Shown piece after piece: positions 1 to 64,000 of a stretch of DNA of 64,000 bases. Below the pieces are notes generated by a model. The model was given only the letters and a program-made list of their open reading frames with translations, did not search any database and was not told the origin of the DNA. Origin of the DNA: Tropicibacter sp. Alg240-R139 (lineage in GTDB: Bacteria > Pseudomonadota > Alphaproteobacteria > Rhodobacterales > Rhodobacteraceae). The position numbers and the translations under genes were made by a program. Each line of letters begins with the position of its first letter. Position 1 is the first letter of the stretch. The stretch is taken from NCBI RefSeq assembly GCF_900537075.1, contig NZ_UNRA01000003.1, positions 287,082 to 351,081 on the forward strand, in the 5' to 3' direction.

Positions 1-3000
1 GATCGACGCCGCAGGTCGCCCGCTAGAGGCAACGTTGATCACCCGTCTCGCCGACGGTTCGGCCCGTCCGGTGGAACGTCGCCTAGTCGCGCAGGTCAAC
101 CCGCCCACGGATGTGATTGGGATCAAGCCCCTGTTCGAAGATGTTGTGGCCGAAGGGTCCGAGGCCGCGTTTCAGGTCATCGGCCTGACGCCTGACTTGA
201 AACCGCAAAACATGCGCGTGCGCTGGACCCTGAACCGGGTCGAGACGCGCTATCAGTGGTATCAGCTTTATGGCAATTGGAACTGGGAGCCGACCAGGCG
301 CCGCACCCGCATAGAGACCGGCGAGGCTGATCTGGGCAGCGAGCCTTTGACAGTCACTCAACCGGTTGATTGGGGCGAGTATGAGTTGGAGGTCGAACGG
401 TTGGATGGCACCTACACCGCTGCGGCGTTCGATTTCTATGCTGGCTGGTATCAGGGCGGGGATTCCTCGGTCACACCGGACCGATTGGAGCTTTCGCTGG
501 ACAAAGACAGTTACAGCGTTGGCGAGACCGCACAGCTGCGGATCGTGCCGCGCATGGGTGGCACTGCGCTGATACAAGTGATGTCGAACGAGGTGATCCA
601 CCGCGAGATGGTTGAGGTCACCGCAGGCGACACCCGAATTCCGCTGAGTGTAACAGCGGATTGGGGCAGCGGCGCTTATGTCACTGCCACTGTGATCCGT
701 CCGATGGACGTGAGCGCAGGCCAAAACCCGGCTCGCGCGCTTGGCCTGGTGCATGCCACGGTCGAGCCCGAAGGGCGCAAGCTGGCAGTGTCCATCGACA
801 CGCCCAAAGTTGTGCGACCGCGACAAAAACAGATCGTCAGTGTCTCGGTGGACGGTGCGGCAGAAGGCCAAGACGTCTATTTGACGCTTGCTGCAATTGA
901 TGTGGGTATTCTGAACCTGACGGGTTTCCAAAGCCCCGATCCGCAAGGCCACTATTTTGGCCAGCGGCGTTTGGGGGTTGAGCTGCGCGATGTCTATGGC
1001 CGTCTGATCGACGGGATGAACGGGGCTATGGGACAAGTGCGCTCGGGTGGGGATGCCGACAACGGAGCGCGGATGCAATCACCGCCACCGACCCAAGACC
1101 TGATGGCGGTGTTCAGCGGAACAGTGAAAGTTGGTCCCGATGGCACAGCACAGGTCGAGGTGCCACTGCCCGCTTTCAATGGAACGGTTCGTCTGATGGC
1201 TGTGGCCTGGTCGCAATCTGCCGTGGGTCAGGTCGAGCATGACATGGTGGTGCGCGATCCGGTGGTTCTGACTGCCAGCTTGCCACGGTTCCTGGCCCCC
1301 GGCGACAGCAGCCGCATGTTGCTGGAGGCGGTGCATGCCGACGGTGCGGCGGGAGAGATTCAGCTGCGTGTCTCCGCTGCGAAAGGCGTGCAGGTGGGCG
1401 ATGTGCCCGCTGCCTTTGCATTGAAAACCGGCGAAAAGAAATCCTTTGTCATTCCGATCCGCTCAGGGAGCGTCGGTGATCCAACTATCGAGCTTGCCCT
1501 GACCACGCCTGATGGCGTCACACTGACGCAAACTTTGCGGATGCCGGTTCGGGCCAATGATCCTGTTGTGGCGCAAACCCGACGGTTCTCGCTGGCCGGA
1601 GGCGACAGTTTCCTGTTCTCGGACGATGTGTTTGCCGGGCTGCGACAAGGATCGGCACGTGCCATCCTGTCAGCCGGTCCACTGGCCAAGTTCGACGCAC
1701 CTGGTCTGCTGAGCACGCTCGACCGCTACCCGTACGGCTGCACCGAGCAGGTCACATCGCAGACTATGCCGCTGCTTTATCTGTCGTCCGTGGCGCAGGC
1801 CACCGGGCTCGGCAGCGCGACGAAAATCTCGGCCCAGATTGATGCGGCCATCTCGCGCGTTCTGACGCGGCAGGCGTCAAACGGGGCCTTTGGTCTGTGG
1901 CGCGCCGAAAGCGGTGATTTCTGGCTGGACGCCTATGTCTCGGACTTCTTGAGCCGGGCACGGGTCGAAGGGTACACGATCCCGGAACGCGCGTTTGCTC
2001 AGGCGAAGGACAACCTGCGCAACCGCATCAACTATGCCCCCGACTTTGATTTAGGGGGCGAAGATGTGGCCTATGCCTTGATGGTGCTGGCCCGTGAAGG
2101 GGCAGCGTCCATGGGTGATCTGCGCTACTACGCCGACGTGAAAGCCGAAGCTTTTGCCACCCCGCTGGCTGTGGCGCAATTGGGTGCGGCGCTGGCGATG
2201 TATGGCGATCAAACACGGGCCGATGCGCTGTTTGCGCGGGCTGCTGGCATGTTCGAAGAGCATGGTTTTGGTGACAACGCGTACTGGCGCGCGGACTATG
2301 GCACCTCGCAACGGGACTTGGCGGGACTGCTGGCGTTGGCGGCCGAGGCAGGCAGCGTGACGGCGCAGAATGCGGAGCTGGTTCATCAAGTCAGCCAGAC
2401 CGGTGATCGCCTGTCCACGCAAGAGGCCGCATGGACCCTGCTTGCCGCGCAGGCGTTGATCAAGTCACCTGAACACGCGGGCCTGTTGGTAAATGGTGCC
2501 CCTGTCACGGGCCCATTTGTTCAGGTGCTGCAAGGCGCGGGAAAAGACAGCTACAACATCACCGCTTCTGATGGGCAAACGACCGAGGTGACACTAACCA
2601 CCCTTGGCGTACCTGAAATAGCACCCCCAGCGGGTGGCACCGGATATGGCATCACGCGGCAGTATTTCTCGATGGAAGGCGCGCCGCTGGATCGCCGAAG
2701 CTTCTCCGTTGGTGAACGCTTTGTCACCGTTCTGACTGTTGAGCCGTTCGAGCCATCGGGCGCACGCCTGATGATCGATGACCCGCTGCCCGCCGGGATC
2801 GAAATCGACAATCCCAGCTTACTGCAATCGGGTGATGTGCGGTCATTGGACTGGCTTGATCTTTCCGAGGCGACCCATGCCGAATTCCGATCAGACCGCT
2901 TCCTGGCAGCCGTTGACATGGACAACAGCGAGCAGGTGACGGTGGCCTATGTGGCGCGCGCCGTGACTCCTGGTGAATTTCATCACCCGGCGGCGGCGGT

Positions 3001-3067
3001 CGAAGACATGTATCGTCCTCGCTATCGGGCACGGACTGATACAGGGCGGGTTGAGGTCACGCCATGA
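1..3067 (+). CDS. Alpha-2-macroglobulin family protein, C-terminal part (5' end outside window)
   Basis: The reading frame is open from the first bases of the window, so this is the C-terminal ~1,020 residues of a larger protein; bacterial alpha-2-macroglobulins are usually 1,500-1,900 residues. The first in-frame Met at 35 is not the start. A thioester motif GCTEQ is encoded at about 1736-1750, with the reactive Cys and Gln kept, followed by the all-helical thioester domain and a C-terminal receptor-like beta domain. Members of this family sit in the periplasm, trap attacking proteases and often partner with penicillin-binding protein 1C, which is encoded two genes downstream. The stop codon overlaps the next start (ATGA). 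The family call is firm; protease trapping is known for the family, not shown here. Confidence 0.93.
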   Translation, partial: IDAAGRPLEATLITRLADGSARPVERRLVAQVNPPTDVIGIKPLFEDVVAEGSEAAFQVIGLTPDLKPQNMRVRWTLNRVETRYQWYQLYGNWNWEPTRRRTRIETGEADLGSEPLTVTQPVDWGEYELEVERLDGTYTAAAFDFYAGWYQGGDSSVTPDRLELSLDKDSYSVGETAQLRIVPRMGGTALIQVMSNEVIHREMVEVTAGDTRIPLSVTADWGSGAYVTATVIRPMDVSAGQNPARALGLVHATVEPEGRKLAVSIDTPKVVRPRQKQIVSVSVDGAAEGQDVYLTLAAIDVGILNLTGFQSPDPQGHYFGQRRLGVELRDVYGRLIDGMNGAMGQVRSGGDADNGARMQSPPPTQDLMAVFSGTVKVGPDGTAQVEVPLPAFNGTVRLMAVAWSQSAVGQVEHDMVVRDPVVLTASLPRFLAPGDSSRMLLEAVHADGAAGEIQLRVSAAKGVQVGDVPAAFALKTGEKKSFVIPIRSGSVGDPTIELALTTPDGVTLTQTLRMPVRANDPVVAQTRRFSLAGGDSFLFSDDVFAGLRQGSARAILSAGPLAKFDAPGLLSTLDRYPYGCTEQVTSQTMPLLYLSSVAQATGLGSATKISAQIDAAISRVLTRQASNGAFGLWRAESGDFWLDAYVSDFLSRARVEGYTIPERAFAQAKDNLRNRINYAPDFDLGGEDVAYALMVLAREGAASMGDLRYYADVKAEAFATPLAVAQLGAALAMYGDQTRADALFARAAGMFEEHGFGDNAYWRADYGTSQRDLAGLLALAAEAGSVTAQNAELVHQVSQTGDRLSTQEAAWTLLAAQALIKSPEHAGLLVNGAPVTGPFVQVLQGAGKDSYNITASDGQTTEVTLTTLGVPEIAPPAGGTGYGITRQYFSMEGAPLDRRSFSVGERFVTVLTVEPFEPSGARLMIDDPLPAGIEIDNPSLLQSGDVRSLDWLDLSEATHAEFRSDRFLAAVDMDNSEQVTVAYVARAVTPGEFHHPAAAVEDMYRPRYRARTDTGRVEVTP

Positions 3068-3624
3068 CCCATCCCCTGGCCACGGCGCATTGGCAGCGAA
3101 CGGTGGGTGAAGGCACTGACCGTTGCACCTTGTCGCGCGTGAAACAGGGTTGGATTCTCGTCGGCTATGCCGTCTGGCGCGTTGACGGTATCGGCTCGCG
3201 CCTGAGTTATGATGTGCGTTGCGGCCCCGAATGGCAGAGCCTGTCAGCAGATGTCGCCGGAGAGGTCGAAGGGCGCCCGGTGAAACTGCGCTTGACGCAC
3301 TGTGACGAGGGTTGGCTGCTGAATGACGTGCTGCAACCGGGCACAAAGGATTGTATCGATCTGGACCTGAGCTTTACCCCAGCAACCAATTTGCTGCCGA
3401 TCCGGCGGTTGGGCGGTGTTCCCGGCGAACAGGTTACAACCCAAGCTGCCTGGCTCAAACCCGACCTGGATCAGATTGCGCGCCTGGATCAGATTTACGA
3501 ACGGGCACCGGGCGGGCAGGTGCAGTACAGATCACCGAGTTTTTCCGCCCTGTTGGATGTGGATGCCAGCGGGTTTGTTACGACCTATCCCGAAGGCTGG
3601 CATGGGTGGGTGGATGAGGCTTAG
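3064..3624 (+). CDS. Putative glycolipid-binding domain protein
   Basis: A 186-residue protein resembling the 'putative glycolipid-binding' family (Pfam Glycolipid_bind), with the pattern of alternating Trp-rich beta strands (HWQR near the N-terminus, DVRCGPEW, HCDEGW) and the C-terminal motif YPEGWHGWVDEA. There is no signal peptide or membrane segment, so it is probably cytoplasmic. Its start overlaps the alpha-2-macroglobulin stop by 4 bases and its end overlaps the PBP1C start by 11 bases, so the three genes should be co-translated. The biochemical role of the family is not established; the link to envelope work here rests on operon position only. Confidence 0.72.
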   Translation: MTHPLATAHWQRTVGEGTDRCTLSRVKQGWILVGYAVWRVDGIGSRLSYDVRCGPEWQSLSADVAGEVEGRPVKLRLTHCDEGWLLNDVLQPGTKDCIDLDLSFTPATNLLPIRRLGGVPGEQVTTQAAWLKPDLDQIARLDQIYERAPGGQVQYRSPSFSALLDVDASGFVTTYPEGWHGWVDEA

Positions 3625-5647
3625 CGGTGCGTTCATCAGCTTTGCTTTGGCGGTTGGATTTTTCCTGACTGCCCTGACACGCGACCGATTGGACGTTTGG
3701 ATCGACCGGGCAAAACTGCCCTTGGTTCTGTCGGAAACCTCGGTCGAGGTACGGGACCGCAATGGCCAGCTATTGCGGGCCTATCAGGTGGGCGACGGCA
3801 TCTGGCGTCTGACACCAGGGCCGGTGGATGCGACTTATGTGACCATGTTGAAACGGTACGAGGACAAGCGGTTCGACACCCATGCGGGTGTTGACCCAAT
3901 GGCCATGCTACGCGCGGTTGGGCAGGCGCTGTGGAATGGTGGAACGGTTTCGGGTGGCTCGACCCTGACCATGCAGGTCGCGCGTTTGCTCGAGGATGGT
4001 TCGACCGGGCGCTGGTCCGGCAAGTTGCGTCAGATGCGTGTGGCAATGGCGCTGGAACGGCGGCTGAGCAAGGAGCAGATCCTGGATCTGTACCTGACCC
4101 ACGCGCCGTTTGGTGGCAATCTGGAAGGAGTGCGCGCGGCCTCGCTCGCGTGGTTCGGCAAAGAACCGCGACGCCTGACCGCTGCGCAGGCGGCGCTGCT
4201 CGTGGCCCTACCACAATCCCCCGAAACCCGACGCCCGGATCGTCACCCGGATGCGGCCCGGGCTGCCCGGGACCGGGTGCTGTCGCGGATGCAGGCCCAA
4301 GGCGTCCTGCCCGTGGCCGAGGTCACGGTCGCCACTGCGGAACGCTTGCCCAGAACTCAACAGCCTTTTCCCGCGCTGGCCCCGCATCTGGCTGATCGGC
4401 AACGCGCGCAGTTTCCGGACCGTTTGCGGCATGACGTGACCTTGGATGTCACCGCACAGGCCAGCCTGGAGCGCCTGATTGCGCAGGCTGCGCGCGAGGC
4501 TGGGCGTGCCATGTCTGCGGCACTGGTCGTGGCAGACGCCAAAACCGGAGAGATACTCTCCTCTGTCGGGTCACCAAAGTATGCTGACGACCGGCAGGGG
4601 TTCATTGACATGACCCAAGCGATCCGTTCGCCTGGATCGACGCTCAAACCGCTGGTCTACGGGCTGGCCTTTGATCAGGGTCTGGCCCATCCCGAAACGC
4701 TCATCCATGACGGGCCAGTTCAGTTCGGCCGCTATGCGCCGCGCAACTTCGACGGGCAGTTTCGCGGTGACGTGCGGGTGCGTGACGCCTTGCAAATGTC
4801 GCTGAATATTCCGGTGGTCAAACTGACGAACGCCTTGGGTTCCTCACGCCTGATGTCAGCTTTGCGCCGGGTCGGAACTGATCCGAAATTGCCGACGGGC
4901 AAACCTGGCCTGGCTATTTCATTGGGTGGCATCGGTATGAGTTTGCAGGATCTTGTACAGCTCTACGCCAGTCTTGCGCGCGGCGGACAGGGCGTTACCT
5001 TGCGCGATGACCTGTCGACTGCGACCGTCGAAACGGGTCGGGTTTTGTCCCCTGTCGCGGCCTGGCACGTGGGCGACATCCTGTCTGGGTTGACCCCGCC
5101 TTCGGGTGCGTCATCAGGTGTGTTGGCCTACAAAACCGGCACCTCTTACGGCCACCGAGACGCCTGGGCGATCGGCTATGACGGGCGCCATGTAATCGGC
5201 GTCTGGATGGGGCGGGCGGATGGCACGCCGGTTCCGGGGGTCTTTGGTGGCGACCTGGCAGCGCCGGTTCTGTTCCAGGCCTTTGGCCGATTGAAGCCTG
5301 CCTTTGATCCGCTGCCCCCACCACCTGCTGCCACGCTGATCCTTGGCGCAGCCGAGCTGCCGCGTCCCCTCCAGCGGTTTGAGGTACGCGCCAACGTCAG
5401 CAACGGAAACAGGCCAAGCCTGATCTTTCCGCCCAATGGCGCGCGTCTGGACACCCAGGGCGAAGCGCTGGCAATCAAGCTGCGCGGCGGTCAGGCGCCT
5501 TTTGTCGTGTTGGCCAATGGGGTGCCCGTAGTGCGCGGCATGCAGAGCCGCGAGTTTGAGATCGGTAATCCGGGTCGGGGTTTTTCGCAGCTGGTTGTGA
5601 TCGACGGTACAGGACGGTCCGACCGGGCGAACATCCGCATTGATTGA
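3614..5647 (+). CDS. pbpC: Penicillin-binding protein 1C
   Basis: A 677-residue bifunctional peptidoglycan synthase. After one N-terminal membrane anchor (FISFALAVGFFLTAL) comes a GT51 glycosyltransferase domain with YEDKRFDTHAGVDP and GGSTLTMQ, then a transpeptidase domain with the active-site SxxK (SPGSTLKPL), SLN (LQMSLNIP) and KTGT (YKTGTSYGHRDAW), and the C-terminal PBP1C domain (FPPNGARLD). The ATG at 3614 is chosen because it places the membrane anchor directly at the N-terminus; upstream in-frame codons overlap the preceding gene and code for nothing recognisable. Linkage to an alpha-2-macroglobulin gene matches the yfhM-pbpC pair of E. coli. Confidence 0.95.
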   Translation: MRLSGAFISFALAVGFFLTALTRDRLDVWIDRAKLPLVLSETSVEVRDRNGQLLRAYQVGDGIWRLTPGPVDATYVTMLKRYEDKRFDTHAGVDPMAMLRAVGQALWNGGTVSGGSTLTMQVARLLEDGSTGRWSGKLRQMRVAMALERRLSKEQILDLYLTHAPFGGNLEGVRAASLAWFGKEPRRLTAAQAALLVALPQSPETRRPDRHPDAARAARDRVLSRMQAQGVLPVAEVTVATAERLPRTQQPFPALAPHLADRQRAQFPDRLRHDVTLDVTAQASLERLIAQAAREAGRAMSAALVVADAKTGEILSSVGSPKYADDRQGFIDMTQAIRSPGSTLKPLVYGLAFDQGLAHPETLIHDGPVQFGRYAPRNFDGQFRGDVRVRDALQMSLNIPVVKLTNALGSSRLMSALRRVGTDPKLPTGKPGLAISLGGIGMSLQDLVQLYASLARGGQGVTLRDDLSTATVETGRVLSPVAAWHVGDILSGLTPPSGASSGVLAYKTGTSYGHRDAWAIGYDGRHVIGVWMGRADGTPVPGVFGGDLAAPVLFQAFGRLKPAFDPLPPPPAATLILGAAELPRPLQRFEVRANVSNGNRPSLIFPPNGARLDTQGEALAIKLRGGQAPFVVLANGVPVVRGMQSREFEIGNPGRGFSQLVVIDGTGRSDRANIRID

Positions 5648-5666
5648 CCCACAAGGAGTATCCCAA

Positions 5667-6512
5667 GTGAGAATTGGTTTTTTCCTGTTAACCGCCTTCG
5701 TCTTTTGCGCGGGCAACGCCCTTGCCGATTGTGCCAGCGATGACGAAATTGCAGGTTTTGTCGCAGATTATATCTCCAACACTCCAACAGTGGCCTTATC
5801 CAAAGGTGGCACAATGGAAGACGCCCTGTGCACCCAAGCCAAGTTGGTCCGCGCGATGGAGCCCCATATGGGGCCGGTTATCGGCTATAAAGCCGGTCTG
5901 ACCAGTAAACCGGCGCAAGAGCGGTTCAATGTCACCGAGCCATTGCAGGGCGTGCTCTATCAGAACATGATGCTGCGGGATGGGGCGGTGGTGTCAGCAA
6001 ATTGGGGCGCGCGGCCGGTATTCGAGGCGGACTTGATCCTGGTCGTGGGCGATATGGGAATCAACCAAGCGCAAACCACCAAGGAAGTTCCGGCTCATGT
6101 CTCTGCCGTGCATCCCTTTATTGAATTGCCTGATTTGACCTTGGCCCAGGGTGAACTGATCACAGGCGTGACCCTGACGGCCATTGGGGTTGCGCCAAAG
6201 CTGGGTGTTCTAGGTGCTGCGATCCCGGTCACAGATGCCGAGGAGATGACTGATATGCTTGGGAAAATGCAGGTGTCATTAACCGCAGCCGACAGAGAGG
6301 TCTTGGCGCAGGTCCCGGGCAGGGCGGTTCTGGGACACCCGGCTAATTCGGTTCTGTGGCTCATATCGAAGGGCATTGAGTTTGCGCCCGGTGACATGAT
6401 TTCGATCGGTTCTTTCGGCCCGTTGTTTCCACCCGTCAGGGGAAAGGGTGGCGCCATTGCCACCTACGCCGGTTTGCCCGGCAATCCGTCGGTGGGTGTG
6501 ACGTTCAAGTAG
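5667..6512 (+). CDS. Exported fumarylacetoacetate-hydrolase/2-keto-4-pentenoate hydratase fold protein
   Basis: A 281-residue protein starting at GTG 5667, set by an AAGGAG ribosome-binding site at 5653. The N-terminus is a signal peptide (RIGFFLLTAFVFCAGNALA, cleavage likely before DC). The mature part resembles MhpD-type hydratases of the FAH superfamily: GPVIGYKAGLTSK, FEADLILVV, the IELPD segment and a C-terminal domain ending NPSVGVTFK. Characterised relatives are cytoplasmic enzymes of aromatic-ring cleavage pathways, so export is unusual. It lies 19 bases after pbpC and may be co-transcribed. No substrate can be read from the sequence. Confidence 0.75.
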   Translation: MRIGFFLLTAFVFCAGNALADCASDDEIAGFVADYISNTPTVALSKGGTMEDALCTQAKLVRAMEPHMGPVIGYKAGLTSKPAQERFNVTEPLQGVLYQNMMLRDGAVVSANWGARPVFEADLILVVGDMGINQAQTTKEVPAHVSAVHPFIELPDLTLAQGELITGVTLTAIGVAPKLGVLGAAIPVTDAEEMTDMLGKMQVSLTAADREVLAQVPGRAVLGHPANSVLWLISKGIEFAPGDMISIGSFGPLFPPVRGKGGAIATYAGLPGNPSVGVTFK

Positions 6513-6547
6513 CTTTGCGTGTTGGGACGGGCTGGAAACGAACAAGC

Positions 6548-6679
6548 GCTCCCGCCCGTCGTCGATGTTTCTGACGAAACACCTCCTCCCGTTGGGCCGG
6601 GCACTGCGCAAAGCGCAGTGCCCGGCCCAAAGCCGCTAACGATGTTGACAAAGTCGGGATCGTTCGGGTGCGGGAGAGC
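6548..6679. repeat. Palindromic intergenic repeat, copy 1
   Basis: A 132-bp element between two convergent genes. It opens with CTCCCGCCCGTCGTCGATG, has a central perfect 16-bp stem (6594-6609 GGGCCGGGCACTGCGC, loop AAA, 6613-6628), and ends with CGGGTGCGGGAG, roughly complementary to its opening. Nearly the same sequence recurs at 49054. No T-tract follows the stem. It could act as a bidirectional terminator or RNA-stabilising structure, or be a small mobile REP/MITE-like unit. Confidence 0.85.
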
Positions 6680-6707
6680 TGGCGAATTCGTGGGGATCAA
6701 TAGTGGG

Positions 6708-8750
6708 TCAACGCTGCCCCTCGCGCAGCCACCCACCGATCAGAAGGGCAGAAGCCAGTAGCAAGACCAGCCAACCCGGTAACAGCGCGCTTTGGGTAAC
6801 GTCGCGGGTTTCATAGGCGCCGCGCGGGGTCAGGCCCAGCCAGCCGCGACCCGCAGCAGGGCGGCCTTCGCGGACGCTGCGGACCGACGGAACACCATCT
6901 TCTAGTCGGAAGATGCCACCGCGCAGGGGCTGGATGATTGGCTCGAACAGCTCGGCGCTCGCGATCGTTTGCTCAAACTCGCGCGGGGCGGCGGGGCCTA
7001 AACCGACAACGGCCTCGCGGGTGCCTTCGGTCAGTCGGTACAGCCCCACTTCGGGGCCGTAGTATGTGGTTTCAAATCGACCCGGTGCGACTTCGGTCAG
7101 ACCCAAATCCAGGCTTTCACCATCAGGCCGTGTGACGGTGACCGAACCGACCTCTTCAGACAGGGTGCGGCGGATGATCGTCATGGCTTGGCCTTTGGTT
7201 TCGGCAAACAACGCCTCTTCTTCAAGCTCGGGTTCCTTCATCATCCAGTGTGCCAGCCGCCGCAGCAGTTCCAGCTGAGGCCCGCCGCCTTCGTACCCCC
7301 GGCTCCAGAGCCAGGCGTGATCGGATGCCAAGAGCGCCACGCGTCCTTCGCCCACGCGGTCGAGCACCAGCAGGGGACGATCGTCGATACCGGTCATAAC
7401 TGTGTGGCCAGAACGCGCCGCGACGTCGATCTGACGCAGCCACGGTCCCCATACGTCTGCGGTGTCAAGATCGGCAGTGACGGGATGCCGTTGGCCCAAT
7501 TCAGTCACCTGGGGCAAATAGCGGTCTTCGATCACACGCGCGGTCGGCTCTGCGGGTAAAATAGGGGCCAGCGGTGAGCGATAGATGCTGTCTGCCGTGG
7601 CAAAGTCGGGACCAGCAGCGACCAGAACGGCGCCTCCATCGGCGACGTAATTGGTGACGTTGTCCAGATAGATCGCAGGCAGGATTCCGCGGCGTTTGTA
7701 ACGGTCGAAAATGATCAGATCAAAGTCGTCGATCTTTTCCAGAAACAGTTCACGCGTGGGGAAAGCGATCAAAGAGAGCTCATCCACGGGCACGCCGTCT
7801 TGTTTTTCGGGGGGGCGCAGGATGGTGAAGTGCACCAGATCGACCGAGCTGTCGGATTTCAGCAGGTTGCGCCAGGTGCGCCCGCCGGGGTGTGGCTCGC
7901 CCGAGACCAGCAGCACGCGCAGCCGGTCGCGCACGCCGTTCATCTGGATGAGTGCGCTGTTGTTGCGGTCGGTCAGCTCGCCGTCCACCTTAGGGACCGA
8001 GAACTGGATCACGTTTCGCCCACCGTGGGGCAAGGTCAGTGGCAGCTCGAAATCCTGACCGATGGGCACGTCGACGGTCTGCACATCGCCTCCGTCGACC
8101 GAGATGCTGAGCTGTGCGAACGGCGACAACTGCGGCACGGCTCCGTTGTCTTCGATGCGCACGGTCAGAGTGATCGGTTCGTCGATGATGGCAAAAGCCG
8201 GCGCGTTGCGCACGATCAGGTGACGGTCCCAATCGTCTGCGCGACCCGTCAGCAGCACATGCATTGGGGCGGGCAGGTTGGGCGTGCGGTCGATGTCATG
8301 AGTGCGCCCGTCGGTCAAAGCCAAGATGCCGGCCACCCGGGCGCGCGGTTCTTCGGCCAACGCGTCGGCCAGTGATTGCATCAATTGCGTGCCGGTGTCG
8401 CCGTCCCCATCCGGCACGATAATCCGGCGCAGTTCGGTGTTTTCACGTCGTTCAATGGCGGCGACCAACGTCTTGGCGGCCTCAGCGGTTTGTGTGCTGC
8501 GATCGGACAGGCTTTGGCTGGCGCTTTCGTCTTCCAGAATTACGACGATGTCAGTGAGCGGAACGCGATCTTCGATCTGGTAAACAGGGCCAGATAGGGC
8601 TGCTAACAGCACCAGGGCCGCCAACCCGCGCAACGCCCAGCCTGAAAGCCCGCGCCACAGCGCAAGCACGACACCCGCCACAGACAACACAGTGACCCCG
8701 ATCAGGATAGGCCAGGGGATCATGGGATCAAACAGAATGGTTCCGGTCAT
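6708..8750 (-). CDS. Membrane protein with vWA-like and glutamine-amidotransferase-like regions
   Basis: A 680-residue protein with two N-terminal membrane helices, a vWA/BatA-like region (DIVVILEDESASQSLSD), a beta-rich middle, a GATase1-like segment (DGGAVLVAAGPDF, residues ~370-385) and one C-terminal membrane helix (LLPGWLVLLLASALLIGGW). It is the last gene of the moxR operon and overlaps the gene before it by 4 bases. Such proteins accompany MoxR ATPases across alphaproteobacteria and are thought to form envelope-associated chaperone or stress complexes. No catalytic Cys/His pair is evident, so amidotransferase activity is doubtful. Confidence 0.8.
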   Translation of the reverse strand: MTGTILFDPMIPWPILIGVTVLSVAGVVLALWRGLSGWALRGLAALVLLAALSGPVYQIEDRVPLTDIVVILEDESASQSLSDRSTQTAEAAKTLVAAIERRENTELRRIIVPDGDGDTGTQLMQSLADALAEEPRARVAGILALTDGRTHDIDRTPNLPAPMHVLLTGRADDWDRHLIVRNAPAFAIIDEPITLTVRIEDNGAVPQLSPFAQLSISVDGGDVQTVDVPIGQDFELPLTLPHGGRNVIQFSVPKVDGELTDRNNSALIQMNGVRDRLRVLLVSGEPHPGGRTWRNLLKSDSSVDLVHFTILRPPEKQDGVPVDELSLIAFPTRELFLEKIDDFDLIIFDRYKRRGILPAIYLDNVTNYVADGGAVLVAAGPDFATADSIYRSPLAPILPAEPTARVIEDRYLPQVTELGQRHPVTADLDTADVWGPWLRQIDVAARSGHTVMTGIDDRPLLVLDRVGEGRVALLASDHAWLWSRGYEGGGPQLELLRRLAHWMMKEPELEEEALFAETKGQAMTIIRRTLSEEVGSVTVTRPDGESLDLGLTEVAPGRFETTYYGPEVGLYRLTEGTREAVVGLGPAAPREFEQTIASAELFEPIIQPLRGGIFRLEDGVPSVRSVREGRPAAGRGWLGLTPRGAYETRDVTQSALLPGWLVLLLASALLIGGWLREGQR

Positions 8751-11509
8751 TGGCCCAACCTATCCAGCAGCGCAGGCACATGGACCTGGTCGGATTTGTA
8801 ATTTCCAGTCAATACATGCATCACAAGGTTCACGCCGAACCGATAGGCCAGTTCGCGTTGCCGTTCCCCGGCATATCCGCGACCCACGGGCAACAACGTG
8901 CGCCCATCAGGGTCGGTGGCCCAGGCACCCGCCCAGTCGTTGCCGCCGATCACCACGGGCGTCACCCCATCGTTGAGGTTGCGGAACGGCATACCCTCGA
9001 TCTGTTCGGCATCTGGTGGTGCGGCTTCGACCCAGACTTGCGTGTTCTTGTGACGACCGGGGAAGTCCTGCAGTAGGTAGAACGTCCGCGTCAGAACATG
9101 ATCACTGGGGATTGGTTCCAGCGGCGGAATGTCCAAGGGCGCGGCCAGTTTTTGCAACGTGCGTCCATTCGGGCTGGATGCCCCGAATCTGGCAATGTCG
9201 GCGTCGCGGGTGTCGAACAAGATCATGCCGCCTGAGCGCAAGTAAGTGTTCAGCTTGGCATAAGCCTCATCCGAGGGCAGCGGTTGATCGGGGGTGATTG
9301 GCCAGTAAAGCAGCGGAAAGAACGCCAGTTCATCGCGTTCCAGGTCAATGCCGACGGGGTTTGCAGGTTCGATCGATGTGCGGAAAAACAGCGTGTCCGA
9401 CAAACCCCGCAAACCGGCATTTGCGACTCGGTCCAGACTAGCGTCCCCTGTCAGCACATGCGCCAGCACCAATTCGTTGGTTGAGGTGAGAGCAAAATCA
9501 GCTTCCTCCGCCGTTTGCGCGGGCAGATCGGTGGGGAGCATCAGCAGCGCCACAATGGGTGCAATGGCTCGCCCAAACCCCAACCGCCCAGACAACACCA
9601 ACGAGGCGATGACGTCGACCACCAGCAATATCAAAGCGAGGCTTAGCAGAAGTCCGGACAGATCCCGCTCGGGCTCGATCGCGAGGCCGCGTACAGGGAC
9701 CGAAGCGGGCCAATTGGCGGTGCGCAATTGGGTGTCTTCGGTGATCACGTTCATCGCCAGACTGCGATTTTCGTTGGTATAGATGCCGGGGCGCAGGTCG
9801 GGGCCTATGGCATTGTTGACCAGTTGCTCACCGGGTACGCCGGGCAGGTTCCCGGCATCGGACAAGATGCCGAACCCGTCCATGATGTGTGTTGGGGTCC
9901 ATGTGGTGCCTTCCAGGTTCACCGCTTCGCGGATCTTGGCGGCGCTCGATACCGCCAGCCGGTCAAGCATTTCGACAAACAGGCCCGACAGCGGCAAGTT
10001 CGACCATTCCGCGTTGGCAGTGACGTGGAACAGAACCACTTGCCCCAACCCGAGCGTTTTGCGTGTGACCAAAGGCGTTCCATCGTTGAGCGAGGCGATC
10101 ACCCGGTCCGCCAGTGTAGGGTCGGGTTGCGCCATCACTTGCGTCGTCACGGTAACCTCGGTTGGGATCCGCAGACCGAAGAAGGGCGAAGTTTCATCGA
10201 ACGGTGCCAATGTCTTGGCCTCTCCCCAGCTCATGGCACCGCCAACAGAGCGGCCACCACCACGCAGGCGCACGGGCATCAAGGCGTTTTCTTCGGCGCG
10301 GGCCAAATCGCTTGCGGCCAGTCGGGGTCCGGCAAAGCGCAGCAAAAGCCCACCCTTTTCAACCCAGGCGACCAGTTCGGCCTCTTCCAGTTTGGACAGG
10401 GTGGCGATGTCGGCCAAGATGACGACGTCGGGGTTTGCGGGCAGCACCTCGGACAAAGTACCGTCTATGAATTCGGCGGTGGGGACAACCACCTGAGTCA
10501 GGTAGTGTTTGCCGGACAACAGAGCCAACGCCTCGCGACTCTGTCGACTGGCAAAGATTGCGACTTCGTGTCGACGCAGACTGTCGTCGGCGAGGGTCAC
10601 CGCACCGGCCGAACGCTGGCCTTCGAGCTCGAACCGGGTGATCCGAGCGCGCAACTCGGACGGCAGCGACATATCGGCGGTGGCCTCTTCGTCACCGGGT
10701 GCAAATTGGGCGGTTGCGCGCGCCAACACGCGCATTGTTCCCGCAGGATCGCGCCCTTGCGCCAGCAGAGAAACCTCGCGGGTGTCATCGGTCAGGGCGC
10801 GTGCCACGGTTAGACGCACGACACCGTCTTCGAATTTGGCAGGGCGTACAGCAAAGGTGGGTTGGGTTGATTGATAAACTGTGACCGCACCGCGGGAGTG
10901 AAGTAAATCCAGAGTGGCATTGCGACCCGAATAGTCCAGCCCATCGCTGAGCCAGATGGTATCAAAGCCCCCTTCGACCGTGTCAAGAATGTCAGCTATG
11001 CCGTTCAACTGTTTGTCCGAGGGTTGCCATGGTTCTGGCCGCAATCCCGGTATACGAGTGCTCCAGGCGGCGGCCGATTGGAACACCAACGGCTCGGGAT
11101 CGCTTAAGCGCAGCACTGCGACTTGCCGTCCGGCACGCCCTGCCTCGGCCAGCTGCACTGCCAAAAGCTCGCTTTGGTCGGACCATTGGGTCGCTCCGGC
11201 CCAGGTTGCATCCATCACCACTAGTAACGGGCCAGACCCGATCTCATCGCGCGAAGGGTTGAGCACGGGACCGGCCAGCCCGATGATCACTGCCGCTACG
11301 GCCAACATGCGTAAGAGCAACAGCCACCATGGTGTGCGGTCCGAAACGGTTTCGTCGTCCTGGATACCCAAGAGCAAGGTAACAGCAGGAAACAGCCGCC
11401 GGATTGGCGCTGGAGGTACAGCCCGCAACAGCAACCATAGGATCGGCAAGGTCAGCAACCCCAGCAACAGCCAGGGTGCGGTGAACCCGATGCCTGCCAG
11501 AATGGTCAT
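8747..11509 (-). CDS. BatA / DUF4159 domain membrane protein
   Basis: A 920-residue protein. The N-terminus is a BatA-type domain with two membrane helices (FTAPWLLLGLLTLPILWLLL and LRMLAVAAVIIGLAGPVL), followed by a vWA-like region, a large periplasmic part, another membrane pair near residues 620-660 and a C-terminal DUF4159 domain from ~680, including GGMILFDTRDAD. It overlaps both neighbours by 4 bases, showing tight translational coupling. Family context (MoxR, DUF58, BatA) links it to aerotolerance-like or envelope assembly complexes; the exact role is unknown. Confidence 0.86.
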   Translation of the reverse strand: MTILAGIGFTAPWLLLGLLTLPILWLLLRAVPPAPIRRLFPAVTLLLGIQDDETVSDRTPWWLLLLRMLAVAAVIIGLAGPVLNPSRDEIGSGPLLVVMDATWAGATQWSDQSELLAVQLAEAGRAGRQVAVLRLSDPEPLVFQSAAAWSTRIPGLRPEPWQPSDKQLNGIADILDTVEGGFDTIWLSDGLDYSGRNATLDLLHSRGAVTVYQSTQPTFAVRPAKFEDGVVRLTVARALTDDTREVSLLAQGRDPAGTMRVLARATAQFAPGDEEATADMSLPSELRARITRFELEGQRSAGAVTLADDSLRRHEVAIFASRQSREALALLSGKHYLTQVVVPTAEFIDGTLSEVLPANPDVVILADIATLSKLEEAELVAWVEKGGLLLRFAGPRLAASDLARAEENALMPVRLRGGGRSVGGAMSWGEAKTLAPFDETSPFFGLRIPTEVTVTTQVMAQPDPTLADRVIASLNDGTPLVTRKTLGLGQVVLFHVTANAEWSNLPLSGLFVEMLDRLAVSSAAKIREAVNLEGTTWTPTHIMDGFGILSDAGNLPGVPGEQLVNNAIGPDLRPGIYTNENRSLAMNVITEDTQLRTANWPASVPVRGLAIEPERDLSGLLLSLALILLVVDVIASLVLSGRLGFGRAIAPIVALLMLPTDLPAQTAEEADFALTSTNELVLAHVLTGDASLDRVANAGLRGLSDTLFFRTSIEPANPVGIDLERDELAFFPLLYWPITPDQPLPSDEAYAKLNTYLRSGGMILFDTRDADIARFGASSPNGRTLQKLAAPLDIPPLEPIPSDHVLTRTFYLLQDFPGRHKNTQVWVEAAPPDAEQIEGMPFRNLNDGVTPVVIGGNDWAGAWATDPDGRTLLPVGRGYAGERQRELAYRFGVNLVMHVLTGNYKSDQVHVPALLDRLGQ

Positions 11510-12381
11510 CTACGTCCTCCGTCCAATGCACGATAGAGCCACAAAAGTGCCGATTGCGCGCTGTCGTTCGTGTGGTGCAGACCCAGTTGCCAGCCGGTCA
11601 GCTGACACAGCTCTTGCAGCTTGGCCTTGCGTTCAGCCAGACGGTCCAGATAGCGGCCCCGCAGCTCTCCGGCTTTGAGTGTTTCGTGACGGACGGTGCC
11701 GCCGACACTCTCGAAAATGGTGCGACCTTGATAAGGAAACAGCTCTTCGCTGGGATCGAGAACTTGCAGCAACACGCCGCGCACGCCGCGATCTGCGGAC
11801 TTGGTCAAGGCCAGTTCCACTTCGGCCAGATCGCCAAGGAAATCCGAGACAAAAACAGCGCGGGCATAGGGCACCATCGCCCGGTGCTCCGGCGGTTCAT
11901 AGTCGGTGTCGACATCCTGTGTCCAAGCCTCGGCCAGTCGGATGATCTGCGCGTTTCCGCGCCGGGGCGGCAGGCGGGTACCTGTCAAACCCACCCGTTC
12001 ACCACCGCGCACCAAAAGGATCGCTATTGCTAAAGCTAACAGCCGCGCGCGTTCCTGTTTCTGCGGCACGCCCTTGTCGGATGCAAACCGCATCGACGCG
12101 CCCTGATCGACCCAGAGCATTACCGATTGCGCGATCTGCCATTCCCGTTCGCGGACAAACTGCTGATCACCGCGCGCCGAGCGGCGGTGGTCGATCAGCC
12201 GTCGACTGTCGCCATGCTGCGCCGGGCGATATTGCCAGAAATCATCGCCCAACCCCGCGCGTCGACGTCCGTGATCGCCCAGCAAGACGGTGCCCGCCAG
12301 TTGCTCGGCATAGGCCAGCAACGGGGGCAACCGGGACGCTTCGGTCTCGGATCTTTCGCGCAAGGAGAGCGTCGGGGTCAC
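11506..12381 (-). CDS. DUF58 domain protein
   Basis: A 291-residue soluble protein with the DUF58 signature: DDFWQYRPAQHGDSRRLIDH followed by R-S-A-R, then a vWA-like fold (VMLWVDQGASM). DUF58 proteins are almost always encoded next to MoxR ATPases, as here, where the gene overlaps the moxR stop by 4 bases and the next gene's start by 4 bases. The protein is presumed to be a client or adaptor of MoxR. The call is firm; function is inferred only from the conserved pairing. Confidence 0.92.
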   Translation of the reverse strand: MTPTLSLRERSETEASRLPPLLAYAEQLAGTVLLGDHGRRRAGLGDDFWQYRPAQHGDSRRLIDHRRSARGDQQFVREREWQIAQSVMLWVDQGASMRFASDKGVPQKQERARLLALAIAILLVRGGERVGLTGTRLPPRRGNAQIIRLAEAWTQDVDTDYEPPEHRAMVPYARAVFVSDFLGDLAEVELALTKSADRGVRGVLLQVLDPSEELFPYQGRTIFESVGGTVRHETLKAGELRGRYLDRLAERKAKLQELCQLTGWQLGLHHTNDSAQSALLWLYRALDGGRR

Positions 12382-13385
12382 GCCGCCGCCTCGGCCGAGC
12401 CCAGGCTGGCCGCTGTGGTTTCGATCAGATCGGCAAGGCTGTCTCCGCGCGCGCGGGCAGCAAAGTTCAGCGCCATCCGATGGCTGAGCACAGGGCGGGC
12501 CATGTCGATGACATCCTCGGCGTTTGGCGCAAGTCGCCCCTGCAACAGGGCACGCGCCCGCACGGTCATCATCAATGCCTGAGCCGCGCGCGGACCCGGA
12601 CCCCAGGCCACGGTTTCAGCCACGCGGTCGGACACACCCGGTTCGTCGGGGCGGAAGGCACGGACCAGATCCAGGATCATCTCGACCACCGACTCGCCTA
12701 CCGGCATCCGGCGGAGCAGGGTTTGCGCATCCAGCAGCTCTCGGTGGGTAAAGACCTGATTGGAGTCGTCTTCTTCAACGCCAGTGGTGGCCAACAGAAT
12801 GTCTCGTTCGGTCGCGCGGTCTGGGTAATTCACGTCGATCTGCACCAAAAAACGGTCAAGCTGCGCTTCGGGCAGGGGATAGGTGCCCTCTTGTTCGATT
12901 GGGTTCTGCGTCGCCAAAACATGGAATGGCGCGCCAAGGCTGCGATCCTCGCCCGCGACGGTCACGGTCTTTTCCTGCATCGCCTGCAGCAGCGCTGATT
13001 GGGTCCGGGGGCTGGCGCGGTTGATCTCATCCGCCATCAGCAGCTGACAGAACACCGGGCCCGGCACAAAGCGGAAATGGCGCGAGCCATCTTCGGCGGT
13101 GTCCAGAACCTCGGACCCCAGAATATCGGCCGGCATCAAGTCGGGTGTGAACTGAATGCGGTTGCCATCCAACCCCATGACCGTCGACAGCGTCTCCACC
13201 AGCCGTGTCTTGCCCAGACCCGGCAGACCGATCAGCAGGGCATGCCCGCCACACAGCAGAGCGGTCAGTGTCAGGTCGACAACCCGCTCTTGCCCGATGA
13301 ACCGGCGGGTGATCGAGGTCTTGGCCTCTTTCAGCTTGGTTTCCAGACGTTCAATCTCGGTGACCAGATCGGCGGGCTCAGACAT
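12378..13385 (-). CDS. MoxR family AAA ATPase
   Basis: A 335-residue AAA+ ATPase. It shows Walker A GLPGLGKTRL, Walker B LLMADEINRASP, the sensor segment ATQNPIEQEGTYPLPEAQLD and an arginine-finger region typical of MoxR. The ATG at 13385 (MSEPADLVTEIERLE) is chosen because a GAGAGGAAAACC ribosome-binding site lies just upstream; a longer open frame reaches 13556 but would overlap the divergent DUF1285 gene. It heads a four-gene operon with 4-base overlaps throughout. MoxR proteins act as chaperone-like remodelling ATPases with vWA partners. Confidence 0.95.
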   Translation of the reverse strand: MSEPADLVTEIERLETKLKEAKTSITRRFIGQERVVDLTLTALLCGGHALLIGLPGLGKTRLVETLSTVMGLDGNRIQFTPDLMPADILGSEVLDTAEDGSRHFRFVPGPVFCQLLMADEINRASPRTQSALLQAMQEKTVTVAGEDRSLGAPFHVLATQNPIEQEGTYPLPEAQLDRFLVQIDVNYPDRATERDILLATTGVEEDDSNQVFTHRELLDAQTLLRRMPVGESVVEMILDLVRAFRPDEPGVSDRVAETVAWGPGPRAAQALMMTVRARALLQGRLAPNAEDVIDMARPVLSHRMALNFAARARGDSLADLIETTAASLGSAEAAA

Positions 13386-13438
13386 GGTTTTCCTCTCGAT
13401 GAACCTATATGTGTCTAAGTGTATCGCGTTGACTGGAA

Positions 13439-14020
13439 ATGGCAAAAACAATGAGCGGACAAAAAGTCGTGACGCCCTCGGCAGATGACATCGCAGAGGC
13501 GATAAAACCGTCCAAAGACAGCGGATTGCCGCCGGTTCACCTATGGAACCCGCCATTTTGCGGCGATTTGGACATGCAAATCCTGCGCGACGGCACTTGG
13601 ATTCACGAAGGGCGGCCCATCACGCGGCCCAAGATGGTGCAGCTTTTTTCGTCGATCCTGAAGCGCGAGGGCGACAAGTTTTATCTGGTTACCCCGGTCG
13701 AGAAGGTGGGAATCACGGTTGAGGATGCGCCCTTTGTTGCCATCGACGTCGACTGCGAGGGGGAAGGTGGCGCGCAGGTGCTGACCTTCACGACCCATGT
13801 CGAGGACCGGGTCGTTGCTGATGCGGACAATCCGGTCCGCCTTGGCGAGGGCAGCAAGCCGACACCCTATGTCATGGTGCGCGCCGGGCTTGAGGCACGG
13901 ATTGACCGCAAAAGTTTTTACCGCATGGTTGAACTGGGTGTTCACCACGACGGCTGGTTCGGCGTTTGGTCTGCAGGTGCTTTCTTTGGTCTCATGCCCT
14001 CGTCCGAGGTTGAAAATTAA
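13439..14020 (+). CDS. DUF1285 domain protein
   Basis: A 193-residue protein of the DUF1285 family, with the conserved segments PPVHLWNPPFCGDLDM, DGTWIHEGRPITR and FYLVTPVEKVGI, and the end VWSAGAFFGLMPS. No membrane segment. It is divergent from moxR, with only 53 bases between the two starts, and its stop overlaps that of the convergent EamA gene by 4 bases. Start could be 13439 or the second Met at 13451; neither has a strong ribosome-binding site. Biochemical function is not known. Confidence 0.88.
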   Translation: MAKTMSGQKVVTPSADDIAEAIKPSKDSGLPPVHLWNPPFCGDLDMQILRDGTWIHEGRPITRPKMVQLFSSILKREGDKFYLVTPVEKVGITVEDAPFVAIDVDCEGEGGAQVLTFTTHVEDRVVADADNPVRLGEGSKPTPYVMVRAGLEARIDRKSFYRMVELGVHHDGWFGVWSAGAFFGLMPSSEVEN

Positions 14021-14952
14021 CGGCGCGATTGGATCTGTGACGCGACAACACCCAACCCAACGATGGCCGCGCCAATGGCTTGGGTCCAGTTCCAGTTTGA
14101 TCCCAACATTACCATGATCACCATCACATAAAACGGGGCGGTGTTGATGTGGAACGTGGCGACGGCCACTCCCAGCTTGTCTACCGCGCCGATGAACATG
14201 ATCTGACTGACAGACATCGCAACAATGGCATAGATCGCCAGCATACCAATCTGTTCCATATCTATGGCCACGCGTGGCGTCACATCAAAACCCAGAACGG
14301 CTGAACCGACCAGCAGCGTTGCCACCATGAGCAACGCGCCCGAGAACGTGATGGTTGATCGCCCCACTGGTCCCAGTTCAGGGAATGCCTGCACGGTTTT
14401 CATGCTGGCCCAAGTGAACAGTGTGGTGGCCACAATCGCACACAGCGCCCCAAGCCCCAGCTGTATGGGGGCCAGGCCGCTGGTGGCAATGATGCCGCCG
14501 ATGATCGACGCGACAACGCCAAAGGCGAACTGCTTGTTCAGGCGGCGGGATTTTGCGCGCACCTCCAAGATGGCTCCGATCAATGGGGCGCACGATGCGA
14601 CAAGTGCAACAGTCACCGGATCTGTAAAAGCCTGAGCGACCAGCAGCAGATAGGTGCCCACACCAAAGCCAAACCCGCCGATCACCAAGGCGCGGGGCCA
14701 GTTTGCGTTTAGAATCCTGCTGGGTCCTTCGACCAACAGCCACAAAGGGAACAGAACGCACAAAGCCATGATCAAGCGGGCAGTGATGATCGTCAGAGAT
14801 GGCCAGTTTTGCAACAAAACCTCGGCTGCTGGAAAGCCCGCAGCCCACGTCATCATGGCCGCAACGCCCAGCATGTTTCCCGAAGCAATGGTCTGCCGCG
14901 CGGAACCGGCGACAGGCGCAGATATCCGGGCGGGATCTGGGCTATAGGCCAT
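14017..14952 (-). CDS. EamA/DMT family transporter
   Basis: A 311-residue integral membrane protein with about ten hydrophobic helices arranged as two EamA repeats, as in drug/metabolite exporters of the RhaT/YdcZ type. The start at 14952 follows an AGGAAAAACGGG ribosome-binding site. The substrate cannot be read from sequence; relatives export amino acids, sugars or small metabolites. It is divergent from the hydroxypyruvate isomerase gene, with 172 bases between starts that should hold both promoters. Confidence 0.9.
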   Translation of the reverse strand: MAYSPDPARISAPVAGSARQTIASGNMLGVAAMMTWAAGFPAAEVLLQNWPSLTIITARLIMALCVLFPLWLLVEGPSRILNANWPRALVIGGFGFGVGTYLLLVAQAFTDPVTVALVASCAPLIGAILEVRAKSRRLNKQFAFGVVASIIGGIIATSGLAPIQLGLGALCAIVATTLFTWASMKTVQAFPELGPVGRSTITFSGALLMVATLLVGSAVLGFDVTPRVAIDMEQIGMLAIYAIVAMSVSQIMFIGAVDKLGVAVATFHINTAPFYVMVIMVMLGSNWNWTQAIGAAIVGLGVVASQIQSRR

Positions 14953-15124
14953 CCCGTTTTTCCTGTTCGAATATGGGTCAATCGCCTGATTCGGCGTTAC
15001 CCTCCTCGTGTCGCCCGAAATCGCCCTGCCATCTGGCCGGTTTTCGACAATGTGTCGTTTTCAGAGGCTTGGCTGGATATGGATCGACGGTTTATGCCTA
15101 TCGGTGAACCTCAGGAGGGGTCCG

Positions 15125-15883
15125 ATGCCCAAGTTTTCCGCCAATATCTCTCTGCTCTTTGCCGAGCTTGCTTATCTCGATCGTTTTCAAGCGGCGGCAG
15201 AAGCGGGGTTCGAGGCAGTCGAGATCCTTTTCCCTTATGAGATCGCAGCGCGTGAAACGCGTCGCGCACTTGTAGCCAATGGGCTGAAATTGGTGCTGAT
15301 CAACGCGCCGCCACCGAACTACGCGGGCGGGCAACCGGGATTTGCGGCTGTGCCCGGGGAGGAGGCGCGGTTCCAACGCGATATCACGCGCGTGATGCGT
15401 TATGTCGAGCAGCTGCGGCCCGGTATGGTGCACATCATGGCAGGCTACGAACAAGGTGCGCAGGCGCAACAGACCTTTGTGCGTAACCTGCAATGGGCGG
15501 CGGATCATGCGCCAAGCCAGCAATTCACCATCGAGCCGCTGAACCCCGGCGATCAGCCTGGCTATTTCCTGAACGACTATGATCTGGCCGCAGACGTTCT
15601 GGATCTGGTGGATCGCCCCAATGTAGGCCTGCAATATGACACCTATCACGCAGAGGTGATCCATGGTGATGCCCTCAAAGTGTGGGAACGCTTCCACTCG
15701 CGGGCCGTTCATGTCCAGATCGGCGCTGCGCCGGATCGGTCAGAACCAGGGCGGGGCATGATGGACTTTCCAGCCCTGTTTCAGGCGTTCGATGATGCCG
15801 GGTACAGCGGATGGGTCAGCGCCGAATACAAACCGTCGAAACCTCGGACCGTTGATACACTCGGGTGGAGGCCCGCCAATTAA
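15125..15883 (+). CDS. hyi: Hydroxypyruvate isomerase
   Basis: A 252-residue TIM-barrel protein of the Hyi family (xylose-isomerase-like AP endonuclease 2 superfamily), close to the family's ~258 residues. It shows the N-terminal FSANISLLFAEL, the middle IEPLNPGDQPGYFLND and HVQIGAAPDRSEPG segments that hold the metal-binding Glu, Asp and His residues. It interconverts hydroxypyruvate and tartronate semialdehyde in glyoxylate and glycerate metabolism. The ATG at 15125 has an AGGAGGGG ribosome-binding site; in-frame codons upstream to 15008 are not family-like. A small DUF2798 gene follows directly. Confidence 0.92.
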   Translation: MPKFSANISLLFAELAYLDRFQAAAEAGFEAVEILFPYEIAARETRRALVANGLKLVLINAPPPNYAGGQPGFAAVPGEEARFQRDITRVMRYVEQLRPGMVHIMAGYEQGAQAQQTFVRNLQWAADHAPSQQFTIEPLNPGDQPGYFLNDYDLAADVLDLVDRPNVGLQYDTYHAEVIHGDALKVWERFHSRAVHVQIGAAPDRSEPGRGMMDFPALFQAFDDAGYSGWVSAEYKPSKPRTVDTLGWRPAN

Positions 15884-15894
15884 GGAGAGGTCAG

Positions 15895-16101
15895 ATGCTG
15901 CCAGCCCGATTTGCCCCTGTTTTGTTCGGGTTTCTGGTTTCTGGGATCATGTCTTGCATCGTAACCTGCGTGGCAACGATCAAAACTGCTGGTCTTGGCG
16001 GTCATACTTTCGGCAAATGGATGGGCGCACGGGCGTTCAGCTGGCCCATCGCCTTTGCGGTTATCCTGATCGTCGCGCGCCTGGTCAGCCCCAAGGGCTG
16101 A
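15895..16101 (+). CDS. DUF2798 small membrane protein
   Basis: A 68-residue protein with two predicted membrane helices, matching the DUF2798 pattern (LPARFAPVLFGFLVSGIMSC ... WPIAFAVILIVARL). The ATG at 15895 is preceded by TAAGGAGAGG, in which the TAA is the stop codon of hyi, so the ribosome-binding site abuts the upstream stop and the two genes are likely one transcript. No function is known for the family. Confidence 0.85.
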   Translation: MLPARFAPVLFGFLVSGIMSCIVTCVATIKTAGLGGHTFGKWMGARAFSWPIAFAVILIVARLVSPKG

Positions 16102-16155
16102 CCCGCTGCAAAGAGGGCCCGTCGGGCCTGATGCGCAGCGTGCCCGAGGTTAAAC

Positions 16156-18960
16156 TCAGTGCGCTTCGGCCCAGTTGGCACCGCGACCTGCGTCCACCGT
16201 CAGTTTCACATCCAGTTTCACCGCCGGATCGGCCGCGCCTTCCATAACATTGCGAGCGACTTCGATGACTTGGTCAATGGCATCTTCGGCCACTTCGAAC
16301 AGCAGTTCGTCGTGCACCTGCAGCAGCATCTTGGCAGGCAGATCGGCGATCGCATCGGGCATCTGTACCATGGCGCGGCGGATCACATCCGCTGCGGTCC
16401 CTTGGATCGGCGCGTTGATTGCGGCGCGTTTGGCAAAGCCGACTCGCGGCCCTTTGGCGGCGATCTCGGTCGTGTGGATCTTTCGTCCGAACAGCGTCTG
16501 CACGTACCCGTGTTCCTTTGCGAACTCCACAGTATTGTCCATGTAGCGGCGGATACCGGGGAAGCGTTCGAAATAGCGGTCGATGAAACCCTGCGCCTCG
16601 GCCCGCGGAATGCGCAGGTTGCGAGCCAGACCAAAGCCTGAGATGCCATAGATTACACCAAAGTTGATCGCTTTGGCCTGACGCCGGATGTCCGGCGTCA
16701 TCTCATCAAGCGGTACGTCAAACATTTCGGACGCGGTCAACGCGTGAATGTCGAGCCCATCGGCAAAGGCCTGCTTCAGCGCGTCAATCTCGGCAATATG
16801 CGCCAGAATGCGCAGCTCGATCTGGCTGTAATCGAGTGAAACCAGAACGTTGCCCGGTTCGGCAATGAACGCCTCGCGAATGCGCCGCCCTTCTTCGGTG
16901 CGTACGGGGATATTCTGCAGGTTTGGATCGGTCGAGGCCAGGCGCCCGGTGTTGGCCCCGGTGATCGAATACGATGTGTGAACGCGGCCCGTGTCCGGGT
17001 TGATATGGGTCTGCAACGCATCCGTGTAGGTCGATTTCAGCTTGCTCAGCTGCCGCCAGTCCAACACCCGGCGCGGCAACTCATGCTCGGTTGCCAAATC
17101 CTCAAGGATATCGGCACCGGTCGAATACTTGCCGGTCTTGCCTTTCTTGCCGCCCTCAAGCGCCATCTTGTCAAACAGGATTTCACCGAGCTGCGCGGGT
17201 GATCCCACGTTGAACGTCTCGCCTGCCAACTCGTGAATTTCGGCCTCAAGCCCTGCCATCTTTTGTGCAAAGGCGTTGGACATGCGGCTCAGAACCTCGC
17301 GGTCGACCTTGATGCCATGCATTTCCATCTCGGCCAGTACAGGCACCAGCGGGCGTTCGAGGGTTTCATAGACCGTGGTCACCTGTGCGCGGTGCAATTG
17401 CGGCTTGAACAGCTGCCACAGGCGCAGGGTGATGTCCGCATCCTCGGCAGCGTATGCCGTGGCCTCGTCAATCGGCACCTTGTCAAAGGTAATTGCCGAT
17501 TTGCCCGAGCCGAGCAGCGGTTTGATCGGGATCGGCGTGTGGTTCAGGTAGCGTTCTGACAGCGTGTCCATTCCGTGCCCGTGTTCACCGCCATGCATCG
17601 CATAAGACATCAGCATCGTGTCGTCGATCGGGGCGACGCGTACACCATAGCGTTCAAAAATCTTGGCGTCATATTTCATGTTCTGCCCGATTTTCAGGAT
17701 CGACGGATCTTCGAGCACTGGTTTCAGCAGGTCGATGGCCTGGTTCTGCGGCATCTGCCCCTCGGACAGCTCATCCGACCCAAAAAGGTCATCGGCGGCT
17801 GCCGCCCGGTGGGTCAAAGGGATGTAGCAGGCCGATCCGGCCTCGACGCAAAGAGAAATCCCCACCAAATCGACGATCATTTCGTTCAAGCCGGTGGTTT
17901 CCGTATCAACAGCCACCCAGCCCTTGTCACGGATCAGGTCGATCCAGGGCTGCAAAGCCGCCGCATCGCGGATGCATTCGTATTTTGTGGCGTCAAAGGG
18001 GATGTCTTCGACCATCACCGCTTCTGCATCGGGCGCGGCTTTTTCCACGATGACCGGTGCTTCGGCGCCCAATTGATCAGCGACCCGTTTGGTTAAGGTG
18101 CGAAATTCCATCTCGGCCAGAAAGCCCAACAAAGTGTCAGGATCGGGATCGCGCACCTCGAGGTCGTCCAGAGTGAATTCGAGCGGCGTCTTTTCATCCA
18201 GCTGCACCAACCGTTTCGACAGCTCGATCTGATCGCGCTTTTCGATTAGGGTCTGGCGGCGTTTTGGCTGTTTGATCTCTTCGGCGCGATCCAGAAGCGT
18301 TTCCAGATCACCGTATTCGTTGATCAGCAGGGCTGCGGTTTTGATCCCGATGCCCGGCGCGCCCGGCACGTTGTCGACACTGTCACCGGCCAGGGCTTGC
18401 ACGTCCACAACACGCTCCGGGAAAACGCCGAACTTCTCGAACACACCATCGCGGTCGATGCGCTTGTTTTTCATCGCATCGTGCATTGCGACCCCGTCGC
18501 CCACCAATTGCATCAGATCCTTGTCCGAGCTGATGATCGTGCAACGGCCACCGGCCTCGCGGGCCTGCACGGCCAAAGTGGCAATGATGTCGTCAGCCTC
18601 GTACCCTTCGATCTCTTCGCAGGCGATATTGAAGGCCCGCGTGGCGTCGCGTGTCAACGGCATCTGTGGGCGTAGGTCTTCGGGCATTGCCTCGCGGTTG
18701 GCTTTGTAGAGGTCATACATATCGTTGCGGAAGGTGTGGCTGCCCTTGTCGAAGATCACGGCCACATGGGTCGGCGCATCAGGGCCGTGGTTGCCGTCAA
18801 CATAGCGCTGCAACATGTTGCAAAACCCTGAAACAGCGCCAATCGGCATTCCGTCCGACTTTCGCGTCAGCGGCGGCAACGCGTGATAGGCACGAAAGAT
18901 AAAGGCCGAGCCGTCGATCAGATGCAAATGGCAGCCTTTGCCAAACTCGGTCTTGCTCAT
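16156..18960 (-). CDS. polA: DNA polymerase I
   Basis: A 934-residue repair and replication polymerase with three domains. The N-terminal 5'-3' exonuclease begins LIDGSAFIFRAYHALPPL; the 3'-5' exonuclease keeps its metal ligands (DTETTGLNE, GQNMKYDAK, YAAEDAD), so proofreading should be active, unlike in some family members; the polymerase domain has motif A DYSQIELRILAH, motif B RRQAKAINFGVIYG and motif C QVHDELLFE. The start at 18960 (MSKTEFGKG) fits the family; the open frame runs to 19026 without homology. It converges on the DUF2798 gene. Confidence 0.98.
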   Translation of the reverse strand: MSKTEFGKGCHLHLIDGSAFIFRAYHALPPLTRKSDGMPIGAVSGFCNMLQRYVDGNHGPDAPTHVAVIFDKGSHTFRNDMYDLYKANREAMPEDLRPQMPLTRDATRAFNIACEEIEGYEADDIIATLAVQAREAGGRCTIISSDKDLMQLVGDGVAMHDAMKNKRIDRDGVFEKFGVFPERVVDVQALAGDSVDNVPGAPGIGIKTAALLINEYGDLETLLDRAEEIKQPKRRQTLIEKRDQIELSKRLVQLDEKTPLEFTLDDLEVRDPDPDTLLGFLAEMEFRTLTKRVADQLGAEAPVIVEKAAPDAEAVMVEDIPFDATKYECIRDAAALQPWIDLIRDKGWVAVDTETTGLNEMIVDLVGISLCVEAGSACYIPLTHRAAAADDLFGSDELSEGQMPQNQAIDLLKPVLEDPSILKIGQNMKYDAKIFERYGVRVAPIDDTMLMSYAMHGGEHGHGMDTLSERYLNHTPIPIKPLLGSGKSAITFDKVPIDEATAYAAEDADITLRLWQLFKPQLHRAQVTTVYETLERPLVPVLAEMEMHGIKVDREVLSRMSNAFAQKMAGLEAEIHELAGETFNVGSPAQLGEILFDKMALEGGKKGKTGKYSTGADILEDLATEHELPRRVLDWRQLSKLKSTYTDALQTHINPDTGRVHTSYSITGANTGRLASTDPNLQNIPVRTEEGRRIREAFIAEPGNVLVSLDYSQIELRILAHIAEIDALKQAFADGLDIHALTASEMFDVPLDEMTPDIRRQAKAINFGVIYGISGFGLARNLRIPRAEAQGFIDRYFERFPGIRRYMDNTVEFAKEHGYVQTLFGRKIHTTEIAAKGPRVGFAKRAAINAPIQGTAADVIRRAMVQMPDAIADLPAKMLLQVHDELLFEVAEDAIDQVIEVARNVMEGAADPAVKLDVKLTVDAGRGANWAEAH

Positions 18961-19145
18961 GATGTGGGGCCTTTTGTTATGGGGTCGTGTCCGGCTTTTT
19001 ATCGGGTATCCCGCGCTTGACCGCAATCGCTGTTGTTGAGGCCGCTGACATAGGCAGGCCCGCTAACCTATCGTTAAGATTTAGTCGATATCGTGCGTAA
19101 CACTTTAAGGTTGTTTTAGTTTATCCTCCTAGATAGCGTGGCAGC

Positions 19146-19772
19146 ATGTCAAAACCGATTACCCTCAGATCTGACTACCTCGAACTTGGCGATATCTTGG
19201 AACCTGGCGAGCGTCTTCTTTGGTCTGGTCGACCCGCTTATGGGCGGCAGTTCTTTCAGGCGGTTTATCACGAGCGCCTGTTGCACACGGCATTCCTTGC
19301 GGCCATCCTTGTGATGTGGGGACTAGTGCCATTCGCCCCTGAACGGCCCGGCGTCGCGCCAAATACATCCATTCTGATATGTATGTCTGCAACCCTGGCT
19401 TTCGGCGCAATTTCATTTGGGATAGCCTGCACCCGTCGGCTTGTTCTTAGCAATCTGGTATACTTTGTGTCGGACAAGCGCGCGATCTTATGCAGAAAAG
19501 CCTTAAACTGGAGACTGCAAAGTAAATTGCATATCACGGCGTCCTTGCATCAGGACACAAGCACCGTTTTGCCCGGCTTTGCCGAGCATATGCCTCTGCG
19601 TGAAATTCGATCATCGCTTTCCGAAACCCAGATGTACAATTCCCCGCCGACAAAAGGTGAGCAGCCGGACCTGTGGGAGCGATTTTCGACCTCGATCGTG
19701 TACGAACATGTACCTGACCCGCAACAGCTGCTTTCCCGTACCCACACGTCGGACAAAACTACGTTATATTGA
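19146..19772 (+). CDS. Uncharacterised PH-like membrane protein
   Basis: A 208-residue protein with GERLLWSGRPAYGR near the N-terminus, two membrane helices (residues ~42-62 and ~75-98) and the strand YFVSDKRAIL. The combination 'GE-x-LLW-x-GRP' plus 'Y-x-V-[ST]-D-K/R-R' is typical of bacterial pleckstrin-homology-like membrane proteins. The C-terminal third is not recognisable. Unlike its neighbours it is AT-rich in places and has no partner gene. It is divergent from polA, with a 185-base gap between. Family assignment is tentative. Confidence 0.6.
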   Translation: MSKPITLRSDYLELGDILEPGERLLWSGRPAYGRQFFQAVYHERLLHTAFLAAILVMWGLVPFAPERPGVAPNTSILICMSATLAFGAISFGIACTRRLVLSNLVYFVSDKRAILCRKALNWRLQSKLHITASLHQDTSTVLPGFAEHMPLREIRSSLSETQMYNSPPTKGEQPDLWERFSTSIVYEHVPDPQQLLSRTHTSDKTTLY

Positions 19773-20260
19773 ACGCCCCTGGCCAGTACGAAAACAAAGC
19801 CAAGCGTCACCCATCCAGCGATAAAAAACCCCGATGTGACAATGTCACCGAAACGGGCAGTGGGACCCATAAGCCAACTGGCGACCCGGCTTCTCGTAGC
19901 ACCTGTCCAATCCCAGTATTAAACGTTCTGAACAGATTGAAATGTCCAACGGTCGGGAAAAACAGATACTTTTTGGTAAAGTGAGGCGTCTGGAGCGGTT
20001 CCCTTGTTTTTGCTTCGGGATCGGCAAATGACCGGCAGCCCATGCCGCTCTAGCTCGACACAATGATCCCAGGTTCGTTCGTCATGTGGCAAGAAAAAGT
20101 CGCAGTGAATAGGCCCCGAGATCAGGAAAACCTCAATTTCGCTGTCCGGTTTCTACCGCGAGCCTGTGGCGTCAATCTGCGCCCCTGCCACTGCGGCCCG
20201 AACGCAACGGAGCGGAAAAGCAAACAGTGCCAGGCAACTCAAAGCGTTGCTCGGTGCGTG
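19773..20260. other. 488-base region without a convincing gene
   Basis: Several short open frames exist on both strands, but none has family-like composition, a good ribosome-binding site or consistent codon use. A minus-strand frame at 19550-19870 encodes one hydrophobic stretch (FFIAGWVTLGFVFVLARG) and overlaps the end of the preceding gene; it could be a relic. Base composition is lower in GC than the surroundings. No tRNA-like fold or strong terminator was seen. Confidence 0.5.
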
Positions 20261-20437
20261 TCACTCGCCTTCGTGACCCTTCAGCACGTATTTGCAATCG
20301 CAATACGGGCATTCGACCCAGCCCAGGTCTTCGGGGATCTGCAGCCATACGCGAGGATGACCCAGGGCACCCTCACCACCATCGCAGGCGACGCGGCTGG
20401 ATTCGACGATTTTGGTTTCGGGCGCTTCGATTGTCAT
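20261..20437 (-). CDS. zf-CHCC zinc-finger protein
   Basis: A 58-residue protein with [17 protein letters not shown] and [12 protein letters not shown], giving the Cys-His-Cys-Cys zinc-binding pattern of the zf-CHCC family, homologous to the NDUFS6 accessory subunit of complex I. The start at 20437 ([11 protein letters not shown]) follows an AGGA ribosome-binding site; an upstream in-frame Met at 20476 lacks support. In alphaproteobacteria this small protein is widespread and is thought to be linked to respiratory complex I. Confidence 0.9.
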
Positions 20438-20526
20438 CGCTGGCGATCCTTCTAGAGTTGTAGGCCTCGCGGGCATGGGTTAGCTGCGTTTATGAGCGAT
20501 CAACCGAGCAGGGGCAAGTGCGGCAG

Positions 20527-21483
20527 ATGACCCAGGATGCAATCCGTATTGAAGGCTTGAAGAAAACCTATCGCGGTGGACGCGGGGAACCTGAAAAGCA
20601 GGCCCTGAAAGGAATTGATCTGGTGGTGCCACGCGGGTCGGTCTTTGGTCTGTTGGGGCCAAACGGTGCAGGCAAGTCGACCTTGATCAATATCCTTGCT
20701 GGACTGGTGGTCAAATCCGCAGGCAAGGTGACGATCTGGGGCTTTGATCAGGATGCAAACCCGCGACAGTCGCGAGCGTCTATCGGGGTGATGCCGCAAG
20801 AGTTGAACCTTGATCCCTTCTTTACCCCGCGCGGCGCGTTAGAGGTGCATGCAGGGCTTTACGGCGTGCCCAAGGCGCAGCGCCGCAGTGACGGAATCCT
20901 TGAAATGATTGGCCTCTCTGACAAGGCCGAGGCCTATGCCCGCACGCTGTCGGGCGGCATGCGGCGGCGGTTGCTCTTGGGTAGAGCGTTGGTGCATCGC
21001 CCGCATGTATTGGTGCTGGACGAACCGACGGCGGGGGTGGACATCGAGCTGCGCCAGATGCTCTGGGCCAATGTGCGCAAGCTGAACCAGCAGGGCATGA
21101 CCATCATCCTGACCACACATTACCTGGAAGAAGCGCAAGAAATGTGCGACCAGATCGCGATTATCAACCAGGGCGAAAAGATCGTACAGGACAGCACTGC
21201 AAACCTGCTGGGCCGCTTGGATGCGCGTACCATGGTTATCCTGCCGGATGCTCCGGTTCTTGCGCTACCGGACGGCCCCGGGATCAAGGCGACCTTGCGC
21301 GACGATGGCGCGGTTGTGCTGTCCTATCACAGCCAACAGACCAGCGCTGAACAGGTGCTCGAGTCGGTGCGCGCTGCCGGCATCCATATTCGTGACGTCA
21401 AGACCGAAGAGGCCGATCTAGAGGACGTGTTTCTGGCCCTGACGTCTTCAGCAAGTCAATCGGCTCGGTCAATCCGCGCCTGA
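20527..21483 (+). CDS. ABC transporter ATP-binding protein (ABC-2 type)
   Basis: A ~318-residue ATPase with Walker A GPNGAGKST, Q-loop MPQELNL, signature LSGGMRRRLLLGRAL, Walker B VLVLDEPTAGVD and switch His TTHYLEEA, plus a C-terminal extension, as in CcmA/YadG-type exporters. A GTG at 20518 is an alternative start. The usual partner permease is not next to it: the next gene is convergent and overlaps its end by 28 bases. The permease is probably encoded elsewhere. Confidence 0.93.
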   Translation: MTQDAIRIEGLKKTYRGGRGEPEKQALKGIDLVVPRGSVFGLLGPNGAGKSTLINILAGLVVKSAGKVTIWGFDQDANPRQSRASIGVMPQELNLDPFFTPRGALEVHAGLYGVPKAQRRSDGILEMIGLSDKAEAYARTLSGGMRRRLLLGRALVHRPHVLVLDEPTAGVDIELRQMLWANVRKLNQQGMTIILTTHYLEEAQEMCDQIAIINQGEKIVQDSTANLLGRLDARTMVILPDAPVLALPDGPGIKATLRDDGAVVLSYHSQQTSAEQVLESVRAAGIHIRDVKTEEADLEDVFLALTSSASQSARSIRA

Positions 21484-21926
21484 TAACAATTGTTTCGGGA
21501 TGACCGGATGTGGATATAAGCCACGTCAGAGCGTGCAAAGATGCGAGACACAGCCTGTGTAATCTGGTCGGTGGGTTCAATGGCCCCGGTGCCATATACG
21601 ATCCGGTCATCAGTCCCGTAACCTTTTATCAGATAGTCGGGGGATGTGGTTAAAATGTCGGGCAAGCTTTCACCGCTTTCGCGCCTCTGGCACTCGTCGG
21701 CGCACAGAAAGATAGGCCCTGTTTCGGCATAGGGATGTACCCCGTCAAAGGGGCGATGTGCCAGGATCAGCATTGGTGCGCCTTCGGGGATATTGCACAG
21801 GCAGTGGCGGCATGGGTTACCTGCCCCGTCCGAAATGGTCCGCTCGGGCGGGTTGCCATATGCATCGGGGGCTCCGGCCTGATAGGCGCGGACTTCTGTC
21901 GTGGGCAGGGCTTCGATTGTGAACAT
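21456..21926 (-). CDS. DUF1203 domain protein
   Basis: A 156-residue protein matching DUF1203: FTIEALPTTEVRAYQAG at the N-terminus, CRHCLCNIPEGAPMLILAHR in the middle, and GPIFLCADEC near residue 90. The paired Cys residues suggest metal binding, which is not proven. The start at 21926 has an AAAAGGAGA ribosome-binding site. It is divergent from dnaE2, with 121 bases between the two starts containing a LexA-like site, so it may share SOS control. Function unknown. Confidence 0.88.
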   Translation of the reverse strand: MFTIEALPTTEVRAYQAGAPDAYGNPPERTISDGAGNPCRHCLCNIPEGAPMLILAHRPFDGVHPYAETGPIFLCADECQRRESGESLPDILTTSPDYLIKGYGTDDRIVYGTGAIEPTDQITQAVSRIFARSDVAYIHIRSSRNNCYQARIDRAD

Positions 21927-22016
21927 GGGATGTCTCCTTTTCTGGGTCCAACCTGCCCGGAGTGCGCGGTTCGAAACGACCCGTTTCCTGCGCAATGCAG
22001 GTTTCGACTCGAAAAA

Positions 22017-22031
22017 GAACAAAACATGAAT
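22017..22031. promoter_or_regulatory. LexA-box-like site upstream of dnaE2
   Basis: GAAC-AAAACAT-GAAT, one mismatch from the alphaproteobacterial LexA operator GAAC-N7-GAAC. It lies 17 bases before the dnaE2 ATG and between divergent DUF1203 and dnaE2. The perfect copy upstream of imuB supports the reading. Confidence 0.6.
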
Positions 22032-22047
22032 ATAATTGCGACTCATC

Positions 22048-25005
22048 ATGTTTTCCGAGCTGTCGATCACGTCGAATTTCACCTTCCTCACCGGGGCGTC
22101 CCACCCCGAGGAATACATGGACCGTGCCGTAATGCTGGGTCTGGAGCAGATCGCGCTTGCCGATGACAATTCGGTGGCCGGGATCGTGCGCGCGCACACC
22201 CGGGCGCGCGAGATTGCGCGCAAGGTGCGCGAACGTCAGACGTGGGAGGAACAGAACACCCCCATCGGCCCCCCATGTCCAGCTCACATAGCACGGTCTG
22301 CGTCCTACCCGGTCTATGCCGTGCCGCGTCTGATCCCGGCGACGCGACTGATCTTCACAGATGCCCCTGCGATGACTGTGGTGCCGCTAAACCGGCTGGG
22401 CTGGGGCAACCTGTGCCGGATTCTGTCCACGGGTCGGCTCAGGGCGGAAAAAGGCGACTGCATTCTCCACCTGTCTGACCTTGAGGATTTCGCGGATGGT
22501 CTCCACCTGCTCCTGTGGCCACAGGCGGCGACAGATCGGCGCGGCGTGGATGAGTGGGGGCCACGGGCGGAACGGTTGACGCGCCGCTTTGCCGGAAAAA
22601 TGCACATGCTGCTCAGCCCTGTTTATGACGGTGCAGACAATGACCGGTTCACACGGATCGCAGAACAAGCCCGCGTGCTAAATATCCCCACACTCGCCAG
22701 CGCCGCCCCGCGCATGCACCATGGCGCCCGCCGCAAGCTGGCTGATGTGCTCAGCGCCATCCGCCTGCGCTGCAAGCTCGAGGACCTGGGGCGTGCCGCC
22801 CTGGCCAATGGCGAGCAGCGCCTGCGGTCTGAGGCCGAGATGCTCCGCCTCTTTACAGGTCACGAGGACGCGGTCGCGCGCGCCGGTGATCTGGCCCAGA
22901 CCCTCACCTTCTCCCTCGATGAGCTGCGCTATGAATACCCCAGCGAGTTCAGCGAGCATGAAACCCCGACCGAGCGACTGCACCGGCTGGCGCATGAGGG
23001 GTTGAAATGGCGCTACCCGGCTGGTGCCTCTGACAAGGTGCAAAACATGTTGGTCCATGAACTGACCCTGATCGGCAAGCTGAAATACGAGCCCTACTTC
23101 TTGACCGTCCGCGATATCGTGCATTTTGCCCGCTCGCGCGACATCCTCTGTCAGGGGCGTGGCTCGGCGGCCAATTCGGTGGTCTGTTTCTGCCTCGGCA
23201 TCACCTCGGTCAGCCCGGAAATGGGCACGATGGTGTTCGAGCGTTTCGTGTCCGAGGCGCGGGACGAGCCGCCCGACATCGACGTGGATTTCGAACATGA
23301 ACGCCGCGAAGAGGTGATCCAGTGGATCTATGAACGCTATGGCCGACACCGCGCGGGCCTGTGTGCCACGGTGATTCATTACCGTGGCAAACGCGCCATC
23401 CGCGAGGTGGGCCGCGCCATGGGCCTGACCGAGGACACGATTTCGGGTCTCGCCTCGCAGCTCTGGGGCTTCTTTTCGGCGGACGGGTTAGAGGCGCAGC
23501 GCATGCGCGAGATCGGCCTCGACCCCACCGACCGCCGCCTGCAACAGACCATGGCGCTGGTTTATGAAATCGTGGGCTTTCCCCGCCACCTGAGCCAGCA
23601 TGTGGGTGGCTTTATCGTGACGGATGGGCGGCTGGATGAACTGGTGCCTATCGAAAACGCCACGATGGAGGACCGCACAGTCATCTGCTGGGACAAGGAT
23701 GATATCGACAGCCTTGGCATCCTCAAGGTCGATGTGCTCAGCCTTGGCATGCTCACCTGTATCCGCAAGGCGTTTGATCTGATCGGGCAGCATCACGGCA
23801 CGCAATACGCGTTGGCCACCCTGCCGCCCGAAGATCCGCAGGTTTATGACATGCTGTGTGATGCCGACAGCATTGGCGTGTTTCAGGTGGAATCACGTGC
23901 GCAGATGAATTTCCTGCCTCGCATGCGTCCGCGCAATTTCTATGATTTGGTGATCGAGGTCGCGATCATCCGCCCCGGCCCCATTCAGGGCGACATGGTC
24001 CATCCCTACATCCGCCGCCGGAACGGAGAAGAAGACGTCAGCTTTCCCTCGGACGCGCTGGGCGAGGTGTTGGGTAAGACGCTGGGTGTGCCGCTGTTTC
24101 AGGAACAGGCGATGCAGATCGCCATCGTTGGTGCGGGGTTCACCCCGGAACAGGCCGACCGCCTGCGCCGATCGCTGGCGACGTTCAAGAAACACGGCTC
24201 GGTCAGCGAATTCCGCACGCTGTTCCTGCGCGGGATGAAACGCAACGGGTATGACGACGATTTTGCCGAGCGGTGTTTTTCGCAGATCGAGGGGTTCGGC
24301 TCGTATGGTTTCCCCGAAAGCCACGCCGCCAGCTTTGCGCTGCTGGTCTATGCCAGCGCCTGGATCAAGTGCCACCATCCCGGCATCTTTGCCTGCGCCC
24401 TGCTGAATTCACAGCCGATGGGATTTTACGCGCCCGCACAGATCGTGCGGGACGCGCGCGAACATGGGGAACAGGTACGCCCGGTTTGCATCAACACCAG
24501 CTATTGGGACAATGTGATGGAACCGGACGGGCGCGGCGGGCTGGCGCTGCGGCTGGGGTTCCGCCAGATCAAGGGCCTGAGCGAAGAGGACGCCAGCTGG
24601 CTCACGGCGGCGCGGGGCAACGGCTATCACGCGGTGGATGATGTCTGGCGCCGGGCCGGTCTGCCGCCGTCGGTGATCGAACGGCTGGCCGAGGCGGATG
24701 TCTTTGCCGCCTGCGGTCTGAGCCGGCGCGAGGCGCTGTGGCTGGCCAAGGCGATCAAGACCACCAAACCGCTGCCGCTCTTTGCGCTGGATATGGAAGG
24801 CGAGGCGCTGGATGAACCCGCCGCCCATCTACCCGAGATGACATTGGGCGAGCAGGTGGTCGAGGATTACGTCGCCATGCGCCTCAGCCTCAAGGCGCAT
24901 CCGGTGGGTTTGTTGCGGCACCTTCTGACGCCCGGAGCAATGCAGGTGCGTGAGGTTCAAAAAGAGCGGGCAAAAACCACAGCTGCGTCACATCCGAAGT
25001 ATTGA
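22048..25005 (+). CDS. dnaE2: Error-prone DNA polymerase DnaE2 (ImuC), C-terminally truncated
   Basis: A 985-residue translesion polymerase of the DnaE2/ImuC type: PHP domain from FSELSITSNFTFLTGASHP, catalytic Asp residues in PDIDVDF (residues ~410-414), palm/fingers segments (RGSAANSVVCFCLGITSVSP, PLFQEQAMQIAI) and a helix-hairpin-helix region. Family members are ~1,080-1,170 residues and end in an OB-fold domain beginning about GLVLVRQRPGSAKG. Here the sequence is family-like to about LTPGAMQVREVQKERAKTT and then stops after a few unrelated residues, so the OB-fold is missing. A LexA-like box precedes the gene. ImuB is encoded ~28 kb away rather than next to it. The polymerase core looks intact; activity without the C-terminus is uncertain. 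Confidence 0.92.
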   Translation: MFSELSITSNFTFLTGASHPEEYMDRAVMLGLEQIALADDNSVAGIVRAHTRAREIARKVRERQTWEEQNTPIGPPCPAHIARSASYPVYAVPRLIPATRLIFTDAPAMTVVPLNRLGWGNLCRILSTGRLRAEKGDCILHLSDLEDFADGLHLLLWPQAATDRRGVDEWGPRAERLTRRFAGKMHMLLSPVYDGADNDRFTRIAEQARVLNIPTLASAAPRMHHGARRKLADVLSAIRLRCKLEDLGRAALANGEQRLRSEAEMLRLFTGHEDAVARAGDLAQTLTFSLDELRYEYPSEFSEHETPTERLHRLAHEGLKWRYPAGASDKVQNMLVHELTLIGKLKYEPYFLTVRDIVHFARSRDILCQGRGSAANSVVCFCLGITSVSPEMGTMVFERFVSEARDEPPDIDVDFEHERREEVIQWIYERYGRHRAGLCATVIHYRGKRAIREVGRAMGLTEDTISGLASQLWGFFSADGLEAQRMREIGLDPTDRRLQQTMALVYEIVGFPRHLSQHVGGFIVTDGRLDELVPIENATMEDRTVICWDKDDIDSLGILKVDVLSLGMLTCIRKAFDLIGQHHGTQYALATLPPEDPQVYDMLCDADSIGVFQVESRAQMNFLPRMRPRNFYDLVIEVAIIRPGPIQGDMVHPYIRRRNGEEDVSFPSDALGEVLGKTLGVPLFQEQAMQIAIVGAGFTPEQADRLRRSLATFKKHGSVSEFRTLFLRGMKRNGYDDDFAERCFSQIEGFGSYGFPESHAASFALLVYASAWIKCHHPGIFACALLNSQPMGFYAPAQIVRDAREHGEQVRPVCINTSYWDNVMEPDGRGGLALRLGFRQIKGLSEEDASWLTAARGNGYHAVDDVWRRAGLPPSVIERLAEADVFAACGLSRREALWLAKAIKTTKPLPLFALDMEGEALDEPAAHLPEMTLGEQVVEDYVAMRLSLKAHPVGLLRHLLTPGAMQVREVQKERAKTTAASHPKY

Positions 25006-25109
25006 ACCGTGATCTTATCAAGGTTGAGATCGTGAAAATCTGATGCCGTGAAACGCATGAAACCTTCAGTTCTCGAATCCGGGCGCTGACTGAATCAGAG
25101 GATGTTCCC

Positions 25110-25559
25110 ATGATCACACGGAATCTCATCGCTGCCGCCGCAAGCGTTGCTCTGCTGGCGAGCACGGCCGATGCCTGCACCCGGTTGCTTTATGAAACAA
25201 GCAAGGGCGACTACATCGTTGGCCGGACACTGGACTGGCCTTTCTGCCCGGCACTCATCGGGCCTCGGACCGGTTCGCACGGATCAGCTGGAACCTGAAC
25301 GCGACGCCGAAATTTGATGACCACCATGATGCGCTCGCAGCAGTGTTCTCGCTTGCGCACGGTCGCTGACGGGGCCGAGGGGCGCTATTACTATGAAAGC
25401 GTCTTTAACCCGGCGTTGTTTCGGGTCGACATCGGCAAACTGGATTTGTTCGAAGGCGCGTCCACCCAAAAGCTTGAACTGGGCCTCAAGCCAATGCTTG
25501 CCGGAGAGGTTTCAGCCAGCTTTGAGGCTGCGGAACCATTCAAATTCCTGAGTGATTGA
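25110..25559 (+). pseudogene. Choloylglycine hydrolase / Ntn-hydrolase family pseudogene
   Basis: Pieces of one linear-amide C-N hydrolase gene (penicillin V acylase/bile-salt hydrolase family, normally ~350 residues) remain in order. The N-terminus has a signal peptide and the nucleophile start ADACTRLLYE up to GRTLDW. A second piece in another frame reads SDRFARISWNLNATPKFDD from ~25265. A third, back in the first frame, reads RTVADGAEGRYYYES to AEPFKFL. About 200 residues are gone between pieces one and two, and ~25 between two and three, with frame changes at both joins. The gene cannot make a working enzyme. It lies directly after the truncated dnaE2. Confidence 0.82.
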
Positions 25560-25739
25560 CGCGGAGAACATCGGTCGGAGCGGTAGAGGTATCCTCTGCC
25601 CGACCACCTCGTCACGTGACCAATCTGGCGCGCAACGGGGTTGTTTTGATCCCTATGGTCACTGATTGCGCTAAAGGCGGTTCACCCTTGGGCAGGCAAG
25701 GGTTAGAAGGCGCGCAAGAGCAGTAACCGGAGATCTAAC

Positions 25740-27257
25740 ATGACCGCCCCCAAGCCCGTTGTCCTTTGCATTCTTGATGGATGGGGCCTGTCAGATGACA
25801 CCGAGGCAAACGCGCCTTATCTGGCCAAAACTCCGGCGTTTGATGCGATCATGGCGGACGGGCCGCACGCACAGTTGATCACCCATGGCCCGGATGCAGG
25901 GCTGCCGAGCGGGCAGATGGGAAATTCCGAAGTGGGACACACCAACATTGGCGCAGGTCGTGTGGTGGCGATGGATCTGGGGCAGATTGACCTGGCCATC
26001 GAGAAGGGGTCTTTCTTTGAAAATACTTCGCTTCAGGACTTCATTGCCAAGTTGAAGGAAACTGGTGGCACGGCGCACATGATGGGGCTGGTGTCGGACG
26101 GTGGCGTGCATGGCCATCTGGATCATATCGTGGCGGCGGCGCAAGCGATCTCGTGGGCCGGGGTGCCGGTGGCGCTGCATGCGATCACCGACGGTCGGGA
26201 TGTCGCGCCGAAATCGGCCTATACCTACATCGGCGAGCTGGAAGAGAAGCTGCCAGAGGGAGTCAAAATCGTTACCGTCTCGGGGCGTTATTTTGCCATG
26301 GATCGTGACAACCGGTGGGAGCGTGTGTCCGAGGCTTATGGCGCCATGATCCGGGCCGAAGGCCGCGAAACAGGAACGGCTCATGACGCTGTGACGCGAG
26401 CTTATAACCAGTCCGAGACGGACGAGTTCATCGTGCCGACCGTGCTGGAAGGCTATGACGGCGTGCAGGACGGCGATGGTTTCTTTTGCCTGAACTTCCG
26501 CGCCGACCGCGCGCGCGAGATCCTGGCTGCCATTGGTAAGCCTGATTTCGACGGCTTCGATACCGGTGAACGGCCCAAACTGGCTGCGATGCTGGGCATG
26601 GCCGAATATTCAGACGATCACAACACGTACATGACGACCGCCTACCCCAAGGCGGAAATCGTCAACACTCTGGGCGCTTGGGTTGCCAAACAGGGCAAGC
26701 GGCAATTCCGGTTGGCCGAGACCGAGAAATACCCACATGTCACCTTCTTCCTGAACGGCGGTAAGGAAACGCCTGAGCAAAGCGAAGACCGCTATATGCC
26801 GAAATCGCCCAAAGTGGCGACATACGATCTGCAGCCCGAGATGTCTTCGGCCCAAGTGACAAAGAAGTTCGTTGAGGCGATCGAGGCGAGTTATGACCTG
26901 ATCGTCACCAACTATGCGAACCCGGATATGGTTGGGCACACTGGCGATCTGGATGCCGCGATCAAGGCGTGCGAGGCAGTGGATCACGGTTTAGCTCAGG
27001 TGATTGATGCTCTGCACAAGGCAGGCGGCGCAATGATTGTAACCGCCGATCACGGCAACTGCGAAAAGATGTTCGATCCGGTCACTGGCGGGCCCCATAC
27101 CGCCCACACGCTTAACTCGGTTCCGGTGGCTCTTGTCGGCGGGCCCCAAGGCGCTAAGCTGCGCAACGGACGGCTGAGCGATTTGGCTCCAACAGTGTTG
27201 GAGCTGATGGGTTTGCCGAAGCCGTTGGAAATGACTGGGGAAAGCTTGCTGGCATGA
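25740..27257 (+). CDS. gpmI: 2,3-bisphosphoglycerate-independent phosphoglycerate mutase
   Basis: A 505-residue glycolytic/gluconeogenic enzyme interconverting 3- and 2-phosphoglycerate. It shows the N-terminal metal motif LCILDGWGLS, the phosphoserine motif GNSEVGHTNIGAGR, and the C-terminal metal ligands MIVTADHGNCEKM. Length matches the family (~505-515). The ATG at 25740 has a GGAG ribosome-binding site 6 bases upstream. Its stop overlaps the start of the EnvC-like gene (ATGA), a common arrangement in alphaproteobacteria. Confidence 0.98.
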   Translation: MTAPKPVVLCILDGWGLSDDTEANAPYLAKTPAFDAIMADGPHAQLITHGPDAGLPSGQMGNSEVGHTNIGAGRVVAMDLGQIDLAIEKGSFFENTSLQDFIAKLKETGGTAHMMGLVSDGGVHGHLDHIVAAAQAISWAGVPVALHAITDGRDVAPKSAYTYIGELEEKLPEGVKIVTVSGRYFAMDRDNRWERVSEAYGAMIRAEGRETGTAHDAVTRAYNQSETDEFIVPTVLEGYDGVQDGDGFFCLNFRADRAREILAAIGKPDFDGFDTGERPKLAAMLGMAEYSDDHNTYMTTAYPKAEIVNTLGAWVAKQGKRQFRLAETEKYPHVTFFLNGGKETPEQSEDRYMPKSPKVATYDLQPEMSSAQVTKKFVEAIEASYDLIVTNYANPDMVGHTGDLDAAIKACEAVDHGLAQVIDALHKAGGAMIVTADHGNCEKMFDPVTGGPHTAHTLNSVPVALVGGPQGAKLRNGRLSDLAPTVLELMGLPKPLEMTGESLLA

Positions 27258-28387
27258 TATTGCGCGCAACACTGTTGGGATTGATGCTCTGGGGTGGCGC
27301 GGCAGCTGCCGAGACCGATCCGGCAGACGCGGCGTTAGACGCAGCATTGTTGTTGGAACAGGCGGGCGTCGCCCTGAGTGAGGCGAACAGCGCACGAGAT
27401 CGGGTTCGTGCCTTGACGGCAACGGTGCAGGCTTATGAGGCCGGGCTTGCTGCCATGCGCGATGGTTTGCGACGCGTATCCACGCGCGAGGGACAATTGA
27501 CGGCCCAATTGCGCGCTCGCGAGGAAGAAATCGCGCAGCTGTTGGGCGTGCTTCAGACCATCGAAACGTCTGAGCCACCGGTTCTATTGTTGCATCCCGC
27601 AGGTCCGATGGGCGCGGCACGATCTGCCATGATGCTGGCCGAAGTAACCCCGGGCCTGAACGCGCGGGCACAACAATTGGCGCGGGATCTGGACGAGGTG
27701 ACCACCTTGCGGACCCTGCAAGAGGACGCAGCGCAGAAGCTGGAATATGGTCTGACCGGTGTGCAAAAGGCCCGGTCCGAGTTGAGTCTTGCGATTGCCA
27801 ACAGAACCGACCTGCCGAAACGGTTTGACGAAGACCCGGTGCGCACTGCGATCCTGATCTCGTCGACCGAAACACTGGATGGGTTCGCCAGCGGTCTGGC
27901 CGAGATGGCCGACGGAGAAATCGCCTCGACCACTGCGGATGTCACCAACCGCAAGGGGACGTTGACCCTGCCGGTTCAGGGGCTGATCCTGCGCCGCGCG
28001 GGTGAAGCAGACGCCGCTGGTATCAAGCGCGAAGGCGTGATCGTGGCGACAAGGCCCCGTGCATTGGTCACATCCCCCACGGCGGCAACGATCCGCTATC
28101 TGGGCCCGCTACTGGACCTGGGCAATGTGGTAATACTTGAGCCGCAGCCCGACACGTTTTTTGTTCTATCGGGCCTGCAAGAAGTCTATGGCGAGGCCGG
28201 TCAGGTTCTGCCTGAGGGTGCTCCGGTGGGACTGATGGGCGGCGCAGCGCCGGAAATTGGTGCTATCTTGTCACTAAGCGGTGATGGCACTGGAACTGAC
28301 CGCACAGAAACGCTCTATATAGAAGTCAGAGAGGGCGGTAGCCCAGTGGACCCCGATGAATGGTTCCGAACCGACAAGGATGGATAA
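27254..28387 (+). CDS. EnvC-like murein hydrolase activator (degenerate M23/LytM)
   Basis: A 377-residue protein with a signal peptide (LLGLMLWGGAAAA), a coiled-coil region (residues ~25-190) and a C-terminal LytM-like domain (DLGNVVILEP, GAPVGLMGG, LYIEVREGGSPVDPDEW). The M23 zinc ligands are not visible: the usual first His and the HxH pair are replaced (LEPQPDTFFVLSGL). This fits EnvC/NlpD-type factors, which do not cut peptidoglycan but activate amidases during cell separation. It overlaps gpmI by 4 bases and is followed 6 bases later by ctpA. Confidence 0.85.
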   Translation: MILRATLLGLMLWGGAAAAETDPADAALDAALLLEQAGVALSEANSARDRVRALTATVQAYEAGLAAMRDGLRRVSTREGQLTAQLRAREEEIAQLLGVLQTIETSEPPVLLLHPAGPMGAARSAMMLAEVTPGLNARAQQLARDLDEVTTLRTLQEDAAQKLEYGLTGVQKARSELSLAIANRTDLPKRFDEDPVRTAILISSTETLDGFASGLAEMADGEIASTTADVTNRKGTLTLPVQGLILRRAGEADAAGIKREGVIVATRPRALVTSPTAATIRYLGPLLDLGNVVILEPQPDTFFVLSGLQEVYGEAGQVLPEGAPVGLMGGAAPEIGAILSLSGDGTGTDRTETLYIEVREGGSPVDPDEWFRTDKDG

Positions 28388-28393
28388 ACACAC

Positions 28394-29734
28394 ATGAAGA
28401 AATTCGTGATGGCCGCGCTGGGCGGCACGTTGGCAGGGATTGTCGCGACCACCCAGATCGCAGGCCCGCTTGTGGCGCAAGAAGCCAAGAACAATGCGAA
28501 CGTCTATGAGCAGCTGGATCTGTTTGGCGATATTTTTGAACGCATTCGCGCGCAATATGTCGAAGAAGTGGACGAAGGTGAACTGATCGAAGCGGCCATT
28601 GACGGCATGCTGACTTCACTTGATCCGCACTCCAGTTATCTTTCGCCCGATGACGCGGCGCAGATGCGTGTGCAGACCCGCGGTGAATTTGGTGGTCTGG
28701 GCATCGAAGTCACTCAGGAAGAAGGCTTTGTCAAAGTGGTCTCGCCCATCGACGGCACCCCGGCGGATGAGGCTGGTGTTGAGGCGGGTGATTTCATTAC
28801 ACACGTCGACGGTGAAAGCCTGCTGGGTTTGTCTCTGGACAAGGCCGTTGATCTGATGCGCGGCCCCGTGGGATCCGAGATCATCATCACGGTTGTCCGT
28901 GAAGGTGAGCAGGAGCCGTTCGACGTTTCGATCATTCGCGACACCATTAAGCTGACCGCCGTACGCGCCCGGACCGAGGGCACCAGTGTTGTATTGCGCG
29001 TGACGACCTTTAACGATCAAACTTACCCGAACCTGAAATCAGGGCTGGAAGAGCAGATCGAAGAGGCCGGCGGCATCGACAGCGTCAATGGTATCGTTTT
29101 GGATCTGCGCAACAACCCCGGCGGCCTACTTACGCAGGCAATCAAGGTATCCGATGCCTTCCTGGACGAGGGGGAGATCGTATCGACCCGTGGCCGTGAC
29201 CCTGCAGATGGTGACCGCTTCAATGCGGAGTTGGGGGATTTAGCACAGGGCAAACCCATGGTGGTTCTGATCAATGGCGGTTCCGCTTCGGCGTCCGAAA
29301 TTGTGGCCGGAGCACTGCAAGATCACCGTCGCGCCATTGTGGTTGGCACCAAGAGCTTTGGTAAGGGTTCGGTTCAGACGGTCATGCCGCTGCGCGGCGA
29401 TGGGGCCATGCGCCTGACCACCGCCCGTTATTACACGCCGTCGGGTCGGTCTATCCAAGCCCTGGGTGTGTCGCCGGACATTGTGGTGGAACAGCCGCGC
29501 CGCGCGACCTCGACTGAGGAAGAGGAAGAAGAAAGCAACCGTCGTTCCCGGTCCGAGGCGGATTTGCGGGGCAGCCTGAACAACGACAGCCTGTCCGAGG
29601 ATGAAATCCGCCAGATCGAAGAGGATCGCGCCAAGGCCGAAGCCGCCGCAGAACTGCGTGAGCAGGATTATCAGCTGGCTTATGCCATCGACATCCTCAA
29701 GGGCCTGTCTGCCCTTGCTCCGGCTGAGAAGTAA
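28394..29734 (+). CDS. ctpA: S41 family C-terminal processing protease
   Basis: A 446-residue periplasmic serine protease. The N-terminal hydrophobic segment (ALGGTLAGIVATTQIAG) is a signal or anchor; a PDZ domain follows (GGLGIEVTQEEGFVKVV); the S41 catalytic Ser lies in GGSASASEIV and the Lys in GTKSFGKGSVQ. The C-terminal tail is acidic and low in complexity (a run of Glu from about residue 375). It lies in one operon with gpmI and the EnvC-like gene and is closed by a strong terminator. CtpA proteases trim envelope proteins, often peptidoglycan hydrolases or their activators. Confidence 0.95.
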   Translation: MKKFVMAALGGTLAGIVATTQIAGPLVAQEAKNNANVYEQLDLFGDIFERIRAQYVEEVDEGELIEAAIDGMLTSLDPHSSYLSPDDAAQMRVQTRGEFGGLGIEVTQEEGFVKVVSPIDGTPADEAGVEAGDFITHVDGESLLGLSLDKAVDLMRGPVGSEIIITVVREGEQEPFDVSIIRDTIKLTAVRARTEGTSVVLRVTTFNDQTYPNLKSGLEEQIEEAGGIDSVNGIVLDLRNNPGGLLTQAIKVSDAFLDEGEIVSTRGRDPADGDRFNAELGDLAQGKPMVVLINGGSASASEIVAGALQDHRRAIVVGTKSFGKGSVQTVMPLRGDGAMRLTTARYYTPSGRSIQALGVSPDIVVEQPRRATSTEEEEEESNRRSRSEADLRGSLNNDSLSEDEIRQIEEDRAKAEAAAELREQDYQLAYAIDILKGLSALAPAEK

Positions 29735-29773
29735 CGTTTGACGGTCCGGGTTGTTCCGGACCGAACAACAAAG

Positions 29774-29811
29774 AAAGGGCCTGTCCGACGCGATGTTGGA
29801 CAGGCCCTTTT
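29774..29811 (+). terminator. Rho-independent terminator after ctpA
   Basis: A 13-bp perfect stem, AAAGGGCCTGTCC / GGACAGGCCCTTT, with an 11-base loop and a short T run. It ends the gpmI-envC-ctpA transcript; the A-run on the other side lets it also serve the convergent gene at 29832. Confidence 0.85.
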
Positions 29812-29831
29812 CGATGAAACCGGGTGATGTT

Positions 29832-30209
29832 TTACATCGTTTCCAGGCAATGCCTGCGAAAGGCGCGCTTGAGCATGTCCAACTCGGCGCGCAGCAACTC
29901 GACTTCGGCCCGAAGATCGTCTGACACGGCCTCACCTGCAATCAATGCGAAATCGCCAAGTTTGGTGTCGGTCTCGTGATCTATGATCAGAAATGTCTGA
30001 ACCCCATCTGCAACGGCGTGCCGAGGGATCGCGATTTTGATGTCCCAATAGCTGCTGTCGCCGCCTTCGATCAATTCGACCTCTTCCAGGATCTGGTCAA
30101 GATAGGTCACCCGGATGTCGGGCCGCTTGCCGGTTGTCGGGGCACCGGTGATACGGCCTTCCCACGCGCCGTTGCGCAGGCGGATTTTTGTCAGCGTGAG
30201 GTCGCTCAT
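29832..30209 (-). CDS. Conserved hypothetical protein
   Basis: A 125-residue soluble protein (start MSDLTLTKIRLRNGAWEG at 30209; an upstream in-frame start would overlap the preceding gene). It is beta-rich (YLDQILEEVEL, YWDIKIAIPRHAV, QTFLIIDH) with a C-terminal coiled coil (LRAEVELLRAELDMLKRAFRR). I do not recognise a named family. It starts 11 bases after the end of the DUF6478-like gene and is probably co-transcribed with it. Confidence 0.75.
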   Translation of the reverse strand: MSDLTLTKIRLRNGAWEGRITGAPTTGKRPDIRVTYLDQILEEVELIEGGDSSYWDIKIAIPRHAVADGVQTFLIIDHETDTKLGDFALIAGEAVSDDLRAEVELLRAELDMLKRAFRRHCLETM

Positions 30210-30220
30210 GCAAAGCCCTC

Positions 30221-30982
30221 CTACAAGGCAGCGCGCCGGTGGCGGCAAAATGTCAGGTCGCGGATGATGACCTGGTTCATGTCAGGCGCTTCAAAGATCA
30301 AGTCGAGCCAGACCTTTTCGATGCGCTTTTCGTTTAGGCGCGAATAGGCCAGGTCAAACTCGACCATCACGTCTTTTTCATTCAGCGGCAGTTCGCGCAC
30401 AACTTGTTCAGTGTTGGGACCGTGTTTGATGTTCAGGCGGGCAAATATCTCCAGCGGCTTTTCCGTCTCGATAATCGTGTCCACGCGCAGAAGATGTGCT
30501 CGGGTCATACCGTTTGCCGCCTCTGGTGGCAGATCGATCACCAGCGACAGAAATGACCCATCGAATTTGAAGACGTCCATGCGCAGACCAAAGGGGGCCA
30601 GGTCGGCCTCTCGTGTATTGCGTAGCTGGCGCAGGGTGAGTTCTGAGAAGTCGCAGTCGTGAAACAGTTTTACCTCTTCACCAAGCGTTGAACGTGACGG
30701 CGCAGATGAAATGCCAAGCACCGGCAGCGGACCGCGCCAGACCTCTGGTCGCCAGGACCAATCGGTACCGTGAGGTTTGGGGAAATAAGAAGAGCCGATC
30801 ACAGGCAACGCCAACCGACCATCGGCTTCGTGGATCAGGCGGTCCAGATGGGCGCGCAGCCCGCGCGCCTGATTGCGTTGGGTGCGCAACGCAGACAGCG
30901 AGGTCGTGCCCGACATTCGTGCAGCCCGCCGCCACCGCCGAAGCGACCGCAAGTGAAACAGCTGATCCAGTACCCTGCCCAT
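30221..30982 (-). CDS. Conserved hypothetical protein (DUF6478-like)
   Basis: A 253-residue protein with a basic N-terminus (LRSLRRWRRAARM), the segment GTDWSWRPEVWRGPLPV, and a beta-rich C-terminal half (FSELTLRQLRNTREADLAPF, FLSLVIDLP, IKHGPNTEQVVREL). The pattern recalls a family restricted to Rhodobacterales (DUF6478), but this is from memory of the pattern. No membrane segment or catalytic motif is visible. It precedes the 125-residue hypothetical gene on the same strand. Confidence 0.7.
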   Translation of the reverse strand: MGRVLDQLFHLRSLRRWRRAARMSGTTSLSALRTQRNQARGLRAHLDRLIHEADGRLALPVIGSSYFPKPHGTDWSWRPEVWRGPLPVLGISSAPSRSTLGEEVKLFHDCDFSELTLRQLRNTREADLAPFGLRMDVFKFDGSFLSLVIDLPPEAANGMTRAHLLRVDTIIETEKPLEIFARLNIKHGPNTEQVVRELPLNEKDVMVEFDLAYSRLNEKRIEKVWLDLIFEAPDMNQVIIRDLTFCRHRRAAL

Positions 30983-31101
30983 AGTCCATCCATCGCGTGT
31001 TCGACCGCGTTCCAGACCCTGTTTACCCTCAGGTCGTTAACCAAAGAACCCCAATAGCAGGAATTGACGCAATTTTTTCCACGATGGGGCAACAATCACC
31101 T

Positions 31102-31692
31102 CTATGGCTTGATTGCGCTTGCTTTGCGGGTCTGGTTGGCGAGATCGGACAAGACCAGTGCACCTTCGTCGGTCAATGCAAGACTTCCATCGTTTGCGTA
31201 AAGCGCCAGACCGACCAACTGGCCATTCACAACAAAGGCAGATCGCCAGTGTTCCAGGCTGGCCCCATCAACCTCGTGCCGGTCGCCGGTCAATCGCACA
31301 AACGGCAGTCCACCGCGTGTTTTCTGCTCCAGTACGGTTGCGGGTGACGCCGATGCGGCCAATTCTTTGACCGTCGGTTGACTGGCAGTGTTTGTACTGA
31401 CGGCTGTCACGGTGATCACCGCCAGGTCTTGCGCGGAAAAGAACCCGCGCACACCCAGGGTGTCGCAGCGGGCCAACATTGCGAAGCTATCTGTTGAACG
31501 CACTTTCACCGAGCGCTCGTCCACGCAATAGCCGAACGGAGCCATCAATTGGACATTGCCACTAGCGAGCGAGGCGCGTGTGACCTGATCTTTGGGGGCA
31601 GCGGCAAAGGACAGTGCGCCGTTGGGTTGACAGGCAGAGGTCAGCGCAAGACTTGCGCCGACCAGCAGTGCCCTAGAGGTCCATATAGTCAT
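31102..31692 (-). CDS. Hypothetical exported protein or lipoprotein
   Basis: A 196-residue protein with an N-terminal signal ([16 protein letters not shown]) ending at a Cys, so it may be lipid-modified, though T-S-A-C is an imperfect lipobox. The rest shows two further Cys residues ([19 protein letters not shown]) that could form a disulphide. The start at 31692 lies inside the end of ilvD on the same strand (20-base overlap), so it is likely translated from the ilvD transcript. No family recognised. Confidence 0.75.
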
Positions 31693-33406
31693 GTTTCTCC
31701 GATTTTCCGCCGGGGTGGGTGACCGCCCCCTTGTAGGTCTCGCCGACCAGTTGCGCATACTTCCACAACGCGCCCGAGGCATAAAGTGTCTCGCGCGGGC
31801 CGCTCCACGCAGCCTTGCGGGTGGTCAGCTCTTCGTCGGTCAGATCGACTGACAGCGCGCCGGTGATGGCGTTGATGGTGATCATGTCGCCGTCTTGCAG
31901 CAGCGCGATCGGTCCGCCGTGCGCCGCCTCGGGGCCGACGTGACCGACACAAAAGCCGCGCGTGGCACCGGAAAATCGACCGTCCGTGATCAGGGCAACT
32001 TTCTTGCCCATACCCTGACCCGACAGCGCCGCCGTGGTGGCCAGCATCTCGCGCATGCCGGGCCCGCCTGATGGGCCTTCGTTGCGGATGACGATCACTT
32101 CGCCTTCATTGTAGGCGCGCTGTTGCACCGCATCAAAGGCGTCTTGTTCACATTCGTACACACGGGCGGGGCCAGTAAATACGATGTCCTGGTCAGCCAT
32201 GCCCGCGATTTTCACGATGGCCCCTTCGGGTGCCAGATTGCCTTTGAGGCCAACGACGCCACCGGTTGTAGAAAGCGGCGTTTCCACAGGGTAGACCACC
32301 CGCCCATCAGCTGCGCGGTCGATCTGTGCCAACTCTTCGCCCACGGTCTGGCCGGATGCGGTCATGCACTCCTCGTGCAACAGACCTGCCTTGGACAGCT
32401 CTTTCAAGACCACCGGGACCCCGCCTGCCTCATAGAGGTCTTTGGCCACATATTGTCCGCCGGGCTTCAGATCGACGAAATAAGGCGTGTCGCGGAAGAT
32501 TTCGCAAACGTCATCCAGAAAAAAGTCGATCCCTGCCTCATGCGCCATCGCAGGCAGGTGTAGCCCCGCGTTGGTCGATCCACCGGTGCAAGCCACGATC
32601 CGGGCCGCGTTTTCCAGCGATTTGCGGGTGACGATGTCGCGTGCGCGTATGTCCTTGTCGATCAGTTTCATCACAGCCTCGCCCGAGGCAATGGAATAAT
32701 GATCGCGGCTTTCATAGGGCGCGGGCGCACCTGACGAGTTGAACAGTGCGAGACCGATCGCCTCGGACACACAGGCCATAGTGTTGGCAGTGAACTGCCC
32801 ACCACAGGCCCCGGCCGAGGGACAAGCTACCGCTTCGAGCTTTTCCAACTCACAGGTGGTCATGTGCCCGGCCTGATGCTGCCCTACGGCTTCGAACACA
32901 TCCTGGATGGTGACGTCTTTGCCGTCGATCCGGCCCGGGAGGATCGAACCTCCATAGACAAACACCGACGGCACGTTCAGCCGGATCATCGCCATCATCA
33001 TGCCCGGCAAGGATTTGTCGCAACCCGCCAGCCCGACCAACGCGTCGTAGCTGTGGCCGCGCATGGTAAGCTCCACGGAATCTGCAATCACCTCGCGCGA
33101 GGCGAGCGAGCTACGCATTCCTTCGTGCCCCATGGCGATGCCATCGGTGACGGTAATCGTGTTGAATTCACGCGGGGTACCGGATGCACCTTTGACGCCC
33201 AGTTTGACGGCCTGGGCCTGTCGGCTGAGCGCGATGTTGCAGGGCGCGGCCTCGTTCCAGCAGGTGGCGACTCCGACCAGAGGCTGATGGATCTCATCAT
33301 CGCTTAGTCCCATGGCATACAAAAACGCGCGGTGCGGAGCGCGTTCTGGCCCCTCGGTGACATGGCGGCTTGGCAGTTTGGTCTTGTCGAACTTACGTCG
33401 TAACAT
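31673..33406 (-). CDS. ilvD: Dihydroxy-acid dehydratase
   Basis: A 577-residue enzyme of branched-chain amino-acid and pantothenate synthesis, which dehydrates 2,3-dihydroxy-3-methylvalerate and -isovalerate. It shows the Fe-S cluster cysteines in [26 protein letters not shown] and [16 protein letters not shown], and the C-terminal [20 protein letters not shown]. Length matches short-form IlvD. The ATG at 33406 has an AGGGAGGC ribosome-binding site. It is divergent from the ABC-like gene at 33597, with a 190-base promoter region between them. Confidence 0.98.
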
Positions 33407-33596
33407 GGCTTGCCTCCCTGAAATTCCCCTCTAGTTTGAAATACCTGCCTGTAGATAACTGCACAAGGGCGGGGCCAAAACTGTTCATGCACGATCCTTG
33501 TAATTGAAGGGGTCAATGCTTACCGTTCAGAACTCGGTAACAGTGGAATATCCGCGCTTTGCCGTGGATCAATTCATCTGAAACGAGGGCCGGGTT

Positions 33597-36500
33597 ATGG
33601 AACCCACGTTGTTTTCATTTATTTGGAAATATTCGAAAAAACAGCAATTTGTTCTGCTGCTTTTGACAATCGTTTCGTTTCCCTTCCTCTACATCTCGTT
33701 GGAACTGCCCAAGCGGATCATCAACGACGCCATCGGTTCAACCACAGAGATCGTGACGATCTGGGGCTATGACGTAACCCAGATCCAGTATCTGCTGGTC
33801 TTGTGCTTCGCCTTTCTGGCCACGGTGATCGCCAGCGGTTTCATGAAGATGCGGATCAACACCATGAAGGGCGTATTGTCCGAGCGCATGTTGCGGCGGT
33901 TGCGGTTCAAGCTGATCAGCCGGATGATGCGCTTTCCCAAGCCGTATTTCGCCACAACCAGTCAGGGTGAGCTGGTGTCGATGATCACGTCCGAAGCCGA
34001 GCCAATGGGTGGGCTGATGGGTGACGCAATCGCGCAGCCGGTGTTTCAGTTGGGTCAGATGCTGACCATTGTGACTTTCCTGTTTATGCAGAGCGTCTGG
34101 TTCGGGGTGGCTTCGATTGCACTGATCCCCTTGCAAGCCTGGCTGATCCCGATGCTGCAGCGTCAGATCAACCTGCTCAACAAGTCCCGCATCCAAGAGG
34201 TTCGCAAGCTGAGCTCTGAGATTGGTGAGAGTGCGGCGGGCATTTCAGATCTCCGGGCCAATGGTGGTTGGCGTTATCGTCTGGCACAGTTTACCGACCG
34301 CTTGGGTCGGCTGTACTATATCCGGTTCAGGATCTATCAGAAGAAATTCTTCATGAAGTTCCTCAACAATCTGATCACGCAGATGACGCCGTTCCTGTTC
34401 TATTCGGTCGGCGGTTATCTGGCGATCAAGGGTGAGATCACAGTAGGCGCTCTGGTCGCGGCTCTTGGGGCTTACAAAGATCTGAGTTCCCCATGGAAAG
34501 AGCTGCTGACCTACTACAATCAGGTGCAAGACATGTCGCTGCGGTGGGAAATCGTGACCGAACGCTTTGCGCCACGCAACATGATCCCCGACGCATTGTT
34601 CCAAGGTGAGCCCAGGGAAATCCCACACCTGAACGGCGATATCGAATTTAAAAATGTCACCGTTCTGGACAATGACGGCAACACGATCCTTGAGGATTTG
34701 AACCTGACCATCCCGCCCGGTGCCAGGGTGGCGATTCAGTCGACCAAGGCCAGCGAACGCACCGCGATGGCACAACTGCTGACGCGCGAGATCCTGCCTG
34801 TGCGCGGCGAGGTTTTGCTGTCAGGGTACAACATCGAAGAGCTGCACCAGGCCGTAATCGCGGCCCGTATCGGCTATGCCCATTCGCGACCCTATCTGTT
34901 TGACGGCACGTTGGGGGACAACCTGCTGATGCCGCTGCGCACGCAACCACAATATGACCCGGACGTGCTGCGCCGCCCTACACGCAAACAGATCGAGGCG
35001 GTCCGCGCCGGCAACAGCCCGGACTCGCTGGACGAAGATTGGATTGATCCGGGTTTGGCCGGATTGACCGACGGCGATCAGATTCGGGATTGGTGGTTCA
35101 AACTGGTCGAGGCCATGGGCATTGACGAGTTCATGTTTCGCCGCACCCTGCGCTCGCGTTTTGATCCCACGCTGCATACGGGGCTTGCACAAGAGATTGT
35201 GGCAATCCGCAGCAAAGTTGCAGAACGGCTTAAGGACCGCGGGCTGGCTGATGTGGTCTTTCGTTTTTCCCCTGACAAGTTCAATCCGGCGGTGCCCTTG
35301 GGCGGCAATCTCCTTTATGCGGCCGCCGCACGTGAAATCACGCAGGAAAAACTGGCTAAAGATGGGCGGTTTATGGCGATGCTGCGCGATCAGGGATTGG
35401 CTGACGATGCTCAGGCAATTTCACTGGGGGTTATTGAAATGCTTCGCCAAACCTTTGGTCGGGATGGCATGACCCACCCGTTGTTCTTGCGTCTGGGGCT
35501 GGACGAGGAAACCTATCTGAAGCTGTTGGAAATCGCCGATCGGATTGAGGCAAAAGGCGAGGAGATTCTCAGCGACGAAGACCGGGCGTTGGTCGTCACC
35601 GTGCCGTTTCTTTTGACGGCGGAACAAATCGGGCCAAGCTTCCCCGATGAATACAAGGACCGCATCCTGGCCATCCGCCAAAGTAAGGCGGCCGCATTGC
35701 GTGATCTGGTTGGCGGCGATTTTGTTCCGGTGTCCGAAGACGCTTATGTGCCTCGCCTGACGGTTGTCGAAAACGCGCTTTTTGGGCGGGTGTCCCTGAT
35801 GGCCGGGGCCAAAGTGGATGAGATCGAAGATTTGGTTGCCGAAGCGTTGATCGAGGCCGGGTTGCGCCGACGGATCGCTACGATCATCTATGATCTGCCC
35901 TCGGGTTTGGGCGGCGCCAACCTGCCCACGGTATTTCAGGAACGCGCGGCGTTTTCGCGGGCTGGGATCAAGCGACCTGACATTCTGGTGCTGGATCAGG
36001 CGCTGGCCAGCCACGATAGCCAAAGCCGTTTGCGTACCCGTCAGAAATTGCGCGAGCTCTTGCCCAAGTCCATCATGATCTTCATGGAAGACAACTTCGC
36101 CCACCCCGAGGCCTATGACCTGTTCATCGAAATTGAAGACGGTCGGATCGACGGTGTGTCCCGTTCCGTCGACGTACTGGATTCTGGTGGGGCGGCGGAT
36201 TTGAGCCGCAAGCTGAACATCATCGCGTCAACCGAGCTGTTTGCCAAACTCGATGCCCGCAACCAGCGCCTGCTGGCGTTTTCCGCGCAATGGTACGATG
36301 TGGCCGCCGGGCAGGTGATTTTTTCCGAGGGCCAATCCCCTGACGCCGCTTATCTGTGCCTGTCTGGCAAGGCCGAGTTGCGTTGGCCCGAAGAACAGGA
36401 TCATGATGGTCGGGCTATTTTTGTTATCGAACCAGGCCGATTGATTGGAGATCTTTCGATCATCACTGGCGAACTACGCCCATTTGACCTTATTGCTCAA

Positions 36501-36716
36501 GAAGACAGCAGTTTCTTGCGCATCGGTGCCGAAGAGTTCCGCGCCGTGATCGAAAGCGATGCCACGGTTGCGGTCAGCTTGCTGGAAACCGTCGCGGATC
36601 ATCTGGTCGAGGCGGCGTCTTTTATGCGATCCCAGAACATCAACTTGGCGGACTTCACAAACCCCGACGGTACGCCGGTACCAATGGATCTGATCAACAG
36701 GCAAGACGATGCTTGA
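33597..36716 (+). CDS. ABC-exporter-like protein with degenerate ATPase and C-terminal cyclic-nucleotide-binding domain
   Basis: A 1,039-residue protein. Residues ~1-330 form a type IV exporter membrane domain (about six helices). An ABC ATPase domain follows, but its catalytic motifs are lost: Walker A reads IQSTKASERTAM (glycines gone, Lys replaced by Arg 388), the signature reads LPTVFQER in place of LSGGQRQR, and Walker B ends VLDQA, with the catalytic Glu replaced by Gln 801. A ~260-residue insert (about 460-715) splits the ATPase between the Q-loop and signature regions. Residues ~878-1005 form a cNMP-binding domain (VAAGQVIFSEGQSPDAAYLC ... GRLIGDLSII). The next gene, a CPBP protease, overlaps its end by 8 bases. 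It is likely a sensor or scaffold rather than a pump; substrate and ligand are unknown. Confidence 0.88.
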   Translation: MEPTLFSFIWKYSKKQQFVLLLLTIVSFPFLYISLELPKRIINDAIGSTTEIVTIWGYDVTQIQYLLVLCFAFLATVIASGFMKMRINTMKGVLSERMLRRLRFKLISRMMRFPKPYFATTSQGELVSMITSEAEPMGGLMGDAIAQPVFQLGQMLTIVTFLFMQSVWFGVASIALIPLQAWLIPMLQRQINLLNKSRIQEVRKLSSEIGESAAGISDLRANGGWRYRLAQFTDRLGRLYYIRFRIYQKKFFMKFLNNLITQMTPFLFYSVGGYLAIKGEITVGALVAALGAYKDLSSPWKELLTYYNQVQDMSLRWEIVTERFAPRNMIPDALFQGEPREIPHLNGDIEFKNVTVLDNDGNTILEDLNLTIPPGARVAIQSTKASERTAMAQLLTREILPVRGEVLLSGYNIEELHQAVIAARIGYAHSRPYLFDGTLGDNLLMPLRTQPQYDPDVLRRPTRKQIEAVRAGNSPDSLDEDWIDPGLAGLTDGDQIRDWWFKLVEAMGIDEFMFRRTLRSRFDPTLHTGLAQEIVAIRSKVAERLKDRGLADVVFRFSPDKFNPAVPLGGNLLYAAAAREITQEKLAKDGRFMAMLRDQGLADDAQAISLGVIEMLRQTFGRDGMTHPLFLRLGLDEETYLKLLEIADRIEAKGEEILSDEDRALVVTVPFLLTAEQIGPSFPDEYKDRILAIRQSKAAALRDLVGGDFVPVSEDAYVPRLTVVENALFGRVSLMAGAKVDEIEDLVAEALIEAGLRRRIATIIYDLPSGLGGANLPTVFQERAAFSRAGIKRPDILVLDQALASHDSQSRLRTRQKLRELLPKSIMIFMEDNFAHPEAYDLFIEIEDGRIDGVSRSVDVLDSGGAADLSRKLNIIASTELFAKLDARNQRLLAFSAQWYDVAAGQVIFSEGQSPDAAYLCLSGKAELRWPEEQDHDGRAIFVIEPGRLIGDLSIITGELRPFDLIAQEDSSFLRIGAEEFRAVIESDATVAVSLLETVADHLVEAASFMRSQNINLADFTNPDGTPVPMDLINRQDDA

Positions 36717-37596
36717 TCGCGCCTATGCCCCGCATGAACAACTTGTCGGACCGGGCCGTGCCAATCCACAGCTTTGGAAGCTGGTGGTGGGGCTGCTGTC
36801 AATCGGGCTCTTTGTTTTTGCCCTGAACACGCTGCTGATCGGCGCGATGGCTGGCGCCGGGCCCGAGGCCTGGACGCAGAGCGTTCTGACCGGCAATTCT
36901 CCGGCGGCCATGTACGTTCTTTTGGGAAGTTTCGGTATTGTGACGTTAGCCGTGGCTCTTGCTGCACGGCAGTTGCAGCATCGCAGCCTTAGCAGCATCA
37001 TCGGGCCTGCACGGCAAACGGTTGTGCAATTCTGGAAGGTTCTGCGAATCCTGCTGATCCTGTGGGCCGTGGTTCTGATCCTGCCGCCTTATGATATGGG
37101 GGCGCCGCTGGAAAGCAATCTGGGGCTGTCCACCTGGTTGGTTCTGTTGCCGCTTTCGATGTTGGCGGTTCTGATCCAGGTCAGTGCCGAAGAAATTCTA
37201 TTTCGCGGCTACATCCAGCAGGCACTGGCTGCGCGCTTCCGTAGCCCCTTGGTTTGGATGGTCTTGCCTTCGGCCCTTTTTGCTCTTGGTCACTACCTGC
37301 CGGGGCAGGCGGGGGAAAACGCGATTCTGATCGCCCTGTGGTCCGGTGTGTTCGGCATTCTGATGGCGGATTTGACGGCACGGTCCGGAACCTTGGGTCC
37401 GGCGATTGCGCTACATCTGTTCAACAACATGATCGCGCTCTTGTTCATATCGCTGCCCGACAGCTTGAACGGCTTGTCCCTTTTCCTGGTGCCGTACGAG
37501 ATGTCGGACACCGATCAGCTGCGGTCCTGGTTGCTGGCCGACTTTGCTATGATGCTGGTTGCGTGGCTGGCCGCGCGCATTGCTTTGCGCCGTTGA
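36709..37596 (+). CDS. CPBP family intramembrane metalloprotease
   Basis: A 295-residue integral membrane protein with about seven helices and the three CPBP (Abi/CAAX protease) motifs: EEILFRGYIQQAL (Glu 161, Glu 162, Arg 166), FALGHYLPGQ with a metal-binding His, and ALHLFNNMIAL with a His and Asn. These enzymes cleave peptides within the membrane, as Rce1 does. The start ATG overlaps the end of the pseudo-ABC/cNMP gene, so translation is coupled and the two proteins probably work together. Its substrate is unknown. Confidence 0.92.
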   Translation: MLDRAYAPHEQLVGPGRANPQLWKLVVGLLSIGLFVFALNTLLIGAMAGAGPEAWTQSVLTGNSPAAMYVLLGSFGIVTLAVALAARQLQHRSLSSIIGPARQTVVQFWKVLRILLILWAVVLILPPYDMGAPLESNLGLSTWLVLLPLSMLAVLIQVSAEEILFRGYIQQALAARFRSPLVWMVLPSALFALGHYLPGQAGENAILIALWSGVFGILMADLTARSGTLGPAIALHLFNNMIALLFISLPDSLNGLSLFLVPYEMSDTDQLRSWLLADFAMMLVAWLAARIALRR

Positions 37597-37654
37597 TTGC
37601 ATTTCCTGACGCGGCGTCTTATTTGGGCACAATGCAGCATCATAAGGTTCCGAC

Positions 37655-38596
37655 ATGAACTGGATCACCAACTACGTCCGGCCCCGGATCAACTCTATCT
37701 TTTCGCGTCGCGAAGTGCCCGAGAACCTTTGGCACAAATGCGATGAATGCGGGTCGATGTTGTTTCACCGTGAATTGGCCGACAACCTGAACGTCTGCAC
37801 CGAGTGCGACCACCACATGGCGATCACTCCGCGTGCGCGTTTCAAAGGATTGTTCGACGGAGGTATTTTTGCCGAAATCGACGTGCCCGAACCAACAGCT
37901 GATCCGCTGCATTTCCGCGACCAGAAGAAATATCCCGACCGGATGAGGTCGGCGCAGAAATCCACAGGTGAAAAAGAGGCGATGCTGGTCGCCACTGGCG
38001 AGATTGGCCGCACACCCATTGTGGCAGCGGCGCAGGACTTCTCGTTCATGGGCGGCTCGATGGGGATGTATGTGGGCAACGCGATCATCGCGGCTGCCGA
38101 AAAGGCGGTTGAGCTGAAACGCCCGCTGGTCCTGTTTTCGGCCGCAGGTGGAGCCCGCATGCAAGAAGGCATCCTGAGTCTGATGCAGATGCCGCGCACG
38201 ACAGTGGCCGTTCAGATGCTGAAAGAGGCCGGTTTGCCTTATATCGTTGTGCTGACTCATCCCACCACCGGTGGTGTGACTGCGTCATACGCAATGCTGG
38301 GCGACGTCCATATCTCAGAGCCAAACGCGTTGATCTGTTTCGCTGGTCCCCGCGTGATTGAACAAACCATCCGCGAAAAACTGCCCGAAGGGTTCCAGCG
38401 CGCCGAATACCTGCTGGATCACGGCATGCTGGATCGCGTGACCAAACGCACCGAGATGCGCGAAGAGCTAATCACCATCACCCGCATGCTGATGAACCAG
38501 CCCCCCGCCGTCAAAGGCGACCTGCCCGCGCCTGAGCCTGAGGTGGAGGAAGAAACCACGGCAAAGACCACGGTGGACGAGGCTGCCAAGGAATGA
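37655..38596 (+). CDS. accD: Acetyl-CoA carboxylase carboxyltransferase subunit beta
   Basis: A 313-residue subunit that, with AccA, moves the carboxyl group from biotin to acetyl-CoA to make malonyl-CoA for fatty acids. It has the N-terminal four-Cys zinc ribbon ([10 protein letters not shown] and NVCTECDHH), the crotonase-fold core ([33 protein letters not shown]) and [16 protein letters not shown]. The tail is acidic and Pro/Glu-rich. Its stop overlaps the folC start (ATGA), the usual accD-folC arrangement. Confidence 0.98.
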
Positions 38597-39867
38597 ACGC
38601 CCCAACTTCGGACGCCATCCTCGACCGTATGATGGCGCTGCACCCCAAGATCATTGATCTGACCTTGGACCGCGTTTGGCGTTTGCTGGATGCCTTGAAC
38701 AATCCGCAGACCAAGCTGCCCCCGGTGATCCATATTGCGGGAACCAACGGCAAGGGTTCAACCCAGGCGATGATCTGCGCAGGGCTTGAGGGGGCAGGGC
38801 TGACAGCGCATGCCTATACCTCGCCGCATCTGGCGCGGTTTCATGAACGCATCCGGCTGGCGGGTGAGTTGATTGCCGAAGAGCACCTGACGCAGGTACT
38901 GGACGAATGCTACGTTGCCAATGATGGCATCGACATCACCTATTTTGAAATCACCACCGTCGCGGCCCTGCTGGCCTTTGCCCGATCCAAGGCTGATTAC
39001 ACGCTGTTAGAGGTGGGCCTGGGCGGACGACTGGATGCCACCAACGTAATCGACAAACCTGCGCTTACGCTGATCACGCCGGTGTCTATCGACCACGAGC
39101 AGTTTCTGGGCAACACCCTGGCCAAGATCGCGGCTGAGAAGGCAGGCATCATCAAACGGGGGGTTCCCGTCATAGTCGGCCCGCAGCCCGTAGAGGCGAT
39201 GGAGGTGATCGAAGACACCGCGACCCGCCTTGACGCACCACTGATTGCCTATGGCCAGCACTGGCATGTGCACCGTGAAAATGACCGGCTGATCTATCAG
39301 GACGAAACCGGCCTGCGTGATCTGCCGTTGCCCAACCTGCTGGGCGCACATCAGATCCAGAACGCGGGCGCCGCTTTGGCTGCGTTGCGCCACCTGAACC
39401 TGGGCGATGCAGCCTATGAGGCCGCCGTGACCCGCGCCGAATGGCCCGCGCGTATGCAGCGCCTGAAAACTGGCCCGCTGGTAGACGCCGCGCCCGAGGC
39501 CGAGCTGTGGCTGGATGGCGGCCACAATGCCGCTGCGGGTCAGGCCATTGGCGATCTGCTGCATACGCTGACCAAACGCCCGACGCATCTGATTTGCGGG
39601 ATGCTGAACACCAAAGATGTCGCCGGCTACCTGCGTCCGCTGGCAGTTCAGACCGATACGCTAACCGCCGTGTCAATACCGGGCGAGGCCAATACGCTTT
39701 CTGCCGAAGACACGGCTGCGGCCGCCAATTCGGTCGACTTCCCGGCGAGTACTGCGGAGTCCGTGATGGAGGCTTTGCAAGCGATCATAGCCCAAAATCC
39801 GCAGGCACGTATTCTGATCTGTGGATCGCTCTATCTGGCCGGTAACATCCTGCGCGAAAACGGCTGA
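38593..39867 (+). CDS. folC: Bifunctional folylpolyglutamate synthase / dihydrofolate synthase
   Basis: A 424-residue Mur-ligase-type enzyme that adds glutamate to dihydropteroate and folates. It has the P-loop [15 protein letters not shown], the folate-binding [14 protein letters not shown], the motif [13 protein letters not shown] and the C-terminal [12 protein letters not shown]. Length matches the family (~420-440). It is translationally coupled to accD. It ends 70 bases before the convergent zapE gene. Confidence 0.97.
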
Positions 39868-39937
39868 TCCTGAGCTCACGGAAAGTATTCTTCTTCGTGC
39901 CGAATAGTATCCCGGGCGGTAAGGTGATAGAGCCCCC

Positions 39938-40996
39938 TTACTGCCCCCAATCCTTGTCCTGCATCTCACGTAGGCGCGAGGCGGTGCGCTCAAACTCGAA
40001 CGTGCCTTCGCCCTCCAAATACAGCATCTCAGGTTGGGCAGCAGCGGAACAGATCAACCGAACACGCGCTTCATATAGCGCGTCGATCAGAGTGACGAAC
40101 CGCTTGGCCTCGTTGAAGTTGTTGCGTGACAGGGCAGGGATGTCATCCAGCATCAGCACTTTGACAGCTTCGGCCACTGCCAGATAATCCCCCGGTCCCA
40201 ACATCTTGCCGCATAGATCGTAGAAGGATGCACGCGCCACCCCATTGCGGAACGCGGGAAGTGGCACGTCGCGTCCCTTAACCCGCAGGACCAACGGTTC
40301 TGCGGTTCCTCCGGTTAGATCAGCCCAGATTGCGTTCATTTCAGAACGGGCTTCGGGCCCGGTGGGCGCGAAGTACACCTGAGACCCCTCCAGCCGGTTT
40401 TGGCGATAATCCGTCGGGCTGACCATTTCCCAGAGGACCATCTTTTCCTTTATCAGCTGAATGAATGGCAGGAACAGCTGGCGGTTCAATCCGTTCTTGT
40501 ACAGATCGTCGGGAATGCGATTTGACGTGGTGATGACCACAACGCCCGCGTCGAACAGCGCCTCAAACAGGCGTCCCACAATCATGGCGTCGGTGATGTC
40601 TGTGATCTGCATCTCGTCAAAGGCCAGTACTCGAACCGATTTGACCACTTTGTCCACCACGGGCTTCAGCGCATCTTCGGTGCCGTTTTGGCGTGCTTCG
40701 TGCATGCCTGCGTGGATTTCCTGCATGAAGGCGTGGAAATGGACACGCCGCGCGGGAACGCCCTCCAGCGTTTCTAAGAACATATCCATCACCATCGACT
40801 TGCCACGCCCGACACCGCCCCACAGGTACAGCCCTTTAGGTGGTGGCGGTGCCTTGCGAAAGAACCCACGTTTAACCGGCGTCATGACAGCGGCACGGAT
40901 GCGCTCGAACTCGGGTAGGATGGCCTCTTGCGCGGGATCCGCGTTCAGGGTTCCATCAGCGACACGCGCAGCATAGAGCGAAGAAACATCAGTCAT
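39938..40996 (-). CDS. zapE: Cell division protein ZapE (AFG1-like ATPase)
   Basis: A 352-residue ATPase with Walker A YLWGGVGRGKSMVMD, Walker B VLAFDEMQITD and the AFG1 family segments RRVHFHAFMQEIHAGM and VITTSNRIPDDLYKNGLNRQ. ZapE associates with the division ring in E. coli and is linked to mitochondrial LACE1/AFG1. The ATG at 40996 (MTDVSSLYAARV) is chosen; a GTG at 41017 adds seven residues and cannot be excluded. It is divergent from the MFS gene at 41145. Confidence 0.95.
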   Translation of the reverse strand: MTDVSSLYAARVADGTLNADPAQEAILPEFERIRAAVMTPVKRGFFRKAPPPPKGLYLWGGVGRGKSMVMDMFLETLEGVPARRVHFHAFMQEIHAGMHEARQNGTEDALKPVVDKVVKSVRVLAFDEMQITDITDAMIVGRLFEALFDAGVVVITTSNRIPDDLYKNGLNRQLFLPFIQLIKEKMVLWEMVSPTDYRQNRLEGSQVYFAPTGPEARSEMNAIWADLTGGTAEPLVLRVKGRDVPLPAFRNGVARASFYDLCGKMLGPGDYLAVAEAVKVLMLDDIPALSRNNFNEAKRFVTLIDALYEARVRLICSAAAQPEMLYLEGEGTFEFERTASRLREMQDKDWGQ

Positions 40997-41144
40997 TTTG
41001 AACCCATAGCGCGCCACATCGTGGTTTGAAAGAAGTCGACCACAGCCAACACATCAAATTTGGTTAACTGTGTGCTCAAATCTCATGAATTGACTGGGCG
41101 TCTGATCCGGCTAATTTGCCGTGTTAAGTCAACCGGAGGTCCAG

Positions 41145-42386
41145 ATGACCCGCGCTCCCACTTTTTTCACCCCCGTACTGCTCGTCAGCTGCGTCATTAT
41201 CATTGTCAGCTTTGCGATCCGTGGGTCCTTTGGGGTGTTCCAGATCCCGATCGCGGACGAGTTCGGTTGGCTCCGGACCGAATTCTCTCTGGCGATCGCG
41301 ATCCAGAACCTGGCCTGGGGCATCGGACAGCCCATCTTTGGCGCGATTGCGGAAAAGGTCGGGGACCGAAAGGCGATAATTCTGGGCGCTATTCTGTATG
41401 CTGCTGGTCTGGTTTTGTCGGCCTGGTCGGTGACACCGCTGGAACACCAAATCTATGAATGGCTCGTGGGTTTTGGCATCGCGGGCACCGGGTTTGGTGT
41501 TGTCCTGGCTGTGGTGGGCCGCGCATCGTCCGAGGAGAACCGTTCCATGTCGCTGGCGGTTGTGACGGCAGCAGGCAGCATCGGGCAGGTGATCGGGGCG
41601 CCCACGGCCGAATGGATGATGGGCTTTTTGTCCTGGCAGCAGGTCTTCATCGTCTTTGCCTTTGTGATCCTGTCAATCATCTTGCTCCTGCCGCTGATGC
41701 GTTCACCTGAACCGGTCAGCAAGCAAGAGTTGCAAGAGAGCATGGGTCAGATCCTGACCAAGGCGTTCAAAGACCCCTCATACACGCTGATTTTCCTGGG
41801 CTTCTTCAGTTGTGGCTATCAGCTGTCGTTCATGACCGCGCATTTCCCGGCCTTTGTCACCGAGATGTGCGGGCCGATCGAACCGGGCAGCATTTTGCAC
41901 GGGCTGGGTGTGACCACGACGTCCGGTCTGGGGGCGCTTGCGATCTCGCTGATTGGATTGGCCAACATTGGCGGGACTCTGATGGCGGGGTGGGCAGGAA
42001 ACCATTTCCCACGCAAATACTTGCTGGCGGGCATCTACACGGCGCGTACTGTAATTGGTGCGCTGTTTATCCTGCTGCCGATTACGCCGCTGTCGGTCGT
42101 TGTATTTTCGATCACGATGGGGTCCTTGTGGTTGGCAACCGTGCCGCTGACATCAGGCTTGGTCGCGCATCTGTATGGTGTACGCTACATGGGCACGCTG
42201 TACGGGTTTGTTTTCCTAAGTCACCAGCTGGGCGGTTTCCTGGGCGTGTGGCTGGGTGGTCGCATGTATGACTTGTACGGCGATTACACCATGGTCTGGT
42301 GGATCGGAGTCGCGGTTGGAGCATTCAGCGCGATCGTCCATCTGCCCATTCGCGAAAACCGCACGATAGTGGCGACACATGCCTAG
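41145..42386 (+). CDS. MFS transporter
   Basis: A 413-residue membrane protein with twelve hydrophobic helices. Its layout (FAIRGSFGVFQIPIADEFGW in the first loop region, FGAIAEKVGDRKAIILG as the MFS motif between helices 2 and 3, and a second half beginning around residue 215) resembles the oxalate/formate-antiporter-like and monocarboxylate families. The ATG at 41145 follows a GGAGGT ribosome-binding site. No neighbouring gene suggests a substrate. Confidence 0.92.
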   Translation: MTRAPTFFTPVLLVSCVIIIVSFAIRGSFGVFQIPIADEFGWLRTEFSLAIAIQNLAWGIGQPIFGAIAEKVGDRKAIILGAILYAAGLVLSAWSVTPLEHQIYEWLVGFGIAGTGFGVVLAVVGRASSEENRSMSLAVVTAAGSIGQVIGAPTAEWMMGFLSWQQVFIVFAFVILSIILLLPLMRSPEPVSKQELQESMGQILTKAFKDPSYTLIFLGFFSCGYQLSFMTAHFPAFVTEMCGPIEPGSILHGLGVTTTSGLGALAISLIGLANIGGTLMAGWAGNHFPRKYLLAGIYTARTVIGALFILLPITPLSVVVFSITMGSLWLATVPLTSGLVAHLYGVRYMGTLYGFVFLSHQLGGFLGVWLGGRMYDLYGDYTMVWWIGVAVGAFSAIVHLPIRENRTIVATHA

Positions 42387-42449
42387 GGATCAATCACAAC
42401 CTGTCAGTTATCCCTCTTGGTTGAGAACCGTGGGCAAGGGCCAGGGGGT

Positions 42450-42525
42450 CTCCCGCCCGTCGTCAATGCCCCTTGCGGGCAAAGCCCGCATGAGCCTGGC
42501 GCCCCGCCGTCCGCAGGACGTAAGG
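42450..42525. repeat. Palindromic intergenic repeat, copy 3 (divergent)
   Basis: It shares the opening CTCCCGCCCGTCGTC-A-ATG with copies 1 and 2, then carries a different stem: TGCGGGC-AAA-GCCCGCA at 42474-42490. It begins 64 bases after the MFS stop, between convergent genes. The core GGGCCGGGC of the other copies is absent, so this is a degenerate or composite member. Confidence 0.6.
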
Positions 42526-42583
42526 CCGCGCACTGGATTCATCGGACACCTTGAAAGATGGCGATTAGCAGTGGTGATATTGT

Positions 42584-43525
42584 TCAGCTCAGACCTTCGT
42601 TCAAGCGTCCGCTCAGAATCTCCAGAACGTCGTCCGTGTGTGTGTAAGTCAACCCGTGACCCGCATCTTCGATCACCTCTTGGCGGGTCGAGCGGCTCCA
42701 TTCAGTGAGTTGCCCCATGGCTGTCAATGGAATCACAGCATCATTGCGTCCCCAAATAGCCAAAACAGGAACGCCAGCTTGGTGAATGGCGCGATGTTCG
42801 TCTTTAAGCTCTCGGCCCAGAATGCCTCGTAGACTGGACAAGACCGCAGATGTGAAGCCCTGATATTCCAACTCGCGCAACTGCAGGTCAGTGATGTCGG
42901 GTACTGAACTGGTCAGATCCCGCTCAGCCTCGATTTCCCTTTGATGACGCGCCGGGAACAATGCCATCATCATCCAGTCGCCCACCAACGGCGTGCGGCG
43001 AATGAATTGCGCCATGCGACCTGTAGCCATGGACATTCCTGCAGGGGCCAACAGAACCAAAAGCCTTACCATGTCGGGGTGTTTGGCCGCAAAGCAGGTC
43101 GAAATGGCACCGCCCATAGAGTAGCCGATTAGGGTAAAGTCCTCGGTCACCTGTTGCGCGTCCAGCAGCTCTTTGAGCTGTTGAAGGAAAAAAGCATCGG
43201 TCTGGGCGCCGTCAGGTCGATCCGAATAGCCCCGCCCATAGAGATCATAGGTCAGCACCCGATATCCCATGGCAGACAGCCCAGATGCCAGCCCTTGCCA
43301 GACAAACGAGGGGGTTGTCAGCCCATGGACACAGACCGCAATCGGGCCGCGCACTGGCCCATGCCACTGATAGTGGGTGACGCCCTGAGACAATTCGACG
43401 AACTCGCCTGGCGCCTCTTGCCTGTCTTCCGCGCCCATGACCTTGCGCCGCGCCTCGATGGCAAAAGGCACAACGATGATCATTGCAATAAGGACAATCA
43501 GAAAAACAATCACTGCGTGGGCCAC
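42584..43525 (-). CDS. Alpha/beta hydrolase with N-terminal membrane anchor
   Basis: A 313-residue protein: one N-terminal membrane helix (VIVFLIVLIAMIIVVPFAIE), then an alpha/beta hydrolase fold with the oxyanion segment CVHGLTTPSFVWQGL, the nucleophile elbow GYSMGGAI, an Asp in AIWGRNDAVIP and the catalytic His in DAGHGLTY. All triad members are present. It starts at GTG 43525, inside the end of the ornithine-cyclodeaminase-like gene (16-base overlap), so the two are co-translated. The substrate is unknown; lipase, esterase and haloalkane-type activities are all possible. Confidence 0.9.
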   Translation of the reverse strand: MAHAVIVFLIVLIAMIIVVPFAIEARRKVMGAEDRQEAPGEFVELSQGVTHYQWHGPVRGPIAVCVHGLTTPSFVWQGLASGLSAMGYRVLTYDLYGRGYSDRPDGAQTDAFFLQQLKELLDAQQVTEDFTLIGYSMGGAISTCFAAKHPDMVRLLVLLAPAGMSMATGRMAQFIRRTPLVGDWMMMALFPARHQREIEAERDLTSSVPDITDLQLRELEYQGFTSAVLSSLRGILGRELKDEHRAIHQAGVPVLAIWGRNDAVIPLTAMGQLTEWSRSTRQEVIEDAGHGLTYTHTDDVLEILSGRLNEGLS

Positions 43526-44424
43526 TTCTCCAGGATGTAGCGGCTTGTCATCAGATCCAGATGGGCGCCGCCACCGTTCTTGAACAGGGTAATCTCATCC
43601 GGGCTGCTCGTGAAAGCTTTAAGGTCGTAAAAGTCCGCGATCAGGTCATCGCGGTTGATCGTGCCCTTGGCCAATGGGATCTTGATTTCGCCGATATGAT
43701 CCACTGTCGTATCGAAACTGTCGACAAAAATCCGCGCACGTCGCAATGCGTCGTCATCTGCTTCGCGCATATCCGGGCGGTAGGCGCCGATCAGGTTCAG
43801 GTGCTGGCCGGGACGCAGCCAATCGCCCTTGATCACAGGCTCGGTCGACATGGTGGCGCTGACGATGATGTCGGCGCGATTTACGGCGTCTGCCAGATCA
43901 TCGGCCACGTCGACGCCATTCAACCGCTTGGCCAGCTCTTCGGCCTTGCTGCGGGTCCGGTTCCACAGGCGGATTTTGGCATTCGGGAAGCCTCGGCCAA
44001 AAGCCTCACACAAGGATTGCCCAACAGTTCCCGCTCCGACCACCAGAACCTCGCGACTTGCAGGATTGGCCAGCCTGAGCGCGCCCAGCAGGCTGTCTCC
44101 GGCGGTCTTCCATTTGGTCACCAGATGAAAGTCGATCAGCGCCGATAACGTGCCGTCGCGGTCATCGAACAGGGTCACCGCCCCGTTGATCATTGGATGT
44201 CCAGCGTCCGGGTTTCGGGGAAACACAGTTGCCGTTTTCACGGCCATGCCTAAACCGTCGATCCACGCGGCACGAGACAGCAGGGTGTCAGGGTTGCGGT
44301 ATTGGAAGGTATCGCCAATCTCGGCTTTGGGCAGGGTGTGCCCCTCGGCCAGGGCCTGTGACAGTTCGAGCCAATCCAGGTTGGCTTCACCTTCAGTGAA
44401 AGGGATGTGGGTGATGGTGTTCAT
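43510..44424 (-). CDS. Ornithine cyclodeaminase / mu-crystallin family protein
   Basis: A 304-residue NAD(P)-binding protein: Rossmann motif VVGAGTVGQSLCEAFGRG, then IRLWNRTRSKAEELAKRL, VSATMSTEPVIKGDW and NLIGAYRPDMREADDDALRR. Members catalyse ornithine cyclodeamination, ketimine or imino-acid reduction, or alanine dehydrogenation; which applies here cannot be read off. The start at 44424 overlaps the HAD gene stop by 4 bases (ATGA), and its end overlaps the alpha/beta hydrolase start. The three form one operon. Confidence 0.9.
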   Translation of the reverse strand: MNTITHIPFTEGEANLDWLELSQALAEGHTLPKAEIGDTFQYRNPDTLLSRAAWIDGLGMAVKTATVFPRNPDAGHPMINGAVTLFDDRDGTLSALIDFHLVTKWKTAGDSLLGALRLANPASREVLVVGAGTVGQSLCEAFGRGFPNAKIRLWNRTRSKAEELAKRLNGVDVADDLADAVNRADIIVSATMSTEPVIKGDWLRPGQHLNLIGAYRPDMREADDDALRRARIFVDSFDTTVDHIGEIKIPLAKGTINRDDLIADFYDLKAFTSSPDEITLFKNGGGAHLDLMTSRYILEKWPTQ

Positions 44425-45041
44425 GTCGCCTCGCTTTCCTCCAACAGCCCCTCGGCCACCAATCGCTCTGCCCAACCCTGCGGACCATCAAACAGATGGG
44501 TCTGCCAAGTCCGGACTTGCGCTGCCTCGATATTGTCAATCCGGTCGTCGGCAAACAAGAGTGTTGATGGGTCCAGACCGCAGTCCAGTTCCACGGCCTC
44601 ATAGATATCGGCAAAAGGCTTCACCATTCGCATTCGGCCCGACACATACAGCCGGTCGAATTCGTTCAGGAACGGATAGACGGTGGTTGCATAGTCAAAG
44701 TTCTGAACGCCAAAATTGGTCAGGGCAAAGACCGGGATCGAGCGAGTGCGCAAGGCACGCAGCACGCGGACCGAACGGGGGATCTCAGGTGATGCAAGCT
44801 CGATCCACTTGTCATGCCACATGCGAATCTCTTCGCGCCAATCGGGGTATTTCTCGGCCCACTCATAAATGGTGTCAGTGAAATGATGACCTTGATCAAC
44901 CAGGTCATTCATTCCGTGCAGATCGACCTCGGCAAACATGGCGCGGCGGCGATCTGCACCGATGACCCGGTCGTAATAGCGTTCGGGCTGCCACTCGATC
45001 AGCACGTTGCCGATGTCGAAAATCACTGCGTTGATGGTCAC
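44421..45041 (-). CDS. HAD family hydrolase (phosphatase-like)
   Basis: A 206-residue HAD protein starting at GTG 45041. Motif I is FDIGNVLIEW, where the second catalytic Asp position of DxD is Gly, as in the YihX/alpha-phosphoglucose-phosphatase-like and dehalogenase branches; motif II is ALTNFG; motif III Lys lies in MRMVKPFADIYE; motif IV is LFADDRIDNIEAA. It is the first gene of the HAD / cyclodeaminase-like / hydrolase operon. Substrate unknown. Confidence 0.9.
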   Translation of the reverse strand: MTINAVIFDIGNVLIEWQPERYYDRVIGADRRRAMFAEVDLHGMNDLVDQGHHFTDTIYEWAEKYPDWREEIRMWHDKWIELASPEIPRSVRVLRALRTRSIPVFALTNFGVQNFDYATTVYPFLNEFDRLYVSGRMRMVKPFADIYEAVELDCGLDPSTLLFADDRIDNIEAAQVRTWQTHLFDGPQGWAERLVAEGLLEESEAT

Positions 45042-45157
45042 GTATTTGGGTCCTGCTCAATCATCCGCAAACGGCGGGAATGGAAATGCAATTCTTGGAT
45101 GTGACTGAAACAAGACCACTGCCGATGTTCAAGCCAAGATATCGTAACGGCGCGACC

Positions 45158-45231
45158 GCACCGCCCGCAAGGGCGGTGCCCGGCCCAACGGGCAGAGCGG
45201 CATCTTTGATGCTGCTCTGACAGGCGGGAGC
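45158..45231. repeat. Palindromic intergenic repeat, copy 4 (opposite orientation)
   Basis: Read on the minus strand it has GCTCCCGCC, then CCCGTTGGGCCGGGCA as in copies 1 and 2. It forms two stems: GCACCGCCC-GCAA-GGGCGGTGC (45158-45179, a perfect 9-bp stem with a GNRA-type loop) and an 11-bp stem with TTT loop at 45194-45218. It ends 8 bases from the stop codon of the DUF188 gene. Confidence 0.7.
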
Positions 45232-45238
45232 ACCCTGA

Positions 45239-45691
45239 TTACCTGCGGGCCGCTCTCAATTCGCGTTCCAGGGCATCCAGAAAGCGCGAGCGGTCCGCTT
45301 TGGTGAACCCTTTGCCACTGCCGCCCGCACCCAGGGGGTTGGCAGCGCGCAAATCGGCCATCAGGTCACGCATCGCAAGCTGCTGTCCGATATTGGCCTG
45401 GGTAAAGGCCTCGCCATTGTGGCGCAGCACACGCGCGCCCGCTTCGATGCATTTGGCGGCTAGGGGAATGTCGCCGGTTACTACCACATCGCCAGGACCG
45501 CATCGGTCCGCGATCCACATGTCTGCAACATCTGCCCCCTCGGCCACGATGATCGTTTCGACCAGCGGGTTGGGGGATGGTCGCAACCCACCGTTTGAAA
45601 CGACATACATTTGAACCCTGTGCCGGGTTGCGACCTTTTCCGCCTCAGCTTTGACCGGGCAGGCGTCGGCATCAATGTAAAGCGCGGTCAC
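45239..45691 (-). CDS. YaiI/YqxD family protein (DUF188)
   Basis: A 150-residue protein with the DUF188 signature: [18 protein letters not shown] at the N-terminus and [19 protein letters not shown] in the middle, resembling PIN-like nucleases with conserved Asp residues. The start is GTG 45691, which overlaps the sthA stop by 4 bases (GTGA). The C-terminus is basic. The family is widespread but of unproven function. Confidence 0.93.
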
Positions 45692-47139
45692 GGTTCTGCT
45701 TTCCCGCCTTTGGCTTTGGATGAGCGCTTGACCTTGAACTCTTCTGGAATGGGCATCCGATTGAAGGCATCAAGCCCTGCGACCTTATATGCTTCGGCCA
45801 AAGTCGGATAATTGAAGGTGTTCTGGACAAAATAATCCACCGTCCCCTTCAGGTTCATCACCGCCTGCCCGATATGGATCAGCTCAGTTGCGCCTTCGCC
45901 GACGATCTGAACCCCAAGTACCCGGCGCGTCTTTAGGCTCAGGAGCATTTTTAGCATCCCGTGTTCCAGGCCCATGATATGGCCGCGCGAAGTTTCACGG
46001 AACCGTCCCACGCCGACCTCATAGGGAATACCGCGCTCTTTCAACTCTTCCTCGGACATGCCGCAAGTGGACATTTCCGGTACTGAATAAATACCGTACG
46101 GATACCAGGGGCTTTCCGGCAAAGTGGGGGTTTCCAACGCATGACAGGCTGCCACGCGTCCTTGTTGCAACGAGGTCGAGGCCAGCGACGGGTGCCCGAT
46201 CACATCGCCGGTGGCATAGATATGCGGCACGGTGGTTTGATAGCTCTTGCGATCCACCTCTATCCGGCCGCGGTGGTCGGTTTCCAACCTAATGGCGTCC
46301 AGGTTCAGCGCATCCGTTGCCCCCATGCGACCTGCGGCAAAGAGCAACATTTCGCCGCGCACATGGCGCCCGTTTTCCAAGCTCACCTCAACATGGGTTC
46401 CTGCATCTTCGATCTTCTCCACGGATGATCCAAGGCGCAGGTCGACACCGTTTTCCCGGATCTGATGGGTGAATTCATGGATCAGCGTCCTGTCGATGAA
46501 ATCCAGGAAACTGTCGCGTGGCTCGATCAGGGTCACACGGACGTCCAGGGCCGAGAACATGGTAGCATATTCCACACCGATCACACCTGCGCCGATCACC
46601 ACCAAAGAGCGCGGGATTTCTTCCATTTCAAGGAAGTGATCGCCATCAACCACAGTCTTGCCGTTGAACGGCACATAGTCGGGCCGGTAAGTTTTGGTCC
46701 CGGTGGCAATAAGGAACTTGGCCGCTGTCAGACGTGTGGTTTCACCCGCTTCGGTGGCCACCTCGACCTCATTCGGGCCGATGAATTTCGCCCGCCCGTT
46801 CAGCGTGTCCACGTGGTTTCGGTTGAATTGATGTTCTAGCACATCGACCTCGTGATCGAGGGTCATGTGCAGGCGTGCCTTTAGATCCTCGGCGTGGATC
46901 TCGTCTTTGACACGGTACGAGCGGCCATAAAAACTGCGCTCGCGCCAGCCTGACAGGTTCAACACCGTTTCGCGCAAGGTCTTGGATGGGATAGTGCCGG
47001 TGTGAACTGATACGCCACCCAGCCGGTCCTTGCGGTCGATCACCAACACCCGGCGTTTCAGTTTGCCCGCCTGGATCGCAGCGGCCCTACCCGAGGGGCC
47101 GGACCCTATGATGATCAGATCATAGTCGAAACCGCTCAC
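45688..47139 (-). CDS. sthA: Si-specific NAD(P)+ transhydrogenase
   Basis: A 483-residue soluble flavoprotein that moves reducing equivalents between NADPH and NAD+. It has the FAD motif [16 protein letters not shown], a second Rossmann motif [19 protein letters not shown] and the C-terminal dimerisation domain. Where related disulphide reductases carry the redox CxxxxC, this protein reads [13 protein letters not shown] without the first Cys, which is typical of SthA. It is translationally coupled to the DUF188 gene downstream and lies 3 bases after the end of fghA. Confidence 0.95.
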
Positions 47140-47142
47140 GGA

Positions 47143-47976
47143 TCAGGCCCCGTACAACGCTTCGGCATGGAAGGTCACGTGATCCTCCATGAAGGTCGAG
47201 ACAAAGAAATAGCTGTGGTCATAACCCGGTTGCAAACGCACGATTGACTGCTGTCGGCGGGCTGCAATTGCGGTCGACAATGCCTCGGGGCGCAGCAGGT
47301 CAATAAACTGGTCACTGGCGCCCGTGTCGATCAGGATTGGCCCGTCAAAGCCGGTCTTGGCCATCATCAGCGAGGCGTCATGTTTGGCCCAGTTGGCCTC
47401 GTCATCACCTAGATAGGCTGACAGCTGCTTGCGACCCCAATCCGCGCCCGTGGGGTTAGAGATCGGCGCAAAGGCCGACACTGACCGGAAGCGACCCGGC
47501 AGGTTCATCGCCAGCGTCAGCGCGCCATGGCCACCCATGGAATGGCCTGTGATCGACTGGCGGTCAGGGTCGATGGGGAAGTTTTCAGTGATTAGTGCAG
47601 GCAGTTCTTCGGCGATGTAGTTCCACATGTTGAAATGAGGGGCCCAAGGTTCTTGCGTGGCGTTGACGTAGAATCCTGCGCCTTGTCCAAGGTCATAGTC
47701 GTCGTGATCGGCCACACCTTCGCCGCGCGGCGAAGTGTCGGGGAACACAAGCGCAATACCATGTTCGGCGGCCCAAGCCTGTGCACCGGCTTTGGTCATG
47801 GCGTTTTCGTGGGTGCAGGTCAGACCTGAAAGATACCACAGCACCGGCACCGGTCCGTCCTTCGCTTCGACCGGCAGGAATAGGCCAAAGGTCATGTCAC
47901 ATTTGCAGGCCTCGGACGCATGGCGGTACACGCCCTGCGTGCCGCCAAAGCAGGTGTTTTCGGAAAGGGTTTCCAT
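47143..47976 (-). CDS. fghA: S-formylglutathione hydrolase
   Basis: A 277-residue esterase that hydrolyses S-formylglutathione to formate and glutathione, the second step of glutathione-dependent formaldehyde oxidation. It has YLSGLTCTHENAMTKAG, the nucleophile motif TGHSMGGHGALTLA, the acid in DTGASDQFID and the His in PGYDHSYFF. The ATG at 47976 (METLSENTCFGG) is supported by an AAAGGA ribosome-binding site and by family length. The first enzyme of the pathway is encoded at 51130-52242. Confidence 0.96.
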   Translation of the reverse strand: METLSENTCFGGTQGVYRHASEACKCDMTFGLFLPVEAKDGPVPVLWYLSGLTCTHENAMTKAGAQAWAAEHGIALVFPDTSPRGEGVADHDDYDLGQGAGFYVNATQEPWAPHFNMWNYIAEELPALITENFPIDPDRQSITGHSMGGHGALTLAMNLPGRFRSVSAFAPISNPTGADWGRKQLSAYLGDDEANWAKHDASLMMAKTGFDGPILIDTGASDQFIDLLRPEALSTAIAARRQQSIVRLQPGYDHSYFFVSTFMEDHVTFHAEALYGA

Positions 47977-48069
47977 TGGTGCGGTCCTTTGCATTGTCGG
48001 TTGTCCCATCGCTAACGGGCGATGACGATTGCGTCCAGTGGGCGATACGGGATTTTGTTCAAGCTTACC

Positions 48070-48999
48070 TTATGGCGTGCCCAGCCAGGCTATGAAGAGC
48101 GGCACGGAGAGGATGCTGAGCGACGTTGACACCAAAATAGCGGCAGAGGCCCGGTGCGGGGCGACGCCATAATGTGCTGCTAGCATATAAACGTTTCCGG
48201 CCACCGGCAGGGCAGCTGCTGCGATGGTCACAGACATCGAAAACGGTGAGGTCGGGAACAGAAAGAAGAGAGAGAGCGCAACGAGGACCGGATGGATCGC
48301 CAGCTTGCAAAAGCTGAGCCAACCGGCGATGTGAATGCGCTCGGCTGATTTGCTGGCCAGAGATGCACCGATGGCAAAGAGGGCACCTGGGGTGGCGGCC
48401 CCGCCGAGAATGACCAGAAAGTCGTTTAACGGTGCAGGGATTGGAACGCGAAACGCTGACCAAAGCAGGCCCGCCGTGATCGAGACGATCATGGGATTGC
48501 GAAGAAGCCCGGCACCGATCAAGCGGAAGGTGTTGAATGTAAGCCGTCCGTCGCGTCCTCCATTGATCAGAATGACGATCAACGAGGAAAACACGACCAA
48601 ATCGACTGACAGCACCAGCATGACAGGGCCGATCGCTGCTTCTCCAAACAAAACAGCGAGCATCGGTAGGCCTAGAAAGCCCACGTTGCCAATGGCAGCA
48701 CACTGCGCTTCGACTGCGCCAGTGGGGATGTCGAGACCGCGCAGATAGGCCACAAGGGTCGCAATGGCGTAGACGCCAAGCGTGCCGACCAAATAGCCGG
48801 CGATCAATTGTGCGTCGAAGATGTCGGAGAAGGGCAAATTGGCAGCAAAGCGGAATAGCATCGCTGAGAGCGCGAAGAAGAAGACAAATTTGGTAAGATA
48901 AGCTGTGGCATCTTCGGTGAAAAACCGCGTGCGCCCAGCCCAGTAACCCAGGCCGATGATGACAAAGAAGGGAAGAGTGCGCAGAAAAATTTCACCCAT
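48070..48999 (-). CDS. AEC family transporter (auxin efflux carrier fold)
   Basis: A 309-residue membrane protein with about ten helices and the AEC family layout: an N-terminal FFVIIGLGYWAGR, the helix-5 region AQCAAIGNVGFLGLPML, and a C-terminal half with GGAATPGALFAIGASLA. Relatives include malonate and malate permeases (MdcF) and poorly defined carriers. It lies between fghA and the repeat next to mbfA. Substrate unknown. Confidence 0.92.
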   Translation of the reverse strand: MGEIFLRTLPFFVIIGLGYWAGRTRFFTEDATAYLTKFVFFFALSAMLFRFAANLPFSDIFDAQLIAGYLVGTLGVYAIATLVAYLRGLDIPTGAVEAQCAAIGNVGFLGLPMLAVLFGEAAIGPVMLVLSVDLVVFSSLIVILINGGRDGRLTFNTFRLIGAGLLRNPMIVSITAGLLWSAFRVPIPAPLNDFLVILGGAATPGALFAIGASLASKSAERIHIAGWLSFCKLAIHPVLVALSLFFLFPTSPFSMSVTIAAAALPVAGNVYMLAAHYGVAPHRASAAILVSTSLSILSVPLFIAWLGTP

Positions 49000-49053
49000 T
49001 GGCCAGTGCTAGCGGGTTTTGGGGAAATTGCAATGTCGAGACGAAGAAGGGGG

Positions 49054-49183
49054 GCTCCCGCCCGTCGTCGATGTTTCTGGCGAAACACCTCCTCCCGTTG
49101 GGCCGGGCACTGCGCTTTGCGCAGTGCCCGGCCCAAAGCCGCAAGCGGGGTCGACTCAGTCGGGGTCGCTCGGGTGGGGGAGC
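49054..49183. repeat. Palindromic intergenic repeat, copy 2
   Basis: It is nearly identical to copy 1 (6548-6679) over the first ~90 bases, with the central stem GGGCCGGGCACTGCGC at 49100-49115, loop TTT, and its complement at 49119-49134. The loop differs from copy 1 (TTT versus AAA), i.e. the loop is inverted relative to the flanks. The right end (CGGGTGGGGGAGC) lies one base from the mbfA stop codon. Confidence 0.85.
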
Positions 49184-49184
49184 G

Positions 49185-50159
49185 TTACCCGCTGCCAATC
49201 AAAATGCCTGCGCCCAGGACAAGTGCACCGCCAAGAACCACCTGAAACGCGGCGCGAAAGAAAGGCGTTTCCATGTATTTGTTCTGAATCCAGGCAATGG
49301 CCCAAAGTTCAACAAAGACGATGAGAAATGCCAAGGTGGTTGCAGTCCAGAACTCGGGGATCAAATAGGGCAGAGCATGCCCCAGCCCGCCCACGGTGGT
49401 CATTACACCCGAAGCAAGCCCACGTTTGATCGGCGAGCCCCGGCCCGACAATTCCCCATCATCCGATGCGGCTTCGGTGAAGCCCATCGAGATGCCAGCC
49501 CCGACCGAAGCCGCCACGCCGACCAGAAACGTTGTCCAAGTGTCTTGAGTCGCAAAGGCCGTGGCAAAGATCGGAGCGAGGGTGGAAACCGACCCATCCA
49601 TCAATCCGGCCAAGCCCGGTTGAACCCATGTCAGAATAAACTGCCGTTGCGCCTGGCTTTCTTCACCCGCTCGACTGTCGTCATCCAGCAGGACATTTTC
49701 CAAGTCGCTTGCCGTTTTTTGATGCTGCGATTCGGCTGCCGCCAGATCACCTAGCAACTTGCGGGTTGCGCTGTCCTGCGTTCGCGCTGCAGCCGTTAGG
49801 TAAAACTTCTCCGCCGCGGCCTCCATCGCGGCCGCTTCGGCCCTGATCTTTTCGACGCTCATGTTTTCGATCAACCAAACCGGTCGCCTTGCGTAGGCAC
49901 CTGCCACATGCTCGCGCCGGATCAACGGGATGACCGTGCCAAATCGCCGCTCGTGCAGCGCGATAAGCGCGGCGCGGTGCTCGTCCTCCTCCTGGGCCAT
50001 GCCATCGAACATCTTGGCCGTAGCCGCGAAATCCGCGCGCAGGGTTTCGGCATATCCGCGATAGATGCGGGCATCGTCCTCTTCCGAGGATATCGCCAGG
50101 GCGATAATCTCTTGTTCGGTCAGATCGCTGAACCGTTTTCGATTGGCGAAAAAGCGCAT
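49185..50159 (-). CDS. mbfA: Membrane-bound ferritin MbfA (ferritin-like domain + VIT1)
   Basis: A 324-residue protein. Residues ~1-160 are a ferritin-like (erythrin/rubrerythrin-type) di-iron domain with the EEDDARIYRGYAE and MAQEEDEHRAALIALHE segments and a second Glu/His set near ESQHQK. Residues ~175-324 are a VIT1/CCC1 iron-transporter domain (PGLAGLMDGSVSTLAPIFA, SVGAGISMGFTEAASDDGEL) with several helices. MbfA exports iron in rhizobia and is repressed by Irr. An Irr-like box lies just upstream, which supports both the name and the regulation. Confidence 0.94.
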   Translation of the reverse strand: MRFFANRKRFSDLTEQEIIALAISSEEDDARIYRGYAETLRADFAATAKMFDGMAQEEDEHRAALIALHERRFGTVIPLIRREHVAGAYARRPVWLIENMSVEKIRAEAAAMEAAAEKFYLTAAARTQDSATRKLLGDLAAAESQHQKTASDLENVLLDDDSRAGEESQAQRQFILTWVQPGLAGLMDGSVSTLAPIFATAFATQDTWTTFLVGVAASVGAGISMGFTEAASDDGELSGRGSPIKRGLASGVMTTVGGLGHALPYLIPEFWTATTLAFLIVFVELWAIAWIQNKYMETPFFRAAFQVVLGGALVLGAGILIGSG

Positions 50160-50173
50160 GATACATCCATAAC

Positions 50174-50188
50174 TTAGAATAATTCTAA
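50174..50188. promoter_or_regulatory. Irr-type iron control element upstream of mbfA
   Basis: The inverted repeat TTAGAAT-A-ATTCTAA, 15 bases before the mbfA start, matches the rhizobial/rhodobacterial ICE box pattern (TTTAGAA...TTCTAAA). Irr repression of mbfA is known in other alphaproteobacteria; here it is inferred from the site. Confidence 0.75.
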
Positions 50189-50206
50189 ACTACGCACAGA
50201 GCCGTG

Positions 50207-50240
50207 AGTTTCAACCCCTGCAGTTCGAATCGTTGAAACT
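50207..50240. promoter_or_regulatory. Inverted repeat between mbfA and the TetR gene (possible operator)
   Basis: A perfect 9-bp inverted repeat, AGTTTCAAC ... GTTGAAACT, with a 16-base spacer. The right arm overlaps a possible -35 (TTGAAA at 50233), with TATAAA at 50254 as a weak -10. The position fits autoregulation by the TetR protein encoded just downstream, though a wide spacer is unusual for TetR operators. Confidence 0.45.
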
Positions 50241-50288
50241 GAACTGAACGGTTTATAAATAGGGGCAGCTATGATCACAGGAGCCTCC

Positions 50289-50906
50289 ATGACCCAAGCT
50301 GCCACAATTCTGCGTACCGGCCGCAAATTTGACCAGGTGTTGCGTGGCGCGCGCGAAGTATTCATGGCCGACGGTTTTGAAGGGGCCAGTGTGGACGAGA
50401 TCGCCCGTGTTGCAGGTGTCTCGAAGGCGACTCTCTATAGCTATTTCCCTGATAAACGCCTGCTGTTCATGGAGGTCGCGCAGACCGAATGTACGCTGAT
50501 GTCGGAAAAGATCATGTCGATGATCGACGAAAGCCTGCCGGCGCGTGACGTTCTGATGCTGACGGCGGTGCAAGTCATTACCTTTCTGACGTCAGAGTTC
50601 GCCCAGCAGGTGTTCCGTATCTGCGTTGCTGAACGAGACCGTTTTCCCGAGCTGGGCCGCGCATTTTATGCCGCAGGCCCCGAAAACGGACGCGAACGGA
50701 TCAGCGAATACTTGGAAAAGGCCGTCGCAGCCGGAGAGTTGAAGATCGTCAACATCCCAATGGCGGCCGAGCAGTTTTCGGAACTGTGTAAGGTCAAACT
50801 TTGGACCCGAGCAGTCTTTGGCATCCAGGACCAATTTACCGAGGCCGAAATTCGCGATGTGGCTGGTCATGCAGTCGACATGTTCCTGGCGCGCTACGGG
50901 GCGTGA
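50289..50906 (+). CDS. TetR/AcrR family transcriptional regulator
   Basis: A ~205-residue regulator. The N-terminal helix-turn-helix reads FDQVLRGAREVFMADGFEGA then VDEIARVAGVSKATLYSYF, a standard TetR DNA-binding domain; the C-terminal ligand domain (SEFAQQVFRICVAERDRFPE) resembles the AcrR C-terminal family that senses small molecules. The ATG at 50289 has an AGGAG ribosome-binding site; an in-frame ATG at 50271 is the alternative. No efflux pump lies next to it, so its target is not evident. Confidence 0.92.
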   Translation: MTQAATILRTGRKFDQVLRGAREVFMADGFEGASVDEIARVAGVSKATLYSYFPDKRLLFMEVAQTECTLMSEKIMSMIDESLPARDVLMLTAVQVITFLTSEFAQQVFRICVAERDRFPELGRAFYAAGPENGRERISEYLEKAVAAGELKIVNIPMAAEQFSELCKVKLWTRAVFGIQDQFTEAEIRDVAGHAVDMFLARYGA

Positions 50907-51075
50907 TTAGCGGTGGCCGCTATTCGGGCAGCTTCTCAGGATGGTGCCTACCTAGTGGAAACCGCCTACCATGTGGTGCTGAATATTGTTGACGGTAAGT
51001 GTCGATGTTCTGGGAACAGACTGGAAAAGAGTGTCATGATGCTGGGGGGCGGCTAGGTTCCAACCACTGACTAAA

Positions 51076-51105
51076 AAAGGGAGGCCCGACAGTGAGCCTC
51101 CCTTT
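51076..51105 (-). terminator. Rho-independent terminator after the class III alcohol dehydrogenase
   Basis: A 10-bp perfect stem, AAAGGGAGGC / GCCTCCCTTT, with a 10-base loop; on the minus strand it is followed by further T residues. It ends the gene at 51130. The rest of the stretch 50907-51129 shows nothing recognisable. Confidence 0.8.
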
Positions 51106-51129
51106 GGATAGGTTTTCTGCGTCAGTAGA

Positions 51130-52242
51130 TTAGTACAGAACCACCGACCGGATCGACTCACCCGCGTGCATCAGGTCAAAACCTTTGTTGATGTCATCCA
51201 GACCCATGGTGTGGGTGATCATCGGGTCGATTTCGATTTTGCCTTCCATGTACCAATCAACGATTTTGGGTACATCAGTCCGGCCGCGTGCTCCGCCAAA
51301 GGCAGTGCCGCGCCACGAACGCCCGGTGACCAACTGGAACGGACGGGTCGAGATTTCGGCACCAGCAGGCGCCACGCCGATGATGATCGATTCACCCCAG
51401 CCCTTGTGCGCCGCTTCCAACGCTGTGCGCATCACGCCCACATTGCCGGTTGCGTCGAATGTATAATCCGCGCCGCCCTTGGTCAGGTTGACAAGATAGG
51501 GCACCAGATCGCCTTCGATCTCGGACGGATTGACGAAATCGGTCATGCCGAAACGGGTGGCCATCTCTACCTTGGCGGGGTTCAGGTCAACGCCAACGAT
51601 CTGGTCAGCACCTGCCAAACGCAGACCCTGGATCACGTTCAGGCCAATGCCGCCAAGGCCGAACACGATGGCGCGGCTGCCGATTTCGACCTTGGCGGTG
51701 TTGATGACCGCGCCGATGCCGGTGGTCACGCCACAACCGATGTAGCAGATTTTGTCGAACGGTGCGTCTTCACGCACTTTGGCCAACGCGATCTCGGGCA
51801 GAACCGTGTGGTTCGAGAAGGTCGAGCAACCCATGTAGTGTAGGATCGGATCGCCATCCAGTGTCGTAAACCGCGAGGTGCCATCGGGCATCAGGCCCTG
51901 GCCTTGGGTTTCGCGGATCGCCTGGCACAGGTTGGTCTTGCCGCTCAGGCAGTATTCGCACTCGCGGCATTCCGGCGTGTAAAGCGGGATCACGTGATCG
52001 CCGGGCTTCAGCGAGGTGACGCCCGGGCCGACCTCGACCACAACGCCTGCGCCTTCGTGGCCCAGGATCGCCGGGAACAGGCCTTCGGGATCAGCACCCG
52101 ATAGAGTGAACTCGTCGGTGTGGCAAATGCCGGTGGCTTTCATCTCGACCAGAACCTCACCGACGCGGGGGCCGTCCAGGTTCACGTCCATGATCTCAAG
52201 CGGTTTTCCAGCCTGAACGGCGACGGCAGCGCGGGTACGCAT
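51130..52242 (-). CDS. adhI: S-(hydroxymethyl)glutathione dehydrogenase / class III alcohol dehydrogenase
   Basis: A 370-residue zinc enzyme that oxidises S-hydroxymethylglutathione to S-formylglutathione, the first step of glutathione-dependent formaldehyde removal. It has the catalytic-zinc motifs [10 protein letters not shown] and [13 protein letters not shown], the structural zinc cluster [15 protein letters not shown] and the NAD motif [13 protein letters not shown]. The start at 52242 ([16 protein letters not shown]) has a GGGAGAT ribosome-binding site. The next enzyme, FghA, is encoded ~3 kb away on the same strand rather than adjacent. Confidence 0.96.
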
Positions 52243-52371
52243 TCTACAAATCTCCCTGATGGTTTTCCAATGACCCTGCGTTAAACTGCGGGTGTTTTCA
52301 ACTGTCGTTTCGTGCCAAGGTTTGAGACGAAAGAACCTAACATTACCGACATTTATATAATGGGAGCGCCA

Positions 52372-52659
52372 ATGAAACGCATTTTGTTTGCCTGTATTCT
52401 GGTCTCGGCCTGTGGTCCAACCGAAGTTCCGGATGACGTGGGGGTAACCGGGGATGCCCCAGCGATCGATCTGGCCATGTGCAAGATGCAGGATTTGGCT
52501 GATCGGGTGGGGCAACCGGTTGATGATGTTCGTGCGCTCTTGCCCGAAGGGACGCGGGTGCAGTCGCCTAACAGCGTTGTCACGCAGGATTACCGACCCA
52601 CGCGCGCCAATGTTTTCGTCAATGAGGCAGGGATCATCACCCGGATCGCCTGCGGTTAG
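52372..52659 (+). CDS. I78 family peptidase inhibitor, lipoprotein
   Basis: A 95-residue protein. A short signal peptide ends in a lipobox (ILVSAC), so it is likely lipid-anchored. The mature part has the I78 inhibitor pattern: C...[17 protein letters not shown], then [20 protein letters not shown] and ITRIACG, with two Cys residues able to pair. I78 proteins inhibit serine proteases. The ATG at 52372 follows GGGAG. Its stop overlaps that of the convergent cytochrome gene by 4 bases. Confidence 0.85.
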
Positions 52660-53108
52660 GGCCTTTTGCGAAACGTTTGATGACAGGACAGGCAGGCGTT
52701 GATCATTGGTGGCAATGTCTGTCTGAGTGTCACCACGTTTCGGGTGCTTAACCCTTTAGAGGCTGCGCGCGCGGTCTTGGATTGGGCTTTGAAGTCTGCC
52801 CATTGGGTCCAGATGTGCTGTCGTGCGCGGGATGCTGGATCGTATGGGTTTCGGCGAAATTTGCTCGCAATTTTGCCGGTGTTCCGCATCAACGCGCGCC
52901 GGGCCGCATTGGCCCGTTTTCGATTGAACATTTCGCGACCCGAAGCCATTGCGCCCAGAACTTCCAACGCCAGTTTTGAGCTGCGCATCAGGTTAACCCG
53001 TTCGATCACACGGGGATGCTGCATCACGATGGTGTCCCCGATGGTGGCTGACCCCACCCCCAACAACGCAACAATTGCTACGATCAGTGTTGTGTAACGT
53101 CTCAGCAT
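52656..53108 (-). CDS. Class II (c'-type) cytochrome c
   Basis: A 150-residue periplasmic haem protein: signal peptide ([15 protein letters not shown]), a four-helix-bundle body ([35 protein letters not shown]) and the single haem-binding motif CLSCH at the very C-terminus, as in cytochromes c' and c556. The start at 53108 (MLRRYTT) is preferred; the open frame continues further upstream without family-like sequence. Its promoter region is shared with imuB and includes a LexA box. Role (electron carrier or NO binding) is not determined. Confidence 0.9.
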
Positions 53109-53139
53109 GACTCGACTCGAGATGTGATTCCAGAATATA

Positions 53140-53154
53140 GAACAAAAAGAGAAC
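53140..53154. promoter_or_regulatory. LexA box upstream of imuB
   Basis: GAAC-AAAAAGA-GAAC, an exact match to the alphaproteobacterial LexA operator GAAC-N7-GAAC, 32 bases before the imuB ATG and 31 bases upstream of the divergent cytochrome start. Confidence 0.85.
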
Positions 53155-53186
53155 AAATAGCTGCCTGCCTCGTTGTCACCTGTCCC

Positions 53187-54839
53187 ATGTCCAATCGCCG
53201 AATCCTTTCCCTCTGGTTCCCGCGCCTTGGTGCGGAACGGCTGGTGCGCGCTGCCCGTGGTCTGCACGAGGGGCCGCTGGCCGTTGTCGAAGAACAATCC
53301 AACATGCAAGTTATCACCGCGTTAAATTTGACAGCGCAGATGGCAGGTTTGCGTGTTGGGCAACCGGTGCGGGACGCCCATGCCATGTGCGGCGGGTTGA
53401 TCACGCGCGCCCGCAACGTTCCGGCAGAGGCGGCGTTTCTGACCGCGCTGCGCCGATGGGCGGGCAAGTTCAGTCCCTGGGTGGCAGAAGAGGCGCCGGA
53501 CGGGTTGGTCGTTGATCTGAGCGGCTGCGCGCATCTGTTCGGAGGAGAGGTCGCGCTGTTGGATGTTATCCAGGCCGATTGTGCGGACATGGGTCTGTCG
53601 GTGCAGATGGGGGTCGCCGACACCCTGGGCGCAGCTTGGGCCCTGGCGCGGTTTGCCGGGCAAGAGGTGGGATCGGATCGCAGCGGCGATGCCATCAGCC
53701 AAGAGGCGCGTGCGACTCGGGCGCGGGCAGGCAAGCGGCGGCACTGGACCAAGGGCGGTACGGCCCCCCAGGTGGTCACCGCCGGTGGCGGGGCACGGAT
53801 TTCCGCACCGGGCCAGACCTATGGCGCGCTCAGCCCGTTGCCGGTGGCGGCCCTGCGGTTGGATGATGCCACGGTGGCGCAGCTGGGGCGGTTGGGTCTG
53901 CGCCGGGTCGGGGATCTGCTGGGTCAACCTCGCGCCAGCCTGGCGCGCCGGTTCGGCAAGGGGTTGGTGCTGCGGATGGATCAGGCCATGGGCAGCGCGC
54001 CCGAACCCGTTTCCCCGGCGCGGCCGCACGTGCAGTTTGCAGTGCGGATGACCATGCCCGATCCCATCGGGTTGAAAGAGGACCTGATGGCCGGGATCGA
54101 CCGCATCCTGCCCAGCTTATGCACCAAGCTTGAGGCTAAGGGCATGGGCGCGCGGCATGTCAGGCTCGAGGCGCACCGCACCGATCAGGCCGCCGAAGTG
54201 ATCACCATCGGTCTGGCGCGCCCGTCCCATGACCCGAACCGTATCAGGCCCCTGTTGGAGTTGAAGATCGACCAGATCGACGCAGGATACGGTATCGACA
54301 TGCTGCGGCTGATGGCGGTGCAGGTGGAACCGGTCCATGCCCGCACGATGGCCGGTCATGCGGATGCCAGCCGCGCCGTGCGTGACCGATTGGCGGGCAA
54401 TACGGCTGTTGACGATCTGATCGGCAAGCTGGGCGCACGGGTGGGTTTGGACGCGATTACGCGGCTGCATCCGGCTTCGTCCCACATCCCCGAGAAAACG
54501 GCGCAAATTCTGGCGGCAGCTTGGTCTGAACCGGCACGGGATTGGCCCACTTCGCCCACGCCGCGCCCATTGTTGATGTGGCAGCCTGAACCGGTCATGG
54601 CCCCTGGCTTACCCACGGTGCCGGATCGGTTCCGCTGGCGGGGGCGCGACTGGACCCTGGCCGAGGCACGGGGGCCGGAACGGATCGCGCCCGAATGGTG
54701 GCTGGATGATCCGAACTGGCGCAGCGGGGTGCGGGATTATTGGGTCGTAGTGACCGAGCAGGGGCATCGGTTGTGGCTCTATTTTGGGCATGGCGGGGCG
54801 ATGTCGTCGGGGTGGTTTTGTCAGGGCAGCTTTGCGTGA
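53187..54839 (+). CDS. imuB: ImuB, Y-family-polymerase-like mutasome protein
   Basis: A 550-residue protein of the DinB/Y-family fold (RRILSLWFPRLGAERLVRA, TALNLTAQMAGLRVGQPV, VVDLSGCAHLFGGEVALL) with the little-finger region (FAVRMTMPDPIGLKEDL) and the long C-terminal part typical of ImuB (LLMWQPEPVM, DYWVVVTEQGHRLWLYF). ImuB lacks polymerase activity and links ImuA, the beta clamp and DnaE2 in SOS mutagenesis. The start at 53187 (MSNRRIL) fits the family. An exact LexA box lies upstream. Neither imuA nor dnaE2 is adjacent; dnaE2 lies at 22048. Confidence 0.93.
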   Translation: MSNRRILSLWFPRLGAERLVRAARGLHEGPLAVVEEQSNMQVITALNLTAQMAGLRVGQPVRDAHAMCGGLITRARNVPAEAAFLTALRRWAGKFSPWVAEEAPDGLVVDLSGCAHLFGGEVALLDVIQADCADMGLSVQMGVADTLGAAWALARFAGQEVGSDRSGDAISQEARATRARAGKRRHWTKGGTAPQVVTAGGGARISAPGQTYGALSPLPVAALRLDDATVAQLGRLGLRRVGDLLGQPRASLARRFGKGLVLRMDQAMGSAPEPVSPARPHVQFAVRMTMPDPIGLKEDLMAGIDRILPSLCTKLEAKGMGARHVRLEAHRTDQAAEVITIGLARPSHDPNRIRPLLELKIDQIDAGYGIDMLRLMAVQVEPVHARTMAGHADASRAVRDRLAGNTAVDDLIGKLGARVGLDAITRLHPASSHIPEKTAQILAAAWSEPARDWPTSPTPRPLLMWQPEPVMAPGLPTVPDRFRWRGRDWTLAEARGPERIAPEWWLDDPNWRSGVRDYWVVVTEQGHRLWLYFGHGGAMSSGWFCQGSFA

Positions 54840-54921
54840 CAGGGCGCGCTTTGGGTCACAGATGCGCGCGGAAAGTCGTGACGGGCTTGATTAACGGAAC
54901 AATTGCGGCAAACCTGTAGCC

Positions 54922-55272
54922 ATGAACATGCAGCCTCCTAGCCCATTTTCGCCGGGGTCGGCCGACACACAAGTCGCCTTTGACCGGCGTGAGCTGTCAG
55001 TCATACTTTCTGTTTATGGTCGGATGGTCGCCGCCGGAGAGTGGCGCGATTACGGGATTTCCAGCCTGCGCGACATGGCTGTATTTTCCGTCTTTCGACG
55101 CACCGCCGAGCATCCTTTGTATCGCATCGAAAAACACCCCAAGCTGCGCAACCGGCAAGGGATGTATTCGGTTGTGGCGATGGATGGGCAGATCCTGAAA
55201 CGGGGTCAGGACCTGAAAACCGTTTTGCGGGTGCTGGAACGGAAGCTGATCCGCGCCGTCAATTTGGACTGA
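54922..55272 (+). CDS. DUF2794 domain protein
   Basis: A 116-residue soluble protein matching DUF2794: FDRRELSVILSVYGRMVAAG, EWRDYGISSLRDMAVFSVFR, then YRIEKHPKLRNRQGMYSVV. It is widespread in alphaproteobacteria and of unknown function. It stands alone, 82 bases after imuB and 6 bases before the convergent NlpC/P60 gene. Confidence 0.92.
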   Translation: MNMQPPSPFSPGSADTQVAFDRRELSVILSVYGRMVAAGEWRDYGISSLRDMAVFSVFRRTAEHPLYRIEKHPKLRNRQGMYSVVAMDGQILKRGQDLKTVLRVLERKLIRAVNLD

Positions 55273-55278
55273 TTCCAA

Positions 55279-56019
55279 TCACAGCCGCTTGTGGGACGTC
55301 ACAGGACCATCGCCCTGCGCTTTGATCCGCGCGATGGTCGGTTCCAACAATTCAAATCGGACCGACATGTGATGCGCATTTGCATGTAGCAGTGTCCTCT
55401 CATCATAGACCCAGGCTACGTGCCCCTTCCAGAAAAGTAGATCCCCACGTTGAGGCAAGGCGCCAGCAGGCAATGACTGCCCAACCGTGCGTTCCTGATC
55501 ACCGCTGTCACCAGGGCAAGGGATGCCACAGGCCAACAATCCGGCCTGCACCAGCCCAGAACAATCCAACCCCAGACGACTGTTGCCCCCCCACAGGTAT
55601 GGTGTGCCCAGAAATATCTCGGCCACCGCAAGCGGGTCGCTTTCCAGGCTGTCCACCGTGGTCAGATGCTGTTTGGGGATATAGCCGAATTCAGTTTCAA
55701 CAAAAGTTCCGGTCTCGCGCCGGGCCGTGATCAGGCTGCCCAAGCTCAACGACATGAGATCAGGTGATTTCATGTTTGCATCCGTATAGGCATGGGTGGC
55801 CAGTGTCTTGATCCGATGGGTGATCTCTTGAACCTCGGCGATTGTATCCCGACGGACAAACCCCACGTACCCATCTTTGGTTGCCCGCACTTTGATCCAG
55901 CCGCCATCACGCGCGAGCACATCGCAAGTGTCACCCAACAGCAGCTGACGTTCTCGCGGCCCATCAGGTGTGCGTAGCAGATCGACAACCGGTTTCGCAA
56001 TCTGGACGTGCTCGGTCAT
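55279..56019 (-). CDS. NlpC/P60 family peptidase with SH3 domains
   Basis: A 246-residue cell-wall peptidase. Residues ~1-115 contain two SH3-like domains (VDLLRTPDGPRERQLLLGD, GWIKVRATKDGYVGFV). The C40 catalytic domain has the Cys in SRLGLDCSGLVQAGL, the His in FWKGHVAWVYD and a polar third residue near LHANAHH. No signal peptide is seen, as is common in this alphaproteobacterial family. Members cut D-Glu-diaminopimelate bonds in muropeptides. It overlaps the M17 peptidase gene by 4 bases, and the two may recycle peptides together. Confidence 0.92.
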   Translation of the reverse strand: MTEHVQIAKPVVDLLRTPDGPRERQLLLGDTCDVLARDGGWIKVRATKDGYVGFVRRDTIAEVQEITHRIKTLATHAYTDANMKSPDLMSLSLGSLITARRETGTFVETEFGYIPKQHLTTVDSLESDPLAVAEIFLGTPYLWGGNSRLGLDCSGLVQAGLLACGIPCPGDSGDQERTVGQSLPAGALPQRGDLLFWKGHVAWVYDERTLLHANAHHMSVRFELLEPTIARIKAQGDGPVTSHKRL

Positions 56020-57398
56020 AGGCCCAGCATCTGCGGCAGCGCCTTGATCAAGGCGCGGGGACCTTGGCCGAACCCGCCCTTGGAACGGCCCGGTGCTTTG
56101 GTCGGTTGCCAGCTGTAGATGTCAAAATGCATATACGGTGCGGTCGTTACAAAGCGGCGCAGGAACAGCGCAGCCGTGATCGAGCCTGCAAAACCGCCGC
56201 TGGGGGCGTTGTCCAGATCGGCATATGCCGGTTCGATCATCGCTTCATATGGATCATGGAACGGCATGCGCCACACCGGGTCGACGGCTTTGGTTGCCGC
56301 AGCGGACAAAATCTGTGCGGTTGCATCGTCGTTGGTGTAAAATGGCGCCAAGTCAGGCCCGACAGCCACACGGGCCGCACCGGTGAGCGTGGCCATGGAC
56401 AGGATCAGATCCGGCGCGTCTTCATCCGCCAACGCCAGGGCATCGGCCAGCACCAGCCGCCCCTCGGCGTCGGTGTTGTTGATTTCAACCGTAAGACCCT
56501 TGCGGGACGTCAGGATGTCGCCCGGTCGGAACGCATTGCCGGCAACCGCGTTTTCGACCGCCGGGATCAGCACGCGCAGCTGAACCGGCAGCTCCAGCGC
56601 CATGATCATCCGCGCCAGTCCCAACACGTTGGCCGATCCGCCCATGTCCTTTTTCATCAGCGCCATCCCGGCGGCTGGTTTCAGATCCAGACCGCCGGTG
56701 TCAAAACAGACCCCTTTGCCGACCAGTGTAAGCTTGGGGCCGGATGTGCCCCACCGCATGTCGATCAGGCGAGGTGCTTGATCCGATGCCCGCCCGACCG
56801 CGTGGATCATCGGAAAATTCTGTTCCAACAGAGCCTCACCAATGATGGTGTCGCAGCTTGCGCCGTATTCACCCGCCAACACCTCGGCGGCCTGCTGCAA
56901 TTGCGCCGGTCCCATGTCGGATGCAGGCGTGTTGACCAGATCGCGGATCAGCACCTCAGCCTTGGCCAAGGCTTCGATCCTTTGGGCGTCTACCGAACGG
57001 GGTGCGAGCAGACCGGCCTTGGCGCCTGAAACATCCTTGTAACGATCAAAGGCATAGCCGGTCATCAGCCAACCGAAACACTCGGCCGCGAGCGTATCTG
57101 CATCCAGATCCGAGATCAGATCATAGGTCCCCTTTGGTAGCGCCTGCGCCGCAGCGGCCAAGATAAACCGTTTGCGCGCGCGCGTCTTGGTCGTGCCGTA
57201 GCCCGCGACTGCCATTTCAATCTGTCCGTTTAGACCGGGAACCAGAACGGCCTGTCCGATGGCACCGGTAAATCCCGAAGCCGCCAACCAACCCCTGATC
57301 GCGTCTGGCTGTTCAGCCTGCCAGTCACCGAATCCATCCTGATCGACCACATGCAGTGGCAGGGTCGTTTCTGTGCGGGTGGCAAAATGTAAGGACAT
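56016..57398 (-). CDS. M17 leucyl aminopeptidase family protein
   Basis: A 460-residue cytosolic metallopeptidase. The catalytic domain has the M17 signatures: GKGVCFDTGGLDLKPAAGM followed by KKDMGGSANV with metal ligands, and NTDAEGRLVLADALALA with the conserved Asp/Glu/Arg. The N-terminal ~150 residues form the usual alpha/beta domain. The start at 57398 (MSLHFATRTETTLP) fits the family; an upstream open frame is unlike it. It overlaps the NlpC/P60 gene by 4 bases. Confidence 0.94.
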   Translation of the reverse strand: MSLHFATRTETTLPLHVVDQDGFGDWQAEQPDAIRGWLAASGFTGAIGQAVLVPGLNGQIEMAVAGYGTTKTRARKRFILAAAAQALPKGTYDLISDLDADTLAAECFGWLMTGYAFDRYKDVSGAKAGLLAPRSVDAQRIEALAKAEVLIRDLVNTPASDMGPAQLQQAAEVLAGEYGASCDTIIGEALLEQNFPMIHAVGRASDQAPRLIDMRWGTSGPKLTLVGKGVCFDTGGLDLKPAAGMALMKKDMGGSANVLGLARMIMALELPVQLRVLIPAVENAVAGNAFRPGDILTSRKGLTVEINNTDAEGRLVLADALALADEDAPDLILSMATLTGAARVAVGPDLAPFYTNDDATAQILSAAATKAVDPVWRMPFHDPYEAMIEPAYADLDNAPSGGFAGSITAALFLRRFVTTAPYMHFDIYSWQPTKAPGRSKGGFGQGPRALIKALPQMLGL

Positions 57399-57463
57399 GA
57401 CAGGCTCTTGCGTTTGGGATGGTTCGGGCAGAGTACCCGGCCCATCCCCGTCCGCAAGGTCTG

Positions 57464-57889
57464 TCAGACCGAAAGATCCTGCAAATCCCACACGGCTGTC
57501 AGCGAGCGCTCGCCAACCCGGATCAGGCGAAATAGCGTCGCGCCGGTGGCCACATGGTCCACCGCATCCACCGTCGCGGTCACATCCTCGGCAACCCGGG
57601 CCAGAGCCGTCATGCCAATCTGTTCCGAGATTGCGATCAATGAACGGGCGCTTTTGCGCAGGCCTTGCCAGTCCTGCTGCCGCCACAGTCGCTCGCAATG
57701 CGACAAGCGCACGGCGAGTTCTTCAATAGCGCGACAGACCACATCTTCAGCGCCTGCATCGCCAAGCTGACAATACAGATGCCCTAAGCAATCCGGGTCC
57801 AGACGCACGGATTCCGTTTGTACAAGCGTTGTAATATTATCCACCACAGATACCCCAAAGTCTTTGTGCCCCCACGGCACGGAAACCAT
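57464..57889 (-). CDS. Hypothetical protein, helical (possibly Hpt-like)
   Basis: A ~141-residue helical protein with LYCQLGDAGAEDVVCRAIEE, LAVRLSHCERLWRQQDWQ, LRKSARSLIAISEQIGMTAL and ARVAEDVTATVDA. The pattern resembles histidine-phosphotransfer four-helix bundles, but the expected His-containing motif (HxLKG) is replaced by KSARSL, so phosphotransfer is unlikely. The start is uncertain: 57889 is used, while the frame opens at 57955. It is divergent from the carbonic anhydrase gene. Confidence 0.65.
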   Translation of the reverse strand: MVSVPWGHKDFGVSVVDNITTLVQTESVRLDPDCLGHLYCQLGDAGAEDVVCRAIEELAVRLSHCERLWRQQDWQGLRKSARSLIAISEQIGMTALARVAEDVTATVDAVDHVATGATLFRLIRVGERSLTAVWDLQDLSV

Positions 57890-58002
57890 CCTTCGGCCAC
57901 AGAAGTTTGCAAAAGGTTGCCGCGGCCTTTCATAATCTCTCGAATTTTCATTCAATTGGGACTACATGGAGGCTCGAGAATCTAGAACTCGGGGACACGC
58001 GG

Positions 58003-58653
58003 ATGAAATTTGCCAAACCATTGCCAGGATATCTGGTACAGCGCTATCACGGTTGGAAGGCCACAACCTATGCCGAAAACCATGCGTGGTATCGACGATT
58101 GGCCACCGAGGGGCAGCGTCCGCGTGCGATGGTGGTTTCGTGCTGCGACAGCCGTGTGCACGTCACGTCGATTTTTGGCGCCGATCAGGGTGAATTCTTT
58201 ATCCATCGAAACATTGCCAACCTAGTGCCACCCTACCTGCCGGATGGCGACCATCATGGCACAAGTGCAGCCATCGAATATGCAGTGACTGCGTTGAAGG
58301 TGTCGCATCTGATTGTTCTGGGCCATTCGCAATGTGGTGGAGTGCAGGGCTGCATCGACATGTGCCAGGGCAAGGCGCCGCAGTTGGATGCCAAGGAAAG
58401 CTTTGTCGGCCGGTGGATGGATATCCTCAAGCCCAAGTTTGATCTGGTAGCGGACGTCGAAGACCCAATAGAGCAGGCCCGTCAACTCGAGCGCCAGGCG
58501 GTTGTTGCCTCGCTTGAGAACCTGATGACATTCCCGTTTGTCTCCGAGGCCGTCGAGGCGGACGAGCTGAGCATACATGGTCTGTGGACCGATATCGGCG
58601 AAGGTGGACTGCAATGTTACAATCCAAAAGAGGCGAAATTCGAAATCGTGTGA
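58003..58653 (+). CDS. Beta-class carbonic anhydrase
   Basis: A 216-residue zinc enzyme that interconverts CO2 and bicarbonate. The zinc ligands are seen in VVSCCDSRVHV (Cys, with the Asp-Arg dyad) and LGHSQCGGVQG (His and Cys). FIHRNIANLVPPY and HHGTSAAIEYAVTALKV are also typical. The ATG at 58003 (MKFAKPLPGYLVQRY) starts the family-like sequence. A strong terminator follows. Confidence 0.96.
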   Translation: MKFAKPLPGYLVQRYHGWKATTYAENHAWYRRLATEGQRPRAMVVSCCDSRVHVTSIFGADQGEFFIHRNIANLVPPYLPDGDHHGTSAAIEYAVTALKVSHLIVLGHSQCGGVQGCIDMCQGKAPQLDAKESFVGRWMDILKPKFDLVADVEDPIEQARQLERQAVVASLENLMTFPFVSEAVEADELSIHGLWTDIGEGGLQCYNPKEAKFEIV

Positions 58654-58673
58654 CCTGAGTCTCACGACGGAAC

Positions 58674-58715
58674 AATGAAACGGTCGGACGCAGCGTTGCC
58701 CGACCGTTTCATTTT
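58674..58715 (+). terminator. Rho-independent terminator after carbonic anhydrase
   Basis: A 14-bp perfect stem, AATGAAACGGTCGG / CCGACCGTTTCATT, with a 12-base loop and a TT extension. It lies 21 bases after the carbonic anhydrase stop. Confidence 0.85.
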
Positions 58716-58757
58716 CTGATAATCTGACGGCATCATACCTTTAGCGAGTATCTTGCA

Positions 58758-59294
58758 ATGAAATTGATCAAACGCATTTTATGGGCTTTTGTGATCGGCG
58801 TTATCGCTCTGGCGGCCGTTTCATATCTGTTGCCGGGACAGGCTGTCGTAACGCGTTCGGTTACCATCGACGCCCCGGCCAAGGACGTTTTTCCGCACGT
58901 TAATTCCATGCAAGCGACCGAAGCCTGGTCGCCTTGGCTGTTACGCGATCCTGAGACCAAACTTTCCTATTCAGGGCCCGAGGCAGGTGTTGGCAATACT
59001 CTGTCATGGATGTCCGACCACCCCCAAGTCGGTTCTGGCACACAAGAAATTGTCGAAAGTGTAGAAAACCAGTTGGTTCGCACCGAATTGGACTTTGGGT
59101 CGATGGGCACTGCGACTGCGACGTTCAATTTGCGGCCCGACGGTTCGGGCACCAATGTCACTTGGGGGTTCCAATCAGAGCTGGGAATGAACCCCCTCTC
59201 GCGGTGGATGGGGCTCATGATGGATGATTGGGTTGGTGGTGACTATGAAACCGGGTTGGCCAACCTCAAGGTGTTGGTCGAAAAATCCGGTTAA
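58758..59294 (+). CDS. SRPBCC family protein with membrane anchor
   Basis: A 178-residue protein with one N-terminal membrane helix (ILWAFVIGVIALAAVSYLLP) and a START/polyketide-cyclase-like fold (RSVTIDAPAKDVFPHVNSMQ, WSPWLLRDPETKLSYSGPE, GSGTNVTWGFQSELG, with the C-terminal helix ETGLANLKVLVEK). Such proteins bind hydrophobic ligands; no catalytic residue is identifiable. Its stop overlaps that of the convergent DUF4139 gene by 4 bases. Confidence 0.88.
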   Translation: MKLIKRILWAFVIGVIALAAVSYLLPGQAVVTRSVTIDAPAKDVFPHVNSMQATEAWSPWLLRDPETKLSYSGPEAGVGNTLSWMSDHPQVGSGTQEIVESVENQLVRTELDFGSMGTATATFNLRPDGSGTNVTWGFQSELGMNPLSRWMGLMMDDWVGGDYETGLANLKVLVEKSG

Positions 59295-60931
59295 CGCAAT
59301 TCCATCCCTTCGGGCCAACTGATCGATGTGTTCAGCCGGATCTTTTGCTTGGCTCCAGCTTTCATGTCGATGTCCCACGCTAGGATACCACGGCGGTTGT
59401 CCACGTTCTCTTCGCTCGGCGCGGGGGTCGCCGACCAATCGATCACCAGATCCTCTTGTTCCGAATAGGGCACGCGGTCTGTCAGGCGCAGGGTCCACTC
59501 CTGATCGGTAAAGTTCTCGATCTCGATCTCGACCTGCTCGACGCGTTGGTTCGAGCGCGAGATCAGGCCGGTGTCCCCCTGGCTCCGGTTCAGGACGTCC
59601 CTTTTTAGGCGCAGGCCGTCGATTGGGCCAAAACCAAGTTCCAGTTCCTGACCCGGGACCGCGCCACCAAAGTGTTCTGTTCCGACAAGAACGTCATCCA
59701 CGTAGAATGCGGCCAGTTCGGATGGCAGTATCTCTTCGTTGCTTGTGTTTTTGCCCGCCGCTAACCGATAGGCGGTTTCGTCAAAGCGCGGCGTCGCCGT
59801 CGCGGTGACTTCGGCGTCGAACGCCAAGTTATCCAATTCCAGGCGCAGAAAATCTGCGCTGGATGCAACCGAAACAGGACGGCTGTAGGTATAGGTAACA
59901 CCGGGGCCATCCGAGGCAATGTTCCACCCGCTTTGCGTTTCTTCAACAATGACCGGAGCTTCGAGGGCAGGTTCTGCCAAATTGCCGTAGTTGCCAGAGC
60001 TCAGGTCGGCCGAGGACACCTTTTGACGCTGCTCGGGATCGCGAACGCGCAACTTGTTGGTTGTGAGCCATCGTGATTCCGTCTGCCCAATGGGCGCGAC
60101 CGTGGACAGGTGTAGCGTCACACCTTGCCAGTTTTCGCCGGTGTACTGCTGCACCATGGCGTCCCGTTTGATGTTGATTTGCGGCGTGTCTCCGGTCACC
60201 AGATTGATGTCATAGATCGGGGTCCACTGGCTGGCTCCACCCGCCAGATATTTCAGGGTGACTTGGGCGGTCGATGCTTCGGTCGCGTTGGTATCGAGCG
60301 TCAGATACAGCCTATCCTGATCCTCGAGCGATACAGCGTGCAAGGCAGCTTGCGCATGCTCCAAATCCTCTTCGAGCGTTTCCAGTTGGCGTTCGATCTC
60401 GCGCGCTTCGACTTCCGCCGATTGGGCTGTTTGTCCGGCGGTTAAAGCCTCTTGTTCGATCATCCGAGCAATGTCACGCAGCGTGTCGGGGGCAACTTGT
60501 GCCAAGCCTTCGTTTTTGCCGAGATTGCGCAGAAATCCGATGGAGGTTTCGGATGCTGTTGCCGCCAACCTGGCACGTTCCGCCTGATCGCGAACCTTTT
60601 GGATCTGCAGCTCAACCGCCCGCACGGTGTCCTGCGCCGCTTTGACCTGTGGCGAGGTGTAATCGCGCGGCGGCGCAAATTCGTCTCGATAGGTCAAACC
60701 CAGACGCTCGACCCCTTCGACGTTGACCCGAAGTGATTCAAAAACGATGTCGCTGGGGATGCCCAGCAAAACAAGGCGGTGTTGGCCCGCAGGAACTTCT
60801 ACTGTGGCTGTTCGCAAGATCGCGGCGCTGTCGGGGTGCATGGTGATTTCGGACACACGGGTATTGACCTGAATGTCGGCCGCAAAGGCGCTGAATGGGG
60901 TGACTAAGAAAAGAGCTAGAAGAAACCGCAT
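59291..60931 (-). CDS. DUF4139 / mucoidy-inhibitor MuiA-like protein
   Basis: A 546-residue exported protein: signal peptide (RFLLALFLVTPFSAFA), an N-terminal DUF4140-type domain (VSEITMHPDSAAILRTATVE), a coiled coil (residues ~80-200) and a C-terminal DUF4139 beta domain (YLAGGASQWTPIYDINLVTG ... GILAWDIDMKAGAKQKIRL). The start at 60931 has a CGAGG ribosome-binding site. The family is linked by name to mucoidy inhibition, but its mechanism is unknown. Confidence 0.92.
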   Translation of the reverse strand: MRFLLALFLVTPFSAFAADIQVNTRVSEITMHPDSAAILRTATVEVPAGQHRLVLLGIPSDIVFESLRVNVEGVERLGLTYRDEFAPPRDYTSPQVKAAQDTVRAVELQIQKVRDQAERARLAATASETSIGFLRNLGKNEGLAQVAPDTLRDIARMIEQEALTAGQTAQSAEVEAREIERQLETLEEDLEHAQAALHAVSLEDQDRLYLTLDTNATEASTAQVTLKYLAGGASQWTPIYDINLVTGDTPQINIKRDAMVQQYTGENWQGVTLHLSTVAPIGQTESRWLTTNKLRVRDPEQRQKVSSADLSSGNYGNLAEPALEAPVIVEETQSGWNIASDGPGVTYTYSRPVSVASSADFLRLELDNLAFDAEVTATATPRFDETAYRLAAGKNTSNEEILPSELAAFYVDDVLVGTEHFGGAVPGQELELGFGPIDGLRLKRDVLNRSQGDTGLISRSNQRVEQVEIEIENFTDQEWTLRLTDRVPYSEQEDLVIDWSATPAPSEENVDNRRGILAWDIDMKAGAKQKIRLNTSISWPEGMELR

Positions 60932-60990
60932 GAAACCTCGCACGTGCAAATCAGGGTTGTCCAAACATTGCAGCGCGCGCACCAACAAAC

Positions 60991-61014
60991 AAGGGCGCCC
61001 AAATGGACGCCCTT
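60991..61014 (-). terminator. Terminator-like hairpin after asd
   Basis: A stem AAGGGCGCCC / GGACGCCCTT (one G-U pair) with a 4-base loop, followed on the minus strand by GTTTGTTGG. It lies 25 bases after the asd stop; the T-tract is imperfect. Confidence 0.6.
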
Positions 61015-61039
61015 GGAATTGGTCAATTGTTGCTTACGC

Positions 61040-62062
61040 TTAGCCCTTTTTCAGGACCTCGCGGCCCAGCAGTTCAGCGATCTGGACAGCGTTCAGGGCT
61101 GCACCCTTGCGCAGGTTGTCCGACACACACCACAGATTGATGCCGTTTTCGATGGTGCTGTCCTGACGGATGCGGCTGATGAACGTAGCAAAGTCGCCCG
61201 CGCATTCGATGGGCGAGACGTAACCGCCGTCTTCGCGCTTGTCGATCACCATGATGCCGGGTGCTTCGCGCAGGATGTCGCGGGCTTCGTCTTCGTCCAG
61301 GAACTCTTCGAACTCGATGTTCACGGCCTCGGAGTGGCCCACAAAGACAGGAACGCGCACACAGGTCGCAGTAACCTTGATCGACGGATCGACGATCTTT
61401 TTGGTCTCAACCACCATCTTCCATTCTTCCTTGGTCGTGCCGTCTTCCATGAAGACGTCGATCTGCGGAATGACGTTGAAGGCGATCTGCTTCTGGAACT
61501 TGTTCGGCGGCACGTCCGTGGTTGGGTTGTAGATCGATTTGGTCTGATCCCACAGCTCATCCATGCCTTCTTTGCCGGACCCCGACACCGACTGATAGGT
61601 CGATACGACGACGCGCTTGATCTTGGCGCGGTCGTGCAGCGGCTTCAGCGCGACAACCATCTGCGCGGTCGAGCAGTTGGGGTTGGCGATGATGTTTTTC
61701 TTGGCGTAGTCGTGGATCGTCTCGGGGTTACACTCGGGTACGATCAGTGGAATGTCCGGGTCGTAACGATAGAGCGAGCTGTTGTCGATCACGGTACAAC
61801 CGGCGGCCGCGGCCTTGGGTGCATACACCTTGGTCGCTTCCGAACCCACGGCAAACAGCGCCATGTCCCAGCCGGTGAAATCAAAGGTATCCAGATCCTG
61901 GGTCGTCAGTGTCTTATCGCCAAAGCTAACCTCGGTACCCAGCGAACGGCGGCTTGCCAACACGGCGAGCTCGTCCACGGGAAACTGGCGCTCGGCCAGG
62001 ATGTTCAGCATTTCGCGGCCCACGTTGCCAGTGGCGCCGACGACGACGATGCGATAACCCAT
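61040..62062 (-). CDS. asd: Aspartate-semialdehyde dehydrogenase
   Basis: A 340-residue enzyme of lysine, threonine, methionine and diaminopimelate synthesis, reducing aspartyl phosphate to the semialdehyde. It has the NADP motif VVVGATGNVGREML, the catalytic Cys in NPNCSTAQMV and the His region in VPVFVGHSEAVNIE. Length and start (MGYRIVVVGATG) match the family. It is transcribed alone, with a hairpin downstream. Confidence 0.97.
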   Translation of the reverse strand: MGYRIVVVGATGNVGREMLNILAERQFPVDELAVLASRRSLGTEVSFGDKTLTTQDLDTFDFTGWDMALFAVGSEATKVYAPKAAAAGCTVIDNSSLYRYDPDIPLIVPECNPETIHDYAKKNIIANPNCSTAQMVVALKPLHDRAKIKRVVVSTYQSVSGSGKEGMDELWDQTKSIYNPTTDVPPNKFQKQIAFNVIPQIDVFMEDGTTKEEWKMVVETKKIVDPSIKVTATCVRVPVFVGHSEAVNIEFEEFLDEDEARDILREAPGIMVIDKREDGGYVSPIECAGDFATFISRIRQDSTIENGINLWCVSDNLRKGAALNAVQIAELLGREVLKKG

Positions 62063-62157
62063 TTTCTTTCTCCAGATATCCCGGTCTTGTGACCGGCGGC
62101 GGTTCCATACAGCGAAAGCGGTCTGGGGGAAAGAGGTTTGGGGCTAAAAGCGGCGTG

Positions 62158-63330
62158 TCAGTCCACACTGTCGCGGCTGAAGAGGTAGATCACCAGACCC
62201 AAGGTCAAAGTGACGGCGAAGAACCCAAATATGATCACATAAGGTGCGCCGGGTGTGGTGGCTGCGATCCCCTCGTGCAAACGACCCGAGATGATCTGCA
62301 TGACGCCAACACCGCCGATGCCGAAAAGGTTGAGCAGGGTCACGCCGCGCCCCACAAGATGCGCGGGAACAAAAGCGCGGCCATGGGCCATGATGACGGG
62401 GAAGGTGGCACCGGTGAATCCGATTACTGCAAGAAGCATGACAGAGGTCCAGACGCTACGGTCAATCCACAGGCACAGCACGGCCAGGGCCACAGCAGAC
62501 AGCAGGTTGCCGCCGAAGATCACCCATTTGCGGGTGCCGAGGATGCGGTCGAGCGGGCCATAGACAAAGGTGCCCGCAATCATCGCGGCCCCCATGACCA
62601 GAGTGGCTTGTCCGATCTGACCTGTGCTCAGGTCAAATACGTCAGTCAGATACGGCCCGGCCCACAGGCCCCGGATCGCGCCTGAGGGGGCGTAGGCCAC
62701 AAACATCAATGGTAGAATGGTCCAAAGTGCGGGCAACTTGAGTAAGTCGAAGAGAGAACCTTTCTCTTCTGTTTCAATGGGTTTTGGATCCTTGACTGTC
62801 AGCCAAATTCCCAATGAAACCAAGCCTGACAAAACCGCCACCCCCATTAACGTACTGCGCCAACCAATCAGCTCGACGGCCAGGGCGGTTGGGTAAGACG
62901 CCACCAGATTGCCGCTGGACCCTACACCAAGCATCAGCGCGGCCAGTGTGGCAAAACGCGCCGGGGGATAGTTTCGGGCAAAGATGTAGTAGGACGCCAT
63001 GAGCACGGGTGAACACCCGATCCCGATCAAAACCATCGACAAGTTCAGGTGAATAGGGTCTGTGGCCAGTGCAAATAGAACTGCACCTCCGCCGCCCCCG
63101 ATCAAGAGAAGCACCGCAGCGGTTCGGCGCGGCCCGATCTTGTCCAGTGCCAGACCAACGGGTAATTGCATCGCCGCGAAGGTCAAAAACCAAAGCCCCG
63201 AGGCAAAGGCCAGGTCATCCGGGGTCGCCCCGATTTCCTGATCCAAAACTCCGGTAAGAACAGCCAGAAAGGCGCGAAAGAACTGGCTTAGCACATAGGC
63301 CAAACACAATATGATCAACCCTGCCTGCAT
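62158..63330 (-). CDS. MFS transporter
   Basis: A 390-residue membrane protein with twelve helices and the MFS motif LALDKIGPRRTAAVLLL between helices 2 and 3. The halves are similar, with a central loop containing EKGSLFDLLKLP. The ATG at 63330 (MQAGLIILCLAYVLSQFFR) follows a GGGAGGAC ribosome-binding site; a longer frame upstream is not family-like. It is divergent from the DUF3095 gene. Substrate unknown. Confidence 0.92.
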   Translation of the reverse strand: MQAGLIILCLAYVLSQFFRAFLAVLTGVLDQEIGATPDDLAFASGLWFLTFAAMQLPVGLALDKIGPRRTAAVLLLIGGGGGAVLFALATDPIHLNLSMVLIGIGCSPVLMASYYIFARNYPPARFATLAALMLGVGSSGNLVASYPTALAVELIGWRSTLMGVAVLSGLVSLGIWLTVKDPKPIETEEKGSLFDLLKLPALWTILPLMFVAYAPSGAIRGLWAGPYLTDVFDLSTGQIGQATLVMGAAMIAGTFVYGPLDRILGTRKWVIFGGNLLSAVALAVLCLWIDRSVWTSVMLLAVIGFTGATFPVIMAHGRAFVPAHLVGRGVTLLNLFGIGGVGVMQIISGRLHEGIAATTPGAPYVIIFGFFAVTLTLGLVIYLFSRDSVD

Positions 63331-63449
63331 GCGACTGTCCTCCCGGCGACTCCTCGGGCAGATGGGTGACATGTTAACCAGTTGTGCACAAGCCCGTGTG
63401 TTTTGTTGCAATTGCGCGACAAGCTGCGAGCGCGCGTTAGTTTCGGCGG

Positions 63450-64000
63450 ATGAATTTGCCCGAGCTGATATCCAAAGAGACGATGGGGACCGACAAAGAA
63501 TTCTATGACACGCTGACAATCACGGCGAGTTTCGACGTGCTGACTGAGCCGTCTCAATACACTCCGGTGCCGGGTGATTGGTTTGTTGGCACGGCCGATA
63601 TCGTCAATTCGACGGGCGAAATTGCAAATGGTCGCTACAAGACGGTCAACATGGTGGGCGCTGCCGTGATCTCGGCTATCGCAAATGCCATTGGCAGCAA
63701 TGGCTTTCCTTACGTGTTCGGCGGCGATGGTGCTTCGTTTGCATTGCATGGCTCACACAGAGCCACGGCAGAACAGACCTTGGCGAACCTGAGACGGTGG
63801 GCATCTGAAAAGTGCAATGTCGAATTGCGCGCGGCCATTGTTCCGGTTTCTGAAATTCGCAAGGCCGGGATCGACGTTCGTATCGCTCGGTTTGCGGCCT
63901 CCAGTGGTGCGGATTATGCGATGTTCTCTGGTGGCGGGCTGGCTTGGGCCGAAAAGCAGATGAAGGCCGGGTACATGACGGTCGGGCTTTCAGAGCCGGG
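63450..64000 (+). CDS. DUF3095 family protein, N-terminal part (3' end outside window)
   Basis: The frame is open from ATG 63450 to the window edge (183 residues seen). It shows DWFVGTADIVNSTGEIANGR, then KTVNMVGAAVISAIANAIG and FPYVFGGDGASFAL, the DUF3095 pattern. The family resembles class III nucleotide cyclases (GDG in the second strand pair), and some members are annotated as adenylate-cyclase-like, though activity is unproven. Full family length is ~370-390 residues, so about half is missing here. Confidence 0.85.
   Translation, partial: MNLPELISKETMGTDKEFYDTLTITASFDVLTEPSQYTPVPGDWFVGTADIVNSTGEIANGRYKTVNMVGAAVISAIANAIGSNGFPYVFGGDGASFALHGSHRATAEQTLANLRRWASEKCNVELRAAIVPVSEIRKAGIDVRIARFAASSGADYAMFSGGGLAWAEKQMKAGYMTVGLSEP

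Follow-up and report, generated by a model that had tools for sequence, protein, structure and literature searches.

What does a protein with the fold of an ABC exporter do once its ATPase motifs are gone, when it also carries a cyclic-nucleotide-binding (cNMP) domain and its reading frame runs into that of an intramembrane protease? The question is raised by a locus of Tropicibacter sp. Alg240-R139, found in the window, i.e. the whole 64-kb stretch of DNA that was analysed. In the initial annotation the two genes were read as a non-transporting membrane receptor that binds a ligand and gates, or presents substrate to, the protease. The locus is laid out as follows:

33597-36716, + strand: pseudo-ABC exporter with a C-terminal cNMP-binding domain, one open reading frame of 1039 aa (Pfam, AlphaFold2, structural match)
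33597-34586, + strand: its transmembrane domain, residues 1-330 (ABC_membrane match at 53-289; AlphaFold2), with a pairwise identity that averages 0.77 among 18 orthologues
34614-34946, + strand: first part of the NBD, residues 340-450, with degenerate Walker A and Q-loop (family alignment)
34947-35906, + strand: NBD insertion, residues 451-770, which separates the Q-loop from the signature region and contains repeated strand-helix units (repeat comparison, AlphaFold2)
35907-36176, + strand: second part of the NBD, residues 771-860, with LPTVF, Walker B ILVLD and Q801 (family alignment)
36300-36560, + strand: cNMP-binding domain, residues 902-988, with the cassette GDLSIITGELR (Pfam, alignment)
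36709-36716, + strand: 8-base overlap of both reading frames, ATGCTTGA (sequence)
36709-37596, + strand: CPBP/Rce1-like intramembrane protease gene, one open reading frame of 295 aa (Pfam PF02517, motifs)
37655-39867, + strand: accD and folC-type genes (Pfam for accD, locus comparison, annotated relative)
31673-33406, - strand: ilvD-type dehydratase gene, the other flank of the insertion site (Pfam, locus comparison)

The overlap of the two frames and the domain order stand as initially described: the ABC_membrane match (PF00664; 70.3 bits, cut-off 28) is followed by a degenerate NBD and then by the cNMP_binding match. The ABC_tran profile scores 21.3 bits, which is below its cut-off of 25. 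The AlphaFold2 model of the whole protein (mean pLDDT 81.7) has its best structural match in 3qf4_A (Z 24.9, rmsd 5.2, 417 residues). In the family alignment of 156 rows (the window protein and 155 relatives, with identical copies and incomplete or short frames dropped), S382, A385, E387 and R388 of the window protein occupy the glycine and lysine positions of Walker A and are followed by T389, LPTVF (776-780) stands in place of LSGGQ, and Q801 takes the position of the catalytic Glu next to a retained Walker B Asp (D800). The loss of Walker A, LSGGQ and catalytic Glu first noticed in the sequence was confirmed by this alignment and extends to the Q-loop Gln, which is replaced by S430. Thus, the window protein lacks the motif set of an active ABC ATPase (GxxGxGK[ST], LSGGQ, Walker B Asp plus catalytic Glu).

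The same holds beyond the window copy. LSGGQ is present in 0/156 aligned family members, and what the initial annotation had named as evidence against its reading, a homologue in which Walker A and LSGGQ are both intact, did not turn up among the 156. Only two members (L149 and L209) combine a Walker A Lys-Ser/Thr with a Walker B Asp-Glu, both of them without the signature. The change described earlier as "Glu to Gln" is correct for Q801, but Gln is found at this position in only 17 of 69 orthologues, the others having K (27), R (11), T (8), N (3) or H (3). Residues 387-388 are [E/D]R in 83/83 orthologues and paralogues, and the Ser/Thr position that follows the equivalent of this pair is E/D in 53/61 deep members. 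Among these deep members, the Walker A Lys is kept in 30/61 and the catalytic Glu in 28/61, and ATP binding is therefore possible there. The loss of ATPase motifs is a property of the whole family and not of the window copy alone.

A search of 385 genomes sampled from the class Alphaproteobacteria detected the family in 129 (E ≤ 1e-90; a few of these matches cover the transmembrane part only). In the records inspected they are annotated as ordinary ABC transporters, and no description of the family was found in the open-access PMC literature, as judged by titles and the opening of abstracts. Apparently, this is a large, undescribed alphaproteobacterial ABC family. On a tree of the transmembrane domain (113 of the 156 rows, with near relatives thinned), two changes between a fused and a separate cNMP domain were observed. 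Two of the loci collected, L164 and L211, represent the same gene, which encodes a protein of 987 aa.

That the protein is still a transporter, either as a very divergent exporter or as the half of a heterodimer that uses ATP at the sites of its partner, is unlikely but retains an appreciable chance. The whole exporter fold is retained, the deep members that keep the Walker A Lys are consistent with it, and heterodimeric exporters often have degenerate sites. However, the degenerate half of an exporter usually contributes one half-site that is intact, whereas here LSGGQ is lost as well, and a non-systematic look at the recurrent neighbour clusters showed no canonical exporter half. MsbA, TM287-288 and TmrAB are among the nearest exporters by sequence profile and fold; they are active ATPases and, unlike the window protein, have neither the insertion nor a cNMP domain.

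The large insertion that parts the Q-loop of the NBD from its signature region, at roughly residues 450-770, had been missed in the initial annotation. Strand-helix units are repeated in it (about 554-577 and 709-732). In the deep alignment, the two downstream units (B and C) match each other with an E-value of 1.6e-12, the best of 90 column-shuffled comparisons being 0.0027, and the Q-loop unit (A) matches them more weakly (A-C, 2.1e-6; A-B, 8.7e-7 over 21 columns). The signal is weak when Roseobacter-type rows are used alone, where B-C is the single comparison to stand out (B-C, 6.2e-5; A-B, 0.026; A-C, 0.12). Judged from these repeats, the insertion appears to hold, at least in part, copies of the NBD's own helical subdomain. 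For residues 418-795 modelled alone (mean pLDDT 81.6), the best PDB match had an E-value of 0.069, short of the 0.001 threshold, and the best rows of the structural aligner place 66-76 of these residues onto exporters with Z at most 5.9; the missing PDB match does not demonstrate a new fold.

The cNMP-binding domain recognised at the outset is borne out by its Pfam score (PF00027; 53.6 bits, cut-off 27.5) and by its partnership with the ABC part in the family. It accompanies 155/155 relatives, fused in 102 and encoded by a separate downstream gene in 53, in a sample that is biased, as most loci were taken from the top-scoring matches and 6 of the 10 rows of the search profile (A1) contained a cNMP part, while many loci of the distant set had been matched over the ABC part only. 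The Glu and Arg of the phosphate-binding cassette have roles in cyclic-nucleotide binding. In the window cassette the Glu is changed to Asp and Arg961 is retained, and the 69 orthologues have the same Asp (69/69) and Arg (69/69). The Glu is retained in 13/13 paralogues and in most deep members, and most of the separate-gene cNMP proteins have canonical GE..RTA-type cassettes. Because of the Asp shared by all 69 orthologues, it is uncertain whether the copy in the window binds a cyclic nucleotide. Since, in addition, no PF00211 cyclase was found within the 64-kb window, the ligand there may be something other than a cyclic nucleotide.

The neighbourhood differs between the two arrangements, which were labelled from the cNMP search as 35 separate and 99 fused loci (the latter encoding 98 distinct proteins, many closely related). 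Glycosyltransferases were matched within 6.5 kb of 27/35 separate-type loci and of 0/99 fused ones, the window type being among the fused, and two named rhizobial records have glycosyltransferase genes upstream. It is rather improbable that the protein acts as an ATP-free, cNMP-controlled flippase or scramblase, in which the sensor would gate a transmembrane bundle that moves the lipid-linked product of the adjoining glycosyltransferases. The genes beside the separate-type loci fit such a role, as does the closest curated exporter profile, which is MsbA-type (134 bits, far under its cut-off of 602), but the complete lack of glycosyltransferase matches at the fused loci argues against it.

Class III cyclases were found within 6.5 kb of 6/35 separate and 8/99 fused loci, and PF00211 was confirmed for 8/8 of the cyclase proteins checked. 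The excess is modest: 8/43 loci outside the Roseobacter fused group have such a neighbour (binomial p about 0.0009, against a background rate from 11 genomes, most of them picked for having such neighbours). The gene order ABC-cNMP-MBL-cyclase occurs in L206 and L210, an Apyc1-like MBL protein (101.7 bits, cut-off 50) is encoded directly upstream in L205, and that of L209 is 83% identical to it. The genome of the window strain has 20 PF00211 matches. Pycsar systems consist of a cyclase and a cNMP-binding effector, and Apyc1 is their phage antagonist; the resemblance lies in the class III cyclase, cNMP domain or Apyc1-like protein near some family members. In contrast to Pycsar, the family shows a recurrent chromosomal order and not a defence cassette, and the partner has an ABC-exporter fold. 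The PADLOC PycTIR and effector models match the window protein at 24.1 and 23.5 bits over residues 878-1014, i.e. the cNMP domain only. A defence system (Pycsar, MADS) was rejected, as the PADLOC matches reflect shared domains. A Pycsar effector would have a nucleotide cyclase next to it, and this identity was rejected because the window has no PF00211 match. The mad3 model also matched another member, L181, at 58.7 bits over residues 704-868 of the ABC part.

The overlapping gene encodes a Rce1-like CPBP protein (PF02517; 58.7 bits, cut-off 22.4). Proteins of this type are characterised by the motifs EExxxR, FxxxH and HxxxN, and EEILFR (161), FALGH and HLFNN (236) are all present, as the initial annotation had indicated. 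Myxosortase or another CPBP sorting enzyme was rejected, with scores under all NCBIfam cut-offs (Mrt_core NF040914, 35.5 vs. 100; MrtS, 35.9 vs. 130; MrtJ, 33.4 vs. 75). The ABC permease/CPBP family NF041647 likewise ties an ABC membrane protein to a CPBP protease, but the window has two separate genes, and its CPBP protein scores 33.7 bits against a cut-off of 435, so membership was rejected.

A dedicated two-protein system, in which the pseudo-ABC receptor would bind a ligand and gate, or feed substrate to, the CPBP protease, is improbable. In its favour, besides the protease motifs, 49 of 67 accD-linked ABC loci (same-genus copies included) have overlapping frames, often with the same 8 bases, and 12 have gaps of ≤40 bases, while CPBP is present in 59/63 AccD/FolC-linked loci from one set of 80 ABC-family loci. 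On the other side, two of the 67 have gaps of >40 bases and four (L057, L082, L089 and L106) have the ABC gene without an intervening CPBP gene. The linkage is conserved inside one Roseobacter group but was not seen beyond it: no adjacent CPBP match was found at the 17 loci of the 80-locus set outside the accD position, nor at 11 full-length non-orthologous loci of a second set (its other four, orthologous, have CPBP), nor at any of 39 distant loci (0/39), in searches with single query proteins at E ≤ 1e-12 that diverged members can escape. Within the taxonomic family, CPBP relatives (E ≤ 1e-15) occur in 134/198 genomes and the ABC family (E ≤ 1e-90) in 39/198. In CPBP-positive genomes without an ABC match, the CPBP gene is immediately followed by accD-folC in 20/20 Rhodobacteraceae loci tested. 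Since the ABC-less loci keep CPBP-accD-folC and the distant loci have no CPBP match, CPBP is not a core partner of the ABC family. The pair looks like the result of an ABC gene inserted upstream of a resident CPBP gene, and CPBP probably belongs to the accD neighbourhood as a coupled neighbour and not an essential partner.

Neutral decay of an old exporter, to which the missing catalytic motifs might point, has a negligible probability and was ruled out by dN/dS ≤ 0.07 in each computable domain comparison (9 pairs), a sign of strong purifying selection; the invariant [E/D]R and the open reading frames found over many genera also speak against it.

The explanation we favour, at slightly less than an even chance of being right, is that of a non-hydrolysing protein with an ABC-exporter fold that serves as a membrane receptor or scaffold, linked to cNMP and ancestrally tied to glycan synthesis. 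Of the initial receptor reading, it keeps the non-hydrolysing exporter fold with a cNMP sensor, both of which are family-wide, while the gating of the protease is weakened by the CPBP loci that have no ABC gene. The mechanism that we infer for the receptor or scaffold is one in which the cNMP domain would report a cyclic nucleotide or related ligand to the pseudo-NBD, which would relay its state to the transmembrane bundle or receive it from there and, with its enlarged helical region, dock client proteins. The original clients would have been enzymes acting on surface glycans or glycolipids and encoded by the adjoining genes. In the window lineage, the sensor would have been fused and the ABC gene placed upstream of CPBP-accD-folC, and CPBP would have become translationally coupled to it. 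CPBP may be a secondary client, but one on which the system would not depend.

Among known proteins, HetC of Nostoc PCC 7120 is a peptidase-containing ABC exporter with an N-terminal cNMP domain, a C39 peptidase domain and an essential ATPase catalytic residue; its cNMP-binding domain is required in vivo and binds ppGpp in vitro (PMC10986499). HetC and the window family both join an ABC exporter to a cNMP-binding domain, but the window family has lost the ATPase motifs and carries this domain at the C-terminus or on a gene of its own. No C39 or other peptidase domain was found among the Pfam matches of the window ABC protein at E ≤ 0.01, and the identity of a HetC-type peptidase exporter was rejected for want of a C39 match. 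The ABC exporter fold works as a regulator and not a pump in SUR1/SUR2 (ABCC8/9), and the structures matched by the window protein include those of SUR2A and SUR2B; unlike the window family, SUR is an ABCC member that keeps its nucleotide-binding sites and has no cNMP domain. To our knowledge, bacterial proteins with an exporter fold that lack ATPase motifs and are nevertheless under strong selection have been little described.

Taken more broadly, and more tentatively, the family may represent an ancient undescribed signalling module of Alphaproteobacteria, in which a dedicated cNMP-binding protein senses a cyclic nucleotide and was coupled, and later fused, to a pseudo-enzyme ABC exporter. 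Tandem copying of the helical subdomain would have reshaped the NBD of this exporter into a platform on which glycan enzymes dock, perhaps joined in Roseobacters by a protease. If true, bacteria would have their own counterpart of an ABC protein that acts as a receptor, and the many class III cyclases of these Alphaproteobacteria would gain a membrane-level, non-transcriptional output.

The pseudo-ABC gene of the window, carried in a host genome of 4.66 Mb, is flanked on one side by an ilvD-type gene on the opposite strand and on the other by CPBP, accD and folC-type genes.

33597–36716 (+): pseudo-ABC exporter-fold protein, 1039 aa
36709–37596 (+): CPBP intramembrane protease
31102–31782 (−): listed ORF that overlaps the ilvD-type gene

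The overlap of 8 bases between the first two genes is real. Inside the listed ORF, an internal Met precedes a lipoprotein-like signal (ALTSAC), which suggests a later start. Among the best 80 named loci, the closest named relative of the pseudo-ABC gene is that of Tropicibacter sp. R16_0 (94% identity). Domain search revealed an exporter transmembrane domain, a split, degenerate nucleotide-binding domain (NBD) and a cNMP-binding domain in the 1039-aa protein, confirming the membrane and sensor assignments of the initial annotation. In the AlphaFold2 model (mean pLDDT, 81.7), residues 1–860 align structurally with exporters (3qf4_A; Z, 24.9; rmsd, 5.2; 417 residues). The NBD of ComA alone matches 229 residues scattered across positions 343–862 (Z, 24.9; rmsd, 2.8); thus, the NBD fold is broken up by a long insertion.

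In the deep alignment, three successive segments from the Q-loop onward (A, B and C) are mutually similar: the pair B–C aligns over 64 columns (E-value, 1.6e-12), A–C over 61 columns (2.1e-6) and A–B over 21 columns (8.7e-7). Among 90 column-shuffled control comparisons, the lowest E-value was 0.0027, and three transmembrane segments scored no better than 0.27. With Roseobacter-type rows alone, B–C was the only pair above the rest (6.2e-5). The AlphaFold2 model contains matching strand-helix units at about 554–577 and 709–732, and the insertion-containing segment modelled alone had no clear PDB match in a structure search. The simplest reading is that the Q-loop plus helical subdomain was copied in tandem, the last two units being the best supported.

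The reported loss of ATPase motifs was borne out, as LSGGQ is present in none of the 156 aligned family members. Only two, L149 and L209, combine a Walker A Lys and Ser/Thr with a Walker B Asp and the catalytic Glu, the signature being absent. These two members are related, and their Lys-Ser and Asp-Glu may either have persisted from an old state or have been partly regained. Arg occupies the Walker A Lys position in the orthologue group of the window (69/69, preceded by Glu) and in the paralogue type (14/14, preceded by Asp or Glu), and neither Lys nor Arg is found there in the Amylibacter/Granulosicoccus type (n = 11). Among the 61 deep members, 30 retain this Lys and 28 the catalytic Glu; the Ser/Thr after the Lys is replaced by Glu or Asp in 53, and the Walker B Asp by Asn in 33 and by Ser in 10. 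Therefore, the loss of magnesium-coordinating positions is old. Judging from the alignment, the P-loop tends to keep an acid-base pair, displaced by one residue, which may occupy its empty site. All computable domain comparisons (nine pairs) gave dN/dS values of 0 to 0.07.

A cNMP-binding domain was found for all 155 family members besides that of the window, either fused to the ABC protein (102) or encoded on the same strand by its own gene, at most 1.5 kb downstream (53), and the transmembrane-domain tree (113 rows) requires two changes between these states. Most of the separate domains have the textbook cassette (GEIAIL...PRTAT). In the group of the window, GD replaces GE and the Arg is kept (both 69/69), whereas paralogues keep both GE and R (13/13).

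A search with a ten-row alignment (E ≤ 1e-90; a few of the matches cover the transmembrane part only) detected the family in 129 of the 385 genomes sampled from the class; of 398 genomes taken from the phylum, 28 contain it, and 27 of them belong to the same class. A few of the best 80 named loci come from MAGs that carry the labels Granulosicoccus, Oceanospirillaceae and Gammaproteobacteria. Plasmid-borne relatives (278 records, E ≤ 1e-60) are mostly from Rhizobium and Sinorhizobium. In one listing, the match in pSymB of Sinorhizobium meliloti 1021 (NC_003078.1, 842126–844426) begins at query residue 138, and most S. meliloti records were matched from residue 1. The three other genomes of the genus have two matches each, and the genome of the window also holds a second copy, a cyclase gene lying upstream on the same strand, as well as a protein with the transmembrane half only; another such protein adjoins a full-length family member.

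Own genome, C7, locus L002, 1504–4557 (−): 53%-identical paralogue
Own genome, C7, locus L023, 11916–13625 (−): HAMP–class III cyclase
Own genome, C2, locus L038, 7946–8896 (−): transmembrane-half-only protein
Locus L095, 11607–12803 (−): transmembrane-half-only protein beside the full-length member

Within wide flanks, glycosyltransferase matches lie at most 6.5 kb from 27 of 35 separate-type loci, all four neighbour queries were matched in 23, and a Methyltransf_17 gene is found downstream in 17. The usual arrangement is a divergent run of GT28-GT4-GT4-histidine phosphatase-GT28-deacetylase-like genes, the last name being our reading of a protein without a Pfam match. In 99 fused loci, none of these matches occurred. 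In two annotated rhizobial records, three glycosyltransferase genes lie upstream, and a gene named as cNMP-binding or Crp/Fnr follows closely downstream. Class III cyclases occur within 6.5 kb in 6/35 separate and 8/99 fused loci; six of these eight belong to the Roseobacter paralogue, including four in the genus of the window, and all eight tested cyclase neighbours are PF00211. Outside the Roseobacter fused group, 8 of 43 loci have such a neighbour, an excess (p ~0.0009) over a rough expectation from 11 background genomes mostly chosen for such neighbours. The gene order ABC-cNMP-MBL-cyclase is found at L206 and L210. Directly upstream of fused genes lie an Apyc1-like MBL protein (L205, 7047–7880; PF23023, 101.7 bits) and one 83% identical to it (L209, 7023–7847).

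The initial annotation had proposed an ATPase-dead receptor that gates, or feeds substrate to, the coupled CPBP protease. Linkage is conserved within one Roseobacter group: 63 of the best 80 named loci adjoin accD/folC, with CPBP in between in 59, and 49 of 67 loci (same-genus copies counted) have overlapping frames. It does not extend to the distant family loci, where CPBP was matched in none of 39. Within the taxonomic family, CPBP relatives occur in 134 of 198 genomes (E ≤ 1e-15) and the ABC family in 39, the genes being adjacent in 24, as read from coordinates. In loci sampled from 20 genomes with CPBP but without an ABC match, CPBP immediately precedes accD-folC in all 20, none has an ABC match at the locus, and an ilvD-type gene lies on the far side of CPBP in 13; such a locus is the empty site. 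Tandem CPBP pairs precede accD at L255 and L268, and neighbouring CPBP matches are paired in several further genomes. CPBP is part of the accD neighbourhood, and the ABC gene probably arrived beside it and became translationally coupled; a functional link may have been acquired later. Given the empty sites and the distant loci, a reading other than the protease-centred one is preferred. The pseudo-ABC gene of the window marks a large family, and the most likely mechanism is that of a putative cyclic-nucleotide-linked, putatively non-transporting ABC receptor or scaffold.
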